From NCBI RefSeq assembly GCF_017656155.1, contig NZ_JACDOH010000001.1, forward strand, positions 186,001-250,000: DNA of 64,000 bases. Reading direction: 5' to 3'. The notes under the pieces were generated by a model. It had not been told where the DNA came from and searched no databases. It worked only from the letters and a program-made list of their open reading frames with translations. Positions 1 through 64,000 of the stretch are shown piece after piece. This DNA comes from Thermosyntropha sp. (GTDB taxonomy: Bacteria; Bacillota; Syntrophomonadia; Syntrophomonadales; Syntrophomonadaceae). The number at the start of each line of letters is the position of its first letter. The stretch's first letter is position 1. The translations under genes and the position numbers were made by a program.

Positions 1-815
1 TGATTGAATATATGTTTGAAGATTTAGATCTTCCGTATATGGAAAAAAAGAAGTTCTCCTATATTCAATCAGAAAAAAGCACTAAGAGGTGGGGGATACA
101 GAGAAAAGGGATTCCCCCGCGCCTTAACAAAAAAAGGTCTATGATGGAGAGGATAAAGCGGAAGAAAGCTGCAGAGAGGACATTAAGGGAATTAGGATTG
201 GATGAGGAAATAGAAAGATTCCCCTTTAGCGAGGAAGATCTGCGCTATCAACGGGTAAAAGAAGACATAAGACCGGAGTCTAATGCTGTTGTTATATGTA
301 TTATGGATAATTCAGGCTCCATGTATCTAAGTAAAAAGTATATGGCGCGCAGCTTTTTTTTCCTGCTCTATCAGTTTGTCCGCTATCGTTATGCCAATGT
401 GGATCTAGTATTTATAAATCATACTACTACGGCTAAAGAGGTAGATGAAGATTCTTTTTTTCATAGGGGAGAATCAGGAGGGACTATAATCAGCAGCGGC
501 TATGAAAAGGCTTTGGAAATTATAAATGAGAGGTATGACAAAGAGATCTGGAATATATATGCGTTTCACTGCAGTGATGGTGATAACTGGCCGGAAGATA
601 TAGCCAGAGCAGTAGAAAAGGCTAAGGAGCTTGCTGAGGTGTGTAATTTGTTCGGCTATGGTGAAATTGTTTCTTCCTGGAGTCCTGCCAGTACTATGTT
701 AAGTGAATATAAGAAGGTCATAAATGCTCCAAATTTTGTTTGTGTTATTTTGAGCAGCAAGGAAGACATATGGCCTGCCTTTAAAAAAATATTAACGGTC
801 GCCGAGAAGGAGTGA
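1..815 (+). CDS. yhbH: YhbH/YeaH family (DUF444) protein, 5' end outside window
   Basis: This is the C-terminal part of a YhbH-type protein. The frame is open to base 1 (Ile-Glu-Tyr precede the first ATG at 12), and about 270 residues are present where the family usually has about 390, so the start lies upstream. The visible part has a basic linker (residues 20-55 from the ATG) and a von Willebrand A-like fold whose metal site DNSGS (99-103) is intact. In sporulating Firmicutes yhbH sits with spoVR and prkA and is tied to sporulation. In proteobacteria the yeaG-yeaH-ycgB set belongs to stress responses. spoVR follows after 4 bp, and prkA would be expected upstream of the window (inference). 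Confidence 0.9.
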   Translation, partial: IEYMFEDLDLPYMEKKKFSYIQSEKSTKRWGIQRKGIPPRLNKKRSMMERIKRKKAAERTLRELGLDEEIERFPFSEEDLRYQRVKEDIRPESNAVVICIMDNSGSMYLSKKYMARSFFFLLYQFVRYRYANVDLVFINHTTTAKEVDEDSFFHRGESGGTIISSGYEKALEIINERYDKEIWNIYAFHCSDGDNWPEDIARAVEKAKELAEVCNLFGYGEIVSSWSPASTMLSEYKKVINAPNFVCVILSSKEDIWPAFKKILTVAEKE

Positions 816-819
816 TAAG

Positions 820-2175
820 GTGGGGTGTGATTATATAATAGATGACCTCATTAAATATAATCAAAAAATAGAGGAGATCGCCCGGGATAAAGGGCTTGAT
901 TTTTATCCTCAGGAGTTTGAGCTTTGCTCATATGAGGAGATGATAGGGTATGAGGCGTATTCAGGCATGCCTGCCCGTTATCCCCATTGGAGTTTTGGCA
1001 AAGCTTATGAGCGGAAGAAAACTTTCTATCGCTATAATCTGACCGGACTTCCTTATGAGATGGTCATAAATTCTAATCCTTGCTTGGCGTATCTTATGAA
1101 AGATAATACCGTGCTTCTACAGATACTTACCATGGCTCATGTGTATGGGCATAATGATTTTTTTAAAAATAACCGACTTTTTAAAACAGGCACCAGAGCT
1201 GAAAACACCATAGAAATGTTTAAAACCCATGCGGATAAGATAAGAACTTATATTGCTGATCCCAGCATAGGGTATGTTAAGGTTGAGAGGATACTTGATG
1301 CTGTGCATTCTATACGTTTTCAGACGGTAAGGATTGTGGGAGAAAAGCGTTTAAGCAAAGAAGAAATAAAAGCCAGGCTTATAGATCAGTTTATGCCTAA
1401 ACCGAGTGAACATCCCCTCCTGGAAGACAGTTATAATGTGAAAATGCCTGATCTTAATAAAATTCCTTTGATGCCGGAAGATGACCTTTTGCTTTTTATA
1501 TATGAACATGCTCCTTTAAAGGATTGGGAAAAGGATATAGTCATGATGGTGAGGGAAGAGAGTCTTTATTTCTTGCCTCAGATGGAGACCAAAATTATGA
1601 ACGAAGGCTGGGCCAGCTACTGGCATTATCAGATTTTAAGCAGTATGGATTTGCCTGATAATTTATATTTAGAGTTTTTAAAGAGACATAATCAGGTGAT
1701 TGCTGCGATAGAAGGAGGCATTAATCCTTATCATCTGGGCTTTAAAATATTTGAAAAATTGGCACGGAAAAATGGAACTGATTTTATTTTTGAAGTGCGA
1801 AATGAAGAGAGGGATGTATCTTTCTTGCGCCGATATTTTGATAAAGAGCTGTGCAGGGAGCTTAATCTTTTTCAGTTTAAAAAGAGCGGGCGGGATTATG
1901 TAGTTACTGAAATTGCAGATGAGGAAGGTTTTGAAAAAATAAGAGAGACTTTGATTGCTAATACCGGGGTAAATACCATACCTGTTATTAAGGTTGCAGA
2001 GATAGGAAGAAATAATACGCTTATGCTTGAACACGAATGGGATGGGCGCGAACTTAATCTGGAATATGCTCATAATACAGTTAAACATATAGCCAGCCTA
2101 TGGAAGGGAAGAGTTAGGCTTAAAACCCGGCTAAGAAACACTGTTCAAATATTGGAAAGTGAGGGGACAGAATAG
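820..2175 (+). CDS. spoVR: SpoVR family protein
   Basis: A 451-residue SpoVR-like protein, full length for the family. It starts at a GTG 4 bp after the yhbH stop, and a GGAG ribosome site lies inside the end of yhbH, so the two genes are translationally close. Recognisable family segments are the SYEEM...YPHWSFGK region near the N terminus, GHNDFFKNN around residue 110, and NEGWASYWHY around 260. SpoVR is needed for normal spore cortex formation in Bacillus, but its biochemical role is unknown. Pairing with YhbH supports the call. No signal peptide or membrane segment is seen. Confidence 0.93.
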   Translation: MGCDYIIDDLIKYNQKIEEIARDKGLDFYPQEFELCSYEEMIGYEAYSGMPARYPHWSFGKAYERKKTFYRYNLTGLPYEMVINSNPCLAYLMKDNTVLLQILTMAHVYGHNDFFKNNRLFKTGTRAENTIEMFKTHADKIRTYIADPSIGYVKVERILDAVHSIRFQTVRIVGEKRLSKEEIKARLIDQFMPKPSEHPLLEDSYNVKMPDLNKIPLMPEDDLLLFIYEHAPLKDWEKDIVMMVREESLYFLPQMETKIMNEGWASYWHYQILSSMDLPDNLYLEFLKRHNQVIAAIEGGINPYHLGFKIFEKLARKNGTDFIFEVRNEERDVSFLRRYFDKELCRELNLFQFKKSGRDYVVTEIADEEGFEKIRETLIANTGVNTIPVIKVAEIGRNNTLMLEHEWDGRELNLEYAHNTVKHIASLWKGRVRLKTRLRNTVQILESEGTE

Positions 2176-2276
2176 CAAAAAAATTTAGACTTGAAAGGAT
2201 TTCAGAATAGAAGTAGGAATTCAGGCATTAATCACGAATTATAAAAACAGCAAATTTTGCAGGGAAAGGAGAACAA

Positions 2277-2924
2277 GTGGTGGAAGGCGATAAGAGAGTT
2301 AAGATAGTTGTAGATGGAGTAACGGGGGTGGGAAAGTCCAGCTTAGTTAAAATATTAAGTGAGGAATTTAACCTTAAGCCATTCAGTGAGATGTTTGAAG
2401 ATGAAAATATGCTTCTGCATAAATTTTTTCATGATCGGGCAAAATGGGCGTTTCCTATGCAGACTAATTTTCTTACCAACCGTTTTAAGCAGTACAGGCA
2501 GGCTATGAAAATAGGAGGAGTGGTGATGGATCGCTCTATTTACTCAGACAAGATTTTTGCCCGCATGTATTTAGAGTATGGGTACCTAAATCCGGAAGAA
2601 TATGCAGTATATAATAATCTTTTGAATGTTCTTCTGGATTATGTAACTCCTCCTCAGCTTCTGGTTTATCTGAGGGTCAGCACGGATGAAGCAGTGCGCA
2701 GGATAAGAAAGCGTGGAAGGCCTGATGAGTTGGAAGTAGAATATGAATACTGGGATACCTTGAATAAATTTTATGAAGAAAATTATTCGAATTTTGGTGA
2801 GAGCAGACTTTTGATAATTCAGGCAGATGACCTTGACTATGTAAACCGTACCGAAGACAGGGAATATGTTTTAAGTCGTATAAAGCAGGCTTTAGATCTT
2901 GCTGATGCTCAAAAAGTAGGATAG
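2277..2924 (+). CDS. Deoxynucleoside kinase (dGK/dCK family)
   Basis: A 215-residue nucleoside kinase that would phosphorylate deoxyadenosine/deoxyguanosine or deoxycytidine for nucleotide salvage in the cytoplasm. A P-loop (GVTGVGKSS, residues 14-22), the DRS motif typical of the deoxynucleoside kinase family (85-87) and an Arg-rich LID segment (RKRGRPDE, about 143-150) are all present. It starts at GTG 2277 after an AAAGGAGAA ribosome site; the adjacent GTG at 2280 is equally possible. Which deoxynucleoside is preferred cannot be read from the sequence. A good terminator follows. Confidence 0.85.
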   Translation: MVEGDKRVKIVVDGVTGVGKSSLVKILSEEFNLKPFSEMFEDENMLLHKFFHDRAKWAFPMQTNFLTNRFKQYRQAMKIGGVVMDRSIYSDKIFARMYLEYGYLNPEEYAVYNNLLNVLLDYVTPPQLLVYLRVSTDEAVRRIRKRGRPDELEVEYEYWDTLNKFYEENYSNFGESRLLIIQADDLDYVNRTEDREYVLSRIKQALDLADAQKVG

Positions 2925-2955
2925 ATAAAAATTTATATTTCTGTTATCTTAGAAT

Positions 2956-2983
2956 CAGTCATATTGATGACTGGTTTTTATTT
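2956..2983 (+). terminator. Rho-independent terminator after the nucleoside kinase
   Basis: A perfect 7-bp stem (CAGTCAT/ATGACTG) with an ATTG loop is followed by GTTTTTATTT. It lies 31 bp after the stop of the deoxynucleoside kinase gene. Confidence 0.8.
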
Positions 2984-3012
2984 GTGCATAAACTTGGAAA
3001 GGTTGGTAAGAG

Positions 3013-3453
3013 ATGACTTCGGTTTTAGTTATTTTTGCTTTTATTATATTTTTGGGGTACAGTTTTTATTTTTACAAGATAATCATAGGTAAACCGCAGG
3101 AGTTTGAGCTAAGCCTTATAAAAAGCCTGGGTGAATGGATTTTGGCGCGCAAGGTTAAGGCGAGAACTGATTTGTGGCTTATGCTCTTATTTTCGGTGGT
3201 GTTTGAGCTTATCTATTTTTTGCTTGCGTGGACAGTGATTAAAAATCCTCTGCTACTTTTTTTTACTGCTTTTTTTGCCGGTTTTGAACTTTTGCATATT
3301 TTATTTACGGCCAAGAGATTCAGAAACTTTTTCCAGGGCAAACTGCCTTTTAAGTCCTTGTTTTTATGGCCAGTTGAACGCATAAGCGCCTTATTCTTCT
3401 TTACCCATTCGCTCCTGGTTTTATTAAGTTTGATTTTTTTGAAAACAGCGTAA
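3013..3453 (+). CDS. Hypothetical integral membrane protein (about 4 TM)
   Basis: I do not recognise this 146-residue protein. It is strongly hydrophobic, with about four predicted membrane spans (roughly residues 2-20, 55-75, 78-98 and 118-142) separated by short basic stretches. A possible ribosome site (GGTAAGAG) precedes the ATG. It lies between a terminator and the DUF815 ATPase gene, 21 bp upstream of the latter, so the two probably share a transcript. No catalytic motif is visible. Confidence 0.7.
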   Translation: MTSVLVIFAFIIFLGYSFYFYKIIIGKPQEFELSLIKSLGEWILARKVKARTDLWLMLLFSVVFELIYFLLAWTVIKNPLLLFFTAFFAGFELLHILFTAKRFRNFFQGKLPFKSLFLWPVERISALFFFTHSLLVLLSLIFLKTA

Positions 3454-3474
3454 GATTAAAGGGGGCAATAGTCT

Positions 3475-4704
3475 TTGTATCGCGAGATAAGATATGATCT
3501 GGCTGGTTTAAGCATATATCGTAATTTTTTAAAAGAACCGGTTGTTATAAGGGGACTGCAAACCATAGATAATATTTTAAAGTATGGAGAAGATTCTTTA
3601 GACGCTTTCGAGAGTTATCACGAGTTTATTTTCATGCTTTATGAAAAAGAGACCACTTTTAAAGACTTTTTATTATATTTTATTCTTCATGATGACAACC
3701 CTTTTTCACGGGCAGCTGAACATAAAGCATGGCATAAGATAAATAAAGACCTGATTAAAGCGACAGCCCGGGATTTGGCTGTGCTTAAGAAGATATATGA
3801 TTTCCCTTGGAATAAAATTTATCCCGAATCAGTTTATCCAGATTTTTCTGAACCTCGTGATGCTAAATATCCGGAATTTTTTAAGGAAGAAAATTGGGAA
3901 GAAATTTTGCCGCATCTTGCCCGTTATTATTTTGAAAATTCGCGGGGTATAGCTTCTGTTTATCGAGCTTTAGCCTGGGAAAAAGGAAAAGGCCTTACTG
4001 GAATAAAAAATCCCGACCGCTGTTATATAGATGATCTGTTAGGACTGGATTACCAAATAAAAAGGCTATGTCAGAATACGGAATTTTTCTTAAAAGGTTA
4101 TCCTGCCAACAATGTTTTACTCTATGGACCGCGGGGGACAGGTAAATCTACCATGATAAAAGCGCTTTTGGATAAATACCGTGGGACTAAGCTGAGGCTG
4201 GTAGAAGTCAGAAGGGAAGATTTGAATGAACTGCCTGAAGTAGTAGACGAGCTTGGGAAGTATAACCTTAAATTTATAATCTATATTGATGATTTGTCTT
4301 TTGAAGATTATGAAACTGAATACAAAGGGCTTAAAGCTGTTTTAGAGGGAACCCTTAAAGGAAAGAATCCTAATGTTTTAATTTACGCTACTTCTAACCG
4401 GCGCCATTTGGTGAAAGAATATTTCAGCGACCGGGCTAAAGCTTCTGAAGAGGTGCATTTTTTTGATTCTATGGAAGAAAAGTTGTCTCTGTCTGACCGC
4501 TTTGGACTTATTATTACAATCCCTCAACCGAACCGGGAGATTTATCTTAATATAGTTAAAAATCTGGCCAGAAAAAGAGGGCTAAAAATATCCGACCAGC
4601 TTTTAGAAACTAAAGCGATAGAATGGGAAAGAAGCCACCATGGATTCTCAGGCAGGACCGCCCGGCAGTTTGTTGATTCATTGGGGGAATATTATGAAAA
4701 ATGA
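3475..4704 (+). CDS. DUF815 family AAA-type ATPase
   Basis: A 409-residue protein with an N-terminal helical region of about 180 residues, then an AAA-like ATPase core: Walker A GPRGTGKS (218-225), a Walker B-like IYIDDLSF segment (about 271-278), a sensor-like ATSN and an arginine-rich SDRFGL motif (about 341-346). The arrangement and length match the DUF815 family of uncharacterised ATPases. It starts at TTG 3475 after an AAGGGGG ribosome site. The 3' end overlaps the CPBP protease gene by 11 bp, which suggests coupled translation. The substrate is unknown. Confidence 0.85.
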   Translation: MYREIRYDLAGLSIYRNFLKEPVVIRGLQTIDNILKYGEDSLDAFESYHEFIFMLYEKETTFKDFLLYFILHDDNPFSRAAEHKAWHKINKDLIKATARDLAVLKKIYDFPWNKIYPESVYPDFSEPRDAKYPEFFKEENWEEILPHLARYYFENSRGIASVYRALAWEKGKGLTGIKNPDRCYIDDLLGLDYQIKRLCQNTEFFLKGYPANNVLLYGPRGTGKSTMIKALLDKYRGTKLRLVEVRREDLNELPEVVDELGKYNLKFIIYIDDLSFEDYETEYKGLKAVLEGTLKGKNPNVLIYATSNRRHLVKEYFSDRAKASEEVHFFDSMEEKLSLSDRFGLIITIPQPNREIYLNIVKNLARKRGLKISDQLLETKAIEWERSHHGFSGRTARQFVDSLGEYYEK

Positions 4705-5449
4705 TGCTGTGAAAGGGGTCGTAGGTTTGACATCCTACAAAAAGGAAATTACCTGGGGATGGTTGGATATAATCCTGGTTTATGTGGGAATAGTGGCAAC
4801 TGGACTCATTTTTAACTACTTTGTGCCTGATATTATGAAATTTATGTATTCAAAAGGGATGGAAGCCAATGAGATTAACTTGTTTATGTTAAGCTTTTTC
4901 CTGCAGTTCATTGTCACGGTTTCTTTGATTTTATTTTTTGCTCTGGGAGTAAGAAAAGCAAGCTTGAGCGACCTTGGTATTAAAAATGTTTCCTTTTTTT
5001 CTTATTTGGTTTACGGCTTGGGAGGCGGTTTATTTCTTATAGCAGTTATTCTTTTATTAAGTGTTTTTGTAAATTATCTTAAACCTGACTTAAATCCCCA
5101 GGCCTATGAGGAAATAATAAGGACAGTAAAGAGTTTTCCCCAGTTTTTGTTGGTTTTTCTGGCTGGAACTGTTATGGCCCCTTTGTCAGAAGAGCTTTTT
5201 TTCAGGGGTATGATATATCCTGTTTTTCGTAAATATACCGGTTCTGCTTTGGGAATGGTTTTAGCCGGAACGGTTTTCGGGTTGGCTCACTGGGATTTAT
5301 GGCGTGCTGTTCCTTTGAGTATAGGAGGAATTGTTCTGTGCTATATATATGAAAAGAGTGGAAGCATCTTGGTGTCTGCTTTGGCTCATGGGATATGGAA
5401 TGGAGTGATGGCTTTGGCTTTGTATATGAGCCTTTTTAACGGCATATAA
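4694..5449 (+). CDS. CPBP family intramembrane glutamic endopeptidase (CAAX-like)
   Basis: A membrane-embedded protease of the CPBP/Abi family with about seven hydrophobic spans. The catalytic motifs are present: EELFFRG (EE at about 166-167), FGLAHWD and a later ALAHGIWN. I place the start at ATG 4694, because GGGGG sits at a suitable distance; the frame is open further upstream to ATG 4640, but that would add 18 uncharacteristic residues inside the previous gene. Family members process prenylated or peptide substrates and some give self-immunity to bacteriocins. The substrate here is unknown. Confidence 0.88.
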   Translation: MKNDAVKGVVGLTSYKKEITWGWLDIILVYVGIVATGLIFNYFVPDIMKFMYSKGMEANEINLFMLSFFLQFIVTVSLILFFALGVRKASLSDLGIKNVSFFSYLVYGLGGGLFLIAVILLLSVFVNYLKPDLNPQAYEEIIRTVKSFPQFLLVFLAGTVMAPLSEELFFRGMIYPVFRKYTGSALGMVLAGTVFGLAHWDLWRAVPLSIGGIVLCYIYEKSGSILVSALAHGIWNGVMALALYMSLFNGI

Positions 5450-5456
5450 CTTCTGA

Positions 5457-5484
5457 TTGACAAATTTATATTTTGGCTTATAAA
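5457..5484 (+). promoter_or_regulatory. Candidate sigma-A promoter for the FmdB gene
   Basis: TTGACA at 5457-5462 and TATAAA at 5479-5484 are separated by 16 bp, 40 bp upstream of the fmdB-type start, in an otherwise AT-rich gap after the CPBP gene. The call rests on sequence match only. Confidence 0.5.
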
Positions 5485-5524
5485 TATTATATTAGGAATT
5501 ATTAAGCGAAATGAGGTGAACATG

Positions 5525-5827
5525 ATGCCTGTCTATGATTATAAATGTGAAAACTGCGGCAAATTTGAAATCAAACAACGCATTACTGAAGATCCTTTAA
5601 AAACCTGTCCGACCTGTGGAGGGAAGGTGGAAAGGCTTATAGGCAAAAATATCGGTATAGTTTTTAAAGGATCGGGGTTTTATACTACCGATTCCCGGAT
5701 GAATAAAGACAGGGCAAAACAGATAAATCAGGAAAGACAGAAAGATAATCAGGCCCTTTTGGACGGTGATGTAAAATCATATGTGGAACAGGCAGAAAAG
5801 ACTGATCTTAAGATAAAAGAGGCATAA
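5525..5827 (+). CDS. FmdB-type zinc-ribbon protein
   Basis: A small protein starting MPVYDYKCENCG, the signature of FmdB/CxxC_CXXC_SSSS regulatory zinc ribbons. Two CxxC pairs (CENC and CPTC) would bind one zinc, followed by a FKGSGFY segment and a charged helical tail. The start is set at ATG 5525, 5 bp after AGGTGA; GTG 5516 and ATG 5522 are in frame but too close to the ribosome site. The function is unproven; the family was named from a putative formamidase regulator. It is monocistronic between a promoter and a terminator. Confidence 0.88.
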   Translation: MPVYDYKCENCGKFEIKQRITEDPLKTCPTCGGKVERLIGKNIGIVFKGSGFYTTDSRMNKDRAKQINQERQKDNQALLDGDVKSYVEQAEKTDLKIKEA

Positions 5828-5839
5828 AGCATAAAAGAT

Positions 5840-5877
5840 GAAGGGTAGCAATTTGACTGCCCTTCTTAATTTTTATG
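5840..5877 (+). terminator. Rho-independent terminator after the FmdB gene
   Basis: A 9-bp stem GAAGGGTAG/CTGCCCTTC with one G-T pair and an 8-nt loop is followed by TTAATTTTTAT. Confidence 0.8.
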
Positions 5878-5994
5878 TTATTTGGTTTTATTTGAAAATG
5901 CTTGAAGTTTTTAGGCTGTTTACAGGTGTTTGCACCGTTGAAGCAGGATTTTCCAACCTGGTGTTGTATTTATTAAGTAAACTTAATTTTTGGG

Positions 5995-6714
5995 GTGAAC
6001 TTTTTGTTTAAAGCAATTACTTTTGATTTCTGGAATACTCTGTATAAACCGCCTGAAAATGAAGAAGCTGGGAGAAAGAGGATTAATCTTTTCTGGGATT
6101 ATCTTTTAAAAATAGGTTTTGAGGTGGAAAGGAAGCAGGTAAAAAGAGCTTTTATGAAAGCCTGGGATATGGCAAACAAAAAGCAGCGGGAAGAAGGGAT
6201 AGATATTACTCCCCGCGGGCATCTTGCTATTATTTTGGATGAAATAGGCGTTGAGCTTATGCCGGACATGGAAGATAAAGCATATAATATTTATACCGAA
6301 ACCCTTTTGGATTTTCCGCCGGTTATAAATGATGATGTTCAGGAAATTTTGCCTCGGCTTAAATCTAAATATAAACTGGCAGTAATCTGCAATACAGGTA
6401 TAACCCCGGGGAAGAATTTGCGCGAACTCATGAAAAAAGACGGGATAATTGATTACTTTGATTATTTAGTTTTTTCGGATGAAGTAGGTTTTGCCAAGCC
6501 TAATATAGAGATATTCAATTTTACCTTAAATAAGCTTAAAGCGGAAAACAGCTGTGTTGCCCATATAGGAGATGATGTTTTAACAGATATGTGGGGAGCC
6601 AAAAATGCGGGTATGACTACGATATGGCTTGCTCCTGAGGCTGACGAAAAACTTTCTCATATTGATTATCATATCCGCAGGTTGAATGAACTCAAGGCTA
6701 TTTTTGACATATAA
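5995..6714 (+). CDS. HAD superfamily hydrolase
   Basis: A 239-residue haloacid-dehalogenase-type hydrolase. Motif I is FDFWNTLY (first Asp the nucleophile; Trp occupies the middle position and Asn the usual second Asp), motif II the Thr of CNTG, motif III a Lys before PNIEIF, and motif IV GDDVLTD. The N-terminal helical cap (about residues 20-95) suggests a small phosphatase. The second motif-I Asp being Asn is unusual for phosphatases but occurs in DFWNTL-type members. The start is GTG 5995, or possibly TTG 6004, which lies better behind the GGGGTGAA ribosome site. The substrate is unknown. Confidence 0.82.
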   Translation: MNFLFKAITFDFWNTLYKPPENEEAGRKRINLFWDYLLKIGFEVERKQVKRAFMKAWDMANKKQREEGIDITPRGHLAIILDEIGVELMPDMEDKAYNIYTETLLDFPPVINDDVQEILPRLKSKYKLAVICNTGITPGKNLRELMKKDGIIDYFDYLVFSDEVGFAKPNIEIFNFTLNKLKAENSCVAHIGDDVLTDMWGAKNAGMTTIWLAPEADEKLSHIDYHIRRLNELKAIFDI

Positions 6715-6727
6715 GGGGACGATAAAT

Positions 6728-7000
6728 GTGCAGGTAGTCAATATCGTGGAAAAAATGGCATGGGATAAGTTGGATACGGTTTTAAACAGTAAAGAAAACA
6801 TTTGCAAGTGTGAAAAATGCAGGGCGGATATGATTGCTTATGCCCTTAACAAGCTGAAGCCGCGATATGTTTCGACTGAGAGAGGAGAAGTTTTTGTGCG
6901 AGCACAGTATATGGATGTTGACCTTTCAGCAGCTATATTGGTAGCTTTGACCGAAGCGGTGGAGGTTGTGGGAAAAAATCCGCATCATGATAAGGAGTAG
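6728..7000 (+). CDS. ComFB-like late competence development protein
   Basis: A 90-residue ComFB domain protein with the typical VNIVEKMAWDKLD opening, a CKCEKC cysteine cluster and the DMIAYALNKLKPRYV helix. The frame is open back to 6686, but GTG 6728, behind the AAGGGGAC ribosome site, gives the family N terminus. It follows the HAD hydrolase by 13 bp and precedes rnhA by 3 bp, so the three are likely co-transcribed. In Bacillus comFB lies in the comF operon but is not essential for transformation. The cysteines could bind zinc (inference). Confidence 0.85.
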   Translation: MQVVNIVEKMAWDKLDTVLNSKENICKCEKCRADMIAYALNKLKPRYVSTERGEVFVRAQYMDVDLSAAILVALTEAVEVVGKNPHHDKE

Positions 7001-7003
7001 ATA

Positions 7004-7447
7004 ATGGGGAAAGTAACAATATATACAGATGGAGCATGCTCAGGCAACCCCGGTCCGGGCGGATGGGGTGCTGTTTTGCTTTGTGGAGAACACAGAAAGG
7101 AAATAAGCGGAGCCGACAAAGAAACTACCAATCAGCGTATGGAGTTGACGGCGGTGATTGAAGCATTAAAAGCCCTTAAAGTCGAAGGTTGGGATGTTAC
7201 AGTATACACCGACAGTGCATATATAGTTAACGCTTTTAAAGATAACTGGATAGGAAAATGGCAGAAGAACGGATGGAAAAACAGCAAAAAAGAGCCGGTT
7301 GCCAATCAGGATTTATGGCAGGAGCTTATCCGTTTGATGCAGATTAACAATGTGAAAATAGAAAAAGTTAAAGGACATGCAGGGGATGAGCTGAATGAAT
7401 ATTGTGACAAGCTGGCCCGGGATGCTATTCTTAAAATAAAGCAGTAA
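7004..7447 (+). CDS. rnhA: Ribonuclease HI
   Basis: A 147-residue RNase HI that cleaves the RNA strand of RNA-DNA hybrids with Mg2+. The catalytic carboxylates are all visible: D9 in YTDGACSGNPGPGG, E47 in RMELTAV, D70 in VYTDSAY and D135 in NEYCDKLA; the assisting His125 is in VKGHAGD. It also has the basic W-rich handle (GKWQKNGWKNSKK, 84-96) of the E. coli-like type. The length matches the family. It begins 3 bp after the comFB stop. Confidence 0.96.
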   Translation: MGKVTIYTDGACSGNPGPGGWGAVLLCGEHRKEISGADKETTNQRMELTAVIEALKALKVEGWDVTVYTDSAYIVNAFKDNWIGKWQKNGWKNSKKEPVANQDLWQELIRLMQINNVKIEKVKGHAGDELNEYCDKLARDAILKIKQ

Positions 7448-7469
7448 ATACGACAGGGCGGTGAAGGGG

Positions 7470-8000
7470 ATGTTTCAAAATTTTTATGACCGTTATTCTA
7501 CTTTTTTAGTAAAAAGGCAGCTTACTACCTGTGGAGAAAACTTAAGGGCCCGCAATGCCGGGGAAATATTTAAAGGCAAAGGTGCAGAAATTCATGTAGG
7601 CAATAATGTTATGCTGGAGCGTAAAGTTAGATTGTCTTTAGGTGATAATGCCCGCATATATATTGGAGATAATACTTATTTAGGCGATTTTAGCAATGTT
7701 CTGGCGGTAAAGGAAATAAGTATAGGCAGCAATTGTGCTATAAGCTGGCATGTGCTCTTTATGGATACCTCTTCCCATCCGTTGGGATTTAGAGGAGAAG
7801 TTCCCAGGACAAAGATAGCTCCTATAAGGATAGAAGATCATGTATGGATAGGGTGCCGGGCGGTAATTTTAAAAGGGGTTACAGTTGGAGAAGGGGCGAT
7901 AATAGCCAATAATGCGGTAGTTACCAAAGATGTTCCTCCCCGCACTATGGTAGCAGGCAATCCGGCCCGGGTAATAAAAGAGGATGTTATTTGGGAATGA
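7470..8000 (+). CDS. Left-handed beta-helix (hexapeptide repeat) acyltransferase
   Basis: A transferase of the LbH class (WbbJ/maltose-acetyltransferase type). Imperfect hexapeptide repeats run through residues 35-110, and the conserved C-terminal block VWIGCRAVILKGVTVG...AVVTKDVPP...VAGNPARVI is complete. The likely catalytic His lies in the MDTSSHPLG segment. The substrate is probably a sugar or surface polysaccharide precursor (inference). The start is put at ATG 7470, 5 bp after GGCGGTGA; GTG 7461 is in frame. The gene overlaps the next one slightly. Confidence 0.85.
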   Translation: MFQNFYDRYSTFLVKRQLTTCGENLRARNAGEIFKGKGAEIHVGNNVMLERKVRLSLGDNARIYIGDNTYLGDFSNVLAVKEISIGSNCAISWHVLFMDTSSHPLGFRGEVPRTKIAPIRIEDHVWIGCRAVILKGVTVGEGAIIANNAVVTKDVPPRTMVAGNPARVIKEDVIWE

Positions 8001-8626
8001 GCAAAGTAAAGGTTATTTATGAAGAGGGAAAGATAAAGATAGCCCATGTGGCTGATGATGCCAATCTGCAGGATCTTCTCGACGCCTGGCAGCCGCTGTG
8101 TGACGATGAGGAGGTAGCTAAAATTTATGCCGAACAGAATAATATTTGCAAAGGATGTAAAATAAATTGCTGTAATACTGCTTATGTCATTCCCGATATT
8201 ATATCTTTCAAAAAAATAAAGGCTTACCTTGGCATAAGCTATGAAGAATTTGTTCATAAATATTTTCAGAGAGAAAAAAGAGAATTGGGGATTTTAAGAT
8301 TAAAGCCTGACCCCTGTATTTTTCTTAAAGAAAATATCTGCACTATTTATCCCTTAAGAACCCTCTTGTGCCGTTTTTATCTGTGCAGTGAAATCGAAGG
8401 AAAAACCGAAGAGCTTATATACAAAATCACCTGGACTGGAATAGCAGCTACACAGGTTTTTGCCCAGAAAAATAATTTGCTGGTTGGTGTTAAAGATGGA
8501 GGATTAAGCAGTTTTGACCTGCTTTTTAAAAAAAATATTGCTGAGTATTGTCTGGCCCCTAATGTCGAGTTGTTCCTTCAGGCTAGTGAATACAGGGATG
8601 TACCGCTTAGGAAATTTTGGTTTTAA
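7991..8626 (+). CDS. YkgJ family cysteine cluster protein
   Basis: A 211-residue protein with the YkgJ (UPF0153) cysteine pattern: CKGCKINCC about residues 52-60, then PCIFLKENICTIYPLRTLLCRFYLC about 105-130. Eight or more cysteines would coordinate zinc or an Fe-S cluster. The family function is uncharacterised. TTG 7991 has the better-spaced AGAGG ribosome site; ATG 7997 is the alternative. It overlaps the end of the acyltransferase gene, which suggests translational coupling. Confidence 0.8.
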   Translation: MGMSKVKVIYEEGKIKIAHVADDANLQDLLDAWQPLCDDEEVAKIYAEQNNICKGCKINCCNTAYVIPDIISFKKIKAYLGISYEEFVHKYFQREKRELGILRLKPDPCIFLKENICTIYPLRTLLCRFYLCSEIEGKTEELIYKITWTGIAATQVFAQKNNLLVGVKDGGLSSFDLLFKKNIAEYCLAPNVELFLQASEYRDVPLRKFWF

Positions 8627-8756
8627 TTTGGTAATTAATTATATTGGTATTTGCTTTGATATAGGATGAGGTAAAAATATTTGCCTGGACACTAATTAAT
8701 ATCAGATTTAAATTTCAAGTGGGATCTAAGAAAGCCCCCAATTTAGAATAATGATG

Positions 8757-8797
8757 CTGCCGACCGGGATATTATACATATCTTGGTCGGCAGTTTT
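8757..8797. terminator. Terminator between convergent genes
   Basis: A 9-bp perfect stem (CTGCCGACC/GGTCGGCAG) with a 19-nt loop containing ATAT/ATAT is followed by TTTTG. It sits between the YkgJ gene (+) and the XRE gene (-). The rest of the 236-bp gap holds nothing recognisable. Confidence 0.8.
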
Positions 8798-8862
8798 GTA
8801 TCAAGTAAAGAACGGAAAAAGGTGATTTTGTTTCTTTTCCTGTTGCTTGAATTAGATAAGGA

Positions 8863-9333
8863 TTATAAACGAAGTTTTTCTTTAGATTCTCCGGAAGGAA
8901 TCGGATTGTGTCCGGCGTCCAGGATTTGTCTTATATGTAAATATTGAAGATATTTTTTTAATTCAATTATTGAATCATCATCCAGATCTTTTAAGAGATT
9001 TTTTACTTTTTTGTAATTGGGATCTTCTTCTTTTATAGTATTTTGTAAAAATTCAATCACCTCTTCCGGGTTTTCTATTTGATTTATGGCGGCGGTTACC
9101 TTATTGGATATGGGATGAGGAAAGTCTGATAAACCTACTAAATAATCTACTGTTACCTCATAAAAAGTAGCCAGCTTTATTACCATATCGAGACTTGGAG
9201 AGGAATTTCCCCGTTCTAGATTAGTTATTGTGCTTGGCCTACAGCCTATTTGCTCAGCAACATATTTCTGGCTATATTCATGGACATTCCGCAAATTGCG
9301 CAGTCTTTTGGCAAAAATTTTTTGGTTAACCAT
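8863..9333 (-). CDS. XRE family transcriptional regulator, long form
   Basis: A 156-residue DNA-binding protein. The N-terminal HTH (residues about 8-65) reads RLRNLR...YSQKYVAEQIG...STITNLERGNSSPSLDMVIKLATFYEVTVDYLVG, a classic XRE/Cro-CI type. The C-terminal part is acidic and helical and ends in a LKKYLQYLHIRQ helix resembling the Sin-type multimerisation helix; that comparison is weak. ATG 9333 follows AAGGGGGAT. A shorter paralogue lies immediately upstream on the same strand, so the pair probably arose by duplication. The target is unknown. Confidence 0.85.
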   Translation of the reverse strand: MVNQKIFAKRLRNLRNVHEYSQKYVAEQIGCRPSTITNLERGNSSPSLDMVIKLATFYEVTVDYLVGLSDFPHPISNKVTAAINQIENPEEVIEFLQNTIKEEDPNYKKVKNLLKDLDDDSIIELKKYLQYLHIRQILDAGHNPIPSGESKEKLRL

Positions 9334-9409
9334 AAAATCCCCCTTGTCAAAATTTTGTCTATGTTTTAAACTAAAATGTGATAAAACAGAAAATAATTTT
9401 AGATAAAAA

Positions 9410-9757
9410 CTAAGGCTTTAGTACTTGTTTTATTCTCAAATAATTGGCATATTGAAGAAGCTCGTTTAGAGATTCTTCCGAAAGCTGGGTCGTAATTTGA
9501 TGTAGATTTTTTTCGGCTTCGGTTATCGCTTCAGGCTGGTTTATTTTGGGATTATTGCTTCGGCCAGTCAAATAGTCGAGAGAAACTTCAAAATAGTCGG
9601 CTAAGGAGAGTAAAACTTTAAGACTTGGGCTTCTGGCTCCGTTTTCATAAAAAGTTATAATGCTTGGTGTTACATCGAGCATTTGAGCTAGGTTTTCACG
9701 AGTCAAATCATTTTCCTTGCGCAGTTGTCTAAGGCGTTCTCCTAGCACTGTAGACAA
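9410..9757 (-). CDS. XRE family transcriptional regulator, short form
   Basis: A 115-residue regulator with an N-terminal XRE HTH (RLRQLRKENDLTRENLAQML...ITFYENGARSPSLKVLLSLADYFEVSLDYLTG) and a short C-terminal helix ELLQYANYLRIKQ that matches the C-terminal helix of the neighbouring long-form paralogue. It starts at TTG 9757 (GTG 9748 also in frame) behind AAAGGAGGA. The 76-bp gap to the downstream regulator suggests a shared transcript. Confidence 0.83.
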   Translation of the reverse strand: MSTVLGERLRQLRKENDLTRENLAQMLDVTPSIITFYENGARSPSLKVLLSLADYFEVSLDYLTGRSNNPKINQPEAITEAEKNLHQITTQLSEESLNELLQYANYLRIKQVLKP

Positions 9758-10174
9758 AATAAAGTCCTCCTTTCTGATTGTAAAAAGCTTATTTTAAGTT
9801 ACTTATAGAAACTAAATTAAACCAAAAAGATACCGAAAGTTACTATAAGCAAATAGGCTGATTTTATACTAACTCTTATTAGATTTTATGGCATTTTGGG
9901 TGGCAATGAATATATTTTGACAAATTTTTGTATAGATATTGATCAGTAAATCAGCAGAAAGTGATGCTGGCTATTTTGTTGTCGGAAAAATTATTAATAT
10001 TTATTTTTGTCTGCATATGCAGTCAAGATCAAGCAGATTTATAGAGCATTATTGTCAGATGATGTTGCTCTTTTTTTATTGATTAATTTTAGTTTTATCC
10101 GTTCTGAAAATAAGGTTATATAATTATGAGTTATTAAAGAATTCTGATCGGGAGCGTGAAATAAGTAAAAATTT
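9758..10174. other. 417-bp divergent intergenic region
   Basis: This AT-rich gap separates the XRE pair (-) from the PAS/GGDEF/HD-GYP gene (+). The only clear element is the terminator-like hairpin at 10043-10077. I see no ORF with a ribosome site, and no conserved riboswitch core such as a c-di-GMP aptamer. Confidence 0.6.
10043..10077 (+). terminator. Terminator-like hairpin in the leader of the GGDEF/HD-GYP gene
   Basis: AGAGCA and TGCTCT form a 6-bp stem with a 17-nt loop, immediately followed by seven T residues. There is no + strand gene upstream to terminate, so it may attenuate the downstream gene or end a short RNA (inference). Confidence 0.55.
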
Positions 10175-12760
10175 ATGGAGGAGAAATTTGCACGACAAAT
10201 ATTGGAAGAGATGCCATTTGCCTACTCCTGCCACCGAATAATATTGAATAAAAAAGGCGAACCTGAAGATTATATATTTTTTGATGTAAATCACGCTTTT
10301 GAAGAAATGACAGGGTTGAAAAAAGAAGCTATTCTGGGAAAGAAGATAACGGAAGTAATTCCGGGCATGGAAGATGATAATTGGGACTGGATAAAGTTCT
10401 ATGCTAAAGTGGCTCTTATAGGAGAAAAACAGGAGTTTATCTGGCATGTTGAACCTCTTAAACACTGGTATAAAATAACTGCCTTTGCCCTGGAAAAAGA
10501 CTATTTAATAACTATTTTTCAGGAAATAACTTCAGAAATGGAACAGATAAAAATATTTGAGTCCCAAAAAAGAGAGGTGCAGGATTTAAAAACAGAATTT
10601 GAAGCTGTATTTGACAGCAGTCAGGATGCTATTTTCATGCTCGGGTTGGAAGAAGGAGAGTTACGTTATCTGCGTACCAATAAAGTTCATCAGGAGATGA
10701 CAGGTTTTAGTCTGGCGGATATAAAAGGAAAAACCCCTGCTGAATTGTTTGGAAAAGAAATAGGGAAAAAGATTGTCGACAGCTATAATAAGGTTGATGG
10801 TATGGGTTCCGGCATGATCTATGAAGAGACCATTGATCTTCCTGGAGGGAAAAGGATCTGGAGGACAAGGCTTACAACAGTAGGGGAAGGAGGAACCCCC
10901 AAATACCTGATAGGATCTAGCCGGGATATAACCGAGCAGAGACAGGCAGAGCGAGAAAGAGAGGAACTTTCCAAACTGTTACAGGCCATGTTTGATGAAC
11001 ATACTGCAGTAATGTTGTTTATTGAACCTTACAATGGCAAAATAACAGCTGCCAATCCTGCAGCCTGCAATTTTTACGGTTATACTCGGGAAGAACTTTT
11101 AGACATGTATATTTACGAAATCAACATGTTGCCATCTGAAGAAGTAAAAAAACAGTATTTTATGGCATTACAGGGAAAAAGAAGATATTTTATGGCTCCT
11201 CATCGTCTAAAAAACGGAGAAACCAGGTTGGTAGATGTTTATTCCTGTCCGGTAAGTTATGGAGGGGAAAATTTGCTTTTTTCTGTTGTCTTTGATGTTA
11301 CTGAGCGGGAAAAATACAGAGAAGAATTATACCGGGAAAAAGAACTTTTAAGGATTACCCTTCTTTCTATTGGTGACGGGGTAGTGACTACTGATCGGAC
11401 AGGCAGGATAAAGACTATGAACAAGGTGGCAGAAGAAGTAGTTGGCTGGAGTGAAGAAGAGGCCCAAGGGAAGCCTTTTGCCGAGGTTTTTCGGATGATA
11501 AGAGAAACTACTGGAGAGGAAGTTGAGGATCTGGTAGCAAAAGTACTGCGGACAGAAAAGGCTGTAAGCTTAGCTGACTATACAGCCCTGATAAATAAGG
11601 AAGGGCAAAGGATTTCCATTGCTGCTAGTGCTGCCCCCATCAAAGACGAAAAAGGGAATGTTTACGGAGCAGTGGTGGTTTTTCGCGATATAAGAAAGGA
11701 AAAGGCAAATCAGGAAAAAATTATTTATCTTAACTATCATGATGTCGTTACCGGGCTTTACAATCGCCGCTTCATGGAAGAAAGAATTAGTCAGATGAAT
11801 GTGTCTGAAGAATTGCCTTTGGCATTAATTATGGCTGATGTTAACGGGCTTAAACTGGTGAATGATGTTTTTGGCCATGAGAAAGGAGACGAATTATTAC
11901 AAAAAACAGCGGGAGTAATAAAGATGATCTGTGGGGAAAGTGCGGTTGTAGCCCGCTGGGGCGGGGATGAATTTCTTATCCTGCTGCCTCGCACTTCGGC
12001 TGAAGAGGCCAGGAAAGTTATGGGAAAAATAAGAAAGAGATGTCTGCGAGCCAAAACAGACCAGGTTCCTCTGAGCATAGCTATGGGATGTGCAGTAAAA
12101 TATGAACCTTCAGGAAGTATGAGACAGTTAATAAAGGAAGCGGAAGAAGGGATGTATCGTCAAAAACTGTTGGAAGACAAGAGTTACCGTAATAAAATTA
12201 TGAATACTATGCTGACTACTTTGGCAGCTAAAAGTACAGAGACAGAGGAACATGCCGAACGGCTCAAAACATACTGTTTGCTTATTGGACAAAAGATGGG
12301 TTTAGAGGACAAGGATTTGGATGAACTTGCCCTTCTGGCTATGCTGCATGATATTGGGAAAATAGGCGTAAAAGAAAGTATCTTGAATAAGCCGGGGCCT
12401 TTGGACGACAAAGAATGGGAGGAAATGAAAAAACATACTGAAATAGGCTATAGGATTGCGAGAAATATTCCGGAATTAGCTTCTATTTCTGATTATATTC
12501 TGAGTCATCATGAACGCTGGGATGGAAAAGGATATCCGCAAGGTTTAAAAGGGGAGGAAATACCTTTGGTTTGTCGCATTTTAGCTGTAGTTGATGCTTA
12601 TGACGCTATGACCAGCGACCGGTCGTATCGCAAAGCTTTAAGTGTGGAAACAGCTCTTGCGGAAATAAAAAGAAATGCAGGGATTCAGTTTGATCCGGAA
12701 GTAGTGGAGATATTCATTGAATTAATAAGAAGCCAAGCTTTGCGGCAGACGAAGATTTAA
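10175..12760 (+). CDS. Four-PAS GGDEF and HD-GYP bifunctional c-di-GMP protein
   Basis: An 861-residue soluble sensor-effector. Order: four PAS-like domains (about 8-125, 140-255, 265-375, 385-510), a GGDEF diguanylate cyclase domain (about 520-675) with intact RWGGDEF, and an HD-GYP phosphodiesterase domain (about 690-850) with HDIGK and HHERWDGKGYP. The allosteric RxxD I-site before GGDEF is absent (GESA), so product inhibition is unlikely. It would both make and break c-di-GMP in response to a ligand or redox signal. ATG 10175 retains the whole first PAS; ATG 10211 has a closer GGAAGAG site. A related protein is at 41169-43112. Confidence 0.92.
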   Translation: MEEKFARQILEEMPFAYSCHRIILNKKGEPEDYIFFDVNHAFEEMTGLKKEAILGKKITEVIPGMEDDNWDWIKFYAKVALIGEKQEFIWHVEPLKHWYKITAFALEKDYLITIFQEITSEMEQIKIFESQKREVQDLKTEFEAVFDSSQDAIFMLGLEEGELRYLRTNKVHQEMTGFSLADIKGKTPAELFGKEIGKKIVDSYNKVDGMGSGMIYEETIDLPGGKRIWRTRLTTVGEGGTPKYLIGSSRDITEQRQAEREREELSKLLQAMFDEHTAVMLFIEPYNGKITAANPAACNFYGYTREELLDMYIYEINMLPSEEVKKQYFMALQGKRRYFMAPHRLKNGETRLVDVYSCPVSYGGENLLFSVVFDVTEREKYREELYREKELLRITLLSIGDGVVTTDRTGRIKTMNKVAEEVVGWSEEEAQGKPFAEVFRMIRETTGEEVEDLVAKVLRTEKAVSLADYTALINKEGQRISIAASAAPIKDEKGNVYGAVVVFRDIRKEKANQEKIIYLNYHDVVTGLYNRRFMEERISQMNVSEELPLALIMADVNGLKLVNDVFGHEKGDELLQKTAGVIKMICGESAVVARWGGDEFLILLPRTSAEEARKVMGKIRKRCLRAKTDQVPLSIAMGCAVKYEPSGSMRQLIKEAEEGMYRQKLLEDKSYRNKIMNTMLTTLAAKSTETEEHAERLKTYCLLIGQKMGLEDKDLDELALLAMLHDIGKIGVKESILNKPGPLDDKEWEEMKKHTEIGYRIARNIPELASISDYILSHHERWDGKGYPQGLKGEEIPLVCRILAVVDAYDAMTSDRSYRKALSVETALAEIKRNAGIQFDPEVVEIFIELIRSQALRQTKI

Positions 12761-13029
12761 AAGCTGATTAGTCTTAAAACATGATTTATATTATTCATAT
12801 ATATATTCATATTTGCAAGCAATGAGATGTAGTTTACGCAAAAAAATGTCTGAATATTGGCAACAATCTTGATATTTTTACATAATATAATAATTTACCC
12901 AGAAAGAGGGGTGAAACTTTTCTAAAGGTTATAGATTGTTTTACAAAGTACCTTTCTATATTTTTTTATAGGAGGTGAGAGATAGTTTAGCTTTGATATG
13001 GTGATGGAATATTTTGGGGGTTAAATTGG

Positions 13030-14358
13030 GTGAATGTAAAAGAAGCTCGAGATATTGAGAGGTGCGAGGAAGTGGAAAATAAGGCTAAAGGAAATGGGTT
13101 ACAATTAAAGCTGACTTTATATTTTACGGGTATTTTGATTTTTTTATTTGCAGTTAATAATTTTCTGCTAAATTTTATTCTGCACAGGGGATCATTAACA
13201 GTAAATTTTATGATAATGATTTCTTTATTAGTTGTATTTTTGGGGGCTGTTTTATGTTTACTGGTTATTAAATTTTCTGTTGTTAACCCAGTAAGCATGC
13301 TTGAAAGATGGGCCGAAAACATTTCCAACGGCAATTTTCAGGTGGAAATTGCGGAGGATTTTGAAAGTAGGCAGGATGAAATCGGAGCTATGGCAGCAGT
13401 ATTATCCAATATGAAAACGACTTTGAGAGAATTGATTATTAAGGTAGAGAAGAAAGCGGAAGAGCTAGGTGCAAGCGCGGATACCCTTGCCGCTACCTCA
13501 GAAGAAGTTTCGGCATCTTCTCAGGAACTGGCTAATACTATTCAGCAGGTGGCCCAAGGTTCGGAAGGACAGGCTCGGGACTTGATTGATATAGGAGATG
13601 CCTTAACCAAGGTTACCAGCAGCGTTGAATTTATGTATGAAAAGTTAAAGGATGTATCTGATGAAACAAAGGAAACAGCCAGAAGGGCTGAAATAGGCAA
13701 GAAAGAAATGGACAAGCTGGAATCATCTATCAATAACATAAGAGAAGCCTTTGAAATAGTAGTACAGAAGGTAGTCAATCTTACCGAATCTGTAAATGAA
13801 ATAAAAGGTGTGACTGAGCTTATTTCCGGTATATCGGAACAGACTAACCTTCTGGCACTTAATGCAGCTATTGAGGCAGCCAGAGCGGGGGAATATGGTA
13901 GAGGATTTGCAGTAGTAGCCGAAGAAGTGCGGAAATTAGCAGAAGAATCAAAGCAATCTGCTTCAAAGATAAGTAATCTCATAATGTCAACCGTTAAAGA
14001 TACGGAAGAAGTTATAAACACTTCAAACAATGTAAAGGATCAGGTAAATGCGCAGGTAGAGACATTGAAGGTTACTATTCAGTCTTTTGATGATATATTA
14101 GAAACAGTGGAAAAAATTGCACCTTATATGGAAGAAACTTATAAGGCTTTAGAAGGGATTGTAACTACTAAAGATATGGTTATAGGAAAGGTTCAGAGCG
14201 CAAGCGCAGTAGCTGAGGAAAATTCAGCAGCCGCCGAAGAAGTTGCGGCAGCTTCAGAAGAGCTAACGGCTTCGTCAGAAGAGGTTGCAGCTACTGCCCA
14301 GACTTTAAATGGAATTGCTGAAGAATTGAATGAAACAGTAAAGCTTTTTACGGTATAA
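13030..14358 (+). CDS. Methyl-accepting chemotaxis protein without a periplasmic sensor domain
   Basis: A 442-residue chemoreceptor. Two closely spaced membrane spans (about residues 29-48 and 56-80) leave almost no extracytoplasmic loop, so the signal is probably sensed in the membrane or cytoplasm. A HAMP domain (about 80-135) and a full signalling domain follow, with the conserved hairpin tip around [19 protein letters not shown]. It starts at GTG 13030 after GGGGG. The signalling half closely resembles the Cache receptor at 53710, and the C-terminal region with [11 protein letters not shown] is shared nearly verbatim. Confidence 0.93.
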
Positions 14359-14384
14359 ATAGTAAATATCAGATGATAATCGGG

Positions 14385-14417
14385 GACAAGCTTTGAAGGT
14401 TTGTCTCTTTTTTTTAT
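14385..14417 (+). terminator. Terminator after the chemoreceptor
   Basis: A 7-bp stem GACAAGC/GTTTGTC with one G-T pair is followed by a long T run (CTTTTTTTTT). Confidence 0.78.
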
Positions 14418-14551
14418 TTTAAAATATATAATGCAGGATTTTTATAAAAAATGTAGAATAATAAAATGTTATGCTTTTATATGGGAGGGATGCAGAAGGG
14501 ATAGAAGGCATTGCCATTAAATGATTTAATATATTTGAGGAGGGACGCGTT

Positions 14552-15727
14552 TTGTATAAACTTAGAAATAAAGGCATAGCCTTAATTTTAATGGTTGTTT
14601 TTCTTTTTGTAGCCGCTGGTTGCGGAAAAGGCGGACAAATGTCTCGGAATGGAGAAGAAGATGTAATAAAGCTGGGTTTTTTGGGAGCTAAAACAGGTTC
14701 GGTTGCCAATTATGGAATACCCGCGGAAAAAGGGATGAAGCTGGCTATTGAAGAGCTTAATGCTAAGGGCGGAATTCTAGGGAAAAAGGTTGAAGGTATT
14801 TATGAAGATAATAAAGGTGACAGTGCTGAGATTGCTTCTATTGCTACCAAGTATATAACCAGGGATAAGGTTGTAGCTATGGTAGGTGATCCCTGCACTG
14901 GATTAACCAAGGTAGCAGCCGATATTGCCCAGAAAAATGGAGTAGTTCTCTTTTCGCCGGGAGCTACCGGTCCGGGAGTAGTTGAAATCGGCGACTATGT
15001 CTTTCGAAATACCCTTTTAGATGTTTTTGCGGTTCCGGCAGTAGTTGACTGGATGATGAACGAAAAAGGATGGAAAAACTTTGCTGTTATAACTTCGCTT
15101 AATAACGGTTACAGCACGGCTTTGACTCCGGTGTTTAAAGATGCCATAAATAAAAAAGGCGGAAAGATTGTGCTGGAAGACAGCATAAATGATGGAGAAA
15201 CTGATTTTACCGCTCAGGTTACCAAACTAAAAAAATCCGGAGCTGATGTTCTTGTATTTACCGGGTACTATACGGAAGCAGCTCTTATAATGAACGAAGT
15301 TAAGAAGCAGAATTTTGACATCTGTTTGGTTGGCGGAGATGGGCTTTACGGGCAGGATTTGGCTAAATTGGGCAAAGATGCAGTTGAGGAAAAAGTTATA
15401 TTTTATTGTGGTTTTTCAAGCGATCAGCCTAGCCCGGAAACCGAGGCTTTTCTTAAAAAATACCGGGAAAAATATAAGGAAGAGCCGGATATGTTCTCTG
15501 CCCAGTATTATGATGCAGTTATGATACTGGCTAAAGCTATGGAAGATGCAAAGAGCACTGATCCTAAGGTATTTAAAAATGAACTGGCCAAGCTTAAAGA
15601 TTATCCGGGAGTTTCCGGAAGAACTACTTTCCTTCCTAGCCGTGAACCGGTGAAGAGTCCGGTTTGCCTGATTACTATAAAAGATGGAAAATTTAAACTT
15701 TTAGATAAGATTGAAGTTAATGTTTAA
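14552..15727 (+). CDS. livJ: Branched-chain amino acid ABC transporter substrate-binding lipoprotein
   Basis: A 391-residue periplasmic-binding-type protein (LivJ/LivK, Peripla_BP_6 fold) that captures branched-chain or similar amino acids. It has a lipoprotein signal with the lipobox AAGC (Cys24), so it is anchored to the outer face of the membrane. The IKLGFLGAKTGSVANYG opening and the GDPCTGLTKVAADIAQ and FSPGATGPGV segments are typical. It begins at TTG 14552 behind GAGGAGGGA. livH, livM and livG follow; two strong hairpins separate this gene from livH. Ligand preference is not readable. Confidence 0.92.
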   Translation: MYKLRNKGIALILMVVFLFVAAGCGKGGQMSRNGEEDVIKLGFLGAKTGSVANYGIPAEKGMKLAIEELNAKGGILGKKVEGIYEDNKGDSAEIASIATKYITRDKVVAMVGDPCTGLTKVAADIAQKNGVVLFSPGATGPGVVEIGDYVFRNTLLDVFAVPAVVDWMMNEKGWKNFAVITSLNNGYSTALTPVFKDAINKKGGKIVLEDSINDGETDFTAQVTKLKKSGADVLVFTGYYTEAALIMNEVKKQNFDICLVGGDGLYGQDLAKLGKDAVEEKVIFYCGFSSDQPSPETEAFLKKYREKYKEEPDMFSAQYYDAVMILAKAMEDAKSTDPKVFKNELAKLKDYPGVSGRTTFLPSREPVKSPVCLITIKDGKFKLLDKIEVNV

Positions 15728-15746
15728 TAAGGGTTAATATATATAA

Positions 15747-15773
15747 GTGTCCTGTCCTTAAAGGACAGGGCAC
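15747..15773 (+). terminator. Stem-loop 1 between livJ and livH
   Basis: GTGTCCTGTCC and GGACAGGGCAC pair around TTAAA (11 bp with one T-G pair). No T run follows, so it looks like an mRNA-stabilising or processing hairpin more than a terminator. Confidence 0.7.
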
Positions 15774-15778
15774 GATTG

Positions 15779-15828
15779 GTTAATAACGAATAAATGCTTT
15801 AATTTTTGAGCAGTTATTCGTTATTAAC
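15779..15828 (+). repeat. Perfect 15-bp inverted repeat between livJ and livH
   Basis: GTTAATAACGAATAA (15779-15793) and TTATTCGTTATTAAC (15814-15828) are exact reverse complements around a 20-nt loop. It ends 28 bp before the livH start and directly follows stem-loop 1. Confidence 0.85.
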
Positions 15829-15855
15829 TAACAGTTTGTGGCAAGGAGGAACCAG

Positions 15856-16731
15856 ATGTTTTGGGAACAGCTTATCAATGGGCTTACTTTGGGCAGTACT
15901 TACGCTTTGATTGCCCTGGGTTATACGATGGTTTACGGAATTATTCAGCTGATTAACTTTGCCCACGGAGAAATTTATATGTTTGGGGCTTTTGCCGGGT
16001 TGTTCCTGGTTACTGTACTTGGAGTGAATATATTTGTAGCCCTTATTGGGGCTATGATTTTTTGTATGCTTTTAGGAATCCTGGTGGAAATAATAGCTTA
16101 TCGTCCTTTACGCGGCAAGTCTTCGCGCCTCTCTGGTCTTATAAGTGCTATAGGGGTTTCTATTTTCTTATCGACACTTATGGTGCTTTTAAGGGGACCT
16201 AACACCACGCGCTATCCTGAAGTGTTAAATATTCATTCTTACACTATAGGTTCAGTAGAGATTTCTTCCCTGCAGATAGTGATTCTTCTGGTTGCTTTTG
16301 TGCTTATGGCCGGCCTTCAGTTTATGGTGCAGAAAACACGTTTGGGCAAAGCGATGCGGGCATGTTCACAGGATCTGGATGCGGCCTGTCTTATGGGGAT
16401 AAATGTAAACCGCATTATTTCATTTACCTTTGCTGTAGGTTCAGCCTTAGCAGCTGCCGGAGGCGTTATGGTTGGGATATACTACAATGCAGTATGGCCG
16501 TATATGGGAATGATGGCAGGGCTCAAGGCTTTTTCGGCTGCTGTATTGGGAGGAATAGGCTCAATTCCCGGTGCCATGCTGGGAGGTATTATTTTAGGGG
16601 TTTTGGAGATTTTTGGAGTAGCTTATCTTTCTTCTTCATATAAAGATGCTATAGCTTTTGCTATATTAATACTGGTTTTACTCATTCGCCCGCAAGGGAT
16701 AATGGGACAGAAGAAAATAAAAAAAGTGTAG
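15856..16731 (+). CDS. livH: Branched-chain amino acid ABC transporter permease LivH
   Basis: A 291-residue integral membrane permease (BPD_transp_2 family) with about eight spans. Typical segments are LINGLTLGSTYALIALGYTM at the N terminus and GLKAFSAAVLGGIGSIPGAM near the C-terminal coupling loop. The start is set at ATG 15856, six bases after AAGGAGG; the frame opens at GTG 15838 but that precedes the ribosome site. It would form the membrane channel with LivM. Confidence 0.95.
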   Translation: MFWEQLINGLTLGSTYALIALGYTMVYGIIQLINFAHGEIYMFGAFAGLFLVTVLGVNIFVALIGAMIFCMLLGILVEIIAYRPLRGKSSRLSGLISAIGVSIFLSTLMVLLRGPNTTRYPEVLNIHSYTIGSVEISSLQIVILLVAFVLMAGLQFMVQKTRLGKAMRACSQDLDAACLMGINVNRIISFTFAVGSALAAAGGVMVGIYYNAVWPYMGMMAGLKAFSAAVLGGIGSIPGAMLGGIILGVLEIFGVAYLSSSYKDAIAFAILILVLLIRPQGIMGQKKIKKV

Positions 16732-16743
16732 GTGGATTAGATA

Positions 16744-17634
16744 ATGGATGCCTGGTTTATGCAGCATATTGATGCTTATTACCTGCGAATAATGGTGCTT
16801 ATAGGCATTAATATAATTTTAGCTTTAGGACTTAATCTGGTAACTGGTGTTACCGGACAGCTTTCTATGGGACATGCCGGATTTATGAGCATAGGGGCTT
16901 ATACTGCAGCTATTTTAACTTTGCATTATGGGGTGAGTTTCATTGGGGCATTAATAGCAGGAGCCCTTATGGCTGCTTTTTTTGGGTTTTTAATTGGGAT
17001 CCCTACTTTACGTTTAGAAGGCGATTACTTAGCTATAGTTACTATCGGCTTTGCTGAAATAATACGGGTATTTTTTCTTAATTTTGAACCGGGCGGAAAA
17101 GCGGTAGGATTATACGGAATGCAGCAGTTCACTACTTTTTCCCTGGTAATGGTTATTGTGATCGTAGTTACCCTGCTTAATGTTAAGCTGCTTAATTCCC
17201 GATATGGTCGGGCACTTTATGCAATAAGGGAAAATGAAATAGCTGCTGAAGCATGTGGGATTAATACTACGAGAATGAAAGTTGCGGCTTTTACTGTTGG
17301 AGCTTTTTTGGCAGGTCTTTCGGGCGGCCTTTATTCACATTATATGGGGTATATTGCTCCTCAGGATTTTGGCTTTATGCGTTCTATCGAAATACTTAAC
17401 ATGGTTGTTTTAGGAGGGATGGGAAGTATTCCCGGCACGATAATAGGAGCAGCTATTTTAACCGTGCTTCCGGAAATGCTGCGGATAGTAGCAGACTATC
17501 GCCTATTATTCTACGGCGCTCTTTTAGTTATCTTGATGATTTTTAGACCTAATGGAATTATGGGTGATATAAGGGTATATGACCTTAGGAAGCGCTGGCA
17601 GACAAAAGAGGTGGAAACATGCAGCAAATCATGA
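16744..17634 (+). CDS. livM: Branched-chain amino acid ABC transporter permease LivM
   Basis: A 296-residue membrane permease of the LivM type. It has the characteristic NIILALGLNLVTGVTGQLS and GHAGFMSIGAYTAA segments near the N terminus, LRLEGDYLAIVTIGFAEI in the middle and VVLGGMGSIPGTIIGA near the end. It starts 12 bp after livH and overlaps livG by 16 bp, so the operon is tightly packed. Confidence 0.95.
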   Translation: MDAWFMQHIDAYYLRIMVLIGINIILALGLNLVTGVTGQLSMGHAGFMSIGAYTAAILTLHYGVSFIGALIAGALMAAFFGFLIGIPTLRLEGDYLAIVTIGFAEIIRVFFLNFEPGGKAVGLYGMQQFTTFSLVMVIVIVVTLLNVKLLNSRYGRALYAIRENEIAAEACGINTTRMKVAAFTVGAFLAGLSGGLYSHYMGYIAPQDFGFMRSIEILNMVVLGGMGSIPGTIIGAAILTVLPEMLRIVADYRLLFYGALLVILMIFRPNGIMGDIRVYDLRKRWQTKEVETCSKS

Positions 17635-18389
17635 AGTTGGAAGGTATAACCCAGGAATTTGGAGGCTTAAGGGCTTTAGATGGAGTTGACCTGGAGATAA
17701 CTAGAGGTGAAATATTTGGGGTTATAGGGCCTAATGGGGCTGGAAAAACTACCCTTTTCAATATAATAACCGGTATATATGTTCCTACCGCGGGGAATCT
17801 GATTTTCAATGGACAAAAGATCAATGGTTTTCCTCCCTATAAAATTGCCTCTTTAGGTATTGCGCGCACTTTTCAGAATATAAGGCTTTTTAACCGTTTA
17901 TCGGTAGAGGATAATGTCAAAATCGGAACCTTTGGCCTTGAAAAAATCAGTTTTTGGGGAAGTTTGCTGGGGCTGCCGGTAGAAAAAAAGGCAGAAAGAG
18001 AAGCCAAAGAAAAAAGCGACAGGTTTTTACAGATGCTCGGTTTATATGAAAAAAGGCATGAATATGCAGCTTCTCTTTCTTACGGCGAGCAGAGAAGGCT
18101 TGAGATAGCCAGGGCTTTAGCCTTAGATCCTGTTTTGCTTTTATTGGATGAACCGGCGGCGGGAATGAATCCGGCTGAAAAAGAAGAGCTTATGGATTTA
18201 ATCCGAAAAATAAGAGATGAGCTTAAAATAACTGTGCTTCTGGTAGAACATGACATGAACCTGGTTATGAATATTTGCGAACGTATTGCGGTTTTGGACT
18301 ACGGGAGAAAGATTGCGGAAGGAATGCCGGAAGAGATTAAAAATGATGAAAGGGTAATTATGTCTTATCTGGGGGATTTGGGAGAATAA
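17619..18389 (+). CDS. livG: Branched-chain amino acid ABC transporter ATP-binding protein LivG
   Basis: A 256-residue ABC ATPase. Walker A GPNGAGKTT (37-45), Q-loop, signature LSYGEQRRLEIARAL, Walker B LLLLDEPAAGMNP and the H-loop EHDMNLVMNIC are all intact. The FGVIGPNGAGKTTLFNIITG and AAGMNPAEKEEL features assign it to LivG and not LivF. No LivF follows: the next gene, 2 bp downstream, encodes an EamA transporter. LivG must therefore homodimerise or pair with a LivF encoded elsewhere. Confidence 0.95.
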   Translation: MQQIMKLEGITQEFGGLRALDGVDLEITRGEIFGVIGPNGAGKTTLFNIITGIYVPTAGNLIFNGQKINGFPPYKIASLGIARTFQNIRLFNRLSVEDNVKIGTFGLEKISFWGSLLGLPVEKKAEREAKEKSDRFLQMLGLYEKRHEYAASLSYGEQRRLEIARALALDPVLLLLDEPAAGMNPAEKEELMDLIRKIRDELKITVLLVEHDMNLVMNICERIAVLDYGRKIAEGMPEEIKNDERVIMSYLGDLGE

Positions 18390-18391
18390 AG

Positions 18392-19270
18392 ATGAGAATG
18401 GCAAGGGTATATTTAACTGTTTTTTTAGGAGTTTTATGCATGTCGACTGCCTCTATCATGATAAGGCTGTGCGCTGCAGATGCCCTGGTTATTGCTTTTT
18501 ACCGGGTTTTATTTACCTCTCTTCTTGCTTTTGTTTTAAGTTTTCGCAACAGTTTACCATCTGATGTCCAAGTTATTAAAAAAAGTTTTGCTTATATTAT
18601 AGGGGCAGGATTTTTCCTGGCCTTTCATTTCGCATTTTGGATAACTTCGCTTGATTATACCAGTGTATCGAGTTCAGTTTTATTTACCAATTTGCAGGTG
18701 ATATTTGTACTTGTTTTTTCTTTTTTATTTTTGAAAGAAAGGCTCAGTTTTAAGGCTTTGACCGGCATAATTATAGCCCTTACAGGTTCGGTTTTCATTG
18801 CCGGCGGAGATTTAAAAAATGGCAGGTTTTTGGGGGATATGCTTTCGCTTTTGAGCGGATTTTTTATTGCTCTTTACTTTTTAATAAGCCGCAGAATACG
18901 AAATAATGTTGAAACCTTTTTTTATATGGGGCTAGTGTCTCTGACTGCTGCGTTACCCCTTCTGTTTTTAAATCTGGGTTTTGATAATAAACTTACAGGC
19001 TATTCGTCGCTCGATTGGTTGTGGTTTATTCTTTTAGCTTTAGTTCCCGGGATAGGCGGACATGCTTCTCTTACCTGGGCTTTAAAATATGTAAAGGCTC
19101 CCATAGTAGCTGTATCGGTTTTGGGAGAATCGGTGGGAGCCAGTGTTCTTGCTTATATATTTTTTGGGGAAAACCCCCTCTGGTATCAGTGGGTGGGAGG
19201 AATTCTTATAATTATCGGCATATATACTGCCGTTTTAAATGAATACAAAAGAGGTCAAAGTCCCGTTTAA
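18392..19270 (+). CDS. EamA/DMT family transporter
   Basis: A 292-residue drug/metabolite superfamily exporter with ten predicted membrane spans in two EamA repeats (about 5-140 and 150-285). Helices such as VLFTNLQVIFVLVFSFLFLKERLS and APIVAVSVLGESVGASVLAYIFFGE are typical. It starts 2 bp after livG, so it is part of the liv transcript. Export of an amino acid or other small metabolite would fit (inference). It occupies the place where livF usually is. It converges on, and overlaps by 4 bp, the SpoIID-like gene. Confidence 0.88.
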   Translation: MRMARVYLTVFLGVLCMSTASIMIRLCAADALVIAFYRVLFTSLLAFVLSFRNSLPSDVQVIKKSFAYIIGAGFFLAFHFAFWITSLDYTSVSSSVLFTNLQVIFVLVFSFLFLKERLSFKALTGIIIALTGSVFIAGGDLKNGRFLGDMLSLLSGFFIALYFLISRRIRNNVETFFYMGLVSLTAALPLLFLNLGFDNKLTGYSSLDWLWFILLALVPGIGGHASLTWALKYVKAPIVAVSVLGESVGASVLAYIFFGENPLWYQWVGGILIIIGIYTAVLNEYKRGQSPV

Positions 19271-20250
19271 TTATAAAGTTTCATCAACCTGGCTTTGGGA
19301 AAGTAATGGGATATAATTTGAGAAGAATTTTTACCTTCCTTGGCCATAGTATATGCGCCCCATTGCTCCATACCGGCTCCATGTCCCCAGCCGCTTCCTT
19401 TGAAAACGATGTAATTGCCTTTGGCATATACTTTGCTCAGCTGGGTGGAAAAAAGTCGGTCAAAGCCTACTTTTTCTCTTAAATCAGATGCATGTATGGA
19501 TGCTTTGCCTGCCGATATTGTAAGTGCCCGTCCTGAGGGACCTTTTTTACTTATTCGTATATCATCGAGCGATCCGGCTTTGTTTCCCATAATGGCTCTT
19601 ATTTCACTGCGCGGTATTTGGACAGTCCAATTTTTATATTTTTCGGGGGCATTTTTCAGCCCGTTAGTTGAAACAGGAACCAAATATGGCGCTTTATTTT
19701 TTAGTTTAGGAAAGCTTTCGGTTATATCCGCGGTTTTATCTTTAGAAGCAGAATGGAAAAGGGCATATACATATTTGCCTTTATCAGATATAAGGAACTG
19801 ACCGCGGGTTGAGTCTACCGCCCGGGAGATTTTATCGGTTATTTTGGACGGATCATATGCCTGGAATTCAGTATGGTTGTCGCTGGCGTCAGTATTGTGA
19901 AGCTTTCTGGTTCCATTTTCATATTCAATTAGAGCCATAGTCATGGTTCGTGCTACAATAGCCTGTGCTTTTAGTGCTTCCATCGGAAATTTATCTCCAA
20001 TTTCGGCAGCTACTACCCCTTTGATGTATTGTTCAAGGGGTAGGCTTTCTTTAGCTCCAGTTGCACTGCGGTAAAGGGTTATAGTTGGTTCATTGTTTTT
20101 TATCTTGGCGACCTCTGGAGCCAACTTGGGAGGGGGCAGAGATTTTTTAGCTTCTTTTTTGCAACATCCGCTAAAACTTAAACCTATACTTAATAATAAG
20201 GTGATGAGTAGAAAAGCTGGAAAGCTTTTTGGGCATTTTTTACAGGACAT
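19267..20250 (-). CDS. SpoIID/LytB domain lipoprotein
   Basis: A 327-residue protein with a SpoIID domain (about 60-320), including SLPLEQYIKGVVAAEIGDKFPMEALKAQAIVARTM and a C-terminal GSGWGHGAGMEQWGAYTMA block. SpoIID is a lytic transglycosylase active on denuded peptidoglycan in engulfment. The catalytic-type Glu is visible in AAEIGD. The N terminus is a hydrophobic signal ending SFSGC (Cys28), a probable lipobox, so it may be anchored outside. It is shorter than a classical SpoIID and not in a spoIIR/spoIIQ context, so it may be a vegetative paralogue. Confidence 0.85.
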   Translation of the reverse strand: MSCKKCPKSFPAFLLITLLLSIGLSFSGCCKKEAKKSLPPPKLAPEVAKIKNNEPTITLYRSATGAKESLPLEQYIKGVVAAEIGDKFPMEALKAQAIVARTMTMALIEYENGTRKLHNTDASDNHTEFQAYDPSKITDKISRAVDSTRGQFLISDKGKYVYALFHSASKDKTADITESFPKLKNKAPYLVPVSTNGLKNAPEKYKNWTVQIPRSEIRAIMGNKAGSLDDIRISKKGPSGRALTISAGKASIHASDLREKVGFDRLFSTQLSKVYAKGNYIVFKGSGWGHGAGMEQWGAYTMAKEGKNSSQIISHYFPKARLMKLYN

Positions 20251-20362
20251 TTTTATACCTCTCTTTAACAGAAATTTTTTATATTTTGCCCGTATAAAGC
20301 TTTATTATAACTGGCAAAGTTATGTATAATTTTATTTGCAAACGATAAGTTGGAGGAATGTT

Positions 20363-20821
20363 ATGCATATTGTCCTGGTTAATCCTGAAATACCTCAAAA
20401 TACAGGAAATATTGCCCGCACCTGTGCGCTTACCGAAACTGTTTTACACCTGGTTAAACCTTTAGGTTTTTCTTTAGAAGACCGTTACCTTAAGAGAGCA
20501 GGACTCGATTACTGGGATAAGGTGAAAGTAAATATATGGGAAAGCTTTGACGAAGTAGAGAAATGTCTTAAAGGCCACAACATATATTTAGCAACTACGA
20601 AAGCTTCAAAGGCTTATCATCAGGTAAGGTACCGAAAAGATGATGTTCTGGTTTTTGGCTGTGAGACTAAAGGCTTACCGGATGAAATATTGGGCAGATA
20701 CCCGGAAAATAAAATCCGTATTCCCATGAAAAACATTGGGCGTTCGCTTAATTTATCCAATTCAGCGGCGATTATTTTGTACGAAGCTTTAAGACAACTT
20801 GATTTTGAGGGATTATGTTGA
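20363..20821 (+). CDS. trmL: tRNA (cytidine(34)-2'-O)-methyltransferase
   Basis: A 152-residue SPOUT-class methyltransferase (TrmL/CspR) that modifies the wobble base of leucine tRNAs using SAM. Motifs: HIVLVNPEIPQNTGNIARTC at the N terminus, LVFGCETKGLPDE in the middle, and IPMKNIGRSLNLSNSAAII in the knot. The start is ATG 20363, after TGGAGGAA; the frame extends upstream to 20336 without a ribosome site. It diverges from the SpoIID-like gene. Confidence 0.95.
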   Translation: MHIVLVNPEIPQNTGNIARTCALTETVLHLVKPLGFSLEDRYLKRAGLDYWDKVKVNIWESFDEVEKCLKGHNIYLATTKASKAYHQVRYRKDDVLVFGCETKGLPDEILGRYPENKIRIPMKNIGRSLNLSNSAAIILYEALRQLDFEGLC

Positions 20822-20830
20822 TGAAGAAGG

Positions 20831-22117
20831 GTGTGGGTAATTGTGGATCGGCCTCAGGTAGAGCTTTTAGACATATTGCTGGGTTTTTCTGAAGCCTTAG
20901 ATTTGGTAGATCATGCCGTAGCTAACCATCATATGCAGGTAGCTTATATTGCTTACAGTATTGCAGATAAGCTTGGCTATTCTCACGAAGACAAAAGGCA
21001 GATTGTAATGGCCGGGGCACTCCATGATATTGGAGCTATATCGATTCAGGAGAGGCTGTTGGCCTTAAAGTTCGAAGATTATTTGACTCATAAGCATGCA
21101 GAAGTAGGGTATCTTTTTTTGCGCCAGTTTGCCCCTTTGCAGTTTGCGGCAGAGATAATACGTTATCATCATGTCCCCTGGATGGGCGGAAAAGGGAGAA
21201 AGGTTTTCAACTTTGAAGTGCCGGAAGAAAGCCATATCATCCATTTAGCCGATCGGATTGCAGTTTTAATAAAAAACCCCGCCTGCATTCTGGAGGAAAA
21301 AGAAAACATATGCAGTAAAATAAAGCATTACCGGGGGATTGCCTTTGTTCCTGAGCATGTAGATGCCTTTTTGGAGCTGGCAGAGTGTGAATACTTTTGG
21401 CTTGATGTTGTTTCTAACCAAATTCCTTTAATTTTAAAGCGGTATTTGAGCCCGGCGGTCATAGATCTTTCCCTTAACCAGCTGCAGGATTTTGCCCGCC
21501 TTTTTTCGAGAATTGTTGATTTCAGGAGTCCTTTAAATGCAAGCCACTCCAGCGGAGTAGCTTTAATAGCGGAGAGACTGGCGGAAAAAGCAGGTTTTTC
21601 CGATACGGAATGTAAATTAATGCGAGTAGCCGGTTATTTGCATGATTTAGGCAAAATTGCAGTTCCGGTAGAGATTTTGGAAAAACCGGGAAAATTAAGC
21701 CCGCAGGAATTTTTGGTTATAAAACGCCACCCTTATTATACATACAGCATTTTGAGCAAGATTGAATCGTTAACTATTATAAATAAATGGGCTTCTTTTC
21801 ATCATGAAAGATTGGACGGAAGAGGTTATCCTTTCCACCTTAAAGAAAAGGACTTGCCGATAGGATCTCAGATAATGGCAGTAGCTGATGTTTTTACCGC
21901 TGTGTGTGAAGACAGGCCTTACCGTCAGGGTATGAATAAAAAAGAGGTTTTGGGAATATTAGAGAAAATGGCTTTGGACAAAGCGATAAATGGGGATATT
22001 GTAAACTTTATAAAAGATGATTTTGATATGCTTAATGATGAGAGAAAAAGTATGCAAAAAGAATCGCTTCGGGATTATGAACATATTGTACATCCTTTAA
22101 AAGGGTTAAAATTATAA
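20831..22117 (+). CDS. Tandem HD-domain protein with C-terminal HD-GYP
   Basis: A 428-residue protein with two HD-type domains. The first (about 20-200) has HDIGAIS and a later HHVPWMGGKG but no GYP motif, so it is an atypical HD domain. The second (about 225-410) is a full HD-GYP: HDLGKIAVP, then HHERLDGRGYP. The second domain could hydrolyse c-di-GMP; the first may be regulatory or degenerate. No input domain or membrane span is seen. It begins with GTG 10 bp after trmL, with only a weak GAAGGG site, so the exact start is uncertain. Confidence 0.85.
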   Translation: MWVIVDRPQVELLDILLGFSEALDLVDHAVANHHMQVAYIAYSIADKLGYSHEDKRQIVMAGALHDIGAISIQERLLALKFEDYLTHKHAEVGYLFLRQFAPLQFAAEIIRYHHVPWMGGKGRKVFNFEVPEESHIIHLADRIAVLIKNPACILEEKENICSKIKHYRGIAFVPEHVDAFLELAECEYFWLDVVSNQIPLILKRYLSPAVIDLSLNQLQDFARLFSRIVDFRSPLNASHSSGVALIAERLAEKAGFSDTECKLMRVAGYLHDLGKIAVPVEILEKPGKLSPQEFLVIKRHPYYTYSILSKIESLTIINKWASFHHERLDGRGYPFHLKEKDLPIGSQIMAVADVFTAVCEDRPYRQGMNKKEVLGILEKMALDKAINGDIVNFIKDDFDMLNDERKSMQKESLRDYEHIVHPLKGLKL

Positions 22118-22216
22118 TCTGTTAAAATTAAAATATTTTAATGTTTAATTTAAAGGATTTTTTTGATTTAGATATAATAGTTTAGTTATGTTAATAAATA
22201 TTTTTGGAGGTAAAAA

Positions 22217-23122
22217 GTGCCGAAAGTTCTTATCGCTGATGACGACGGCTTATCACGCCGATTGCTGGAAGGGACTTTAAAGGCGTGGGGATATGAAGTA
22301 GTGGTAGCAAATGATGGAAAAGAAGCTTTAGAAATACTGCTGCGGGAAGATAGGCCAAACCTTGCTATTTTAGACTGGATTATGCCGGGAGCGGATGGCA
22401 TAGATATTTGCAGGTATATACGCGAGCAGAAAATGAGCAGCTATGTTTATATAATACTTTTGACTTCTAAGTCCGGCAGGGAAGATATAGTAAAAGGATT
22501 GGAATCGGGTGCCGATGACTATATGATCAAACCTTTTTATCCGGAAGAACTGAAATACCGCCTGAAAATAGGGGAACGCATCATAAAGCTGGAACAGGAT
22601 ATCTTAAAAATGGCAAGGACCGATTATCTTACCGGTCTTTTAAATCGCCGTGCCTTTATGGAAAGGCTCGAGGGAGAGATAAAACGAGCGGAGCGTAAGG
22701 GGGACAGCCTGGGTATCATAATAGCTGATATAGACCATTTTAAGAAAGTTAATGATGAATACGGACATCAGATTGGAGATACGGTGCTTAAGAATTTTGC
22801 TTCGGTTTTGATTAGGTCTTGCCGGGAATATGATTTTGCAGGTCGTTATGGGGGAGAAGAATTTATAATTTGTCTGCCTGAAACTAAACTGGAACAGGCT
22901 TTTAAAATAGCTGAACGCATGCGCAAGGCTACTGAATTAACCCCCGCATTTATACCTGAAATAAACAGGGATATAAAAATCACTGCGAGTTTTGGGGTTG
23001 CCGGCATGAAGCCTGAAGATGGCAAAACGATAGATGATCTGATAAGAGAGGCAGATGCTGCCCTTTATGAAGCTAAAAAGAGTGGACGCAACATGGTTGT
23101 TAAATCGGATATTAAGGCATAA
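22217..23122 (+). CDS. Response regulator with GGDEF output domain
   Basis: A 301-residue REC-GGDEF protein (WspR/PleD-like). The receiver (1-120) has the acidic pair DD near the start, the phospho-acceptor Asp in AILDWIMPG and the Lys in YMIKPF. The GGDEF domain (130-295) has RYGGEEF, the active GGEEF variant, and an upstream RxxD I-site (REYD), so feedback inhibition by c-di-GMP is expected. It starts at GTG 22217 with a strong GGAGGT site. No kinase gene is adjacent. A TATAAT sits at 22173, but no good -35 was found. Confidence 0.94.
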   Translation: MPKVLIADDDGLSRRLLEGTLKAWGYEVVVANDGKEALEILLREDRPNLAILDWIMPGADGIDICRYIREQKMSSYVYIILLTSKSGREDIVKGLESGADDYMIKPFYPEELKYRLKIGERIIKLEQDILKMARTDYLTGLLNRRAFMERLEGEIKRAERKGDSLGIIIADIDHFKKVNDEYGHQIGDTVLKNFASVLIRSCREYDFAGRYGGEEFIICLPETKLEQAFKIAERMRKATELTPAFIPEINRDIKITASFGVAGMKPEDGKTIDDLIREADAALYEAKKSGRNMVVKSDIKA

Positions 23123-23130
23123 AAAAAGTG

Positions 23131-23160
23131 AAAAACCCGGTTATCCGGGTTTTTGTATAT
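23131..23160. terminator. Bidirectional terminator between the GGDEF regulator and ferredoxin
   Basis: AAAAACCCGG and CCGGGTTTTT form a perfect stem around a short loop. A-rich and T-rich flanks on both sides let it serve both convergent genes. Confidence 0.9.
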
Positions 23161-23169
23161 TTTTGTATT

Positions 23170-23379
<210 letters not shown>

Positions 23380-23430
23380 TTATAAATAAGCCTTAAACCC
23401 TTGTCAATTTAAAAAACAGTGGTGTTTAGA

Positions 23431-23462
23431 TATCAATAAATTACCCGCTGGGGTAATTGATA
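23431..23462. promoter_or_regulatory. Inverted repeat upstream of thiN
   Basis: AATTACCC (23439-23446) and GGGTAATT (23451-23458) are perfect complements around GCTG, extended by TATC/GATA outside a 4-nt bulge. No T run follows, so it may be an operator. It lies 70 bp before thiN. Confidence 0.45.
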
Positions 23463-23532
23463 CCTGGTAGGACATAATATAAAATTGTTATTATGGGTTA
23501 TATATGATAAATAAAAGCGGGAGAAGAGATGG

Positions 23533-24177
23533 ATGAAGTGTGTAATTATGGCTAATGGAGAATATGGAGAAGTTAAAGATTATTTAGAAGCTGTAAAGGA
23601 AGCAGATTTTATATTTTGTGCGGATGGTGGAGCCAATTATGCTTATAAAGCGGGTATAATACCTGATGCGGTCATAGGTGATATGGATTCGATAAATTCT
23701 GAAGTTAAGCAGTCTTTTATGGAAAAAGGGGTGCTTTTTCGTAAATATCCGCGGCGTAAGGATTTTACTGATACTCAGTTGACTTTAGCTTTAGCTGAAG
23801 AAAAAGGTGCAAGTGAAGTAGTTTTTTTGGGAACTTTGGGTGGAAGGCTTGATCATGCCTTATCCAATATTTATCTGGGGATAGAATATGTTAGGAAAGG
23901 TATGAAAATAAAACACTGCACTTCCGATTATGTTTTGTATTTAACGGCTGATGAACTGGAGATAAGCGGAAAACAAGGGGATATTATTTCTATTCTGGTT
24001 TTGACTGACACAGCCAGGGAGGTATGTACTGAAGGACTGGAATATCCTCTTAATAATGCGGATTTGGAAAAAGGGAACCCTTATGCTGTATCTAATATTT
24101 TATCTGCTTCTAAGGCATTGATAAAGGTCGGGGAAGGAGTTCTGGCAGTTTTACATTATACAGGCCAGGTGGGTTAA
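23533..24177 (+). CDS. thiN: Thiamine diphosphokinase
   Basis: A 214-residue thiamine pyrophosphokinase that converts thiamine plus ATP to thiamine diphosphate. Family motifs are clear: FCADGGANYAY, PDAVIGDMDSI, KDFTDTQLTLALA and GTLGGRLDHALSNI. The length fits the bacterial ThiN type. It is followed after 25 bp by cdaA and may be the first gene of that transcript. No TPP riboswitch core was seen upstream. Confidence 0.94.
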   Translation: MKCVIMANGEYGEVKDYLEAVKEADFIFCADGGANYAYKAGIIPDAVIGDMDSINSEVKQSFMEKGVLFRKYPRRKDFTDTQLTLALAEEKGASEVVFLGTLGGRLDHALSNIYLGIEYVRKGMKIKHCTSDYVLYLTADELEISGKQGDIISILVLTDTAREVCTEGLEYPLNNADLEKGNPYAVSNILSASKALIKVGEGVLAVLHYTGQVG

Positions 24178-24202
24178 GACACCTGAAATGGAGGCGTAAA
24201 GG

Positions 24203-25054
24203 TTGGACTTGAGTTTTTTGTCAGGGGTATTTGCCAGCCCTTTTAATATAATAAAAAGCCTGCTGGATATAACAATTGTTGCCTATATTTTTTACCAGAT
24301 ATTAAAACTTATAATGGGAACCCGGGCTGAGCAGCTCTTAAAAGGTTTAGTTCTGCTTTTGATTTTCTCAGCTTTAGCCGGTTTTTTGCGCCTGGATATG
24401 GTAAACTGGCTTCTCTCTAAATTATGGCTGGTATTTGCGGTTACTTTGCCGGTAGTTTTTCAGCCCGAGTTAAGAAGGCTTTTAGAACAAATAGGAAGAG
24501 GCAGTTTTTTTGCTTCCAGTCGGTTTATGATGGATGAAGATGAATATGCAAAAATAATAAGTGAAATAAATGATGCAGTTTCGGTTCTGTCGCGCAATAA
24601 AACAGGAGCTCTAATCGTACTTACCCGGGAGACTGGGATTGGTGAATACATAGAGAGCGGGACTACCCTGGATGCTGTAGTGTCTTCAAGCCTTCTTGTA
24701 AACATATTTTTTCCCAATTCACCTCTGCATGACGGAGCAGCAGTTATATCCGATGGAAGGCTCTATAAAGCAGGCTGTTTTTTGCCTTTAAGCGACAACC
24801 CTTTTGTGGATAAGGAACTTGGAACGCGTCATCGCGCTGCTCTGGGGATAAGTGAAGTTTCAGATGTTATTGCTATTGCGGTTTCAGAGGAGACCGGGTC
24901 GGTATCAGTTGCTATGGAAGGTAAGCTTTATCGTTTCCTTGACAGAGAAAGTTTAAGGGAACTTCTGGAAAGAGAACTCTTGCGCAAGGACAGCTTTAGG
25001 AGCAGTCTTATAAAGAGGTGGGTGGGAGAATATGAAAAAGGCAAAAAGGAGTAA
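24203..25054 (+). CDS. cdaA: Diadenylate cyclase CdaA
   Basis: A 283-residue membrane-bound diadenylate cyclase that makes c-di-AMP from two ATP. Three N-terminal membrane helices (about 15-35, 45-62, 68-85) precede the DisA_N domain, with the catalytic DGA (177-179) and RHR (209-211) motifs intact. It starts with TTG behind GGAGGCG. It overlaps cdaR by 23 bp, the standard regulatory partner. c-di-AMP controls potassium and osmolyte transport and cell-wall homeostasis. A likely receptor (DarA) is encoded at 53206. Confidence 0.96.
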   Translation: MDLSFLSGVFASPFNIIKSLLDITIVAYIFYQILKLIMGTRAEQLLKGLVLLLIFSALAGFLRLDMVNWLLSKLWLVFAVTLPVVFQPELRRLLEQIGRGSFFASSRFMMDEDEYAKIISEINDAVSVLSRNKTGALIVLTRETGIGEYIESGTTLDAVVSSSLLVNIFFPNSPLHDGAAVISDGRLYKAGCFLPLSDNPFVDKELGTRHRAALGISEVSDVIAIAVSEETGSVSVAMEGKLYRFLDRESLRELLERELLRKDSFRSSLIKRWVGEYEKGKKE

Positions 25055-25949
25055 GCAGACGTGGCTCAAGATTTTATCGGTAGTTTTGGCAATTCTTTTA
25101 TGGATCTATGTGGTTAATGAAGGACAAAATCCTACCAGGCATAATGTGAAGGAGGTAAATTTGAGATACTACAATTTAGGGGAAGGATTGACAGCCGAAG
25201 GCCCCGACACGGTTAAAGTCAAAATATGGGGAAGTACGGAAGAACAGGAAGAAGTTGAGGCTTATGTGGATTTAAATGGTTTAGGTGAAGGACTTCATGA
25301 AGTTCCGGTAAAGGTGCAGACTTTAAAAGGGGCACTTTTAACTGCTGTTGAGCCAAAAGAAGTAAGGGTCAGAATAAGAAAAATAAATGAACATGTCTTT
25401 AAAATAAAGCTGCAGACTACTGGAGCTTTACCGTCGGGATATGAACTTTTTGGTTTGGAAATTTCACCGAAAACCTGTCTCATAAAAGGAGATGAAAGTT
25501 TATTAAGACGGGTAGCTTCTGTATTATGTGAAGTTAACCTGAATGAGATAAACGGGACAAAAGTATTTGAAGTTCCTCTAATGGCAATAGACAGTAACGG
25601 CAGAAAAGTGCGGGAAGAGTTAACCTTGCTTCCACAAAAGGCGACGGTTTATGCAGCGGTTGGAAACAAAGTTGCCAGCAGGGAAGTGTCTGTAAATCCA
25701 ATATTAGAAGGAAATCCGGAAGCAGGATATGAAATAAAATCTGTTGCGGTCATTCCGGATAAGATTACCTTGATAGGTGATCCTTATTTTTTAGAGAACT
25801 TACAAAAAGTTAATACCCTACCGGTAAGAGTGGAAGGACAAAGTGTTTCAGGCAGCTATAAGGCTAAGCTTGTTTTGCCGGATGCGGTAAAGGGTTATCC
25901 GGATGAGGTTTTGGTAAATATAGAAATAAAGAAAAAAGAGAATGAGTGA
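25032..25949 (+). CDS. cdaR: CdaA regulatory protein CdaR (YbbR domains)
   Basis: A 305-residue protein with one N-terminal membrane helix (about 10-27) ending in LLWIYVVNEGQNP, the YbbR signature, then about three YbbR-like beta domains outside the membrane. CdaR binds CdaA and modulates c-di-AMP synthesis. It overlaps cdaA by 23 bp and the next flavoprotein gene by 4 bp (GTGA), so the three are translationally linked. Confidence 0.93.
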   Translation: MKKAKRSKQTWLKILSVVLAILLWIYVVNEGQNPTRHNVKEVNLRYYNLGEGLTAEGPDTVKVKIWGSTEEQEEVEAYVDLNGLGEGLHEVPVKVQTLKGALLTAVEPKEVRVRIRKINEHVFKIKLQTTGALPSGYELFGLEISPKTCLIKGDESLLRRVASVLCEVNLNEINGTKVFEVPLMAIDSNGRKVREELTLLPQKATVYAAVGNKVASREVSVNPILEGNPEAGYEIKSVAVIPDKITLIGDPYFLENLQKVNTLPVRVEGQSVSGSYKAKLVLPDAVKGYPDEVLVNIEIKKKENE

Positions 25950-27604
25950 TGCAGATGAGAATAAGAGTACGGGATTTAAGGCTTGATTTGGATCATAAAG
26001 ATAATGAAATAAAAAAGGCGGCTGCTGAAAAATCAGGGATATTAATGGAAAATATAAGGGGAATCACTCTGATAAAAAAAGCAGTAGATGCCCGCAGGCG
26101 CAAGGTTTATTTTACCTATACCGTAGATGTGGAGGTAGAGGATGATATAGATATTCCGGCCCTTGTTTCATTATCTCCGGATGTTTCTATTATTAAAGAG
26201 GAAAAAAAGGAAGAAATAAAGCCGGGTAATATTTCTCTTCCTTTATCACCGGTAATTGTCGGTTCCGGTCCGGCCGGATTATTTTGTGCTTTGTTTTTGG
26301 CTGAACATGGATATAAACCGGTGGTTATTGAACGGGGACAGGATATGGAGCGCAGGATTAAATCGGTGGAAGATTTTTGGCGGAAAGGGAAACTGGAACC
26401 GGAATCAAATACCCAGTTTGGTGAAGGCGGAGCCGGAACTTTTTCTGATGGGAAACTTACTACCCGCATAGGGGATGTGCGGGTAAATTATGTTTTGGAG
26501 ACTTTTGTCCGCTTTGGGGCTGATCCTGAGATAAGGTATCTTAAAAAGCCACATGTGGGAACTGATGTGATAAGGGAAATAGTTAAGAAAATGCGCAATG
26601 AGATTATCCGCCTGGGCGGTGAATTTTATTTTGACGCCAGGCTTACAGACATAAATATTAACCAAAAGTGTCTAAAAAGCATAGTAATAAATTATAAATA
26701 CGAGGTTCCCTGTTCCCTTTTAGTTCTGGCGATAGGCAACAGCGCCCGTGATATATACCGCCTGCTTATGAAAAAAGGTATAGAGATAACCCCCAAACCG
26801 TTTGCGGTAGGGGTAAGGGTAGAACATCCGCAGGAATTGATTGATAAAATCCAGTATGGTGATTTTGCAGGACATCCCCGGTTAGGTGCAGCTGATTATC
26901 ATCTTACTTATCGGGATAAAGAAACCGGACGTTCTTTATATACCTTTTGCATGTGTCCGGGAGGATATGTAATCGGAGCAGCTTCTGGTGAAGGGCAGGT
27001 AGTTACCAATGGTATGAGCTATTTTGCCCGGGATACCGGGATAGCCAACAGCGCTCTGGTAATTACGGTATATCCCGAAGATTGGAATAATGAGCCTTTA
27101 GGGGGGATGAAACTGCAGGAAGAATTGGAACGAAAAGCGTTTAAGCTGGGGGGAGGCAATTATAAAGCTCCAGCTCAGAAAATGACTGATTTTTTGGCTA
27201 AAAAGCCTACTTATTCGCTTAAAAACAGCCTGGCAACTTTTAAACCTGGAGTTACTCCTGCTAACCTATGGGATTTATTTCCTGTTGAGTTTTGCGAGGT
27301 TTTAAGGAGAGGACTTCATTACTGGGATAAAAAAATGCCCGGTTTTATAGATGAAAGAGCTGTTTTAACCGCTGTGGAGACGCGCACTTCTGCTCCGGTA
27401 AGGATTATGCGGGATGAAAATATGACTTCGGTAAGTATATCTGACATATATCCGTGTGGGGAAGGGGCAGGTTATGCCGGAGGAATAGTAAGCGCGGCGG
27501 TAGACGGATTAAAAGTGGCGGAAACGATTGTTAAAAAATATGCTCCTCCTCAGAAAAGAATCGAGATAGAAGGAGAGGAATTAGTAAGAGGAAGTCTTCT
27601 TTAA
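25946..27604 (+). CDS. COG2509-type NAD(P)/FAD-dependent dehydrogenase
   Basis: A 552-residue flavoprotein of the uncharacterised FAD-dependent dehydrogenase family (COG2509). An N-terminal 80-residue domain precedes the dinucleotide fold VIVGSGPAGLFCALFLAEHG...VIERG (about 105-130), the EGGAGTFSDGKLTTR segment (about 160-175) and a C-terminal GEGAGYAGGIVSAAVDG motif that closes the FAD site. The reaction is unknown. It overlaps cdaR by 4 bp and sits between cdaR and glmM, where those genes are usually adjacent. The start is GTG 25946; ATG 25949 is equally possible. Confidence 0.88.
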   Translation: MMQMRIRVRDLRLDLDHKDNEIKKAAAEKSGILMENIRGITLIKKAVDARRRKVYFTYTVDVEVEDDIDIPALVSLSPDVSIIKEEKKEEIKPGNISLPLSPVIVGSGPAGLFCALFLAEHGYKPVVIERGQDMERRIKSVEDFWRKGKLEPESNTQFGEGGAGTFSDGKLTTRIGDVRVNYVLETFVRFGADPEIRYLKKPHVGTDVIREIVKKMRNEIIRLGGEFYFDARLTDININQKCLKSIVINYKYEVPCSLLVLAIGNSARDIYRLLMKKGIEITPKPFAVGVRVEHPQELIDKIQYGDFAGHPRLGAADYHLTYRDKETGRSLYTFCMCPGGYVIGAASGEGQVVTNGMSYFARDTGIANSALVITVYPEDWNNEPLGGMKLQEELERKAFKLGGGNYKAPAQKMTDFLAKKPTYSLKNSLATFKPGVTPANLWDLFPVEFCEVLRRGLHYWDKKMPGFIDERAVLTAVETRTSAPVRIMRDENMTSVSISDIYPCGEGAGYAGGIVSAAVDGLKVAETIVKKYAPPQKRIEIEGEELVRGSLL

Positions 27605-27636
27605 AACTCTTAATTATTTTTATGGAGGGAAAGCGC

Positions 27637-28986
27637 GTGGGGATATTATTCGGTACAGATGGGGTAAGAGGAATTGCTAATAATGAACTTACTCCGGAAA
27701 TGGCTTTTGATTTAGGAAGGGCAGGAAGCTATATTTTGGCTAAACAAAATGATGGAGAAAAACCTCGTATTTTAGTAGGTAGAGATACCCGTATATCCGG
27801 AGATATGCTGGAAGCAGCTCTTATTGCCGGTATATGTTCTACGGGAGCCGATGCGCTTGTTGCGGGGGTTATTCCCACCCCGGCGGTTGCTTATCTTACC
27901 AGGATTTATCAGGCCTCCTGTGGAATTGTAATTTCTGCTTCCCACAACCCGGTAGAAGATAATGGGATTAAATTTTTCGGTCCTAATGGATATAAGCTGC
28001 CGGATGAAGTGGAAGAAAAAATTGAAAAGCTGGTTTTGGAAGGTACCTATGATCTGCCGCGACCTACCGGAGAAGAAGTCGGACGGGTCTATGAGATAAA
28101 TGAAGCAGTAGATAAGTATGTAGAATATATTAAGGGTATTTACAGTTTAGATGAAAAACTTACCGGTCTTACGATAGTGGTTGACTGCGCCAATGGAGCC
28201 GCATATAAAGCAGCCCCGCTTTTGTGGGAAAGCCTGGGAGCAAAAGTTATATCTATAAACCACCAGCCCAACGGGGTAAATATAAATTACAAATGCGGAT
28301 CTACCCACTTGGAAAGCCTTAAGAGAGCAGTACGCCGGTATAAGGCTGATTTAGGGATAGCTTATGACGGCGATGCTGACCGCTGCTTGGCTGTTGATGA
28401 GCGGGGAGTTGAACTTGACGGTGATCAGATAATGCTCATATGTGCTTTAGATATGAAAAGAAGAGGAATTTTAACCCCTTCCCGGGTGGTAGCCACGGTT
28501 ATGAGCAATATTGGATTAGAAATTGCGCTTAAACGTGAGAATATAGAAATTGACAGCTGCAAAGTCGGAGACCGCTATGTTTTAGAAAAGATGCAGGAGA
28601 CCGGTGCGGTAATAGGTGGAGAACAGTCGGGACATATAATCTTTTTAGAACATGCAACTACTGGAGATGGTCTTTTAACTTCCGTAAAATTGGCAGAGGT
28701 AGTAAAGAGAACCGGAATGCCGCTTTCCAGGCTGGCAGAAGAAATGGAAAAATATCCGCAGATTCTGGTTAATGTGAGATTGGAGAATAAAGAAAAGGTT
28801 TTGAATAAACCTGAAGTAGCTGAAGTATTAAAGCAGGCTGAGCAAAAACTGGGAGAATGGGGCAAACTTGTAGTAAGGCCTTCGGGAACTGAGCCTTTAG
28901 TAAGAATTATGGCTCAGGGACATGATGAAGATCTCTTAAAGGAGGTGATTGAAGAGATAAAACAGGTTATAGAAAGAGAATCTTAA
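27637..28986 (+). CDS. glmM: Phosphoglucosamine mutase
   Basis: A 449-residue phosphohexomutase that converts glucosamine-6-P to glucosamine-1-P for UDP-GlcNAc. The phosphoserine loop ISASHNPVEDNG (Ser about 102), metal site YDGDADRC, sugar loop GGEQSGH and phosphate loop RPSGTEPLVR are intact. I choose GTG 27637, seven bases after GGAGGG, which yields the usual MGILFGTDGVRG start; ATG 27622 precedes that ribosome site. It works with glmS, encoded just downstream, and in other Firmicutes is regulated in concert with CdaA. Confidence 0.96.
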   Translation: MGILFGTDGVRGIANNELTPEMAFDLGRAGSYILAKQNDGEKPRILVGRDTRISGDMLEAALIAGICSTGADALVAGVIPTPAVAYLTRIYQASCGIVISASHNPVEDNGIKFFGPNGYKLPDEVEEKIEKLVLEGTYDLPRPTGEEVGRVYEINEAVDKYVEYIKGIYSLDEKLTGLTIVVDCANGAAYKAAPLLWESLGAKVISINHQPNGVNINYKCGSTHLESLKRAVRRYKADLGIAYDGDADRCLAVDERGVELDGDQIMLICALDMKRRGILTPSRVVATVMSNIGLEIALKRENIEIDSCKVGDRYVLEKMQETGAVIGGEQSGHIIFLEHATTGDGLLTSVKLAEVVKRTGMPLSRLAEEMEKYPQILVNVRLENKEKVLNKPEVAEVLKQAEQKLGEWGKLVVRPSGTEPLVRIMAQGHDEDLLKEVIEEIKQVIERES

Positions 28987-28990
28987 AAAA

Positions 28991-29005
28991 GCCCTTTTAA
29001 AGGGC
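28991..29005 (+). other. Short stem-loop between glmM and the glmS ribozyme
   Basis: GCCCTTT and AAAGGGC pair around a single T, flanked by A runs on both sides. On the + strand there is no T run; on the - strand it would resemble a terminator. It ends 5 nt before the ribozyme cleavage site. Confidence 0.5.
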
Positions 29006-29009
29006 AAAA

Positions 29010-29150
29010 AGCGCCTGCCCCGGCCAATCCGGGTGACGAGGAGGAGGTTTATCGAAATGTCGGCGGGTGCCTCCCGGTGTGCTGCCACCGTAAGTCTGGC
29101 TACAAAACTGGTTAGCAATAATCAGGACAAAAAGCCAGCCAGCAGTTTTT
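29010..29150 (+). ncRNA. glmS ribozyme (GlcN6P-activated)
   Basis: The leader of glmS carries the glmS ribozyme core: GCGCC at 29011 (self-cleavage expected between A29010 and G29011), GACGAGG at 29035-29041, GTTTATCGA at 29047-29055, then TCGGCGG, CTCCCGG and CCGTAAG at 29060-29095. The last arm CTGGC...GCCAG closes at about 29134-29138. Glucosamine-6-phosphate activates cleavage, which destabilises the downstream mRNA and lowers GlmS. The match to the conserved segments known from Bacillus is strong; the 3' boundary is approximate. It is followed by two REP-like hairpin units before glmS. Confidence 0.93.
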
Positions 29151-29252
29151 TAAATTGGGGACGGTTCCCAATTTAAAAACTATTTCGAACCGAAATACCT
29201 TTTAACTTGGGGACGGTTCTCGAGTTAAAAACTATTTCATATTCGAAATAAT
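29147..29252. repeat. Two tandem REP-like hairpin units in the glmS leader
   Basis: Unit 1 (29147-29197) has a perfect 13-bp hairpin, TTTTTAAATTGGG/CCCAATTTAAAAA around GACGGTT, then TATTTCG/CGAAATA. Unit 2 (29200-29252) has the same layout with an imperfect first stem around the identical GGGGACGGTTC core, then TATTTC/GAAATA. Both share AAAAACTATTTC. The core resembles dispersed palindromic repeats recalled from other anaerobic Firmicutes (from memory, unverified). They occupy the space between ribozyme and coding region. Confidence 0.8.
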
Positions 29253-29311
29253 TTTAGACTTGAGGAGTTAGATATAAAAAAATGTAAAAGAGTTTATCTG
29301 GAGGTTTTTTT

Positions 29312-31123
29312 ATGTGTGGAATTATGGGATATATAGGCAAAAATCAGGGTTTGCCGGTAATAATAGATGGATTAAGCAAACTGGAATACCGCGGCTATGA
29401 TTCAGCCGGGGTTGCTTTTTACAAAGATGGCCATATAGAGATTGTAAAGAAAAAAGGAAGGCTTGCTGATTTAAAAAGTGCTTTAAGGGAAATGCCGGTA
29501 AGCCGTATCGGAATAGGCCATACCCGCTGGGCTACCCATGGGGTGCCGAGCGATACTAACGCTCATCCGCATACTGACTGCAGCGGTAGGATTGCCGTAG
29601 TGCACAACGGCATAATTGAAAACTACGCTGTGCTGCGCAAGGATTTGATATTGGAAGGGCATGATTTTGTTTCTGAAACTGACACTGAAGTTATTGCTCA
29701 TCTTATTGAAAAATACTATGATAATTCCCTGGAAGAAGCGGTGAGAAAGGCCCTTAAGCATATGAAAGGTTCTTTTGCCATTGGGGTTATATCAAAGGAT
29801 GAGCCGGATAAGATTATTGCAGCCAAAAAAGATAGTCCCCTTATCGTAGGAATAGGAGAAGGGGAAAATTACATCGCTTCAGACATACCTGCCATATTAA
29901 GCAGGACTAATAAAGTTTATATTATGGAAGACAATCAATTTGCCGTAGTTACGCCGGAAAAGATAGAGTTTACCGACTTTAGCGGAAATTCTATTAATAA
30001 AGAGATATATCAAGTTCCTTGGGATCCGGTGGCAGCAGAAAAAGGCGGCTATGAGCATTTTATGCTTAAAGAAATTCACGAGCAGCCGGAGGCTCTGCGC
30101 CAGACTTTAAGAGGAAAAATAAAAGCCGGTAGGGTAGAATTAGATAATCTGGCGATTGATGCGGAAAAAATAAATAAAATTTATATTGTAGCCTGCGGCA
30201 CCGCTTATCACGCCGGACTGGTGGGGAAAAAGGCCATAGAAAAGCTGGCTAAGATCCCGGTTGAAACAGATATTGCCTCTGAATTCAGGTACCGGGAAAT
30301 ATTATGGCAGCCGAATGACCTTATGGTAGTTATAAGCCAGTCAGGAGAAACCGCTGATACTTTGGCTGCTTTAAGAGAAGCTAAAAGAAACAGCATAAAG
30401 GTTTTAGCGGTAACTAATGTGGTGGGAAGCTCGGTTGCCCGGGAGGCAGATGAAGTTATTTACACCCATGCCGGACCGGAAATAGCTGTGGCTTCTACCA
30501 AGGCTTATTCCACCCAGCTTTTAATCATGTATCTTTTAGCACTTTACCTGGCTCAGGCGAGAAAAACCTGTGCTGAGGAAGAGATAAGGAAGATTACCGA
30601 AGAAATAATAAATATAGATGAGAAGGTGGAAGAGGTATTAAAACAGGAAGAAAAACTTAAGGAGCTCGCTTACAAATACCGTGATGTGCAGAGCACCTTT
30701 TTCCTGGGGCGCAGCCTTGATTATGCGGTTGCCATGGAAGGAGCCCTTAAACTTAAAGAAATTTCTTATATCCACGCTGAGGCTTATGCGGCCGGGGAGT
30801 TAAAACACGGTCCTTTGGCACTTATAAGCGAAGGAGTTCCGGTTTTATCACTTATTACCCAGGATGAACTGGTTGAAAAAACTATGTCCAATATCAAAGA
30901 AGTAAAAGCCAGAGGGGCAGTGGTGATTGCTATCTGCAAACACAACCTGCAGGAAGAATGTCAGGAATGTGAGGAGCAGATACTTTTGCCGGATATGAAT
31001 CCTTTCTTAACCCCGATAGTTTCCGTAGTGCCTCTGCAGATGTTTGCCTATTACATGGCGGTGTTCAGAGGAGCCGATGTGGATAAACCGAGAAACCTGG
31101 CCAAGTCGGTGACGGTAGAATAA
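29312..31123 (+). CDS. glmS: Glutamine--fructose-6-phosphate aminotransferase (isomerizing)
   Basis: A 603-residue GlmS that makes glucosamine-6-P from fructose-6-P and glutamine. The N-terminal glutaminase domain starts MCGIMGYIG with the Cys2 nucleophile. Two SIS isomerase domains follow (about 285-415 and 455-595), with ISQSGETADT, ASTKAYSTQ and the C-terminal KPRNLAKSVTVE ending that is invariant in GlmS. A TGGAGG site precedes the ATG. Expression is expected to be controlled by the upstream ribozyme. Together with glmM it feeds peptidoglycan precursor synthesis. Confidence 0.97.
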   Translation: MCGIMGYIGKNQGLPVIIDGLSKLEYRGYDSAGVAFYKDGHIEIVKKKGRLADLKSALREMPVSRIGIGHTRWATHGVPSDTNAHPHTDCSGRIAVVHNGIIENYAVLRKDLILEGHDFVSETDTEVIAHLIEKYYDNSLEEAVRKALKHMKGSFAIGVISKDEPDKIIAAKKDSPLIVGIGEGENYIASDIPAILSRTNKVYIMEDNQFAVVTPEKIEFTDFSGNSINKEIYQVPWDPVAAEKGGYEHFMLKEIHEQPEALRQTLRGKIKAGRVELDNLAIDAEKINKIYIVACGTAYHAGLVGKKAIEKLAKIPVETDIASEFRYREILWQPNDLMVVISQSGETADTLAALREAKRNSIKVLAVTNVVGSSVAREADEVIYTHAGPEIAVASTKAYSTQLLIMYLLALYLAQARKTCAEEEIRKITEEIINIDEKVEEVLKQEEKLKELAYKYRDVQSTFFLGRSLDYAVAMEGALKLKEISYIHAEAYAAGELKHGPLALISEGVPVLSLITQDELVEKTMSNIKEVKARGAVVIAICKHNLQEECQECEEQILLPDMNPFLTPIVSVVPLQMFAYYMAVFRGADVDKPRNLAKSVTVE

Positions 31124-31251
31124 TTTATTACTCCCGACCATGCGAAAAAATGTATTTCTCATTTATACCTTTCCCTCATGCGAAAAAAGTGGTTCCGTTT
31201 GAGGAGAAAAAAGGAAAAAGGATTAAGGAACAGGTTCATACAGAACTAAGA

Positions 31252-31310
31252 AAGGGATAAGTGGTAAGCCTTGAAAAATCAAGGTTTACGCACTTATTCC
31301 TTTTTCCTTT
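31252..31310 (+). terminator. Long hairpin terminator downstream of glmS
   Basis: AAGGGATAAGTG/CACTTATTCCTT pairs outside and TAAGCCTTGA/TCAAGGTTTA inside (about 22 bp in total with G-T pairs and a small bulge), followed by TTTTTCCTTTT. It lies 128 bp after glmS. A purine-rich stretch at 31202-31222 could compete for the 3' arm. Confidence 0.7.
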
Positions 31311-31651
31311 TATCCTTGACCCTGCCCCTTTTGGAACAACTTTTTCACACAAACTTGAGGTGTATTTGGTGAATTATAGGAAATCTAATACTGCCTTACG
31401 GAAAAACTTTATTACCTCTCGGAAAATGACATGTAGATTTTATGTGGGTTTGCGGAAGCAAAAATGGAAAGGGTTTTTAAAAATCAATATATGTTTTTGG
31501 AAAATATCAGAAGATATTTTGAAAAAATTTTTTTAAAATGTGTTTAATATTTAGTGCTGTTTAAGAGAGGTTTTTATGTTTAAATTTAAGTAGAGTGCTC
31601 TAATGAAAAATTTATTATGTTGAATATTTATATGGAAATAGGGGTGAGACA
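31311..31651. other. AT-rich gap upstream of the broken HD-GYP gene
   Basis: These 341 bp hold no convincing gene. A short frame around 31261-31536 lacks a ribosome site and resembles nothing known. The sequence is AT-rich and marks the start of a region with damaged genes. Confidence 0.5.
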
Positions 31652-33302
31652 GTGTCTGGTCGTGCGTTAAGATTAGAACTAAGTTTGTATCCGAGTGATT
31701 TAAAAAGGAATTACTTGATTTTATTGAAAAAAATAATATAGACTGCTGTTTGCTTTATGCCTTATATAGCAACATGGTGATTAGAATATTGGAAGTAAAG
31801 AGAGATAATATAAACATAGAATATAATTTGTCTGAATACATAAATTTAGAGATTAACAAAAAATGTCAATTTGCTGATGTTTTAAATTTAAGAAAATCAA
31901 TTGAAAAACATAAAGATGATGACAAAAATATGCTTTTAAAAAATGTTGTGCATGAAATTTATATCCCGGTTGAACAAAATGGCAGGGTTTTGGGGTATGT
32001 TTATCTGGGTAATTTTGCGGAAGAAATAAATGATTTTGATATAAAAAGACTAAATCAAATAATAGAAAACAATATATATGAAATATTAAGACTGGAACAA
32101 ATGAAAATATCTTATAAGATTACTATTGAGAATACAATATTTTTTCATGAAGTATTTAAAAATAGATCTTCTTTTATGGTAAACCATATATATAATGTTG
32201 CTTCTTGGGCGGTACAGATAGCTAAGAGACTAAATTATTCTGATGAAGATTTGACTAGAATTTATTTGGCTGCTCTTTTACATGATATAGGTAAAATCTT
32301 TATTGACGAGGATATTTTGAATAAGCCGGGAAAATTAACAGAACAAGAATATGAGGAAATAAAAAAGCATGTTAGAATTGGTCAATATTTAGCTAGGTAT
32401 ATGTTTTTATTTGATAGAGACAGCCATATTGATGAATGGATATTACAGCATCATGAAAAATGGGACGGCACAGGATATCCCAGGCAATTAAAAGGTGAGC
32501 TGATCTTAAAGGAGCCAGAATTTTGAAAATGGCAGATGCCATGGATGCGATGCTTTCTGAAAGGAGTTATAAAAAACAAATGGATATTAAGGAAACGATA
32601 TTAGAAATCAAAAGATGCAGGGGAAAGGATTTTGACCCCGAGATAGCAGATATAGCTATAGAAATATTAAATGCGAGACTAACCGCAACTGAGCAGGTTT
32701 TTGATGATATAGTGATGCCTGCCAATTTGTTGTTTAGGGCAAATAAGAGAATTTATACTTTAAGTGGTTTCGTCCTAAAGCAAGCTGAACAAGTTTTGTT
32801 TTTGGCAGTAAATTTTATTGATGATTTAGATGATCTTTATGTAGAAAATTTGATTTTAGCCTTTGAGAGGCAAAATATACTTTACAAATTTAAAGTTAAA
32901 AAATATGAAAAAATTGAGGATAATAGACTTCTGTTGAAGGAACTGTCGCCTTTAGAAGCTAATTCAGCATTTAAGCTTTTGTGGATGTTAAGTGGAGATT
33001 TGGTTAATTTAAAGAATAAACAGGTGAAAAGAATAATAATTACGGCTATATCGGGAGAAAGTTTGGATTTTAGTTTTGAAGAAGAAAATGTTCAAATTGA
33101 TGAAAATGATATTTATGCTGTTATAATTAGGTTTGAAGACGGAACAAATGTGCCGGTTTCGGGGAGAATAACCGAAAGGATTAAGATAAATAGAAGAACT
33201 CACTATACTTTTGAGTTTGTTGACCTGCAGGAAAAATATCGGGATGAAATATTTAGGCAGATTTTCCGCAAGCAGATAAGTATAAAGAAGATGTTTAATT
33301 AG
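31652..33302 (+). pseudogene. HD-GYP/PilZ protein gene interrupted by two -1 frameshifts
   Basis: GTG 31652 behind GGGGTGAG opens a frame reading MSGRALRLELSLYPSDLK, which must shift -1 near 31700-31706 to continue as KELLDFIEKNNIDCC and join the frame covering 31750-32526. That frame holds a sensor-like region, then HD-GYP motifs HDIGK and HHEKWDGTGYP. At 32506-32511 another -1 shift is needed to continue as GARILKMADAMDAM into the frame ending at 33302. The C-terminal part (about the last 200 residues) has a PilZ-like ISGESLDFSF segment and a YRDEIFRQIFRKQI tail, suggesting a c-di-GMP-binding output. Either one-base losses in homopolymers have made a pseudogene, or there are sequencing errors, or recoding occurs at TTA-AAR codons. 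Confidence 0.82.
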
Positions 33303-33504
33303 TTTTTTATTTGAGATTAGGAAGCTGGAGATTGTTAAGGTGCAGAACATAGCAGAAAAATAGGTTAAAAGAGAAAGAGATTTTATTTTATAAAAATTTT
33401 TATTTATTATGGTTTAAACAATTCAATAAAATAAGCTATAATCCTCTATTTTGGATGACAAAGTTTTACAAATAAAAAAAGAAAACACATATTTTAAGAA
33501 ATGC

Positions 33505-33548
33505 AAAGACTGGATGACTCAGTAATTATGAAGGAGTATCCAGTCTTT
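33505..33548 (-). terminator. Stem-loop at the 3' end of the truncated membrane gene
   Basis: AAAGACTGGAT/ATCCAGTCTTT plus inner ACTC/GAGT give a 15-bp stem with one bulged base and a 13-nt loop. On the minus strand it follows the stop of the 33584-34240 gene and ends in CTTTGCATTTCTT, a modest T run. Confidence 0.6.
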
Positions 33549-33583
33549 AATGGATGAAAATTAAATATATTGTGGGGGAGAAT

Positions 33584-34240
33584 TTAAGCTAAAGCAGGTT
33601 CGGCAGTTTGATCTAGATTCTTTAAGTCTTTGTAAGAACCAAGATCGGTATGCACTTCTTCCCCTTTGAGGATATTGCGTTTGTATTTAAAGACTTTGTA
33701 ATAGTGGTATACAAATACTGCCACATTAGAAGCTAAAGCTAATCCGCTTACTATCATCAAGGCTGTCGGGTTGTGGGAAGATTTTACTGCAAACATTGAA
33801 GTATCTACGAAGTTGGGGAAAGTCATGACAAACATCATCCATACGCCAAGGGTATGGGTTCTGTGTTGCAGCCATGCTCCTTTGCCTCCACTTAAGAAAG
33901 CGGGGATGGTGCAGGATAAGAGCAGTGCTGCTCCGGCGTAGAAAGAGTGATCGGGCACGCAGTTATAAACATAAGCAAAGTTCCACAGATCGTAAGCGAT
34001 TATCCAAAACCAAAGCTGGTCAGGCCAAATCATGTCGCGATGCTTGCGGTTCTGAGAGATATAGATGCCAGCCCAGCCGGAGATGGTTATAATGTTAAGA
34101 ATGCCGGCAATTCCGTTCATAATGTTCCAGGGACCGCCCACGATGAGCATTCCGTCTACAATTCCATTAAAGCTGAAGCATTGGAAGTCGCGGATTACAG
34201 CTTCCATGATGTTAATTGACAGAATGGCCGGGGGGAACAT
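33584..34240 (-). pseudogene. 5'-truncated polytopic membrane protein (DUF5692-like)
   Basis: The 218-residue frame has about six membrane spans and the conserved stretches MFPPAILSINIMEAVIRDFQ, WPDQLWFWIIAYDLWNFAY and GAWLQHRTHTLGVWMMF. From memory these match an uncharacterised membrane family (DUF5692) whose members have about 320 residues and about 100 more at the N terminus. Here translation would begin inside a conserved block, there is no ribosome site before the ATG, and a stop lies about 17 codons upstream. I therefore read it as a 5'-truncated remnant, though a short expressed form cannot be excluded. No function is known. Confidence 0.6.
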
Positions 34241-34362
34241 TAAAAAGGATTTATAAATTTTTATATTTTTTTTAACCTGATTTTTAAGTTAATTTGTATT
34301 TTATGGATATTAAGATGCTATTTTTATGTATAAAGACAGCATTAAGGTGTATACAATGCGGA

Positions 34363-34392
34363 TTGACTAAGCTCTGTTTAATAAACTAAAAT
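34363..34392 (+). promoter_or_regulatory. Candidate promoter of the PHA-like cluster
   Basis: TTGACT (34363-34368) and TAAAAT (34387-34392) are spaced 18 bp apart, 87 bp before the first gene of the cluster. It is the best match in this 239-bp gap, which otherwise shows only AT-rich sequence. Confidence 0.45.
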
Positions 34393-34479
34393 TGAATTAT
34401 GAATACCTGTTAAAATATTCATTTAAAAGAAACATTAACCTTATAAGGTATTTAGTAATTAAAAAGGGGGAGGTTGTAT

Positions 34480-34836
34480 ATGATACTGGAAAGAGAAAAA
34501 ATGGAGAAGATGTGGGAATCTGGTGCCAAGATGTCAGAATTATACTGGGGTTTATGGAAAGTTGCGGCGGAAAGTTCAAAATTATGGAAGGAAAAGAGCC
34601 ATTCAATGATGAAAAACTATATGAAAACGAGTAAGGAAATGCTTGATGAACAGATGAAATGGTTTGATGCGGTTCTGATGCAGGCAAGCAAAGGACAGCA
34701 GCAAATGTATACCGTTACCAAGGAAATTGTAATGAGCTCTGTGGAAAATATGAGAAATGCATCGTTTAATCCCTGGCTTTCTTTTATGCAGATGATGAAT
34801 TCGAATGATATAAATGAAGGTGAAAAAACAAATTAA
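34480..34836 (+). CDS. Small phasin/PhaR-like protein
   Basis: A 118-residue, Met- and Lys-rich, helical protein. Residues 10-90 look amphipathic and coiled-coil-like (KMSELYWGLWKVAAESSKLW, MLDEQMKWFDAVLMQASK), as in phasins or the PhaR subunit of class IV PHA synthases. I infer this from composition, size and position: it is the first gene of a three-gene cluster whose last gene encodes a PhaC-like enzyme. It would bind granule surfaces or activate the synthase. ATG 34480 follows GGGGGAGG by 6 bp; TTG 34474 is in frame but too close. No residue motif proves the assignment. Confidence 0.6.
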   Translation: MILEREKMEKMWESGAKMSELYWGLWKVAAESSKLWKEKSHSMMKNYMKTSKEMLDEQMKWFDAVLMQASKGQQQMYTVTKEIVMSSVENMRNASFNPWLSFMQMMNSNDINEGEKTN

Positions 34837-34855
34837 GTAAAATGGAGAGGGAAAT

Positions 34856-36574
34856 ATGGAAAACGAAAAAGACAGAGAATACCTTAGGTATTTAAATTTT
34901 TTAAAAGAAAATCCTGATTATTGTATGGGCTGCAAACTGGAAGAAATTGCAGCTAAAAAACCGGATTTTCCGGCGTTTATATATAAAGATAAATCTATAA
35001 ACTACGGATTGTTTGATGAGAAAGCCAATAAATTTGCCTGCTTTTTTTCCTCTAAAGGCATAAAAAAAGGCGATGTGGTAGCCCTTCTGATGAAGAATTC
35101 TCCCGATTATTTGGCTATGGTTGTAGGTTTAAGCAGGCTGGGGGCGGTAGCTGCCTTAATTATTACCGATTTAAAAGAAGAAAAGTTGGCTGAAGATATA
35201 AGCTTAAGCGAACCCCGCATGGTAGTGGTGGGAGAGGAGTTCACGGATGCATGGGAAAAGGCAAAAGACTTTACAAGACTTCGCTATCCGGGAACTATTC
35301 TTTTTTATCCTCAATTGCTCGCCGATCTTCCTTCCCAGGCTGATAAACCAGAGGTTGCAGTTAAAAATTTTGAACCGTTTGTCTATCTTTATACAGCAGC
35401 CGGTTTTTCAGGGCGTAAGGTAGTTCCTTTAAATCATTTCCGCTGGCTTTTAACTGCTGAAACAGTTCGTATATATGCAGATCTTGCCTCTGATGAAATA
35501 GGATACACGTGTATCCCTTTCTGGCTTAACAGTGGATTTTCCGGGGCCTTTGCAGCCATGATGGCCAGTGAAAGTACTCTGGTGCTTGCCCCCGACTTTT
35601 CAGTAAGCAGTTTTTGGAAGGATGCCGATAAATATAAAACTACTTATTTTTTAGGAACCGGGCAGATGTTTAAGTATCTTTACAGTCAGGAGCCTTCAGA
35701 CTTGGATAAAAAACATGGGGTTAAAAAAGTTTTGAGCAATGGAATGGCTGCAGATTTGTTCATTCCTTTCAAGGAAAGGTTTAATATTGAGCATATTATT
35801 GAAATTTATGGAACAACTGAAAATGTGGGGATTTTAATAAATTTAGAAGAAAGGCCGGGCATGTGCGGTTGTCTCAATTTAGCCGGATTGAGACTGGGGG
35901 AAGTTGTCAGATATGATAAAGATAAAGACCGTATAATCTTTGATGATAATGGCTATGCGGTAAAATCTGAGGTTAATGAGACCGGGGTTCTTCTTTTAAA
36001 AATTGGTGAATACTCTGGGTTTGAGGGATATATCAACAATTTTGAAGAAACAGACATCAGGATTATGCGCAGTGTTTTTGAAAAGGGGGACAGATATTTT
36101 AATACCCGTGACCTGGTAAGACTTCATGAAGATGACTACATTGAGTTTGTGCAAAGGCTTGATGATGTGTATAGATGGAAGGGGAAGACCATATCTGCCC
36201 ATCAGGTTGCAGATATTATTAAAAAGTTTTTCGGACCGATAGACGATGCTCTAGTCGTAGGGATAGATGTAAAAGGTTATGAAGGAAGAGCGGGATTGGC
36301 GGTAATCAAGCTGATTGAAGGGGAGAAGCTTAATTGGGGCAAGTTTGTTTCACATTTGAAAAATCATCTGCCACGCTATGAAATACCTTCTTTTATAAGA
36401 ATTTCCCGGACTGATAAAGGCCTTAGAAAAAACAAATCACGATATATAGAAGAAGGATTTAATCCTGATTATGTGAAGGAGGAGCTTTTTGTATTTGATG
36501 CGGAAAAGGAAGAATATACAAGATTGACCCGGGAGGTTTATGAAGCTGTATTGTGCCATAAGATACGCCTGTAA
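34856..36574 (+). CDS. Adenylate-forming acyl-CoA synthetase-like protein (FATP type)
   Basis: A 572-residue protein of the AMP-dependent synthetase/ligase superfamily, closest in layout to FATP/very-long-chain acyl-CoA synthetases. A5 motif IEIYGTTENVG, an A7-like FNTRDLVRLHEDDYIEFVQRLDDVYRWKG and a final IRISRTDKGLRKNKSRYIEEGF segment are visible. The phosphate-binding A3 loop, normally TSGTTGxPKG, reads YTAAGFSGRKVVP, so ATP handling may be altered or lost. It lies 19 bp after the phasin-like gene and 18 bp before the PhaC-like gene. It might supply acyl- or hydroxyacyl-CoA to the synthase, or act non-enzymatically (inference). Confidence 0.8.
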   Translation: MENEKDREYLRYLNFLKENPDYCMGCKLEEIAAKKPDFPAFIYKDKSINYGLFDEKANKFACFFSSKGIKKGDVVALLMKNSPDYLAMVVGLSRLGAVAALIITDLKEEKLAEDISLSEPRMVVVGEEFTDAWEKAKDFTRLRYPGTILFYPQLLADLPSQADKPEVAVKNFEPFVYLYTAAGFSGRKVVPLNHFRWLLTAETVRIYADLASDEIGYTCIPFWLNSGFSGAFAAMMASESTLVLAPDFSVSSFWKDADKYKTTYFLGTGQMFKYLYSQEPSDLDKKHGVKKVLSNGMAADLFIPFKERFNIEHIIEIYGTTENVGILINLEERPGMCGCLNLAGLRLGEVVRYDKDKDRIIFDDNGYAVKSEVNETGVLLLKIGEYSGFEGYINNFEETDIRIMRSVFEKGDRYFNTRDLVRLHEDDYIEFVQRLDDVYRWKGKTISAHQVADIIKKFFGPIDDALVVGIDVKGYEGRAGLAVIKLIEGEKLNWGKFVSHLKNHLPRYEIPSFIRISRTDKGLRKNKSRYIEEGFNPDYVKEELFVFDAEKEEYTRLTREVYEAVLCHKIRL

Positions 36575-36592
36575 GGAAGGAAGGGGTATAAT

Positions 36593-37723
36593 ATGAATCT
36601 TGATGTGAAAAATGAAAGGATATTAAGCTGGTATAAGGAAAGCTTGTCTTTGATGTTTGCACCGCTGGGTTTTTGGACGGATAAATATCGGAAGACTATG
36701 CGTTATTATGATATTCTTTTCAGCCTTAAAAATCCGCAAAACGGATGGTGCACCTATAACAATATAATTTATGAACATCAGACTTTGAGACTGCGTCATT
36801 TTCCCAATCCTGATGATCCGAAGGCTAGAAGACCTATATTAATACTTCCTCCCCAGGCGGGACACCACTCATGCTTAGCTGATTATTCTCCTGCCCAAAG
36901 TCTGGTTCGGGTTTTTCACCGCTATGGTTATGATGTTTATGTTACCGAATGGCTTTCGGCAACGCCGGAATATAAAGAACTAGGGATAGATGATTATATA
37001 AGGCTCACTGATGAAGCAGTAGAAGAGATCAGGCGGCGTACCGGGATTTATAGAATACACATTATAGGGCAGTGCCAGGGAGGGTGGCAAGCTGCTATCT
37101 ATACTGCTTTATATCCGGAGAAAATTGCGACTTTGGTAATTGCAGCTTCACCTATTGATGTATATGCTGCCCCTTCAGAAATTATTGAATATGCTCGACT
37201 TCCTATGGAGTTTTTTGAATACCTGGTTGCCCGCGGCAACGGTCTTATGGACGGAAGGTATATTTTGATGGGCTTTAAAAGCATGCAGGCTGATGAACAT
37301 TATGTGCGGAAATATCAAAGGCTTTGGGAGATGATTGATAAATGTGATGAAGATGGTATAAAGCGATTCATTCGCTTTGAAAATTGGTATGAAGAAACTC
37401 ATTATCTGCCGGGGAGATTTTACCTTGATGCCATTAAAAATATATTTAAAGAGAACAACCTTACTAAACCGGGTGTATGGAAGTTGAAGGGAAGAGGAAT
37501 AGATCTTGGCAATATCGAGTGTCCGATAATTATTATGGCAGGGGCTAAGGATCACATTACACCTCCGCCGCAGGCTTTTGCCCTCCGCAAATATGTAAAG
37601 ACTCCTCAGGAAAACATCATTGAGATACTCACTCCCGGGGGACATATAGGAACCCTTATGGGAACTGAAGCTTTGAGGGAAGACTGGACTAAGGTGGCGG
37701 AAGTTATGAAGCTGGTTATCTGA
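36593..37723 (+). CDS. PHA synthase-like alpha/beta hydrolase (PhaC type)
   Basis: A 376-residue protein with the lipase-like box GQCQGG holding Cys161 in place of Ser, as in poly(3-hydroxyalkanoate) synthases. Asp320 (AGAKDHITPP) and His351 (TPGGHIGT) complete a Cys-Asp-His triad with spacing close to class III PhaC, and the length (about 355-375) also fits class III/IV. It would polymerise hydroxyacyl-CoA into PHA granules. The small phasin-like gene and acyl-CoA-synthetase-like gene upstream support a storage-polymer role. No phaA/phaB lies nearby. It could instead be a PhaC-like acyltransferase of unknown substrate. Confidence 0.8.
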   Translation: MNLDVKNERILSWYKESLSLMFAPLGFWTDKYRKTMRYYDILFSLKNPQNGWCTYNNIIYEHQTLRLRHFPNPDDPKARRPILILPPQAGHHSCLADYSPAQSLVRVFHRYGYDVYVTEWLSATPEYKELGIDDYIRLTDEAVEEIRRRTGIYRIHIIGQCQGGWQAAIYTALYPEKIATLVIAASPIDVYAAPSEIIEYARLPMEFFEYLVARGNGLMDGRYILMGFKSMQADEHYVRKYQRLWEMIDKCDEDGIKRFIRFENWYEETHYLPGRFYLDAIKNIFKENNLTKPGVWKLKGRGIDLGNIECPIIIMAGAKDHITPPPQAFALRKYVKTPQENIIEILTPGGHIGTLMGTEALREDWTKVAEVMKLVI

Positions 37724-37728
37724 TAGAA

Positions 37729-37758
37729 AGGCTGTTTCCGCCGGGCAGGAAACAGCCT
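37729..37758. terminator. Strong stem-loop between the PhaC-like gene and nhaA
   Basis: AGGCTGTTTCC/GGAAACAGCCT is a perfect 11-bp stem with an 8-nt loop, 6 bp after the PhaC-like stop. On the + strand the T run (TTTTTTATTTTTT) is about 14 nt further on; on the - strand it is CCTTTCT. It sits between convergent genes and may serve both. Confidence 0.7.
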
Positions 37759-37788
37759 GAAATATATACGGGTTTTTTATTTTTTGGC

Positions 37789-39132
37789 TCATTCAAAGGA
37801 GCAGTTTGTTTTATTTTTTTTGTTATCAGTAGTGAGCATTAAAAATGTTGTTCCTATAACAGCTGAAATCAGGGAAGCAGCTAAAATTCCTATTTTGGCT
37901 GCTTCAATATAGACAGGATTTGCAAAAGCCAGGTTGGTGATAAAAAGCGACATAGTAAAACCTATACCGCCAAGGCAGCTTATTCCGTAAATGTGTTTGA
38001 AACTTATGCCGGTCGGGAGATGGGCTATGCCGACTTTTACTCCCAGCCAGGAGAAAAGGGTGATGCCGATTTGTTTACCTAGTACCAACCCTAATATTAT
38101 ACCTAAAGTTATTGGATTTAAGAAATTAATAACAGCATTGCCGATAAAAGGGACTCCGGCATTGGCCAGGGCAAAAACCGGGATTATAAAATATGATGCT
38201 ATCGGATGTAGGGCATCTTCCAACCGCTGAAGCGGAGTATTGATATTATTGATTATATATTTTAGCTCGTAGAGGGTTTCTTTTTGTTCTTTGTCAGTAC
38301 ACATAATATTGATTTCTCTTTCCGGGAAGCGTTCGACAAGATTGAGAGTTGCCTCTTTAAATTCTTCAGCACCTAATTGGGCCCGGGATGGAATAGTAAA
38401 AGCCATTAAGACGCCGGCGATTGTAGCGTGTACTCCGGACTGCAGGAAAGCTACCCACAAAAATATTCCGAGTAAAGCGTAGGGAAAGGTTTTTCTCACA
38501 CCGATATAATTCAAGAAAACAGATACGCCTAATATAATAAGAGCTATTAACAGACTGGTTAAGTTAATCTGTTCTGTGTAGAAAAGAGCAATTACCAGAA
38601 TGGCACCCAGATCGTCAACTATGGCCAGTGCCAATAAAAATACTTTAAGGGGCAGAGGTATTCGATTTCCCAGAAGCATGAGCACCCCTAAAGCAAAAGC
38701 TATATCTGTTGCCATAGGTATTCCCCAGCCGCTCATACTGTCAGTGCCAGCATTAAAAAAAGTATATATAATGGCGGGAACCACCATGCCGCCTAATGCG
38801 GCTAACATGGGCAAGCTGGCTTTTTTGAAGCTGGAAAGCTCGCCGACCATAAATTCCCGTTTAATTTCCAGGCCTACGACAAAAAAGAAGATAACCATTA
38901 AACCATCATTTATCCAGTGGCCTAAAGTGTCGGATAAAATGAAATTCCCTATTTGAAAGCTTAATTCTGTTTCCCATAAGGCAAAATAACTTGCGGCATA
39001 AGATGAATTAGCCCATATAAGAGCAACTGCAGTTGCGATCAGAAGCAGCTGGCTGCTCAAAAGTTCGGAATTTAAGAATCGTTGGAGTGGTTGTAAAAGA
39101 TAAAGCCTTAATGAGGTTTCTTTTTTATTCAT
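37789..39132 (-). CDS. nhaA: Na+/H+ antiporter NhaA
   Basis: A 447-residue sodium/proton antiporter with 12 predicted membrane spans. Diagnostic NhaA segments are SSQLLLIATAVALIWANS, LMVIFFFVVGLEIKREFMVG, PMATDIAFALGVL and the transport-site pair DD in LAIVDDLGAILVIALFYT. A charged insertion of about 40 residues between helices (LVERFPEREINIMCTDKEQK region) and a K-rich tail are present. It exports Na+ at alkaline pH or high salt. It is monocistronic and convergent with the PhaC-like gene. Confidence 0.96.
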   Translation of the reverse strand: MNKKETSLRLYLLQPLQRFLNSELLSSQLLLIATAVALIWANSSYAASYFALWETELSFQIGNFILSDTLGHWINDGLMVIFFFVVGLEIKREFMVGELSSFKKASLPMLAALGGMVVPAIIYTFFNAGTDSMSGWGIPMATDIAFALGVLMLLGNRIPLPLKVFLLALAIVDDLGAILVIALFYTEQINLTSLLIALIILGVSVFLNYIGVRKTFPYALLGIFLWVAFLQSGVHATIAGVLMAFTIPSRAQLGAEEFKEATLNLVERFPEREINIMCTDKEQKETLYELKYIINNINTPLQRLEDALHPIASYFIIPVFALANAGVPFIGNAVINFLNPITLGIILGLVLGKQIGITLFSWLGVKVGIAHLPTGISFKHIYGISCLGGIGFTMSLFITNLAFANPVYIEAAKIGILAASLISAVIGTTFLMLTTDNKKNKTNCSFE

Positions 39133-39251
39133 GTTATTTTTTCCTTCTTAATATATAATTTAAGAATATTTTGTGTCATTATTTTAACATATAGATTTAA
39201 ATTTTAAAAATTATGCTTGATGAAGTTTTTTATTGAAATATTGGTGATTTT

Positions 39252-40022
39252 TTACTCATCCTCCCTTACGGGATTCTTGTGAGAACAAGGAACTCCACTT
39301 ATACATTTTCCACATACATCAGCTAATACGATATCAGCATGAAGCTCGGCGTTTTTCAACAAATATTCATAACATTTAAAACGGTCGAATTTTTCGAGAG
39401 TAAGGGCACCGGCAGGGCATTTTTCTATACATTTTTTACAACTGCCGTTAAGATAATATAAACAGTAAGTTTTAGGTAGCACAGGCTCAACATTAAGCGG
39501 AATATCTGTTACAATGCTTCCTAATCTTCCGCTACATCCGGCATCAGTTATGAGCAGGCGATGAAGTCCAAATCCGCCTAAACCTGCTATTTCTGCTATA
39601 TGCCTGTGAGACCAGCTGCTTATGAGTTTTTTTTCATCAAAGTTGTGGGTAGCAGGAAGGTTAGTGCATGTATAGCCATAGTCTTTCAGTTTTTCATGTA
39701 GATACCTGTTTATATGTGCTATCAATTTATTAGTTTCTACACAAGCATAAGCCCATTCTCTTGAACTTATGCCTGAATTCAGGTTGCTTTTAGTTACATT
39801 ATGTGTAAAAGGAACAAAATATACTATAACAGACCGGGCGTTTGGAAGAAGGTCGTTCGGCATAAGATGAGCGGGATTTACGGTTTCTTTGAGGTTGTAA
39901 AATCTTTTGTCTTTTGCATCTACAAATGATATCAGAGGCTTATTCCATATAGTAACAGACATATGCTGATTTTTATAATGTTCGATATATTCTGTTATCC
40001 ATTTTGTAAGTTTTTTTTGCAT
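39252..40022 (-). CDS. Epoxyqueuosine-reductase-like 4Fe-4S protein
   Basis: A 256-residue protein related to QueG. It has the N-terminal NARSVIVYFVPF-type segment and the GLGGFGLHRLLITDAGCSGRLGSIVTD region, then one ferredoxin-like motif CKKCIEKCPAGAL (about 195-207) and a second Cys set ending CGKCISGVPCSHKNP. It is shorter than QueG (about 380) and lacks its C-terminal HEAT-like part, so it probably belongs to the short QueG-like family seen in anaerobes, whose reaction is unknown. It diverges from the hydrolase gene with a 72-bp spacer. Confidence 0.8.
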   Translation of the reverse strand: MQKKLTKWITEYIEHYKNQHMSVTIWNKPLISFVDAKDKRFYNLKETVNPAHLMPNDLLPNARSVIVYFVPFTHNVTKSNLNSGISSREWAYACVETNKLIAHINRYLHEKLKDYGYTCTNLPATHNFDEKKLISSWSHRHIAEIAGLGGFGLHRLLITDAGCSGRLGSIVTDIPLNVEPVLPKTYCLYYLNGSCKKCIEKCPAGALTLEKFDRFKCYEYLLKNAELHADIVLADVCGKCISGVPCSHKNPVREDE

Positions 40023-40094
40023 AAATTCTTCACCTGCTTATCGTTTATAATAAAGTTTAAAATAAATCCTTAATAAGTCAAGGGGGGTATTGTT

Positions 40095-41027
40095 ATGGCT
40101 GATAACTATCACGGAACTTTTATAAGGGGAGAAGGGGGGAGTGACATCTATCTTCACTGTTGGGATAAAGTAGATGAAGCTAGAGGTGTTGTTCAGATAT
40201 TCCACGGCATGGCAGAGCACGGAGCAAGGTATTATCCGCTTGTTGAGTATTTCAATAGAAAAGGTTTTGTTGTCTACGCTGATGACCATCGGGGACACGG
40301 CAGGACGGCAAAAAGATTAGAGGATATAGGATACATAGGGGAAGATGGTTTTAATAAAATAGTCAAGGATGAATATATAATATCAAATTTTTTGGGAGAA
40401 AAGTATAAAGGTTTACCTTTAATTATAATAGCCCACAGTTTTGGTTCTTTTATAGCCCAGGAATATATGATAAGATATGGGAACAAAATTGACGGGGCAG
40501 TATTATGCGGTTCGGCGGCTATGAATACAATTAAGGCAAAAGCAGGATATATTTTGGCAAGCCTGGAAAGAGCGGTAAGAGGAGAAAAGCACCGCAGCCG
40601 TTTTTTAGATTTTATGAGCTTTGGCAGTTTCAACCGGGGAATAAAGGATAATAAAAGCCGCTTTTCCTGGCTCAGTACAGATAAGGAAGAAGTCCGCAAG
40701 TATGAAGAAGACCCATATTGTGGGGAGGTTTTTACTACCGGATTTTTTTATTATTTGGCCAAAGCTTTTTTGAATTTGTATAAGCCGGAGAGGTTATCTT
40801 TAATTCCCAAGGATTTGCCTGTATTTATCATTGCGGGCGATAGGGATCCGGTGGGGGAATACGGCAGGCTGGTAAAGAGGCTTTATAACATATATTTGGA
40901 TGCAGGCTGCAGAAAGGTGAGTATGAAACTTTATTCCGGAAAAAGGCATGAATTGTTTAATGAAGTTAACAGGAAAGAGGTTTTCGATGATATCTGGGAA
41001 TGGATGCAAAAAGAAATTTTAGGATAA
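40095..41027 (+). CDS. Monoacylglycerol lipase-like alpha/beta hydrolase
   Basis: A 310-residue hydrolase of the lysophospholipase/monoglyceride lipase group (Hydrolase_4). Motifs: HGMAEHGARY, YADDHRGHGRT, nucleophile elbow AHSFGS (the usual last Gly is kept, the first Gly is Ala), Asp in AGDRDPVG and His in GKRHELFNE. No signal peptide, so it is cytoplasmic. With the secreted lipase at the end of the window it suggests glyceride use. A GGGGGG ribosome site precedes ATG 40095. Confidence 0.88.
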   Translation: MADNYHGTFIRGEGGSDIYLHCWDKVDEARGVVQIFHGMAEHGARYYPLVEYFNRKGFVVYADDHRGHGRTAKRLEDIGYIGEDGFNKIVKDEYIISNFLGEKYKGLPLIIIAHSFGSFIAQEYMIRYGNKIDGAVLCGSAAMNTIKAKAGYILASLERAVRGEKHRSRFLDFMSFGSFNRGIKDNKSRFSWLSTDKEEVRKYEEDPYCGEVFTTGFFYYLAKAFLNLYKPERLSLIPKDLPVFIIAGDRDPVGEYGRLVKRLYNIYLDAGCRKVSMKLYSGKRHELFNEVNRKEVFDDIWEWMQKEILG

Positions 41028-41168
41028 AAAGCTTATGTTTGATTAATATTTTATATTTTTAAAAAAATACACAAGCAACATAAAATACTACCAAAATAAA
41101 ACAAAATGTGATAAAATTAGATAAAAAATGGCAAAATTGCTTGAGAACTTAAAAAAGAGTGGGGACTT

Positions 41169-43112
41169 ATGGAGAATAAAAGTAATATAGGAAAATTATT
41201 AAAAAATAGACCTTTAGAGATTATTTTTAACAGTATCCAGGATGCTTTGTTTCTGGCAGAATTTAAAAACGGAGAATTTTATTACATTGTGTCTAACCGT
41301 GCCCATCAGGAGTTTACCGGATTCAGAAATGAAGATCTAAAAAACAGAACCCCGGAAGAAGTATTAGGTTCGGAGATTGGAAGAAAAGTAAAGGAAAATT
41401 ATATGCGCTGCATATTGGCTGAATCTCCGGTGAGCTATGAAGAAAAGCTTTTTTTGCCGGGTGGGGAAAGGATATGGAATGTTAACTTAACCCCTGTTTA
41501 TGAGGAAGGCAAGATAAAATATATTGTGGGCTCACGATGTGATATAACCGAACGAAAAAAAATGGAAGAAGAACTGAAACATCGCTTGAGATATGAAAAA
41601 ATAGTAAGCAGGATAACTATCTTGGCCCTGGAAGAAAAAGAAAAGGCTTCATTTTTAGAAAAGACCCTTATGATCCTGGGAACTGAAACAGGTGTCAGCA
41701 GGGTTTATATTTTTGAAGAGGATGATGATGGTCAAACTATAAGCAATACTTTTGAGTGGAATGCGCCCGGTATTGAACCGCAAAAGGACAGGTTGCAGAA
41801 GCTTCCTAAAGCATTGTTTGCCTGGTGGATGGAGAAGATAAAAAGGGGAGAAGTCATTAACTATTCAAATATAGATGATATACCGGATGAATACACCAGC
41901 TTGATTTTAAAAGAACAGAATATAAAATCAATTCTGGTTTTTCCAATCTGCAAAGAGGATGGCAAAATGAGCTTTATTGGATTTGATGATTGTACGAGTT
42001 GCCGTGTATGGAAAGATGAGGATATTGAACTTTTGAAAGTAGTTGCACACATAGTTTGCCAATATTTGATAAATAAAGATTACGAAAAAGAAATTATTTT
42101 TAGGACATACCATGATATTCTTACCGGTTTTTACAACCGTCGATTTATAGATGAAAACTTACATAAAATAGCTGTATCGGAAAATGTTCCCTTAACTATA
42201 ATCGTAGCCGATATAAATAATCTCAAAGTTATAAATGATGCTTTAGGCCATAAATTTGGAGATATTATGCTTAAAAAGGCAGCTGAAGCAATAAAAAGAA
42301 GCTGCCGGGAAAGCGATATAATTTCCCGCTGGGGAGGCGATGAATTTCTGATTTTTCTTCCTGCAAGCTCGGAGGCAGATGCTGAGGAGATTATTGAAAA
42401 AATAAAAGAAGAATGTGAGAAGCTTGAAAATCTGCCTTTTAAATTAAGTATGGCGTTTGGTTTTGCAATTATGAATGAAGCAAAATACCCGATAGATAAG
42501 ATTATAAAAGAAGCTGAAGAAATGATGTATAGGAATAAGCTTTTAAATGAAAGAAGCAGCCGCAAAGTTATTCTTGATGCATTACTTTCCACATTGATGG
42601 AAAAGAGTGTAGAAACTAGAGAACATGCGGAGCGCATGAAGAAATGGGGTATAAGTATAGCAAAAAGGCTTAAATTGTCCTCCCGGCAGATAGATGAGCT
42701 TTCACTTCTCGCTCTTTTACATGATATAGGTAAAATAGGGGTCAGGGAAGAAATTTTAAAAAAACCTGCTTCTCTTTCTGATGAAGAATGGGATGAAATG
42801 AAGAAACACCCGGAAATCGGCTGCCGCATAGCCCAGAATACAGCTGAGCTCCTATCAGTGGCTGAATACATATTATCTCACCATGAACATTGGGATGGGA
42901 CAGGATATCCGAGGGGGCTTAAAGGAGAAGAGATTCCGCTTTTGTCTCGCATTATTGCGGTAGTGGACGCTTATGACGCCATGACCAGCGATAGACCTTA
43001 CCGCAGGGCATTAAGCCGTGAGGAAGCAGTAGCTGAATTAAAGAGAAATGCCGGGACTCAATTTGATCCTGAGCTGGTGGAAATTTTTCTGGAGGTTATA
43101 GGTGGAAAATAA
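41169..43112 (+). CDS. PAS-GAF-GGDEF-HD-GYP bifunctional c-di-GMP protein
   Basis: A 647-residue soluble protein. PAS (about 15-135), GAF-like (about 150-305), GGDEF (about 310-465) with SRWGGDEF and an intact RxxD I-site (RESD), HD-GYP (about 480-640) with HDIGKIGV and HHEHWDGTGYP. It is the closest relative in the window of the protein at 10175-12760, including the wording around HDIGKIGV and VVDAYDAMTSDR, but carries a GAF in place of three PAS domains. Both synthesis and breakdown of c-di-GMP are expected. The final codon is followed in frame by a chemoreceptor remnant. Confidence 0.93.
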   Translation: MENKSNIGKLLKNRPLEIIFNSIQDALFLAEFKNGEFYYIVSNRAHQEFTGFRNEDLKNRTPEEVLGSEIGRKVKENYMRCILAESPVSYEEKLFLPGGERIWNVNLTPVYEEGKIKYIVGSRCDITERKKMEEELKHRLRYEKIVSRITILALEEKEKASFLEKTLMILGTETGVSRVYIFEEDDDGQTISNTFEWNAPGIEPQKDRLQKLPKALFAWWMEKIKRGEVINYSNIDDIPDEYTSLILKEQNIKSILVFPICKEDGKMSFIGFDDCTSCRVWKDEDIELLKVVAHIVCQYLINKDYEKEIIFRTYHDILTGFYNRRFIDENLHKIAVSENVPLTIIVADINNLKVINDALGHKFGDIMLKKAAEAIKRSCRESDIISRWGGDEFLIFLPASSEADAEEIIEKIKEECEKLENLPFKLSMAFGFAIMNEAKYPIDKIIKEAEEMMYRNKLLNERSSRKVILDALLSTLMEKSVETREHAERMKKWGISIAKRLKLSSRQIDELSLLALLHDIGKIGVREEILKKPASLSDEEWDEMKKHPEIGCRIAQNTAELLSVAEYILSHHEHWDGTGYPRGLKGEEIPLLSRIIAVVDAYDAMTSDRPYRRALSREEAVAELKRNAGTQFDPELVEIFLEVIGGK

Positions 43113-43118
43113 GGAAGT

Positions 43119-43220
43119 GAAAATACAGCCAGAAAAGACGCAGAGGTTAGCGAAATGGCAGGGCTGCTGCTCAATAAAGCAGAAGAACTCACTGCCTTGG
43201 TAAAAATGTTTAAGCTGTAA
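43119..43220 (+). pseudogene. Remnant of a chemoreceptor C terminus
   Basis: The 33 codons after the HD-GYP stop read in frame as ENTARKDAEVSEMAG, then LLLNKAEELTALVKMFKL and a stop, which resembles the end of a methyl-accepting chemotaxis protein. There is no start codon with a ribosome site for this stretch, and no receptor gene upstream of it. It looks like debris of a deleted receptor. Confidence 0.65.
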
Positions 43221-43232
43221 TAGAAGACATGC

Positions 43233-43279
43233 AAAAGGGCTGTTCTTACTGTTGATGGTGAGATTGCCCTTTTTTTTAT
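43233..43279 (+). terminator. Terminator after the HD-GYP gene and remnant
   Basis: AAAAGGGC/GCCCTTTT with an inner TCTTAC/GTGAGA stem is followed by eight T residues. Confidence 0.88.
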
Positions 43280-43345
43280 TTTATTTTATTTTATGAAAAT
43301 ATCGTATAATAATGATAAATCAGGGAGAAAGATTATTCGGGAATT

Positions 43346-44941
43346 ATGAAAGGGGAGAGAAGGGATATAAACACTTTAGGCATACTTTCACTTCTGGTTT
43401 GTGTTTTTTATATATGGCTGGGGGTTTTTGCGCTCAATTTGAATCCTAGATCCAGGGCGAACTGGCTTTTTATGATGGTGAGTGTTTGCCTTGTAATCTG
43501 GTCTTTTGGCTATGCGTTTTTTTATTCAGCAGATGATTACAGGACAGCCTGGATGTGGTTTAGAATATCTTCTATTGGCTGGATACTTTTGCCTTTATTT
43601 TTACTTTTGTTTGGTCTCGAACTTACAGGAAAAATTGAAAAGATTAAGATTGGGGGTTATTTTTTAATTTTTTTGCTTCCCTTTTTGGAGCTTTATAAAT
43701 CTTGGATGGGAAAGCTTACAGCTTTTGATTTTGCTTTCTATAACTACGGCACGGTGGAGATTATTCGCCTTGATAACCCGTGGTACTGGGTTCACATTTT
43801 TTATTATGGTTTATATGCATTGATTATGTTTATTTTGATCTATAGATGGGGAAACAAAAGCCGTTTTAAGCGTGAAAAAATGCAGGCATATTTAATAATT
43901 TCTTTTGGTATGATTATCCTGGTTTCAGGGCTAATAACTAATTTGATTTTACCTGCTTTAAAATACGAAACGCCGGGGATAGCACATTTCCTGGGCGTAT
44001 TTTGGGCAGGCGGGATTCTTTATGCAGTTAATAAATATAAGCTTATGCAGTTTAATTACGGTATGGTGGCTGAGGATATATTATCCCATATAAATGACAT
44101 GGTGTTTTTGCTGGATCATAACTTCCAAATAGTAAAAGTTAATCGACGAGCATTGATTATTTTAAAAAAAAGGAAAGAAGAAGTTTTAGGGATTTCATTA
44201 GTTGACCTGGTTGAGGAAAAAGATCGACTGATGGAGGTTTTGAACCGTATAAAGAAGTTTGATAAACAACATAGAAGACTCAATTTTGTAACTTCTTCAG
44301 GTGAAAAAATACCTACCAGAAATTTTTTTACTGCAGTGAGAGATAATTTCGGCGATTTAGTGGGGATTGTAGCAGTAAGCAAAGACATGCGACTGGTTAA
44401 TAAGCTTATGCAGGAAATAAAAGTTCGCAAAGAAGCAGAAAAGGAACTCAGATATTTGAGTTTGCATGACCCTTTAACAGGGCTTTTTAACCGGGCATAT
44501 TTTTTGAAGAAGATGGAGGAAATTGATAAGGATAAGGAGAAAAAGGTGGGAATAATTATATGCGACTTGGATGGGCTCAAAGAAATTAATGATTTTATGG
44601 GACATTTGGCAGGAGATGAGTTTATAATTCGGGCTGCTGAGGTTATAAGATCCTGTGTGCGGCAAAAGGATGAGGTTATGCGCATAGGCGGGGATGAATT
44701 TGTGATAATTTTATATGATGTTGATAAGGAAACCATTGCTGATATAGCTGAAAAGATTAAGGAAAGGTTTACAGAGGAAGAATTGGGAAAAGGAGTTGCG
44801 AAACCGGGTATATCAGCAGGATATGCCTTGAGGGAAGATAGCAAGATATCTGCCGATGAGCTTTTTAGGCAGGCTGATTATAATATGTACAAAGATAAGA
44901 AAAATAAAAAATGCAGGGAAGAACAAATAAAGGAGGATTAG
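43346..44941 (+). CDS. 7TM-sensor, PAS and GGDEF diguanylate cyclase
   Basis: A 531-residue membrane protein. An N-terminal block of seven to eight helices (about 8-235) resembles the 7TM sensory region of some histidine kinases. A PAS domain (about 240-355, ILSHINDMVFLLDHNFQIVKVN) and a GGDEF domain (about 365-525) follow. The latter has MRIGGDEF and an RxxD I-site (RQKD), so it should be an active, feedback-inhibited cyclase. The ribosome site before ATG 43346 is weak. It is followed after 8 bp by an alcohol dehydrogenase gene; the link is unclear. Confidence 0.88.
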   Translation: MKGERRDINTLGILSLLVCVFYIWLGVFALNLNPRSRANWLFMMVSVCLVIWSFGYAFFYSADDYRTAWMWFRISSIGWILLPLFLLLFGLELTGKIEKIKIGGYFLIFLLPFLELYKSWMGKLTAFDFAFYNYGTVEIIRLDNPWYWVHIFYYGLYALIMFILIYRWGNKSRFKREKMQAYLIISFGMIILVSGLITNLILPALKYETPGIAHFLGVFWAGGILYAVNKYKLMQFNYGMVAEDILSHINDMVFLLDHNFQIVKVNRRALIILKKRKEEVLGISLVDLVEEKDRLMEVLNRIKKFDKQHRRLNFVTSSGEKIPTRNFFTAVRDNFGDLVGIVAVSKDMRLVNKLMQEIKVRKEAEKELRYLSLHDPLTGLFNRAYFLKKMEEIDKDKEKKVGIIICDLDGLKEINDFMGHLAGDEFIIRAAEVIRSCVRQKDEVMRIGGDEFVIILYDVDKETIADIAEKIKERFTEEELGKGVAKPGISAGYALREDSKISADELFRQADYNMYKDKKNKKCREEQIKED

Positions 44942-44949
44942 ATTAAAAG

Positions 44950-46110
44950 ATGCTTGATTTTGTTTTTCATAATCCAACCAAAATTATTTTCGGGAAAGGA
45001 AAGATAAGTAAGCTGGGAGAGGAAATTGTACCTTATTCCCGGAGGATACTTTTAGTTTATGGAGAAGGAAGTATAAAGAGAAACGGGATTTATTACCAGG
45101 TGGTAGATATTTTAAAGGAATCAGGCATAGAATACAAAGAGCTTTCCGGGGTTAAACCCAACCCGCGCCTTGACAGTGTCCGAGAAGGAATAAAACTTTG
45201 TCGGGAACATAGTTTGGATATGGTTTTAGCAGTTGGCGGAGGAAGTGTTATCGACTGTGCTAAAATTATAGCTGCTGGATTTTTTTATGATGGTGACCCA
45301 TGGGACTTTTTTACCCGCAAGGCTAAAATAGAGAAAGCTTTGCCGATAGGAGCAGTTCTTACTTTGGCTGCTACCGGTTCGGAGATGAATGGAAATGCGG
45401 TTATAAGCAATGATGAGACTAAAGCAAAGAAGGGAGTAGGAAGCAGTCACCTTTTGCCTAAATTTTCCATATTGGATCCTCTTTTAACCTGCACCGTTCC
45501 CCCTCTTCAGACTGCAGCCGGAGTTGCTGATATAATGAGCCATGTTTTTGAGCAGTATTTCAGTGCTAATGAAGGTGCATACCTGCAGGACAGAATAGCG
45601 GAATCTGTACTTAAAACTTGTATTCATTATGCTCCCATAGCCTTAAAAGAACCTGAAAATTATGAAGCCAGGGCTAATCTTATGTGGGCAAGCACTATAG
45701 CTTTAAATGGAATTTTGTCGACCGGCAAGCTTACCGACTGGGCTACCCATATGATAGAACATGAAGTAAGCGCATTATACGATATAGCTCATGGGGTAGG
45801 TTTGGCTATTCTTATTCCTTACTGGATGGAGTATGTGTTAGACGAGCAGACGGTAGGGAAGTTTGCGGCTTATGCAATTAATGTATGGGGAGTAACAGGT
45901 AATAATGAATGGGAAATGGCCAAGGAAGGGATTGGGAAAACCCGAGCATTTTTTAAAGCTTTAGGTTTGCCATCAAGACTTAATGAGGTGGGAATCCAAA
46001 GGGAAGATCTTGAAATAATGGCGGAAAAGGCAGTAACAGATGAAGAGTTGGGAAGGTTTAAGAAGCTTAACAGACAGGATGTTTTAAGTATACTTAAAAA
46101 TGCATTCTAA
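44950..46110 (+). CDS. Iron-containing alcohol dehydrogenase (butanol dehydrogenase type)
   Basis: A 386-residue Fe-dependent alcohol dehydrogenase of the BdhA/YqhD group, reducing aldehydes such as butyraldehyde with NAD(P)H. The nucleotide site LAVGGGSVIDCAK (about 95-107) and the metal ligands are visible: Asp and His in AGVADIMSHVFEQY, then His in the ATHMIEHEVSALYDIAHGVGLA block. The length is typical. It may share a transcript with the upstream GGDEF gene and the downstream DUF2703 gene. Confidence 0.93.
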   Translation: MLDFVFHNPTKIIFGKGKISKLGEEIVPYSRRILLVYGEGSIKRNGIYYQVVDILKESGIEYKELSGVKPNPRLDSVREGIKLCREHSLDMVLAVGGGSVIDCAKIIAAGFFYDGDPWDFFTRKAKIEKALPIGAVLTLAATGSEMNGNAVISNDETKAKKGVGSSHLLPKFSILDPLLTCTVPPLQTAAGVADIMSHVFEQYFSANEGAYLQDRIAESVLKTCIHYAPIALKEPENYEARANLMWASTIALNGILSTGKLTDWATHMIEHEVSALYDIAHGVGLAILIPYWMEYVLDEQTVGKFAAYAINVWGVTGNNEWEMAKEGIGKTRAFFKALGLPSRLNEVGIQREDLEIMAEKAVTDEELGRFKKLNRQDVLSILKNAF

Positions 46111-46129
46111 AATTGTAAGGAGGAAGAAC

Positions 46130-46624
46130 ATGAACACAGATGAAACCAGGAAAGTAGTAATTGATTTTTTATATCTTGATTTGAGCGTATGTGAGCGGTG
46201 TCAGGGAACAGATGCTAGTTTGGAGGCAGCTTTAGCAGAAGTAAAAAATATTTTAGAAAAAGACGACATAGAAGTGGAAGTTAACAAAATTAATGTAATA
46301 AATGAAGATCTGGCATATAAGTATAAGTTTGTAAGTTCGCCTACTATAAGGGTTAACGGCAGAGATATTCAGATGGAAGTGAAGGAGAGTTCCTGCACTT
46401 CATGTGGTGATTTATGCGGAACTGATGTTGACTGCAGGGTATGGGTTTACAAAGGAAAAGAATATACTGAGGCTCCTAAGGAAATGATTGTAGAAGCTAT
46501 TTTAAATGAAGTATACGGTAAGGGAAAGGAAAGAGATTTAGAAGAAAAAGAATATGTTCTTCCAGAAAACTTAAAGCGTTTTTATCGGGGAATACAGCAA
46601 AAAAGGAGAATAGATCTTTTTTGA
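46130..46624 (+). CDS. DUF2703 thioredoxin-like cysteine-rich protein
   Basis: A 164-residue protein of the DUF2703 family. It has an N-terminal CERC pair after a beta strand (LYLDLSVCERCQGT), a thioredoxin-like core with SSPTIRVNG, and a Cys cluster SSCTSCGDLCGTDVDC. It may bind a metal or Fe-S centre, or act in thiol redox. The start is ATG 46130 after AAGGAGG; the frame reaches back to 46100 inside the previous gene. A terminator follows. Confidence 0.82.
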   Translation: MNTDETRKVVIDFLYLDLSVCERCQGTDASLEAALAEVKNILEKDDIEVEVNKINVINEDLAYKYKFVSSPTIRVNGRDIQMEVKESSCTSCGDLCGTDVDCRVWVYKGKEYTEAPKEMIVEAILNEVYGKGKERDLEEKEYVLPENLKRFYRGIQQKRRIDLF

Positions 46625-46638
46625 AATTTAATTTTTAG

Positions 46639-46675
46639 AGTCGGGCGGAATACTCTGCCCGACTTCTTATTTTCT
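46639..46675. terminator. Terminator between convergent genes
   Basis: AGTCGGGC/GCCCGACT plus three inner pairs, then TTCTTATTTT. It serves the DUF2703 gene (+) and probably the YciI gene (-), whose stop lies at its edge. Confidence 0.82.
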
Positions 46676-46940
46676 ATTCCCCTAAAGTGCTTTTCCAGGC
46701 TTTGAAAATCATGGTTCGGCTTTTTTCTTTTATAACCGGGTCGTTCAAAGCGATTTGATAAGCTTCTTCTTCTGTTTCGGTGTGGTAGATGATAAGCCCG
46801 CCGCTGTGGTCGAGAAAAGGGCCTTTGGCGAATATTTTGCCTTCTTTGATGTATTTATCAAGATAAGCTTTGTGTTCAGCAAGAATGGCGGCATCTTTTT
46901 CCGGGTCCACCGTCTGCAGAAAAGCTATGAAATAAGGCAT
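46674..46940 (-). CDS. YciI family protein
   Basis: An 88-residue YciI-like protein with the typical beta-alpha-beta fold: MPYFIAFLQTVDP, HKAYLDKYIKEGKIFAKGPFLDHSGG and a middle EEAYQIALNDPVI segment. The conserved His (EHKAYL) and Asp (LDHSGG), thought to form an active site in the family, are present. Biological function is unknown. It is a single gene convergent with the DUF2703 gene. Confidence 0.9.
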   Translation of the reverse strand: MPYFIAFLQTVDPEKDAAILAEHKAYLDKYIKEGKIFAKGPFLDHSGGLIIYHTETEEEAYQIALNDPVIKEKSRTMIFKAWKSTLGE

Positions 46941-47026
46941 ATCAATTCCTCCTTTTTCTGCTACATTTGATGTGACATGTTTATATTATCATAATTTGCT
47001 AAATAAACAAGTGAGATATTTTTAGA

Positions 47027-47066
47027 TTGACTTTGTTTCATCAGCTGTATATAATGAATATATACA
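47027..47066 (+). promoter_or_regulatory. Promoter and overlapping GntR operator
   Basis: TTGACT (47027-47032) and TATAAT (47050-47055) are spaced 17 bp. A perfect inverted repeat, TGTATATA (47046-47053) and TATATACA (47059-47066) with a 5-bp spacer, covers the -10. This is the expected place for autorepression by the YtrA-type GntR protein encoded next. Confidence 0.72.
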
Positions 47067-47111
47067 CATATAAACGATATAGATGAAATGTTCCGAACGG
47101 GTGGTGGTTAA

Positions 47112-47486
47112 TTGAGGATTATTATTTCTAACAGCTCTCCTGAACCTATTTATGAACAGATTGCCCGCCAGATTAAAGATATGATTATGCGCGGAGAATT
47201 AAGCCCCAATGAACTTTTGCCTTCAATCAGGAATTTGGCTAAAGAGCTTAAAATAAGTGTCATTACTACTAAAAGGGCTTATCAGGAACTGGAAAATGAA
47301 GGATATATTGTTACTGTGCCGGGCAAAGGCTGTTTTGTTGCGGCGCAAAATAAGGAAATTTTGAGAGAAAGGTATCTGCGGATAGTGGAAGAAAAATTTA
47401 CGGAAGCTATTGAAGCAGCGCGGGTAATAAATCTTACTTTAGATGAACTTAAGGAAATATTAAAGCTGCTTTATGAGGAGGTATAA
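47112..47486 (+). CDS. GntR family transcriptional regulator (YtrA type)
   Basis: A 124-residue short GntR regulator. The winged helix (about 10-75) has PIYEQIARQIKDMIMRGELSP, the LPSIRNLAKELKISVITTKRAYQELENEG recognition region and the TVPGKGCFVA wing. The short C-terminal helix tail (80-124) is as in YtrA, which lacks a ligand domain and usually represses its own ABC operon. TTG 47112 follows GGTGGTGG. The genes for an ABC ATPase and permease follow immediately. Confidence 0.92.
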   Translation: MRIIISNSSPEPIYEQIARQIKDMIMRGELSPNELLPSIRNLAKELKISVITTKRAYQELENEGYIVTVPGKGCFVAAQNKEILRERYLRIVEEKFTEAIEAARVINLTLDELKEILKLLYEEV

Positions 47487-47487
47487 G

Positions 47488-48354
47488 ATGGCGCCTATTT
47501 TAGAGGTGAAAAATTTGTGCAAAAGTTTTGGCGACTTTGCTTTAGAGGAAGTAAGTTTCAGCTTGGAACCAGGTTATATTATGGGGTTTATAGGTCCAAA
47601 TGGAGCGGGAAAAAGTACTATAATAAAGCTGATTCTCAATCTTTTAAGGAAAGACAGGGGAGATATTAAGGTTTTTGGGCTTGATCATGTAAAAAATGAA
47701 CAGGAGATAAAAAACAGGATAGGCTTTGTTTTTGACGAGAATTATTATTATGAGGAACTTACCGTGAGTGAAATGAAAAGGATTATAGCCCCTTTTTATT
47801 CTAATTGGAATGACAAGATTTTTAAACATTATATGAAGAAGTTTTCTCTTCCGCCTAAGAGGAAGATTAAAGATTTGTCCAAAGGTATGAAAATGAAGTT
47901 TTCCCTGGCAGTGGCTCTGTCGCATAATGCTGAGCTTTTGATAATGGATGAGCCTACTTCCGGACTGGATCCGATTATAAGGGATGAGCTTCTGGAGATT
48001 TTGGGCGAATTTATCCAAGATGAAAATAAAGGGGTGTTTTTTTCAACTCACATTACTTCCGATCTGGATAAGATAGCAGATTATATAACGTTTATCAATG
48101 AGGGGAAGATAGTATTTTCCAGCCCCAAAGAAGAATTGTGGGATAGATATGTGCTGGTAAAGGGAGAAAAGGATTTGCTGGATGCAGATATAAAGAAATA
48201 TTTTATAGGAATCAGGGAGAATCGCTTTGGGTTTACCGGTTTGGCTTTTGATAAAGAAAATATGGCAAGAAAACTTAAAGGCAGGACAGTTTTAGAAAAG
48301 CCTACCTTGGAAGATATTATGCTCTATTTCAGTGGGAGGGAAGAAAATGTATAA
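47488..48354 (+). CDS. ABC transporter ATP-binding protein (YtrB/BcrA-like)
   Basis: A 288-residue ABC ATPase. Walker A GPNGAGKST, signature LSKGMKMKFSLAVALSH, Walker B LLIMDEPTSGLDP and the switch His in FFSTHITSDL are intact. The start is ATG 47488, right after the GntR stop and behind GAGGAGG; the frame opens five codons earlier. The partner permease is encoded next. Such systems respond to cell-envelope stress or export peptides and antibiotics (family knowledge). Confidence 0.93.
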   Translation: MAPILEVKNLCKSFGDFALEEVSFSLEPGYIMGFIGPNGAGKSTIIKLILNLLRKDRGDIKVFGLDHVKNEQEIKNRIGFVFDENYYYEELTVSEMKRIIAPFYSNWNDKIFKHYMKKFSLPPKRKIKDLSKGMKMKFSLAVALSHNAELLIMDEPTSGLDPIIRDELLEILGEFIQDENKGVFFSTHITSDLDKIADYITFINEGKIVFSSPKEELWDRYVLVKGEKDLLDADIKKYFIGIRENRFGFTGLAFDKENMARKLKGRTVLEKPTLEDIMLYFSGREENV

Positions 48355-48985
48355 TCTCATATTGAAAGATTTTTTGCTTCAGAAAAAAACTTTCCTTTTT
48401 GCTTTTTTATATGTTGCTGTCATGGTTATAGCTTTCCGGGATTACGGAGACGTAGCCAGTATTATAGTTCTGAGTTATGCTATGCTGCTTACGGCCTGTG
48501 CTTATGATGATAAAAGCAAAGCTGATATGGTATTAAACAGTCTGCCATTAAAACGTGATACCATAGTATGGGCACGTTATTTATCAGTTTATGTTTTTGC
48601 ACTTAGTATGATGGTGTTTTATGCTTTGCTTTATTGGGTCATAAGTATCTTACCCCTGCCGGTGCATTTGGCAAAGCTAAGTGGGGTGAAAGCAATAGCT
48701 GCTTTGTTGATAATAGGTTTTTTGGGCAGTATTTATTTTCCCTTTTATTTTAAACTGGGCTATATGAAATCGCGGCTGGTTAATTTTATCGTATTTTTTC
48801 TCATTTTTGGAGGAGTTATGCCTGTGCTGTCAAATTTTGCGGGAAGTGGACTCCCGGGGGGAATGTCGGGGTTGATGGAGGTCAGGGCTGAGATTATAGC
48901 CGGGCTGTTTATTTTATTGTTTTTGTGCGTGCAGGTAGTGTCTGTTTTGCTTTCCCTTCGTTTCTACAGGGCTCGGGATTTTTAA
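48347..48985 (+). CDS. ABC-2 type permease
   Basis: A 212-residue membrane protein with six predicted spans: the ABC-2 type partner of the preceding ATPase. It begins MYNLILKDFLLQKKTF, a common opening of such permeases, and contains a DDKSKADMVLNSLPLKRDTIVWARY cytoplasmic segment typical of the ABC-2 family. ATG 48347 follows GGGAGGGAAG and overlaps the ATPase gene by 8 bp. Confidence 0.88.
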   Translation: MYNLILKDFLLQKKTFLFAFLYVAVMVIAFRDYGDVASIIVLSYAMLLTACAYDDKSKADMVLNSLPLKRDTIVWARYLSVYVFALSMMVFYALLYWVISILPLPVHLAKLSGVKAIAALLIIGFLGSIYFPFYFKLGYMKSRLVNFIVFFLIFGGVMPVLSNFAGSGLPGGMSGLMEVRAEIIAGLFILLFLCVQVVSVLLSLRFYRARDF

Positions 48986-49009
48986 AAAGGTGAGAATCGT
49001 TTTTTGTTC

Positions 49010-49038
49010 TTGCGCAATGAGATGATATGGTTTATAGT
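49010..49038 (+). promoter_or_regulatory. Candidate promoter for the rrf2-hcp unit
   Basis: TTGCGC (49010-49015) and TATAGT (49033-49038) are spaced 17 bp, 47 bp before the Rrf2 gene. AT-rich sequence between the -10 and the gene could hold an operator, but no clear dyad is visible. Confidence 0.5.
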
Positions 49039-49085
49039 ATAGATAATAAAGGGGACTAAATTAATCCACAAAAGGGGTAAGGAAA

Positions 49086-49484
49086 TTGCAAATAACGCGA
49101 CAGAGTGAATATGCTATACGAACTATGCTGGAACTTGCCAAGGCTGAGCCGGGGGAGTTGATTTCCACCCGGGTAATATCTGAAAGACAAGATATTCCAG
49201 AAGATTTTTTGAAGAAAACGGTGAAACTATTAGCACTGGCAGATCTTGTGATTACCCAGCGGGGAAACAGCGGAGGGATAAGGCTGGCAAAAGCGGCAGA
49301 TCAAATTACTCTGGCCGATATTATATCCGCGGTTGAAGGGCCGATTGCCCTTAATGTATGTCTGCTTCCCGGCTACCAGTGTCCTAATAAGCCTGAGTGT
49401 CCGATTTCACGCGAATTGGAACGGGCGCAGAAGGCAATGCTGAAAGAACTTAACCGGCATACTCTGGCTGATTTGATAAAGTAA
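49086..49484 (+). CDS. Rrf2 family transcriptional regulator
   Basis: A 132-residue Rrf2-type winged helix protein: MQITRQSEYAIRTMLELA, LLALADLVITQRGNSGGIRLA. Three cysteines in CLLPGYQCPNKPEC are placed like the Fe-S cluster ligands of IscR/NsrR-type regulators, so it probably senses nitric oxide or redox stress. It sits 84 bp upstream of hcp, whose product detoxifies NO/hydroxylamine; control of hcp is likely (inference). The start is TTG 49086. Confidence 0.92.
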   Translation: MQITRQSEYAIRTMLELAKAEPGELISTRVISERQDIPEDFLKKTVKLLALADLVITQRGNSGGIRLAKAADQITLADIISAVEGPIALNVCLLPGYQCPNKPECPISRELERAQKAMLKELNRHTLADLIK

Positions 49485-49568
49485 AATTTTTAGCTTAAAC
49501 TAGACAAAAAAGGTAAAAATAATCCAAATGTCCCCTTAAATAAAAATAAAGAAGAGGAGGAAGATGGA

Positions 49569-51185
49569 ATGTACTGTAATCAGTGTGAACAAACGGCTAA
49601 AGGAATAGCCTGTACTTCGGTGGGGGTGTGTGGCAAAAAGGAAGACGTCGCCTTGCTGCAGGATTTACTTACATTTGCTCTTAAGGGATTAGCTCTGGTA
49701 GAGGTTGAGGCAAGGGAAAAGGGAATAAAAGATGATTTGATTGATGGATTGGTATTGGAAGCGTTATTTTCTACTTTAACTAATGTAAATTTTGACCCGG
49801 AAAGAATAAAGGATTATATTTTAAAAGTGACGGCAGCGCGTGATGGACTTAAGGCTAAGTTAGGACGGCTTAACAGTGATGAACCAGCGTTAAGTTACCA
49901 GCCTGCGGAAAGCATCGAAAAACTTATAGCTGATTCTAAAAAGATAGGACTTATAAGCGATCATCCTGATGTTAACATTAAGTCTCTGCAGGAAACTTTG
50001 CTTTACAGTTTAAAGGGAATTGCAGCTTATGCTTATCATGCTCGAGTTCTAGGACATGAAGATGAAAGGATTTATTCTTTTGTCTATGAAGCTTTGTCAA
50101 CTATCGGAAGCAAAAATCTTACCATGGAAGAATGGCTTAATATGCTTCTTAAATCCGGAGAAATAAATCTTATAACCATGGAGCTTTTGGATAAGGCAAA
50201 CACTGAGGCTTTTGGCCATCCTGTTCCAACTGAAGTTCCTTTAGGGCATAAAAAAGGCAAGTGTATCTTAGTTTCCGGCCATGACTTTTATGACCTTAAG
50301 GTTTTGTTAGAAGCTACAAAAGACAAAGGCATATATGTATATACTCATGGCGAAATGTTGCCGGCCCACGGTTATCCGGAATTAAAGAAATACCCTCATT
50401 TTTATGGACATTACGGCACGGCCTGGCAGAACCAGCGCAGGGAGTTTGAAAGCTTTCCGGGGCCTATATTAATGACTACCAACTGCTTGCAGAAGCCTAA
50501 AGAATCTTATGAGGCAAACATATATACTGCAGGTCCGGTAGGCTGGCCGGGGGTTAAACATATTGAAAACCATGATTACAGCGAAATTATTGTTAAAGCT
50601 CTAGAAATGCCGGGTTTTGAGGAAGATATGGATTCGGGACAGGTTATGACTGGATTTGCCCGCAATGCGGTATTAAGTGTAGCAGATAAGGTTATAGAAG
50701 GAGTAAAGGCAGGAGCCATTAGACATTTTCTCCTGGTGGGCGGTTGTGACGGAGCTAAACCGGGCCGCAGCTATTATACCGAGATAGTAGAAAAAGCTCC
50801 GGAAGACACAGTTATTTTAACTTTAGGATGCGGCAAATTCCGCTTCTTTGATAAAAATCTGGGAACAATAGACGGTATTCCAAGGCTTTTGGATGTTGGA
50901 CAGTGCAATGATGCTTATTCAGCTGTTCAGATTGCTTTAGCTTTAGCGGAAGCTTTTAACTGCGATGTAAATGAACTTCCGTTATCTTTAGTTTTATCCT
51001 GGTTTGAACAGAAGGCGGTTTCCATTCTTCTTACTTTGTTATATTTGGGTATTCAAGATATAAGGATAGGCCCGAGCCTGCCGGCTTTTATTTCGGAAGA
51101 TGTGCTTAAAGTTTTGTCAGACAAGTTCGGTCTTAAGCCTGTAACAACGGCAGAAGAAGATTTGAAAGTTATTCTTGGACAATAA
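49569..51185 (+). CDS. hcp: Hydroxylamine reductase (hybrid-cluster protein)
   Basis: A 538-residue hybrid-cluster protein. The N-terminal cluster motif CNQCEQTAKGIACTSVGVCG gives four Cys for the [4Fe-4S] centre of the short, strict-anaerobe form. The hybrid cluster region has VSGHDFYDL, LMTTNCLQKP, VGGCDGAKPGRSYY and TLGCGKFRFF segments with the expected cysteines. It reduces hydroxylamine or NO under nitrosative stress. An Rrf2 regulator precedes it and a terminator follows. Confidence 0.96.
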   Translation: MYCNQCEQTAKGIACTSVGVCGKKEDVALLQDLLTFALKGLALVEVEAREKGIKDDLIDGLVLEALFSTLTNVNFDPERIKDYILKVTAARDGLKAKLGRLNSDEPALSYQPAESIEKLIADSKKIGLISDHPDVNIKSLQETLLYSLKGIAAYAYHARVLGHEDERIYSFVYEALSTIGSKNLTMEEWLNMLLKSGEINLITMELLDKANTEAFGHPVPTEVPLGHKKGKCILVSGHDFYDLKVLLEATKDKGIYVYTHGEMLPAHGYPELKKYPHFYGHYGTAWQNQRREFESFPGPILMTTNCLQKPKESYEANIYTAGPVGWPGVKHIENHDYSEIIVKALEMPGFEEDMDSGQVMTGFARNAVLSVADKVIEGVKAGAIRHFLLVGGCDGAKPGRSYYTEIVEKAPEDTVILTLGCGKFRFFDKNLGTIDGIPRLLDVGQCNDAYSAVQIALALAEAFNCDVNELPLSLVLSWFEQKAVSILLTLLYLGIQDIRIGPSLPAFISEDVLKVLSDKFGLKPVTTAEEDLKVILGQ

Positions 51186-51198
51186 TTTTAAATTAGCA

Positions 51199-51240
51199 AG
51201 GGGCAGAGAGTATTTTAGAAGCTCTTTGCCCTTTATTTGT
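51199..51240 (+). terminator. Terminator after hcp
   Basis: AGGGGCAGAGAG and CTCTTTGCCCTT pair imperfectly around an 11-nt loop, followed by TATTTGTGTTTTT. Confidence 0.7.
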
Positions 51241-51382
51241 GTTTTTAAATTTTTATTTTTAACTCCTGGTGATTTTATGAAATAATGTGATATAATTAAA
51301 GATTGAAGTGATGAATATAATATTGGATAGATTTTACATATATATTAAATGGGGTTTTAATTTATATACTATATACTTTAAG

Positions 51383-51412
51383 CTGGTTCTGTTTACAATA
51401 GAACCAGTTTTT
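51383..51412 (+). terminator. Terminator-like hairpin in the leader of the ClC gene
   Basis: CTGGTTCT/AGAACCAG is a perfect 8-bp stem with a 9-nt loop, followed by TTTTTG. It lies 56 bp before the ClC start and after the hcp terminator, so it may attenuate the ClC gene. I see no fluoride riboswitch core upstream of it. Confidence 0.65.
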
Positions 51413-51468
51413 GCTTGCCATTTTTCAGCAGATGTTTATAGAAAAAATTTGATAAAGGAATGGTGCGT

Positions 51469-53199
51469 ATGGTGCAAAGAATTATCAAGGATTACAGGCA
51501 AAAGTATTTTTGGTTTGATTCATCATTTTTAATAATTGTTGCGGCTTTAGTTGGAATAGGAACAGGCTTTGCTGCTATTGGTTTTCAAAAGATGATTAAA
51601 TTTTTCCACCTGCTGTTTTTTGATGGTGGAGAAAAGATATTATCCGGTATTATGGGTTCGTATTATGTTATGCTTATTCCTGCCATTGGTGGTCTTATCG
51701 TAGGACCTATAGTTTACTTTTTTGCCAGTGAGGCTAAGGGGCATGGAGTTCCGGAAGTTATGGCTGCAGTGGCCGAAAAGGATGGAATAATACATCCCCG
51801 GGTTGTGGTAGTCAGGGCTTTAGCTTCGTCTATCAGCATAGGATCGGGAGGATCGGTCGGAAGGGAAGGGCCTATTGTACAAATAGGTTCTGCCATAGGT
51901 TCTGCAGTAGGGCAAATATTAAGGCTTCCTCCAAGTATTTTGAAGACTTTAGTAGCATGTGGGGCAGCAGGAGGGATAGCAGCTACCTTTAACGCACCGA
52001 TTGGGGGTGTGCTTTTTGCTCAGGAGCTGATTTTGGGTGAGTTTGCTACCAATCGATTTATACTCATAGTTATATCATCAGTTACTTCTTCTATAATAAG
52101 TAGGGCTTTTTTAGGTAATTATCCGGCCTTTAGGGTGCCTCCTTACAGTTTAGTATCATTGGAAGAAATGTTTTTTTATTTGCTTTTAGGAATACTGTCA
52201 GGGCTTTTTGCCGTACTTTATATAAAAGTGCTCTACAAGACGGAAGATGTATTCGATAATATAAAAGCGATTCCTGCTTATGTTAAACCGATTATTGGAG
52301 GACTTATAGTCGGATGTGTCGGACTGAGTTTCCCTCAGGTATTTGGGGTAGGGTATGATTCCATAGAAGGGGTTTTAAAAAATGATATGGCTTGGCTGCT
52401 TATGTTCAGCCTGCTTTTCTTAAAGCTTTTTGCTACTTCGGTAACGGTAGCTTCAGGGGGATCAGGAGGGGTTTTTGCCCCTGGTCTCTTTATGGGAGCG
52501 ATGCTGGGTGGCAGTTTCGGCTATATTGTTCACGGTTTATTCCCTGCTCATACTGCTCCGGCAGGAGCCTATGCTCTAGTGGGCATGGGCGGTGTTTTTG
52601 CGGGTATGTCACAGGCTCCAATTACCGGGATTATAATGCTGTTTGAAATGACCGGTGATTATATGGTTGTCCTACCGCTTATGGTTGTGTGTGTTATAAG
52701 CTCTTTGACAGCCAGAGGAATTTATCCGGAAACCATATATACTGAAAAGCTTGCCCGTAGGGGACTCAATGTCAGAGAAGAAGCTTATTTGGATCAGATA
52801 AAGGATATATCAGTTTCCGATATAATGACAACGTCTGTAGTGACTGTCAATGCAGACATGTCTTTGCAGGAAGCGAGAACGAAAATGTTGGAATACAGTT
52901 TTAGCGTTTTCCCTGTCCTCAGGGGAGAGGAACTTTTAGGACTTGTTACTTATGAAGACATATTAAATGGAATAAAGGAAGGGAAAGAGGATTGCAAAGT
53001 TGAGCAGGTAACCAGGAGGGATTTTGCTACAGTCAGACCGGAGGATAAGATATTAACGGTTATGAAGGAAATGGCACAGCAGGATATAGGTCATATCCCG
53101 GTAGTATCCCGTGAATGTCCGTGTAAACTACTGGGAATAATAACCAGGAGTGATATTATTAATGCTTACGGTTCGATGGTAAGCGGCGAAAGGGGCTGA
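51469..53199 (+). CDS. ClC family chloride channel/exchanger with CBS pair
   Basis: A 576-residue ClC protein. The anion-path motifs GSGGSVGREGP (gating Glu present) and SGGSGGVFAPGLF are intact, so it is likely a Cl-/H+ exchanger or channel. Ten or more membrane spans cover residues 20-435, and two CBS domains follow (about 450-505 and 510-570). CBS pairs bind adenine nucleotides, and some transporters are controlled by c-di-AMP this way. The gene encoding a c-di-AMP receptor starts 6 bp downstream. ATG 51469 is set 9 bp behind AAAGGA; ATG 51460 and two GTGs are alternatives. Confidence 0.92.
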   Translation: MVQRIIKDYRQKYFWFDSSFLIIVAALVGIGTGFAAIGFQKMIKFFHLLFFDGGEKILSGIMGSYYVMLIPAIGGLIVGPIVYFFASEAKGHGVPEVMAAVAEKDGIIHPRVVVVRALASSISIGSGGSVGREGPIVQIGSAIGSAVGQILRLPPSILKTLVACGAAGGIAATFNAPIGGVLFAQELILGEFATNRFILIVISSVTSSIISRAFLGNYPAFRVPPYSLVSLEEMFFYLLLGILSGLFAVLYIKVLYKTEDVFDNIKAIPAYVKPIIGGLIVGCVGLSFPQVFGVGYDSIEGVLKNDMAWLLMFSLLFLKLFATSVTVASGGSGGVFAPGLFMGAMLGGSFGYIVHGLFPAHTAPAGAYALVGMGGVFAGMSQAPITGIIMLFEMTGDYMVVLPLMVVCVISSLTARGIYPETIYTEKLARRGLNVREEAYLDQIKDISVSDIMTTSVVTVNADMSLQEARTKMLEYSFSVFPVLRGEELLGLVTYEDILNGIKEGKEDCKVEQVTRRDFATVRPEDKILTVMKEMAQQDIGHIPVVSRECPCKLLGIITRSDIINAYGSMVSGERG

Positions 53200-53205
53200 T
53201 AAATC

Positions 53206-53505
53206 ATGAAGCTGATAGTAGCGGTGGTGAATGACCAGATAGCTTCCGGGCTTATTGAAAAACTTACAGAAAGAGACTTTCGGGTAACTAAGATTTCCAG
53301 CTCAGGCGGCTGGTTGCAAAAGGGTAATACTACGATAATAAGTGGTGTGGATGATGATGAAGAAAAAATTGTGCTGCAGATTATAAAAGAATACACCCAG
53401 AAGAAGACTTTACAGCAAATTGAGGAAGGGAGTAGTAGAAAAAAGTTGGAAGAAGGGATGGCAACTGTTTTTGTTTTGCCGGTGGAGAAGATGTTCCATT
53501 TTTAA
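53206..53505 (+). CDS. darA: c-di-AMP receptor of the PII-like DarA/PstA family
   Basis: A 99-residue PII-like protein (formerly DUF970, YaaQ). The opening MKLIVAVVNDQIASGL and the ligand loop SSSGGWLQKGNTT are the family signature; a T-loop-like variable stretch precedes the VFVLPVEKMFHF end. DarA trimers bind c-di-AMP and change loop conformation; the target protein is unknown. It usually sits near holB/tmk, but here it follows a ClC gene by 6 bp, which suggests transport control. c-di-AMP would come from CdaA (24203-25054). Confidence 0.92.
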   Translation: MKLIVAVVNDQIASGLIEKLTERDFRVTKISSSGGWLQKGNTTIISGVDDDEEKIVLQIIKEYTQKKTLQQIEEGSSRKKLEEGMATVFVLPVEKMFHF

Positions 53506-53546
53506 AAGGGCGGCAGTTATTTTGGATATATAAAAATAATGTATTG

Positions 53547-53580
53547 AAAAAGCAAGATTTATATCTTGCTTTTTATTTTG
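53547..53580 (+). terminator. Terminator after darA
   Basis: AAAAAGCAAGAT/ATCTTGCTTTTT, a perfect 12-bp stem with a TTAT loop, then ATTTTG. Confidence 0.9.
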
Positions 53581-53709
53581 CCTAAATGTATTATTTAATA
53601 TAATATATGAATTTTTTGTAGAAAAATGAAAAAATAAGTCAGAAAAGAAAATTAGGATTGGACTGCAAAATTTTTCCATAATTATTTATTTGAAGGAGGA
53701 GCCTGGATT

Positions 53710-55698
53710 ATGCGGAGCATAAAGACTAAAATTATCGCTGCACTGTCAGCTGTTTTGCTTTTATCGTCGATTATTTTAAGTTTTATAGCTACTCAAGGAG
53801 CGGAAAAAGCAGTTTTGGAACAGGCCCAAATTGCCCTTGAAACTTCGGCTAAAGAGGATGCAAAATTGGTTGCGGATAGAATAAAAATGCAGAAAGCAAT
53901 ATTAGAGACGATAAGCGCGCAGGGAGATATAGAAAGCATGGTGTTGGAAAGACAGTTGCCTGTTTTGAAAGCTGCCAAGGATCAGCACGGTTTTTTGGCA
54001 CTGGGCATCGTGCATCCTGATGGCAAGGCTTATTATGATGATGGGACGGTAGCGGATTTGGCAGACAGGGATTACGTGAAAAAAGCTTTATCAGGTGAAT
54101 CGGCAGTTTCAGATGTTATTATAAGCAGGGTTACTGGAGAGCCGGTGGTTATGTTTGCTGCTCCTATAAAGAAAGATGGGCAGATTGTGGGGGCTTTGAT
54201 TGGCAGACGGGCCGGTGATGCCTTGAGTGAAATGGTAGATGACATGGGATTTGGAAAGACCGGCTATGCATACATAATAAATGAAAAAGGAACAGTTATT
54301 GCCCACTATGACCGGCAGAAGGTAATTGACCAGCTTAATCCGATCGAAAAAGCTAAAGAAGACAAAAGCATGGAGACGGCAGCCAAGACCTTTGAAAAGA
54401 TGCTTAAGGAAAAAAGCGGCTTTTCAAGTTATTATTTTAATAATGATCATATCTATAATGCCTATATGCCGGTAGAAGGCACCGGCTGGATTTTATCCGT
54501 AACTGTGCCTGAAGCAGAATTTTTATATGAAGTAGGCAAACTGCAGAAGAACAATATTATTTTTACCCTTGTGATATTGGCTATAGGTATTTTGATAAGC
54601 TATGGTTTGGGTAATATTATTTCTAAACCGATAATTGCTGCTATAGGGCATGTGGGAAAAATGGCAGAGCTTGATTTTACAGAAGATATAGATGAAAGAT
54701 TTATGCGGATAAATGATGAGGTAGGCAGCCTGGTGCGGGCATTTAAGCAAATGCAGGATTCCTTGCGTTCCGTTATAGGTGATGTAAGAAGTAGGACTGC
54801 GGATGTAGGGAAAAATTCTGAATCTTTAGCGGCAGTATCCCAGGAAATGTCGGCTTCTTCTCAGGAGGTGGCCACTACCATACAGCAGGTGGCAAAAGGG
54901 GCGGTGAACCAGGCTGAGGATTTGATGGAGATATCAAATGCTATGCAGCAGGTTATAGACAGTATTGATAATGTCTATAAATCCTTAAAAGATGTAAAAG
55001 AAGAAGCGGAGAATACTGCAATGAAGGCAGACAATGGCAAGGAAGAACTGGATAAGTTGGAAGAATCTATTGATGATATTCGCAATGCTTTTGCGATAGT
55101 AGTAGATAAGTTGAATACTTTAACCTTGTCTGTTCAGGAGATAAGCAGTATAACCGATCTTATTTCCGGCATATCGGAACAGACCAATCTTCTGGCTCTT
55201 AATGCTGCAATAGAAGCAGCCAGAGCGGGGGAAGCCGGACGCGGTTTTGCTGTGGTAGCGGATGAAGTGCGTAAACTTGCAGAAGAATCCAGGCATTCTG
55301 CCGAAAAAATAGTTAATCTGATTAGTTCCATAACTCAGGATGCGGCTGAAGTTACAAGGACTTCAGAGGAAGTTGAAAAACTGGTGGGAGATCAGACTGA
55401 AATACTTAAAAATACCGTTAAATCATTTGATGATATACTGGAGTCCGTAGATAAAGTTCCTGAATATATGGATGAAACTTACAAAATGATGCAGGGGATT
55501 GTAGAGGCCAAGGATTTGGTGGTAGAAAAAGTTGAAAGCGCGAGCGCAGTTGCTGAGGAAAATTCAGCGGCTACTGAAGAAGTAGCTGCTTCTTCAGAGG
55601 AAATGACGGCTTCTTCTGAAGAAGTTGCGGCTACCGCCCAGAATTTGGCCAATATAGTCCAGGAACTTCAGGCAACAATAAGTAAATTTAAAGTTTAA
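53710..55698 (+). CDS. Methyl-accepting chemotaxis protein with Cache sensor
   Basis: A 662-residue chemoreceptor. TM1 is about 8-28, then an extracytoplasmic Cache-type sensor (about 35-278, with [19 protein letters not shown] and [26 protein letters not shown]), TM2 about 282-302, HAMP to about 355, and a full signalling domain. The tip [24 protein letters not shown] is intact. The ligand is probably a carboxylate or amino acid (family knowledge only). The signalling half is very close to that of 13030-14358. AAGGAGGAG precedes ATG 53710. Confidence 0.95.
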
Positions 55699-55712
55699 TA
55701 TTGGTGAAAAGC

Positions 55713-55747
55713 AGGCTTTAAGCGTTTCGGCTTAAAGCCTTTTTATT
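55713..55747 (+). terminator. Terminator after the Cache chemoreceptor
   Basis: AGGCTTTAAGC/GCTTAAAGCCT, a perfect 11-bp stem with a GTTTCG loop, followed by TTTTATTT. Confidence 0.92.
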
Positions 55748-55894
55748 TATCAAATAAATAAGTTTTATTGCTGATAAAGACAATATTGTTGATTATTTTT
55801 GAGAAAGTTTTAAAATGATATTAGCATATAAGCATATATTTATATATTTATTCCTGAACAAAAAATATTCCCTGAAGAGAAAGAAGGTGAACAT

Positions 55895-56281
55895 ATGATA
55901 GAAGATGTTTTTAAAGCGCTTGGCGAACCTACCCGTTTGCGGATTATAAGGCTTCTTGCCGAAAAAGAGCTGTGTGTTTGTGACCTGGAAGTAATAATGG
56001 GGATAAGCCAGCCGCGTATTTCCCAGCATGTCAAGATTCTAAGGCAGGCAGGTCTTATAACGGAACGCAGGGAAGGCCAAAAAAGGATGCTTACCTTTAA
56101 CCGGGATTTTTTTACCCAGGTTTTAGATGATTTTTGCCTTTTTATGAATCTTCCTTTAGAAGAAGTGGAGGGATTTGAAGAAGAAGTTAAACGGATGAAG
56201 AAAATAGAAGGCTGTGATACTTGTGCGATTAAAGTAAAAAACATGAGAGCAAATGAAACTTGCAAGAGGAGGAGTAAATAG
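55895..56281 (+). CDS. arsR: ArsR family metalloregulator
   Basis: A 128-residue ArsR/SmtB repressor. The winged helix contains ALGEPTRLRIIRLL, the metal-binding ELCVCDL motif (CVC as in As(III)-sensing ArsR) and SQPRISQHVKILRQAGLI. A C-terminal Cys pair (GCDTC) could add a ligand. It opens the arsenic cluster: derepression by arsenite or a related trivalent arsenical is expected. The permease gene starts 2 bp after its stop. An AT-rich stretch upstream (55818-55855) could hold the operator. Confidence 0.93.
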   Translation: MIEDVFKALGEPTRLRIIRLLAEKELCVCDLEVIMGISQPRISQHVKILRQAGLITERREGQKRMLTFNRDFFTQVLDDFCLFMNLPLEEVEGFEEEVKRMKKIEGCDTCAIKVKNMRANETCKRRSK

Positions 56282-56283
56282 TC

Positions 56284-57333
56284 ATGAATTTTATAATTAC
56301 TATGCTTCAAGGTGGCGTAAAAGAGCTTTTAAATTATCTTTCCGCCCATGTTATAACATGTTTGGTGCCCGCTTTCTTTATAGCCGGGGCTATGGCAGTT
56401 TTGGTTACCAAAGGGGCGGTTATCAAGTATTTTGGAGCCCAGGCGAAAAGATGGATAGCTTATGGAGTAGCTTCTGTATCAGGAATGCTTCTTGCGGTTT
56501 GTTCATGTACGGTTTTGCCTTTGTTTGCCGGTATTTATGGTTTGGGAGCAGGGATAGGTCCGGCAGTAACCTTTCTTTATTCTGGACCTGCCATAAATAT
56601 ACTGGCAATTGCTCTTACTGGAGCGGCCATCGGCTGGCATATGGGGTTAGCTCGTGGAGTTGGGGCAATTATTTTTTCAATAGTAATAGGTATAATAATG
56701 TCATTTTTATTTCACAATTCTGAAAAAGAAAGACTTGGTGAAATTGAGACTCTGCCGGGAGAAAGCAGTGAGAAGTCAGGTAAGTTTTTAGTAGTATTTT
56801 TTGGTGTTATGGTAGCTATACTTATTGTAAGCACCAGCAAGCTGGAACCTTGGCTTAAGGTTGCTATAGATATTGGGCTTATTAACTCACTGGCTATTAT
56901 GGTTCATCACTATTTTGTTGAAGGGGAGTTTAACTCCTGGATGGAAGAGACCTGGAGCTTGGTTAAGATGGTAGTTCCTACTCTTTTGATAGGAGTATTT
57001 CTTGTAGGTATGGTTACGGCAGTTCTTCCACCGGAGTGGATTGCCAGATATGTAGGAAGCAATACTTTTGGGGCCAATTTTGCCGCTTCCCTGATAGGGG
57101 CTTTATTCTACTTTTCCACTTTAACGGAAGTTCCTATCGTAAAAGGACTTGTTGATCTGGGAATGAATCAGGGACCTGCTTTAGCTCTTCTTCTGGCGGG
57201 TCCAGCGGTGAGCATACCAAATCTCCTGGTGGTAAACCGAATTATGGGATTTAAAAGAACTTTGGCTTATTTTATCCTGGTTGTGATAATGGCGACTTTA
57301 ACTGGCTGGATTTATGGATTTTTCTTTGGCTAA
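56284..57333 (+). CDS. arsP: ArsP-type permease (DUF318 family)
   Basis: A 349-residue membrane protein with about eight to ten spans in two halves separated by a charged loop (about 145-170). The CSCTVLPLFAGIYGLGAGIGPAVTFLYSGPAINILA block is diagnostic of the ArsP/SO_0444 permease family, with the Cys pair that in ArsP binds trivalent organoarsenicals. Family members export methylarsenite or aromatic arsenicals. It starts 2 bp after arsR, so they are co-regulated. A role for another thiophilic metalloid is possible. Confidence 0.88.
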   Translation: MNFIITMLQGGVKELLNYLSAHVITCLVPAFFIAGAMAVLVTKGAVIKYFGAQAKRWIAYGVASVSGMLLAVCSCTVLPLFAGIYGLGAGIGPAVTFLYSGPAINILAIALTGAAIGWHMGLARGVGAIIFSIVIGIIMSFLFHNSEKERLGEIETLPGESSEKSGKFLVVFFGVMVAILIVSTSKLEPWLKVAIDIGLINSLAIMVHHYFVEGEFNSWMEETWSLVKMVVPTLLIGVFLVGMVTAVLPPEWIARYVGSNTFGANFAASLIGALFYFSTLTEVPIVKGLVDLGMNQGPALALLLAGPAVSIPNLLVVNRIMGFKRTLAYFILVVIMATLTGWIYGFFFG

Positions 57334-57359
57334 AATTTTAAATTGAGGAGGATGATAAT

Positions 57360-57599
57360 ATGAAAATCGAAGTTTTGGGAACTGGATGTGCCAAGTGCAA
57401 GAAGCTGGAGGAAGAAGTGAGAAATGCCCTGGCAGAAATGGATGTGGCAGCAGAGGTATCTAAAGTGGAAGATATTAAGAAGATCATGAGCTATAAGGTT
57501 ATGATGACTCCGGCTCTGGTTGTTAATGGTAAAGTTAAGGCAGCCGGCAAGGTTTTAAAGAGGGATGAAATAAAAAAAATCATCCAAGAAGAAATGTAA
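57360..57599 (+). CDS. Small thioredoxin-like redox disulfide protein
   Basis: A 79-residue glutaredoxin-like protein (MTH895/TM0996 type): MKIEVLGTGCAKCKKLEEEV with a CAKC active site at residues 10-13, cis-Pro in MMTPALVVNG. This type is often next to ArsP-like permeases. It could deliver reducing equivalents to the permease cysteines or bind the metalloid (inference). A GAGGAGG site precedes ATG 57360. Confidence 0.9.
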   Translation: MKIEVLGTGCAKCKKLEEEVRNALAEMDVAAEVSKVEDIKKIMSYKVMMTPALVVNGKVKAAGKVLKRDEIKKIIQEEM

Positions 57600-57607
57600 A
57601 AAATATT

Positions 57608-57646
57608 TTCCAGCAGGAAAAATTTTAACTGCCTGCTGGAATTTTA
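57608..57646 (+). terminator. Terminator after the small thioredoxin gene
   Basis: TTCCAGCAGG/CCTGCTGGAA is a perfect 10-bp stem followed by TTTTAAATT. It splits the arsenic island into two transcripts or lets partial read-through occur. Confidence 0.75.
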
Positions 57647-57671
57647 AATTGAAAAAGGAGGGGCGGCATAT

Positions 57672-58118
57672 ATGGCTAAGAATAAAAATATCATATTGAT
57701 TTTGATTGTTGTTTTACTGTTGGCTTTTTTTTATTTGTATAAAGAGTCTCTCAAAAAGGAAAACTTGCCTGAAGGAGAGGGCAAGACTGCTGTTCAGGAA
57801 ATAAAAGAAGCTGAAGAAAATGGAGAGAGTATGTGGCTTTTGTTTAGCTCCGCTTCCTGTCCTCCCTGTGTAGAGATGAAGAAGATTTTTGACAGGATAA
57901 AGCCGGAATATGAAGGGAAGGTAAGATTTATAAACATAAGTGTTGATGAAGATGAAAATTATGAGCTTATGAGGGAATATGAAATAAAGTATATTCCTAC
58001 AATTTATATAATAGATGCCAAAGGAAATGTAAGTTACCACAACATAGGGCTTATTGAAGAAGAAGCTTTGCGGGCAGAACTTGATAAGGTGGCGAGAAAA
58101 AATGGAACAGTGGATTAA
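57672..58118 (+). CDS. Membrane-anchored thioredoxin-like protein (CPPC)
   Basis: A 148-residue protein with one N-terminal membrane helix (about 6-23) and an extracytoplasmic thioredoxin domain. The active site is SASCPPC (CPPC at about 63-66), with cis-Pro in KYIPTIYII. The charged linker (24-45) supports export. It overlaps ccdA by 17 bp, so it is probably the outward partner that receives electrons from CcdA. The start follows AAAGGAGG. Confidence 0.88.
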   Translation: MAKNKNIILILIVVLLLAFFYLYKESLKKENLPEGEGKTAVQEIKEAEENGESMWLLFSSASCPPCVEMKKIFDRIKPEYEGKVRFINISVDEDENYELMREYEIKYIPTIYIIDAKGNVSYHNIGLIEEEALRAELDKVARKNGTVD

Positions 58119-58788
58119 TCAAATTCTGCCTCAGATAATTAAGGAGTTTTCTCTTTATGGTTATTTTTTGGTTTTCATAGCCGGGGTTATAACGAGTATA
58201 GGTCCTTGTAACCTTAGTATTATGCCTATAATAGTAGCCTATGTAGGGGGACAGGAAACAGGAAGGAAGAAAAGTTTTGTGCTTTCCCTGGCATTTACTC
58301 TGGGAACAGCTACTACCTTTATGCTTTTAGGACTTTTTATTGCTCTTGTGGGTGGGATTTTCGGAATGAGTAAAAGTATAATCTATTATCTGGTAGCTGC
58401 GGTATGTGTTGTAGTAGGATTAAACCTTCTGGGTGTTTTAAGATTTAACCTCAATTTTGGCGGAAATTTGCTGAATTACACAGATAATGCAAAAGGTATA
58501 ACCGGAGCCTATTTTTTGGGGCTGGTTATGGGACTGGTGGGATCGCAGTGTGGAACTCCGGTTCTTTTAGTTATACTTTCTCTAGCTTTAGCTAGCGGCA
58601 AGTGGCTTTATGGTGCTACCCTGCTTTTCGTTTATGCATTGGGGAGAGGTGTTCCTATTGTAGCAGCTGGGACTTTTACCGGGGTTTTAACACGTATGGA
58701 TGTTTTTGCCAGATGGAATAACATCTTAGAAAAAGCGGCAGGTATAGTGATAATAATTATGGGAGGTTACTTTGCATGGCTGGCTTAA
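58102..58788 (+). CDS. ccdA: CcdA-type transmembrane thiol-disulfide transporter
   Basis: A 228-residue, six-span CcdA/DsbD-beta family protein that passes electrons from cytoplasmic thioredoxin across the membrane. The key Cys positions are in TSIGPCNLSIMPII and VGSQCGTPVLL. The start is ATG 58102, inside the end of the thioredoxin gene; the frame extends upstream to 58054, but that is read-through of the previous gene. It overlaps the next gene by 13 bp. The neighbouring thioredoxins suggest thiol reduction outside the membrane, associated with metalloid handling. Confidence 0.92.
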   Translation: MEQWINQILPQIIKEFSLYGYFLVFIAGVITSIGPCNLSIMPIIVAYVGGQETGRKKSFVLSLAFTLGTATTFMLLGLFIALVGGIFGMSKSIIYYLVAAVCVVVGLNLLGVLRFNLNFGGNLLNYTDNAKGITGAYFLGLVMGLVGSQCGTPVLLVILSLALASGKWLYGATLLFVYALGRGVPIVAAGTFTGVLTRMDVFARWNNILEKAAGIVIIIMGGYFAWLA

Positions 58789-59174
58789 CTGGGATAGAAA
58801 TTGTAAGCTTTGATGAGAGCAAGTGTCCTTGGTGTAATACTAAGGGAAGAAAGGTTCCCAAGCGAACTGTAGAAAGCTTATGTCCTGAGATTGAAGTAAA
58901 GGAAGAAAAATACTATCTTTGTCTTTCTCCTGGGTGTAATGCTGGCTATTATACTTCTTTGGGAGAAGTTATTCCTAAAGATAAACTTGACGTTCCTGTG
59001 TGGTTTAAAGAAAATTCGCCTGTTCCTATATGCTACTGCCAGAACATAACAGATGAAGAAATATGGAAGCATGTAGCAATAGATAAATGCTGCAGTACAC
59101 TTGAGGATATACAAAACCATACCGGGGCTAATACAGGATGCCGATGTATAGAGACTAATCCGGCCGGAACGTGA
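58776..59174 (+). CDS. CopZ-like Cys-rich Fe-S/zinc protein
   Basis: A 132-residue cysteine-rich protein. The N-terminal half has CPWC and a CLSPGC pair, as in the zinc/[2Fe-2S] N-terminal domain of archaeal-type CopZ metallochaperones. The C-terminal half has CYCQNITDEEIWKHV...CC...GCRC, a BFD-like [2Fe-2S] module. In CopZ the domain is followed by a copper-binding HMA domain, which is absent here. It overlaps ccdA by 13 bp. A redox or metalloid-binding role in this operon is likely, but the activity is unknown. Confidence 0.75.
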   Translation: MAGLTGIEIVSFDESKCPWCNTKGRKVPKRTVESLCPEIEVKEEKYYLCLSPGCNAGYYTSLGEVIPKDKLDVPVWFKENSPVPICYCQNITDEEIWKHVAIDKCCSTLEDIQNHTGANTGCRCIETNPAGT

Positions 59175-59247
59175 TGCGGCAAGGTAGTGCAGTCGGTGAT
59201 TGCACATGCACTAGAAGCAAGAAATTAAAATAAGGGAGTGTGTTAAT

Positions 59248-60309
59248 ATGGAACAGTCTGTGAGTGCGAGACTTTCTTTTTTGGATAGATTTCTTACTTT
59301 GTGGATATTTTTAGCCATGTTTGTAGGAATAGGTTTAGGGTTTATCTTTCCCGGTTTTGCCGACTGGCTTAACAGCCTGTCGGTAGGAACTACCTCCATA
59401 CCTATTGCTATAGGCCTCATTGTTATGATGTATCCTCCTTTAGCCCGGGTAAGGTATGAAGAATTGAGTAATGTTTTTAAAAACCGCAAGGTTTTAGGAC
59501 TTTCCCTTTTGCAGAACTGGATAATAGGACCTATTCTGATGTTTGTTTTAGCTATTATCCTTCTTCCTAATCATCCTGAATATATGGTAGGGGTAATCCT
59601 TATTGGTCTTGCGCGCTGTATAGCTATGGTTATAGTGTGGAATACTTTGGCTGACGGAGATAATGAATATGCCGCTGCTTTGGTAGCATTTAACTCTATT
59701 TTCCAGGTAATATTCTATTCGGTATATGCCTATATCTTTATAACTGTACTTCCTACCTGGTTGGGATTGGAAGGTATGGAAGTAAAGGTGTCGATGGGGG
59801 AGGTAGCTAAAAGTGTATTAATATACCTGGGTATTCCTTTTGCAGCCGGATTTTTGACCCGTTATTTCCTGCGCCCGGCTAAAGGGGCTGACTGGTATGA
59901 CAAAGTGTTTGTTCCTAAAATAAGCCCGATTGCTCTTTATGCTTTGCTTTTTACTATAATTGTGATGTTTTCTCTTAAAGGTGAATATATCGTAACTTTG
60001 CCTTTAGATGTTCTTAAGATTGCGGTGCCTTTGCTTATTTATTTTGTAATTATGTTTGTGGTTTCTTTCTTTATTTCCCGCAGATTGGGAATAAACTATT
60101 CTCAGACTGCTGCACTTTCTTTTACGGCAGCAAGCAATAATTTTGAGCTGGCAATTGCGGTAGCGGTAGCTGTTTTCGGCATTAATTCGGGGCAAGCTTT
60201 TGCCGCTGTAGTAGGTCCTTTAATTGAAGTGCCAGTTATGATCTGGCTGGTAAATATAGCTTTAAGATGGAGGAAAAAATATTTCAGTGAGGAAAAAGGG
60301 GCAGTCTGA
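59248..60309 (+). CDS. acr3: ACR3 family arsenite efflux permease
   Basis: A 353-residue arsenite/H+ antiporter with ten membrane spans. Typical ACR3 stretches are [70 protein letters not shown] with the essential Cys (LARCIAMV), and [18 protein letters not shown]. It exports As(III) made by ArsC, encoded downstream. The leader contains a small TAGTGCA/TGCACTA hairpin (59185-59213). Confidence 0.96.
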
Positions 60310-60336
60310 CAAAGGCTTTTGCCCCTTTGGGTTTTT
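60295..60336 (+). terminator. Terminator overlapping the end of acr3
   Basis: AAAGGGGCA/TGCCCCTTT, a 9-bp perfect stem with a 16-nt loop, then GGGTTTTT. The 5' arm lies inside the last codons of acr3. Confidence 0.82.
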
Positions 60337-60425
60337 AAAATTTTTTACAAAATATATGAAGGTGAATTTACAAAATGAGGTTAAAATTTAAAATTAAAAC
60401 AGTTTTAAATTAAGGGGGAAAAAGA

Positions 60426-60842
60426 ATGGCAGAAAAAAAGAGGATAATATTTGTGTGCACCCAGAATTCAGCCCGCTCCCAGATGGCGGAAGGTCTTATG
60501 CGGGCTATGTATGGCAATAAATATGAAGTATTTAGTGCTGGAACTAAACCTTTTCGGGTTAATCCCTATGCTATAAAGGCTATGGAGCAAATCGGAATTG
60601 ACATCAGCAAACATCGCTCCAAAAGTATAGATGAATTTATCGGTATGGAGTTTGATTATGTAGTTACCGTATGTGACAATGCCAAAGAAGAGTGCCCTTA
60701 TATACCGGGAGGGAAAGAATACCTGCACCACAGTTTCCCTGATCCTGCAAAGGCTGAGGGGAGCGAAAAGGAGATATTAATGGTTTTTGCCAAGGTGCGG
60801 GATGAAATTAAGGAGTGGCTTAAGGCTAATTTTAACGATTAG
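60426..60842 (+). CDS. arsC: Thioredoxin-coupled arsenate reductase
   Basis: A 138-residue ArsC of the low-molecular-weight phosphatase family. The P-loop FVCTQNSARSQMAEG has the nucleophile Cys11. The redox pair Cys83 and Cys90 in VTVCDNAKEECP is placed as in Staphylococcus/Bacillus ArsC, where the disulfide is reduced by thioredoxin. It converts arsenate to arsenite for export by Acr3. A GGGGGAAAAAGA site precedes ATG 60426. Confidence 0.95.
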   Translation: MAEKKRIIFVCTQNSARSQMAEGLMRAMYGNKYEVFSAGTKPFRVNPYAIKAMEQIGIDISKHRSKSIDEFIGMEFDYVVTVCDNAKEECPYIPGGKEYLHHSFPDPAKAEGSEKEILMVFAKVRDEIKEWLKANFND

Positions 60843-60883
60843 GGATGGAAGCTGATATAAAATAAAATATTTGTTTTTTTGAG

Positions 60884-60926
60884 GCTGTTTATTTATTATG
60901 TTTAGAGTAAACAGCTTATTTTTTTG
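60884..60926 (+). terminator. Terminator after arsC
   Basis: GCTGTTTA/TAAACAGC, perfect 8-bp stem with a 16-nt loop, then TTATTTTTTTG. Confidence 0.88.
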
Positions 60927-60982
60927 CATATGAGGAGAATGGACATAAAGTATTTTCAATAATCGCAGGAGGTGACCGGGCA

Positions 60983-61354
60983 GTGGTCCCATTAGTGCTG
61001 GTAGCTGCGGGAGGAATATTAGGCGCGGTAGCCCGCTATTTTACGGTTACTATGGCAAGTTCCAAGTGGGGGGCTTTCTTCCCCTATGGGACACTTCTAG
61101 TAAATGTTATTGGATGTCTTATAGTTGGATATTTAGTAGTTAAAGGTATCGAAGGAGGTTTATCTTCCAACTGGCGTTTATTTTTGGTAGTAGGTTTTGG
61201 CGGGGCTTTTACCACTTTTTCTTCTTTTTCGGCTGAAACCGTTCTTCTTTTAAAGGATGGACTTTATTTTTATGCTTTATTAAATATAGCATTGAACTTA
61301 TTTTTATGTCTAACCGCTACTTTTTTAGGATTTGTTCTGGCTAAAGCTTTATAA
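60983..61354 (+). CDS. crcB: Fluoride exporter CrcB/Fluc
   Basis: A 123-residue Fluc channel with four membrane helices. The family marks GGILGAVARYF, PYGTLLVNVIGCLIVG and the GFGGAFTTFSSFSAE segment, with the phenylalanine box, are present. It lets F- leave the cell as a dual-topology dimer. It starts at GTG 60983 after AGGAGGTGA. I do not see a fluoride riboswitch in the 140-bp leader. The DUF190 gene follows after 14 bp. Confidence 0.95.
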   Translation: MVPLVLVAAGGILGAVARYFTVTMASSKWGAFFPYGTLLVNVIGCLIVGYLVVKGIEGGLSSNWRLFLVVGFGGAFTTFSSFSAETVLLLKDGLYFYALLNIALNLFLCLTATFLGFVLAKAL

Positions 61355-61368
61355 TGGAGGTGGCTCAG

Positions 61369-61761
61369 ATGGGTCAATTTAAATTTTCGGGACCGGCGAA
61401 AAGGCTTAGGATTTTTATCGGGGAAAGAGAAAAATATAGGAATATTCCGCTTTATCATGCTCTGGTATTAAAAGCAAAAGAATTGGATATGGCCGGGGTT
61501 ACAGTTAGTAAAGGAATAGAAGGTTTCGGTGCGAACAGCCGGATAGTAACCAGCCGTATTGTTGATATATCATCTGATTTGCCGGTTATAGTAGAAATAG
61601 TTGACAGTGTGGAGTATATTGAAAAATATCTGCAGGCGATTGACGGAATGATTAATGAAGGGCTTATTACAATGGATGATGTGGAGATTATAAAATATTC
61701 CAACTTAACAGGAGAGAGATTAAAAAGGCTGAAAGAAAATTTGGAAAAGGAACAAAAGTAA
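61369..61761 (+). CDS. DUF190 family PII-like protein
   Basis: A 130-residue DUF190 protein: AKRLRIFIGEREKYRNIPLYHALVLKAKELDMAGVTVSKGIEGFG and DLPVIVEIVDSVEYIEKYL are family marks. The fold is PII-like and the family is frequently linked to crcB, suggesting control of fluoride export. ATG 61369 is 7 bp behind GGAGGTG; ATG 61354 is in frame but lies before that ribosome site. Confidence 0.9.
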   Translation: MGQFKFSGPAKRLRIFIGEREKYRNIPLYHALVLKAKELDMAGVTVSKGIEGFGANSRIVTSRIVDISSDLPVIVEIVDSVEYIEKYLQAIDGMINEGLITMDDVEIIKYSNLTGERLKRLKENLEKEQK

Positions 61762-61863
61762 ACTTGTCCAAGTCAAAATTAATAAAGAGGATTAAAGAAT
61801 ATTGTATGCATCGTTCAATTTACTGGACAAAATAAGTATTTCTTTATAAGCTAAAATTAGAAA

Positions 61864-61988
61864 GCAGGTCTCTCAGAAGTTTAGAGCTTATTAAGCCTTA
61901 AACAGGAAAGAGAGGCGATGATTATGCGTGGAGAAGAAGTTTAGAACGGGCAATTTATCTTTAAGCTAAAAGATAATGCCCGTTTTTG
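61864..61988 (+). ncRNA. Structured leader or small RNA with terminator
   Basis: An outer stem GTCTCTC (61868-61874) with GAGAGGC (61910-61916) is followed by a mini-ORF ATG at 61924 (MRGEEV, stop) and then a strong terminator hairpin: AACGGGCA/TGCCCGTT (61945-61984) with inner TTATCTT/AAGATAA and TTT. It could be a small RNA or an attenuating leader for the ORF at 62045. It matches no riboswitch I can name. Confidence 0.45.
61945..61988 (+). terminator. Terminator hairpin upstream of the 51-codon ORF
   Basis: The outer stem AACGGGCA/TGCCCGTT and the inner stem TTATCTT/AAGATAA add to about 15 bp with a 2-nt bulge, then TTT. Confidence 0.8.
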
Positions 61989-62044
61989 GTTTTTAAAAAG
62001 AACTGCTCTAAAACGGCTTTTGGAAAAAAGGCAGGTGGAAGTTT

Positions 62045-62200
62045 ATGTTGTATTGTAGAGCTTTTGAAAAACTTACCAAGTGGTGGAGTTTTTCTATTAA
62101 CTCTGATGATATGTGGAATAAAAGAGATTATAGGGAATTTATAGACTGGATGTATTGTCATGGAATAGATGTAGAACGTTATTTGCCTTACTGGAAATAA
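62045..62200 (+). CDS. Small hypothetical protein, 51 aa, Trp-rich
   Basis: A short ORF starting with ATG 62045, six bases after GGTGG. The product has five Trp and two Cys (MLYCRAFEKLTKWWSFS...DWMYCHGIDVERYLPYWK) and a mixed charge, without a membrane segment. It ends 13 bp before a strong terminator and follows a structured leader, so it looks like a complete small transcription unit. I do not recognise it. The regular codon use and flanking signals argue for a real gene. Confidence 0.6.
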   Translation: MLYCRAFEKLTKWWSFSINSDDMWNKRDYREFIDWMYCHGIDVERYLPYWK

Positions 62201-62213
62201 TAGATTTGAATGT

Positions 62214-62245
62214 AAAAAAGGACGGTAATTTTCCGTCCTTTTTTT
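62214..62245. terminator. Bidirectional terminator between the small ORF and the lipase
   Basis: AAAAAAGGACGG/CCGTCCTTTTTT, a perfect 12-bp stem with a 7-nt loop, with A and T runs at both sides. It serves the convergent small ORF and lipase. Confidence 0.93.
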
Positions 62246-62261
62246 GTTCGGAAGTTTATGC

Positions 62262-63887
62262 TTAATTTTCAGAAATTGTTGATTCTTCAGTTGTTTCGGA
62301 AGATGGAGGTTTTAAAGTGTCTTCGGAAGTCAGATCCTGGTCATGTTCTGTGATGGTTTGGATATTTTCATCGTTTTTTTCTGGGGCTTCATTTGTTTGT
62401 TCTTCAGTTGTTTCGGAAGATGACGGGTTTAAAGTATCTTCGGAAGTCAGATCTTGGTCATGTTCTGTGATGGTTTGGATATTTTCATCGTCTTTTTCCG
62501 GAATTTCATTTGTTTGCTCTTCGGTTGTTTCAGAGAATGATGGGTTTAAATTATCTTCAGAGGTTAAATCCTGCTCATGTTCCGGAATAGTTTGAGTATT
62601 TTCATCGTCTTTTTCCGGGACTTCAGCATAGTCGGCAGGAAGTGATGCTAAAAGTTGGGCATGTTTAAGATACCAGGGACATGGATTCCACAGAGTTCCG
62701 ATGCCTATTATATCTAGGTGGTCATACCCTTCTAAAACTCCCATGTAATTCCACACCCCTCTGCGTGGATTGCCATCATAGTTTATTATCTGGTCGGTCG
62801 AATTTATCTTGGGGCCATTCTGGGATATAAGGCTTACTAAGCCGTCGTTAGGCCACCATGTTTTATCTATAGGAACCTGCCCTGGAACATTGCGGGTATA
62901 TGAACCTATATGCAGAGCAAAAGGCACTAGAAAGAGATTCATGGTGATTTTTGGGACTTGATAGTCAGCAAAAAGGAATTTGCGGGTGGCGTTGGTTGCC
63001 CAAGAGAAATAATATACATTTTCCTGTGCCTGGACCCAGCCATTGAGTTCGCGAGCACCTTCAACCGCCAAGTCCCAGTTGGAAAGGTCACGGTTTAATT
63101 TCCAGTAGCTGCTTTCGAAAACGCGTTTCAGGTAGGCATCAACCGGTTCTCCTTGGTATCTGGTAAGACCGAACTGGTCGAGTTTTAAATCGTAAAGCTG
63201 GTTGGGGGTGCTGAGTGTTGACATAAATCCAATAAAGCTCTGTAGCCAGGGCATTCCTTTATTTATTGCGTTATCCAGTGAGGTTCCATCGTGAGGAGTG
63301 GAAATAGTAGTTATGCTGTGCACCCAGGAGTGGCCGCCGGCAAATAAAGGAGAAAGATTATCTTGGGTGTAGGATCTTTCTTCTTCTGCTCCTTGTTCTA
63401 AAAGCTGAACTAAAGTGCGAATGGTTTGTCCACCCATGCTGTGCCCTATGAGGTGAACTTTTTTAATTTCGCCGGTTTCCGGATCAACCTTTCCTAAATC
63501 TGGGATAAATGCTTTATAGGTTCTGCCATATCTTGCATGTCCGTATTTGGCAGCATGAGCTGCTCCATAGTCGACTGTGCCCCCTACCAGCTGTGCATAC
63601 AGTTCACACGCTCTATCCCAGTTGCTGGAAACAGGGCCTACTGCGGCTGTATGGACTTCATATCCATGGGCCTTGAGGTATTCTTGAATGTCATAAAGGC
63701 CTCCCCAATATTTGAAGTCGAGCATTTCGTCGCGACCAAATCCGCCGAGCCCGTGAACCAGGACTATCGGATAGCGGTTGCCGCTTTGAGGGGTAGCTGT
63801 TTCTGCTAGAGCGGGAAGAAGTGAACTGATGTTGAGAAAAAATAAAGAAAGAATAAAAATAGCTAGGGATTTAAAGTTTTTTTTCAT
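62262..63887 (-). CDS. Secreted triacylglycerol lipase with C-terminal repeats
   Basis: A 541-residue lipase of the true-lipase group, between families I.5 (Geobacillus) and I.6 (Staphylococcus). A signal peptide (cleavage after ALA, residues 26-28) precedes the hydrolase core: oxyanion IVLVHGLGGFGRDE (41-54), nucleophile LIGHSMGG with Ser150, Asp348 in WPNDGLVS and His390 in GYDHLDIIG. Family I.5 has AHSQG; GHSMG here is as in staphylococcal enzymes. The tail (422-541) is three acidic 39-residue repeats, with no membrane or sorting signal, perhaps for surface or substrate attachment. It would release fatty acids from fats outside the cell. ATG 63887 follows AAGGAGG. Confidence 0.93.
   Translation of the reverse strand: MKKNFKSLAIFILSLFFLNISSLLPALAETATPQSGNRYPIVLVHGLGGFGRDEMLDFKYWGGLYDIQEYLKAHGYEVHTAAVGPVSSNWDRACELYAQLVGGTVDYGAAHAAKYGHARYGRTYKAFIPDLGKVDPETGEIKKVHLIGHSMGGQTIRTLVQLLEQGAEEERSYTQDNLSPLFAGGHSWVHSITTISTPHDGTSLDNAINKGMPWLQSFIGFMSTLSTPNQLYDLKLDQFGLTRYQGEPVDAYLKRVFESSYWKLNRDLSNWDLAVEGARELNGWVQAQENVYYFSWATNATRKFLFADYQVPKITMNLFLVPFALHIGSYTRNVPGQVPIDKTWWPNDGLVSLISQNGPKINSTDQIINYDGNPRRGVWNYMGVLEGYDHLDIIGIGTLWNPCPWYLKHAQLLASLPADYAEVPEKDDENTQTIPEHEQDLTSEDNLNPSFSETTEEQTNEIPEKDDENIQTITEHDQDLTSEDTLNPSSSETTEEQTNEAPEKNDENIQTITEHDQDLTSEDTLKPPSSETTEESTISEN
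62274..62624 (-). repeat. Three tandem 117-bp repeats at the lipase 3' end
   Basis: Units at 62508-62624, 62391-62507 and 62274-62390 encode the pattern PEKDDEN.QTI.EH.QDL, then TSED.L.P..SETTEE. The second and third are closest to each other. The repeats are in frame and intact. Confidence 0.9.
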
Positions 63888-63905
63888 GTTTTACCTCCTT
63901 AATTT

Positions 63906-63922
63906 TCACATTTTGCCTCCTT
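63906..63922 (-). promoter_or_regulatory. Start-stop mini-ORF with its own ribosome site before the lipase
   Basis: On the minus strand AAGGAGG (63915-63921) is followed by ATGTGA (63911-63906): a start codon directly followed by a stop. A second TTAAGGAGG site and the lipase ATG come about 24 bp later. The two ribosome-site blocks look duplicated. Confidence 0.55.
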
Positions 63923-63949
63923 AACAAGATATTAAAAGATCAACTATAA

Positions 63950-63977
63950 ATATTACATATATATATTTTTATGTCAA
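63950..63977 (-). promoter_or_regulatory. Candidate sigma-A promoter of the lipase gene
   Basis: On the minus strand TTGACA (63977-63972) and TAATAT (63955-63950) are spaced 16 bp, about 63 bp before the lipase start, in a strongly AT-rich region. Confidence 0.6.
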
Positions 63978-64000
63978 TACATAATTAAATTTGACATTTT

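Follow-up and report, generated by a model that had tools for sequence, protein, structure and literature searches.

The gene at positions 31652-33302 of the window, i.e. of the whole stretch of 64,000 nucleotides analysed here (contig 1, positions 186001-250000, in a Thermosyntropha genome of 2.11 Mb in 15 contigs), is distributed over three reading frames. The question raised by this locus is whether its two frame changes are bridged by recoding during translation, whether they are errors of the assembly, or whether they mark a gene that has decayed in the cell.

Layout of the gene and its frame changes

The three-frame translation describes a single gene of GAF-like, HD-GYP and PilZ-like composition, running from a GTG at 31652 to 33302, with the following features:

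31640..31647, + strand: Shine-Dalgarno-like AGGGGTGA, ending 4 bases 5' of the GTG; from its sequence, putatively functional in that role
31652..31741, + strand: frame-0 open reading frame with the N-terminus of the gene, 29 codons from GTG to the TAG at 31739-31741, which aligns to the corresponding end of the C2 paralogue
31699..31706, + strand: first frame change, T-TTA-AAA (31699-31705) inside TTTAAAAA, one base short
31699..32526, + strand: middle frame, open over 31699-32523 with the stop TGA at 32524-32526, covering a region that appears GAF-like by comparison with the homologues, together with the greater part of the HD-GYP domain (HDIGK, HHEKWDGTGYP)
31935..31941, + strand: a second in-frame T-TTA-AAA, in the middle frame, without a frame change; an internal control identical to the first site
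32492..32499, + strand: Shine-Dalgarno-like AAGGTGAG, coding for the KGE of the HD-GYP motif
32499..33302, + strand: last frame, open over 32499-33299 with the stop extending to 33302, covering the end of the HD-GYP domain and the PilZ-like C-terminus
32505..32514, + strand: second frame change, C-TTA-AAG-GAG, one base short, C-TTA-AAG being 32505-32511

That an HD-GYP/PilZ gene is split here by two -1 frame changes, as an earlier sequence-only reading had stated, is confirmed by both the translation and the homology, each change corresponding to one base missing in comparison with the homologues. The paralogue from contig C2 of the same genome aligns with the window gene in two frames meeting at 32514 (46% and 47% identity), as does the homologue from T. 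lipolytica, and the protein alignment places the second gap most likely just 3' of the GAG. Since the homology to these intact relatives spans both the middle and the last frame, the two are parts of one gene; continuity over the first frame change is based on the alignment of the short N-terminus to that of the C2 copy. The good coding sense that had been ascribed to all three frames is kept in the two long ones.

Intact relatives, domains and neighbourhood

The intact paralogue in the source genome (G000 C2:249140-250783) is a single open frame of 552 amino acids, and the homologue in T. lipolytica DSM 11003 (G001, the only congener among the genomes searched; gene on record NZ_FQWY01000035.1) is a single open frame of 562 amino acids. 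The three copies are about equally distant from one another (window-C2 46.5%, window-lipolytica 47.7% and C2-lipolytica 47.9% identity), and the best hits between samples of the two genomes have a median identity of 76.6%; the duplication is thus old or the gene is fast-evolving. In the tree of the HD domain the three copies are grouped (99/94), the order inside the group not being firm (93/62). Concerning the family as a whole, some match at the threshold used was found in 50 of the 54 genomes, and among the matches listed none was a homologue split at the same sites. For some of the matches listed, on HD-GYP proteins other than these, stop codons are indicated. The combination of weak GAF, HD-GYP and weak PilZ matches near full length was seen, among the matches listed from the 54 genomes, in the two Thermosyntropha genomes only, and it occurs in a single chain at L026 3941-5560 and at L116 9140-10783 (- strand).

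The HD-GYP family is known for the hydrolysis of cyclic-di-GMP, and the window gene presumably represents a cyclic-di-GMP phosphodiesterase. With the HD-GYP phosphodiesterases that have a PilZ-like C-terminus the window gene shares HDIGK, HHEKWDGTGYP and ADAMDAM as well as the Pfam domain HD_5, which is divided over the segments (profile positions 7-123 in the middle frame, E=1.1e-20, and 126-170 in the last, of 170). It differs from them in the frame broken twice, in a glutamine at the position GYP+2, which is glycine in 100 of 110 motif stretches and glutamine in none, in a PilZ match below the Pfam cut-off, and in its near-full-length relatives, which among the matches listed are confined to the C2 and T. 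lipolytica loci. The former HD-GYP/PilZ label is therefore borne out for the HD-GYP motifs and HD_5, but less so for PilZ: the C-terminus of the window gene scores 18.1 bits against a cut-off of 22.5, and all three copies, the intact ones included, stay within 16.6-18.1 bits. GAF_2 is matched weakly, and in the two intact homologues only.

As regards the condition of the window copy, its HD_5 score is 108.7 bits (124.5 and 127.1 in the intact copies), and its C-terminal domain reads TAISG for TRISG and GTNVP for GTRVP, so that two arginines common to the C2 and T. lipolytica copies are gone. The metal-binding motifs are kept, and there are no stops beyond the two caused by the shifts. Residues unique to one copy in the three-copy alignment number 70 in the window, 70 in C2 and 67 in T. 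lipolytica, i.e. equal counts that argue against accelerated change in the window copy. Its low G+C content (30.1%) is no sign of decay either, because the intact C2 copy is equally low (30.4%). A structure was predicted for the T. lipolytica homologue alone, with a mean pLDDT of 40.8, and was left out of account.

The neighbourhood contains one further feature:

33584..34240, - strand: DUF5692 gene without its first third (Pfam DUF5692 positions 97-302 of 304)

This gene, lacking the first 96 profile positions and 89.6% identical to residues 99-320 of a T. lipolytica open reading frame, is a second damaged gene in the HD-GYP interval; a longer copy, with an open frame of 317 amino acids, lies at G000 C7:29696-30568. 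The glmS-DUF5692 interval of T. lipolytica is occupied by ~8 kb of other genes, among which no remnant of an HD-GYP gene could be recognised. From glmS to a gene that we take to be phasin-like (window 31124-34459) the distance is ~3 kb here and ~15 kb in T. lipolytica, with different content.

Probable decay, with sequencing error and fission as rivals

Based on the above results, the window locus is probably a very recent pseudogene, derived from a redundant, duplicated GAF-like/HD-GYP/PilZ-like gene that presumably encoded a cyclic-di-GMP phosphodiesterase. This reading is favoured because intact relatives exist in both the same genome and T. lipolytica, with none split likewise among the matches listed, because frame changes are rare elsewhere in the sample and the adjacent DUF5692 gene is truncated, and because the corresponding interval of T. 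lipolytica is free of HD-GYP genes. Relaxed constraint may be read from the glutamine at GYP+2, the two lost arginines and the lower HD_5 score, with the unique-residue counts remaining equal. Two one-base deletions would have broken the frame, the first in an A run close to the start and the second towards the end of the HD domain; translation from the GTG would then yield, if the sequence is right, only a 29-residue peptide. The locus would thus not produce the HD-GYP enzyme, whose role would presumably be covered by the intact C2 copy. Both the reality of the deletions in the cell and the silence of the copy are inferred here, as is the enzymatic role of the family. Given the lack of further stops, the preserved metal motifs and the equal unique-residue counts, the event must have been very recent. 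The earlier proposal of a simple cause, i.e. one-base losses in a recent pseudogene or base-calling errors, is supported.

It should be pointed out that the absence of extra stops and the preservation of the motifs are equally expected if two errors of sequencing or assembly had been introduced into a live second gene copy. This is the main rival to decay, a serious one although unlikely. It fits the single-base nature of both shortages, one of them in a homopolymer, the lack of other damage, the intact start and Shine-Dalgarno-like site, the equal unique-residue counts and the AT-rich surroundings (26-33% G+C in 500-base steps), which could be poorly covered. It also agrees with the section of Antonov et al. 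(2013; PMC3711429) on BLAST-confirmed frameshift singletons, among which sequencing errors are expected to outnumber indels. The window gene resembles the singleton fs-genes of GeneTack, as described in that section, in showing changes isolated in one genome, intact homologues, Pfam support and no conserved motif, and differs from them in having two shifts of the same direction and in being known from the assembly alone. On the other hand, there is no long homopolymer at the second site, and errors leave the loss of family-conserved residues unexplained.

The frequency of such changes elsewhere also speaks against errors. A survey of T. lipolytica open reading frames (545 kb) against 464 kb of the source genome, with ~189 kb covered, is blind to shifts close to gene ends and to genes with no T. 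lipolytica match. After some rows had been set aside, it yielded only one other sense-strand gene with a changed frame, the AMP-binding ligase at C2:149715-151585, which also has a stop. At most ~4.7 events per 188 kb correspond, by a hand calculation, to ~0.04 expected in the window gene, so that two errors together are unlikely unless their cause is local. Given this rarity, frame errors are not general in the assembly. The ligase-like gene (L202 715-2585), whose frame changes near L202:1290-1356 and which is also interrupted by an in-frame TAG, looks like another decayed paralogue; spare copies thus seem genuinely to decay in this genome.

The survey returned 10 rows from the source genome: two for the window HD-GYP gene (one of them via another T. 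lipolytica HD-GYP gene), two for the ligase and six that were set aside, as follows:

L109 4093-4616; L125 3602-4200; window 28653-29136 and 55889-56352: antisense to intact sense open reading frames, spanning gene boundaries
L109 13049-13284: opposite sense matches
L125 6859-7843: same strand, judged to be sequence 5' of a start codon

The intact open reading frames opposite the L109 rows are presumably those of ribosomal proteins; rRNA as the cause of these rows was rejected, the Rfam search of L109 2500-14500 being empty. Frame changes in L111, L119 and L121, found when the sample was compared with itself and partly located in repeats, were excluded from the count. Those at L119 4849-5141 and L121 15510-15845 lie between repeat copies that are mostly 94-98% similar, possibly remains of mobile elements. 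A hexamer coding scan of the 464 kb was dropped, its 404 neighbouring-frame pairs being seemingly for the most part gene overlaps and chance frames.

A division into two genes, with the last frame translated on its own from the TTG at 32523 into a PilZ-like protein devoid of the HD active site, is very improbable. Such a fragment of 259 amino acids would have good coding sense and an AAAGGAG (32508-32514) 8 bases 5' of the TTG, but it would begin within the HD domain, its PilZ-like part lacks the arginines common to the intact copies, the AAAGGAG consists of codons of the parent gene, and no homologue is divided in this way among the matches listed.

The value of the locus lies mainly in annotation, where the label of a probable pseudogene, qualified by the chance of sequencing error, is to be preferred to that of a recoded gene; the observation is real and its explanation ordinary.

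The case against programmed frameshifting at the TTA-AAR sites

The least probable of the explanations, which we regard as very improbable, is that ribosomes are programmed to shift by -1 at each of the two TTA-AAR sites and in this way make the full protein, and by the tests run the window gene lies outside the programmed-frameshift class. The idea came from the sequence-only reading, and part of its basis is sound: T-TTA-AAA at 31699-31705 is a canonical heptamer of the form X-XXY-YYZ, a Shine-Dalgarno-like stretch lies 5 bases 5' of the second site, and the two long frames keep their coding sense. The idea itself finds no support. A conserved shift site is a criterion for recoding in the relevant section of Antonov et al. 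(2013; PMC3711429), and in the two close homologues the frame stays open across either site. The same T-TTA-AAA is read in frame without a shift at 31935-31941 of the window gene, and the heptamer is common elsewhere in the genome, occurring in frame 104 times, in 78 of the 188 long open reading frames sampled. The second site, C-TTA-AAG, is present where it had been described, but it does not fit X-XXY-YYZ.

Concerning the Shine-Dalgarno-like stretch, its presence before the second site is confirmed, but not a stimulatory role, since AAGGTGAG codes for the KGE of the family. Of 100 homologous GYP-to-ARI stretches (106 found, 6 dropped for their spacing; 30 in a stricter version), 32 contain a strong string of this kind. 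No structure beyond that of shuffled sequences was seen in the 100 nt 3' of each site (z 0.35 and -0.01), and Rfam matched positions 31100-34500 with plant and plastid families only, all under their gathering scores. Slippage on TTA-AAG at the second site would produce KGARI, in contrast to REARI in both C2 and T. lipolytica, while a gap just after the GAG would read KEARI; this argument rests on the two close homologues, because the residue is variable in the wider family (E in 11 and G in 1 of 100). Among the papers listed for HD-GYP, frameshift and PilZ together, none appears, from its title and the start of its abstract, to concern recoding of such a gene. The inefficiencies of two successive shifts would, moreover, multiply, and a lineage-specific recoding without relatives, in which two such -1 shifts maintain a low level of the full-length phosphodiesterase, is very improbable.

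Programmed -1 frameshifting of the dnaX type offers a comparison: the window gene shares with it the X-XXY-YYZ pattern at T-TTA-AAA and the Shine-Dalgarno-like stretch 5' of one site, whereas it lacks the conservation and the stimulatory hairpin, and its second heptamer is non-canonical. The locus is useful as a negative example, in which codon choice and the conserved KGE motif gave rise to a canonical heptamer and a Shine-Dalgarno-like stretch, and which is told apart from recoding by homologues, a silent copy of the heptamer and alignment at the level of residues.

The pairing of TTA-AAR sites in the intervals allowed for the two shifts, which had made recoding seem worth excluding, is real but only mildly unlikely by chance. 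The window gene has five in-frame TTA-AAR pairs, such a pair being present in 7% of its 8-codon and 11% of its 13-codon windows; the corresponding values for the long open reading frames of the genome sample are 2.8% of 27-nt and 4.3% of 42-nt windows.

Follow-up and report, generated by a model that had tools for sequence, protein, structure and literature searches.

A PhaC-like cysteine hydrolase, a motif-altered acyl-CoA-ligase homologue and a phasin-like protein form a candidate accessory PHA-granule operon in Thermosyntropha

The window, that is the whole 64,000-nucleotide stretch of Thermosyntropha sp. DNA that was analysed, carries three closely packed genes on its forward strand. They are listed here with the sites discussed below and with the hairpin that follows the last gene.

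34480..34836, + strand: phasin-like helical protein of 118 aa, the second phasin paralogue of the genome (homology)
34856..36574, + strand: FATP-like acyl-CoA-ligase homologue of 572 aa, "type A", a probable pseudo-ligase (PF00501 and FATP2 match, altered motifs)
35393..35419, + strand: A3 (P-loop) site of the ligase, TAAGFSGRK in place of TSGTTGxPK
36425..36427, + strand: A10 site of the ligase, Arg in the column of the expected catalytic Lys
36593..37723, + strand: PhaC-like Cys alpha/beta-hydrolase of 376 aa, GxCQGGW clade
37073..37075, + strand: Cys161, nucleophile in GQCQGGW, invariant in 22 homologues
37550..37552, + strand: Asp320 (DHITPPP), invariant in 22 homologues
37643..37645, + strand: His351 (GGHIGTL), invariant in 22 homologues
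37729..37758, + strand: hairpin 3' of the PhaC-like gene, 11-bp stem and T-rich tail (-21.7 kcal/mol, z = -2.7)

As described in an earlier note on this DNA, the open reading frames are separated by very short gaps (19 bp between the phasin-like and ligase genes, 18 bp between the ligase and PhaC-like genes), and each of them is preceded by a purine-rich ribosome-binding site. The hairpin behind the PhaC-like gene is likely a transcription terminator of the rho-independent type, which is missing from a strict consensus terminator scan because its T-tract lies ~13 nt past the stem. Matches in the strict promoter and terminator scan were not above chance, and the terminator call is made from the hairpin by itself.

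The 118-aa protein matched no Pfam or NCBIfam family, PhaP_Bmeg/PF05597 included. It is, as the earlier note had supposed, phasin-like: it is homologous (E 4e-13) to the phasin-like first gene product of the canonical pha operon of the same genome, and relatives of the latter match PhaP_Bmeg/Phasin models. The three-gene order with the phasin was found in two Thermosyntropha genomes and in one genome of another genus (G239), and phasin-like homologues hold the same place in Thermosyntropha lipolytica and G239. By this homology the small protein may bind granules, which would put the PhaC-like enzyme on the granule surface.

The third protein, 85% identical to its counterpart in T. lipolytica, the closest relative with a name, matches PHA-synthase structures (1e-16) and has a confident predicted structure (mean pLDDT 90.5). 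Among solved structures the model comes nearest to PHA synthases (Z 32-36); lipases of the gastric and lysosomal kinds reach Z 26, well below, and other hydrolases 26 or less. The protein combines the PhaC fold with a Cys-Asp-His triad and a GxCxGG box, and the triad Cys161/Asp320/His351 that had been proposed earlier is invariant in the 22 homologues. Its best NCBIfam match is the class III PhaC (TIGR01836) at 164.4 bits, far below the cut-off of 365.3, while the canonical PhaC paralogue of the same genome scores 362.4 bits against the same model. The best Pfam match is DUF3141 (PF11339), at 99.5 bits for a gathering cut-off of 29.7; PF06850 (PHB_depo_C) is also matched (46 bits, cut-off 27), the PhaC N-terminal family is under the Pfam cut-off, and the score against TIGR01849 (PhaZ), 78.8 bits, is under the cut-off of 300.75.

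A column-wise residue comparison revealed a mixture of features. The protein has in common with class III/IV PHA synthases the fold of the catalytic domain, the Cys-Asp-His triad, the GxCxGG box and phasin-like company, and the GG after Cys-Gln, Trp265 and Asn288 are synthase-like. In contrast to these enzymes it falls in a separate clade, carries a W after the GG, is 29% identical and displays a PxxGH loop (Gly90, His91) where they have an Asn loop; position 91 is Asn in 96% of synthases and Gly90 occurs in none. The PxxGH loop is common to PhaZ and DUF3141. Together with the Cys nucleophile and the Gln after it (Gln162), it is shared with the Ralstonia PhaZ1 type (TIGR01849, PF06850), as are further Phe/Leu positions including Phe262, Phe276 and Phe285, although the PhaC-like protein keeps the GG after Cys-Gln, where PhaZ has Pro, and the synthase-like Trp265. 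DUF3141 proteins have the CQxGW box and His at position 91, but those examined are ~500–600 aa long, sit on a very long branch and have no ligase or phasin adjoining.

In a tree of 47 proteins, which includes 24 synthases and the second, canonical PhaC of the same genome, all class I–IV synthases form one clade (100/99) and the PhaC-like clade (96/99) stands outside it. A topology that groups the PhaC-like clade with class III/IV and leaves class I out is rejected by the AU test (p = 0.029). A position sister to the synthases (p = 0.38) and one joining PhaZ (p = 0.49) are not rejected; the PhaZ branches are long. The class III/IV identity given in the earlier note is rejected by score (164 vs 365 bits) and by tree. 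A grouping with non-PHA acyltransferases had been named there as what would overturn the proposal; the protein does lie outside the synthases, but it remains PHA-associated. No family name was found for the clade with the GxCQGGW box, which we treat, from its sequence features, as intermediate between PHA synthases and PHA depolymerases.

The middle gene encodes a protein that matches PF00501 (2.6e-38) and whose best solved relative is human FATP2 (E 1e-76, residues 29–571), a full-length FATP homology. It was aligned within a set of 20 distinct operon-linked ligases (type A), 5 reference FATP-type ligases and 9 free-standing paralogues of Syntrophomonadaceae (type B), and the type A sequences form a single clade (SH-aLRT 100). 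Type A ligases share with FATP2, bacterial PRK08279 and type B a full-length ANL homology, the A5 Glu and the A7 Asp, but differ from them at the adenylation motifs. The A3 Pro is replaced by Arg in 20/20 type A sequences and in 0/14 of type B and references; at A8 the Glu is lost in 19/20 and the Asn in 20/20, EN being changed to KT or RT nearly throughout; and the A10 Lys is kept in 6/20, against 14/14 of type B and references. The loss of the adenylation signature is greatest in the window copy, which as aligned also lacks both P-loop glycines and both threonines and has neither the A3 TSGTTGxPK nor the A10 [ST]FK of an active FATP-like ligase. Several type A ligases keep a near-normal P-loop, and some of them may still be active.

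A decaying pseudogene is countered by a dN/dS of ~0.10–0.11 (three close pairs) and by the state of the reading frame: of the 22 genomes in which the ligase adjoins the PhaC-like gene, 21 have it at full length and only S. palmitatica has it split. The A5 Glu, the A7 Asp and the new Arg-Lys are invariant in type A. The change of motifs is thus under purifying selection and is not decay. ANL enzymes that lose the A10 Lys are severely impaired in forming acyl-AMP. As judged from its sequence, the type A ligase is probably a recruited pseudo-ligase that has lost acyl-adenylation, and it may still be a binder of AMP, CoA or acyl groups that does not adenylate. With the A3 and A10 motifs gone it is unlikely to feed a synthase, and the earlier suggestion that it provides activated fatty acids is not supported.

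Synthesis is accounted for elsewhere in the genome. A canonical operon encoding a phasin, a PhaR-like protein, a MaoC/PhaJ hydratase and PhaC lies on the same contig at ~70.4–73.1 kb (G000:C1; PhaC at G000:C1:72104-73084), ~150 kb from the window locus. The PhaR-like gene belongs to this operon; the neighbours of the window PhaC-like gene are the phasin and ligase homologues, with no PhaE/PhaR subunit beside it. The three window genes are therefore not the sole PHA locus, and the earlier idea that they stand in for a PHA operon lacking phaA/B is not supported. Since the canonical operon is present, the window locus is not needed for synthesis and the idea of a built-in ligase that feeds the synthase becomes unneeded; monomers from beta-oxidation are already supplied by the PhaJ of the canonical operon. 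An operon of this kind also occurs in S. wolfei (Swol_1241, 1242, 1244) and is more abundant there during growth with a methanogen (PMC4324140).

The window-type PhaC-like protein was found in 30 of 54 Syntrophomonadaceae genomes, in two of them as fragments. A canonical PhaC is present in 27/30 genomes with the protein and in 10/24 without it (Fisher p = 2.6e-4; the genomes are not independent and the value is a guide only). In 22 of the Syntrophomonadaceae genomes the PhaC-like gene has a ligase homologue directly upstream, whereas the genes further out differ from one genome to the next, so the pairing is not due to chance. In S. zehnderi, phasin, PhaR, PhaJ, PhaC, ligase and PhaC-like genes follow one another in a single run, and the pair forms the tail of the canonical operon. 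Elsewhere the PhaC-like gene lies directly behind canonical phaC (G211), or is separated from the end of canonical phaC by a single convergent lipase-like gene and has no ligase adjoining (G300, G302, G314, G335 and G336), or directly after genes for a PhaE-like helical protein and a MaoC hydratase (L024/G147). This repeated placement with and without the ligase indicates that ligase and PhaC-like gene are a frequent but separable pair, and that the tie of the PhaC-like gene to PHA is broader than its tie to the ligase. The link of the locus to PHA metabolism is strong, and both this link and the conserved synteny within Syntrophomonadales had been anticipated by the earlier note.

The pair has been met before. 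According to the part of the account of Narihiro et al. 2016 available to us (PMC5017805), the acyl-CoA synthetase gene Swol_1144/Swmb_02363 adjoins a "poly-beta-hydroxybutyrate polymerase" gene in S. wolfei and strain 4J5, and an association with PHB metabolism was suggested; the S. wolfei pair is apparently the same as the window pair. In that part of the account we found neither the ligase motif loss, the contrast with free-standing ligases and the placement of the "polymerase" outside the synthases, nor the phasin and a family-wide survey, and a full-text literature search for Swol_1144 returned nothing beyond this paper. The annotations "PHB polymerase" and "acyl-CoA synthetase" are probably both misleading for the pair.

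S. wolfei both produces and consumes PHA (PMC4324140), and a depolymerase is therefore expected. None of the nine genomes searched for each model had a match to TIGR01849 or TIGR02240 over the cut-off, and no intracellular depolymerase family tested passes its cut-off in the searched genomes that carry the PhaC-like gene. The i-nPHAscl depolymerase is over the cut-off only in two genomes (G263 and G321), both with a canonical PhaC and without the PhaC-like gene. The pattern fits the replacement of one depolymerase by another, weakly so (p = 0.07, two genomes of one genus). Besides, a lipase-like gene with a weak PhaZ7 match (c53) adjoins the canonical operon in Thermosyntropha, and its product could be the depolymerase instead.

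We read the locus as an accessory PHA-granule operon whose PhaC-like enzyme acts on stored polymer, in mobilisation or remodelling, a reading that we consider about evenly balanced between right and wrong. It is in line with the "distinct storage or acyl-transfer system" that had been guessed at in broad terms. The Cys-Asp-His alpha/beta-hydrolase would most likely be an intracellular depolymerase or a remodelling transferase, and its FATP-like neighbour, derived from a true acyl-CoA ligase, would be a ligand-binding partner subunit (acyl, AMP or CoA). Release of 3-hydroxyacyl-CoA would perhaps be CoA-dependent, as with Ralstonia PhaZ1, which frees 3HB-CoA by thiolysis (PMC3430594), and such an ATP-saving reaction would suit a syntroph. 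In its most specific form the proposal is a mobilisation complex in which the PhaC-related enzyme and CoA would free 3-hydroxyacyl-CoA at no cost in ATP, with the non-adenylating former ligase as acyl/CoA-binding subunit and a dedicated phasin; this form we put forward tentatively, as a doubtful one when all of its parts are taken together.

A second, divergent PHA synthase with another monomer range, which the FATP-like protein would activate as a subunit much as PhaE/PhaR do, is a serious if unlikely explanation. The PhaC fold at Z 32–36, the invariant triad within a GxCxGG box, the synthase-like GG, Trp265 and Asn288, the class III PhaC as best NCBIfam match and the PhaE-like protein and MaoC hydratase upstream in L024/G147 all speak for it. 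It has to be set against a score of less than half the class III cut-off when the canonical paralogue reaches 362 bits, the position outside the synthase clade, the lack of the synthase Asn at position 91 and the canonical synthase already present in nearly all these genomes.

In Pseudomonas, free acids are released from the polymer and then re-activated by an ATP-dependent ligase, and P. putida provides the precedent of a cycle of PhaZ and acyl-CoA synthetase (PMC8764540). Hydrolytic turnover of this kind, the Cys enzyme freeing 3-hydroxy acids and the ligase remaking CoA esters with ATP, would explain the gene pairing, and the NCBIfam model PRK07868 (994 positions) joins PhaC-like and ligase parts, the window proteins matching its two ends. 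We nevertheless consider it improbable: the adjoining ligase has lost its A3 and A10 signatures, in the window copy most of all, the five genomes with the gene behind the canonical operon have no ligase beside it, and no full-length fusion was recovered, a search of Nocardia and Burkholderia records for the PRK07868-type fusion of ligase and hydrolase giving separate halves only. Because the ligase probably cannot adenylate, the thiolytic route would suit the module better than the Pseudomonas route. Finally, the enzyme could be an acyltransferase or thioesterase of fatty-acid metabolism whose substrate is a non-PHA ester (lipid, wax or acyl-protein). This reading could draw on the occurrence of the fold in many lipases at lower Z and on distant Burkholderia and DUF3141 relatives at loci without listed pha genes, but is also improbable given the phasin homologue within the operon, the recurrent position in canonical pha operons and the co-occurrence with canonical PhaC.

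If the PhaC-like clade is a mobilising enzyme on stored polymer, it would fill the depolymerase gap of the syntrophomonads and would show how stored carbon is regained by organisms whose metabolism runs close to the thermodynamic limit. Its partner would clearly illustrate the recruitment of a fatty-acid ligase to an operon and the subsequent loss of its signature chemistry while selection on it was retained.

Relatives of the third gene of the window's operon, which encodes a PhaC-like Cys alpha/beta-hydrolase (window-type genes), were also found near PhaE-like proteins or further PhaC relatives. At locus L024 and on contig C29 of genome G147, a window-type gene comes after genes for a PhaE-like helical protein and a MaoC hydratase, and a second window-type copy follows a shorter PhaE-like protein. 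Two further relatives were located as follows.

L105:8589-9437, (-) strand: third PhaC relative of genome G091, N-terminally short, 282 aa
L080:7893-8975: relative with 39% identity, Burkholderia vietnamiensis plasmid pBVIE02

The short G091 protein is encoded convergently to a window-type gene, with a PhaE-PhaC-PhaB-like run nearby. The plasmid relative is annotated as a 'PHB de-polymerase domain protein'; the cargo region around it carries genes for FtsH, an MFS protein and a P-type ATPase, and no pha genes are listed there.

In S. zehnderi (G333) the entire extended pha cluster occurs twice (L005 and L006, contigs C4 and C18), with identity across at least 21 kb, reflecting either a duplication or an assembly artefact. 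The operon-linked ligase of S. palmitatica (G329) falls into two frames (L007:8102-9876), possibly as a pseudogene or through a sequencing error. Within the window, an HD-GYP/PilZ gene (31750-33302) is broken into two overlapping frames.

31750-32526: HD part
32523-33302: remainder, starting mid-domain

This looks like a frameshift, real in the genome or introduced by assembly.

Finally, a convergent lipase-like gene lies behind the canonical phaC in Thermosyntropha and five other genomes.

L029:10114-11265, (-) strand: lipase-like gene, 383 aa

Its matches to PhaZ7 and lipase are weak; it is a rival candidate depolymerase.
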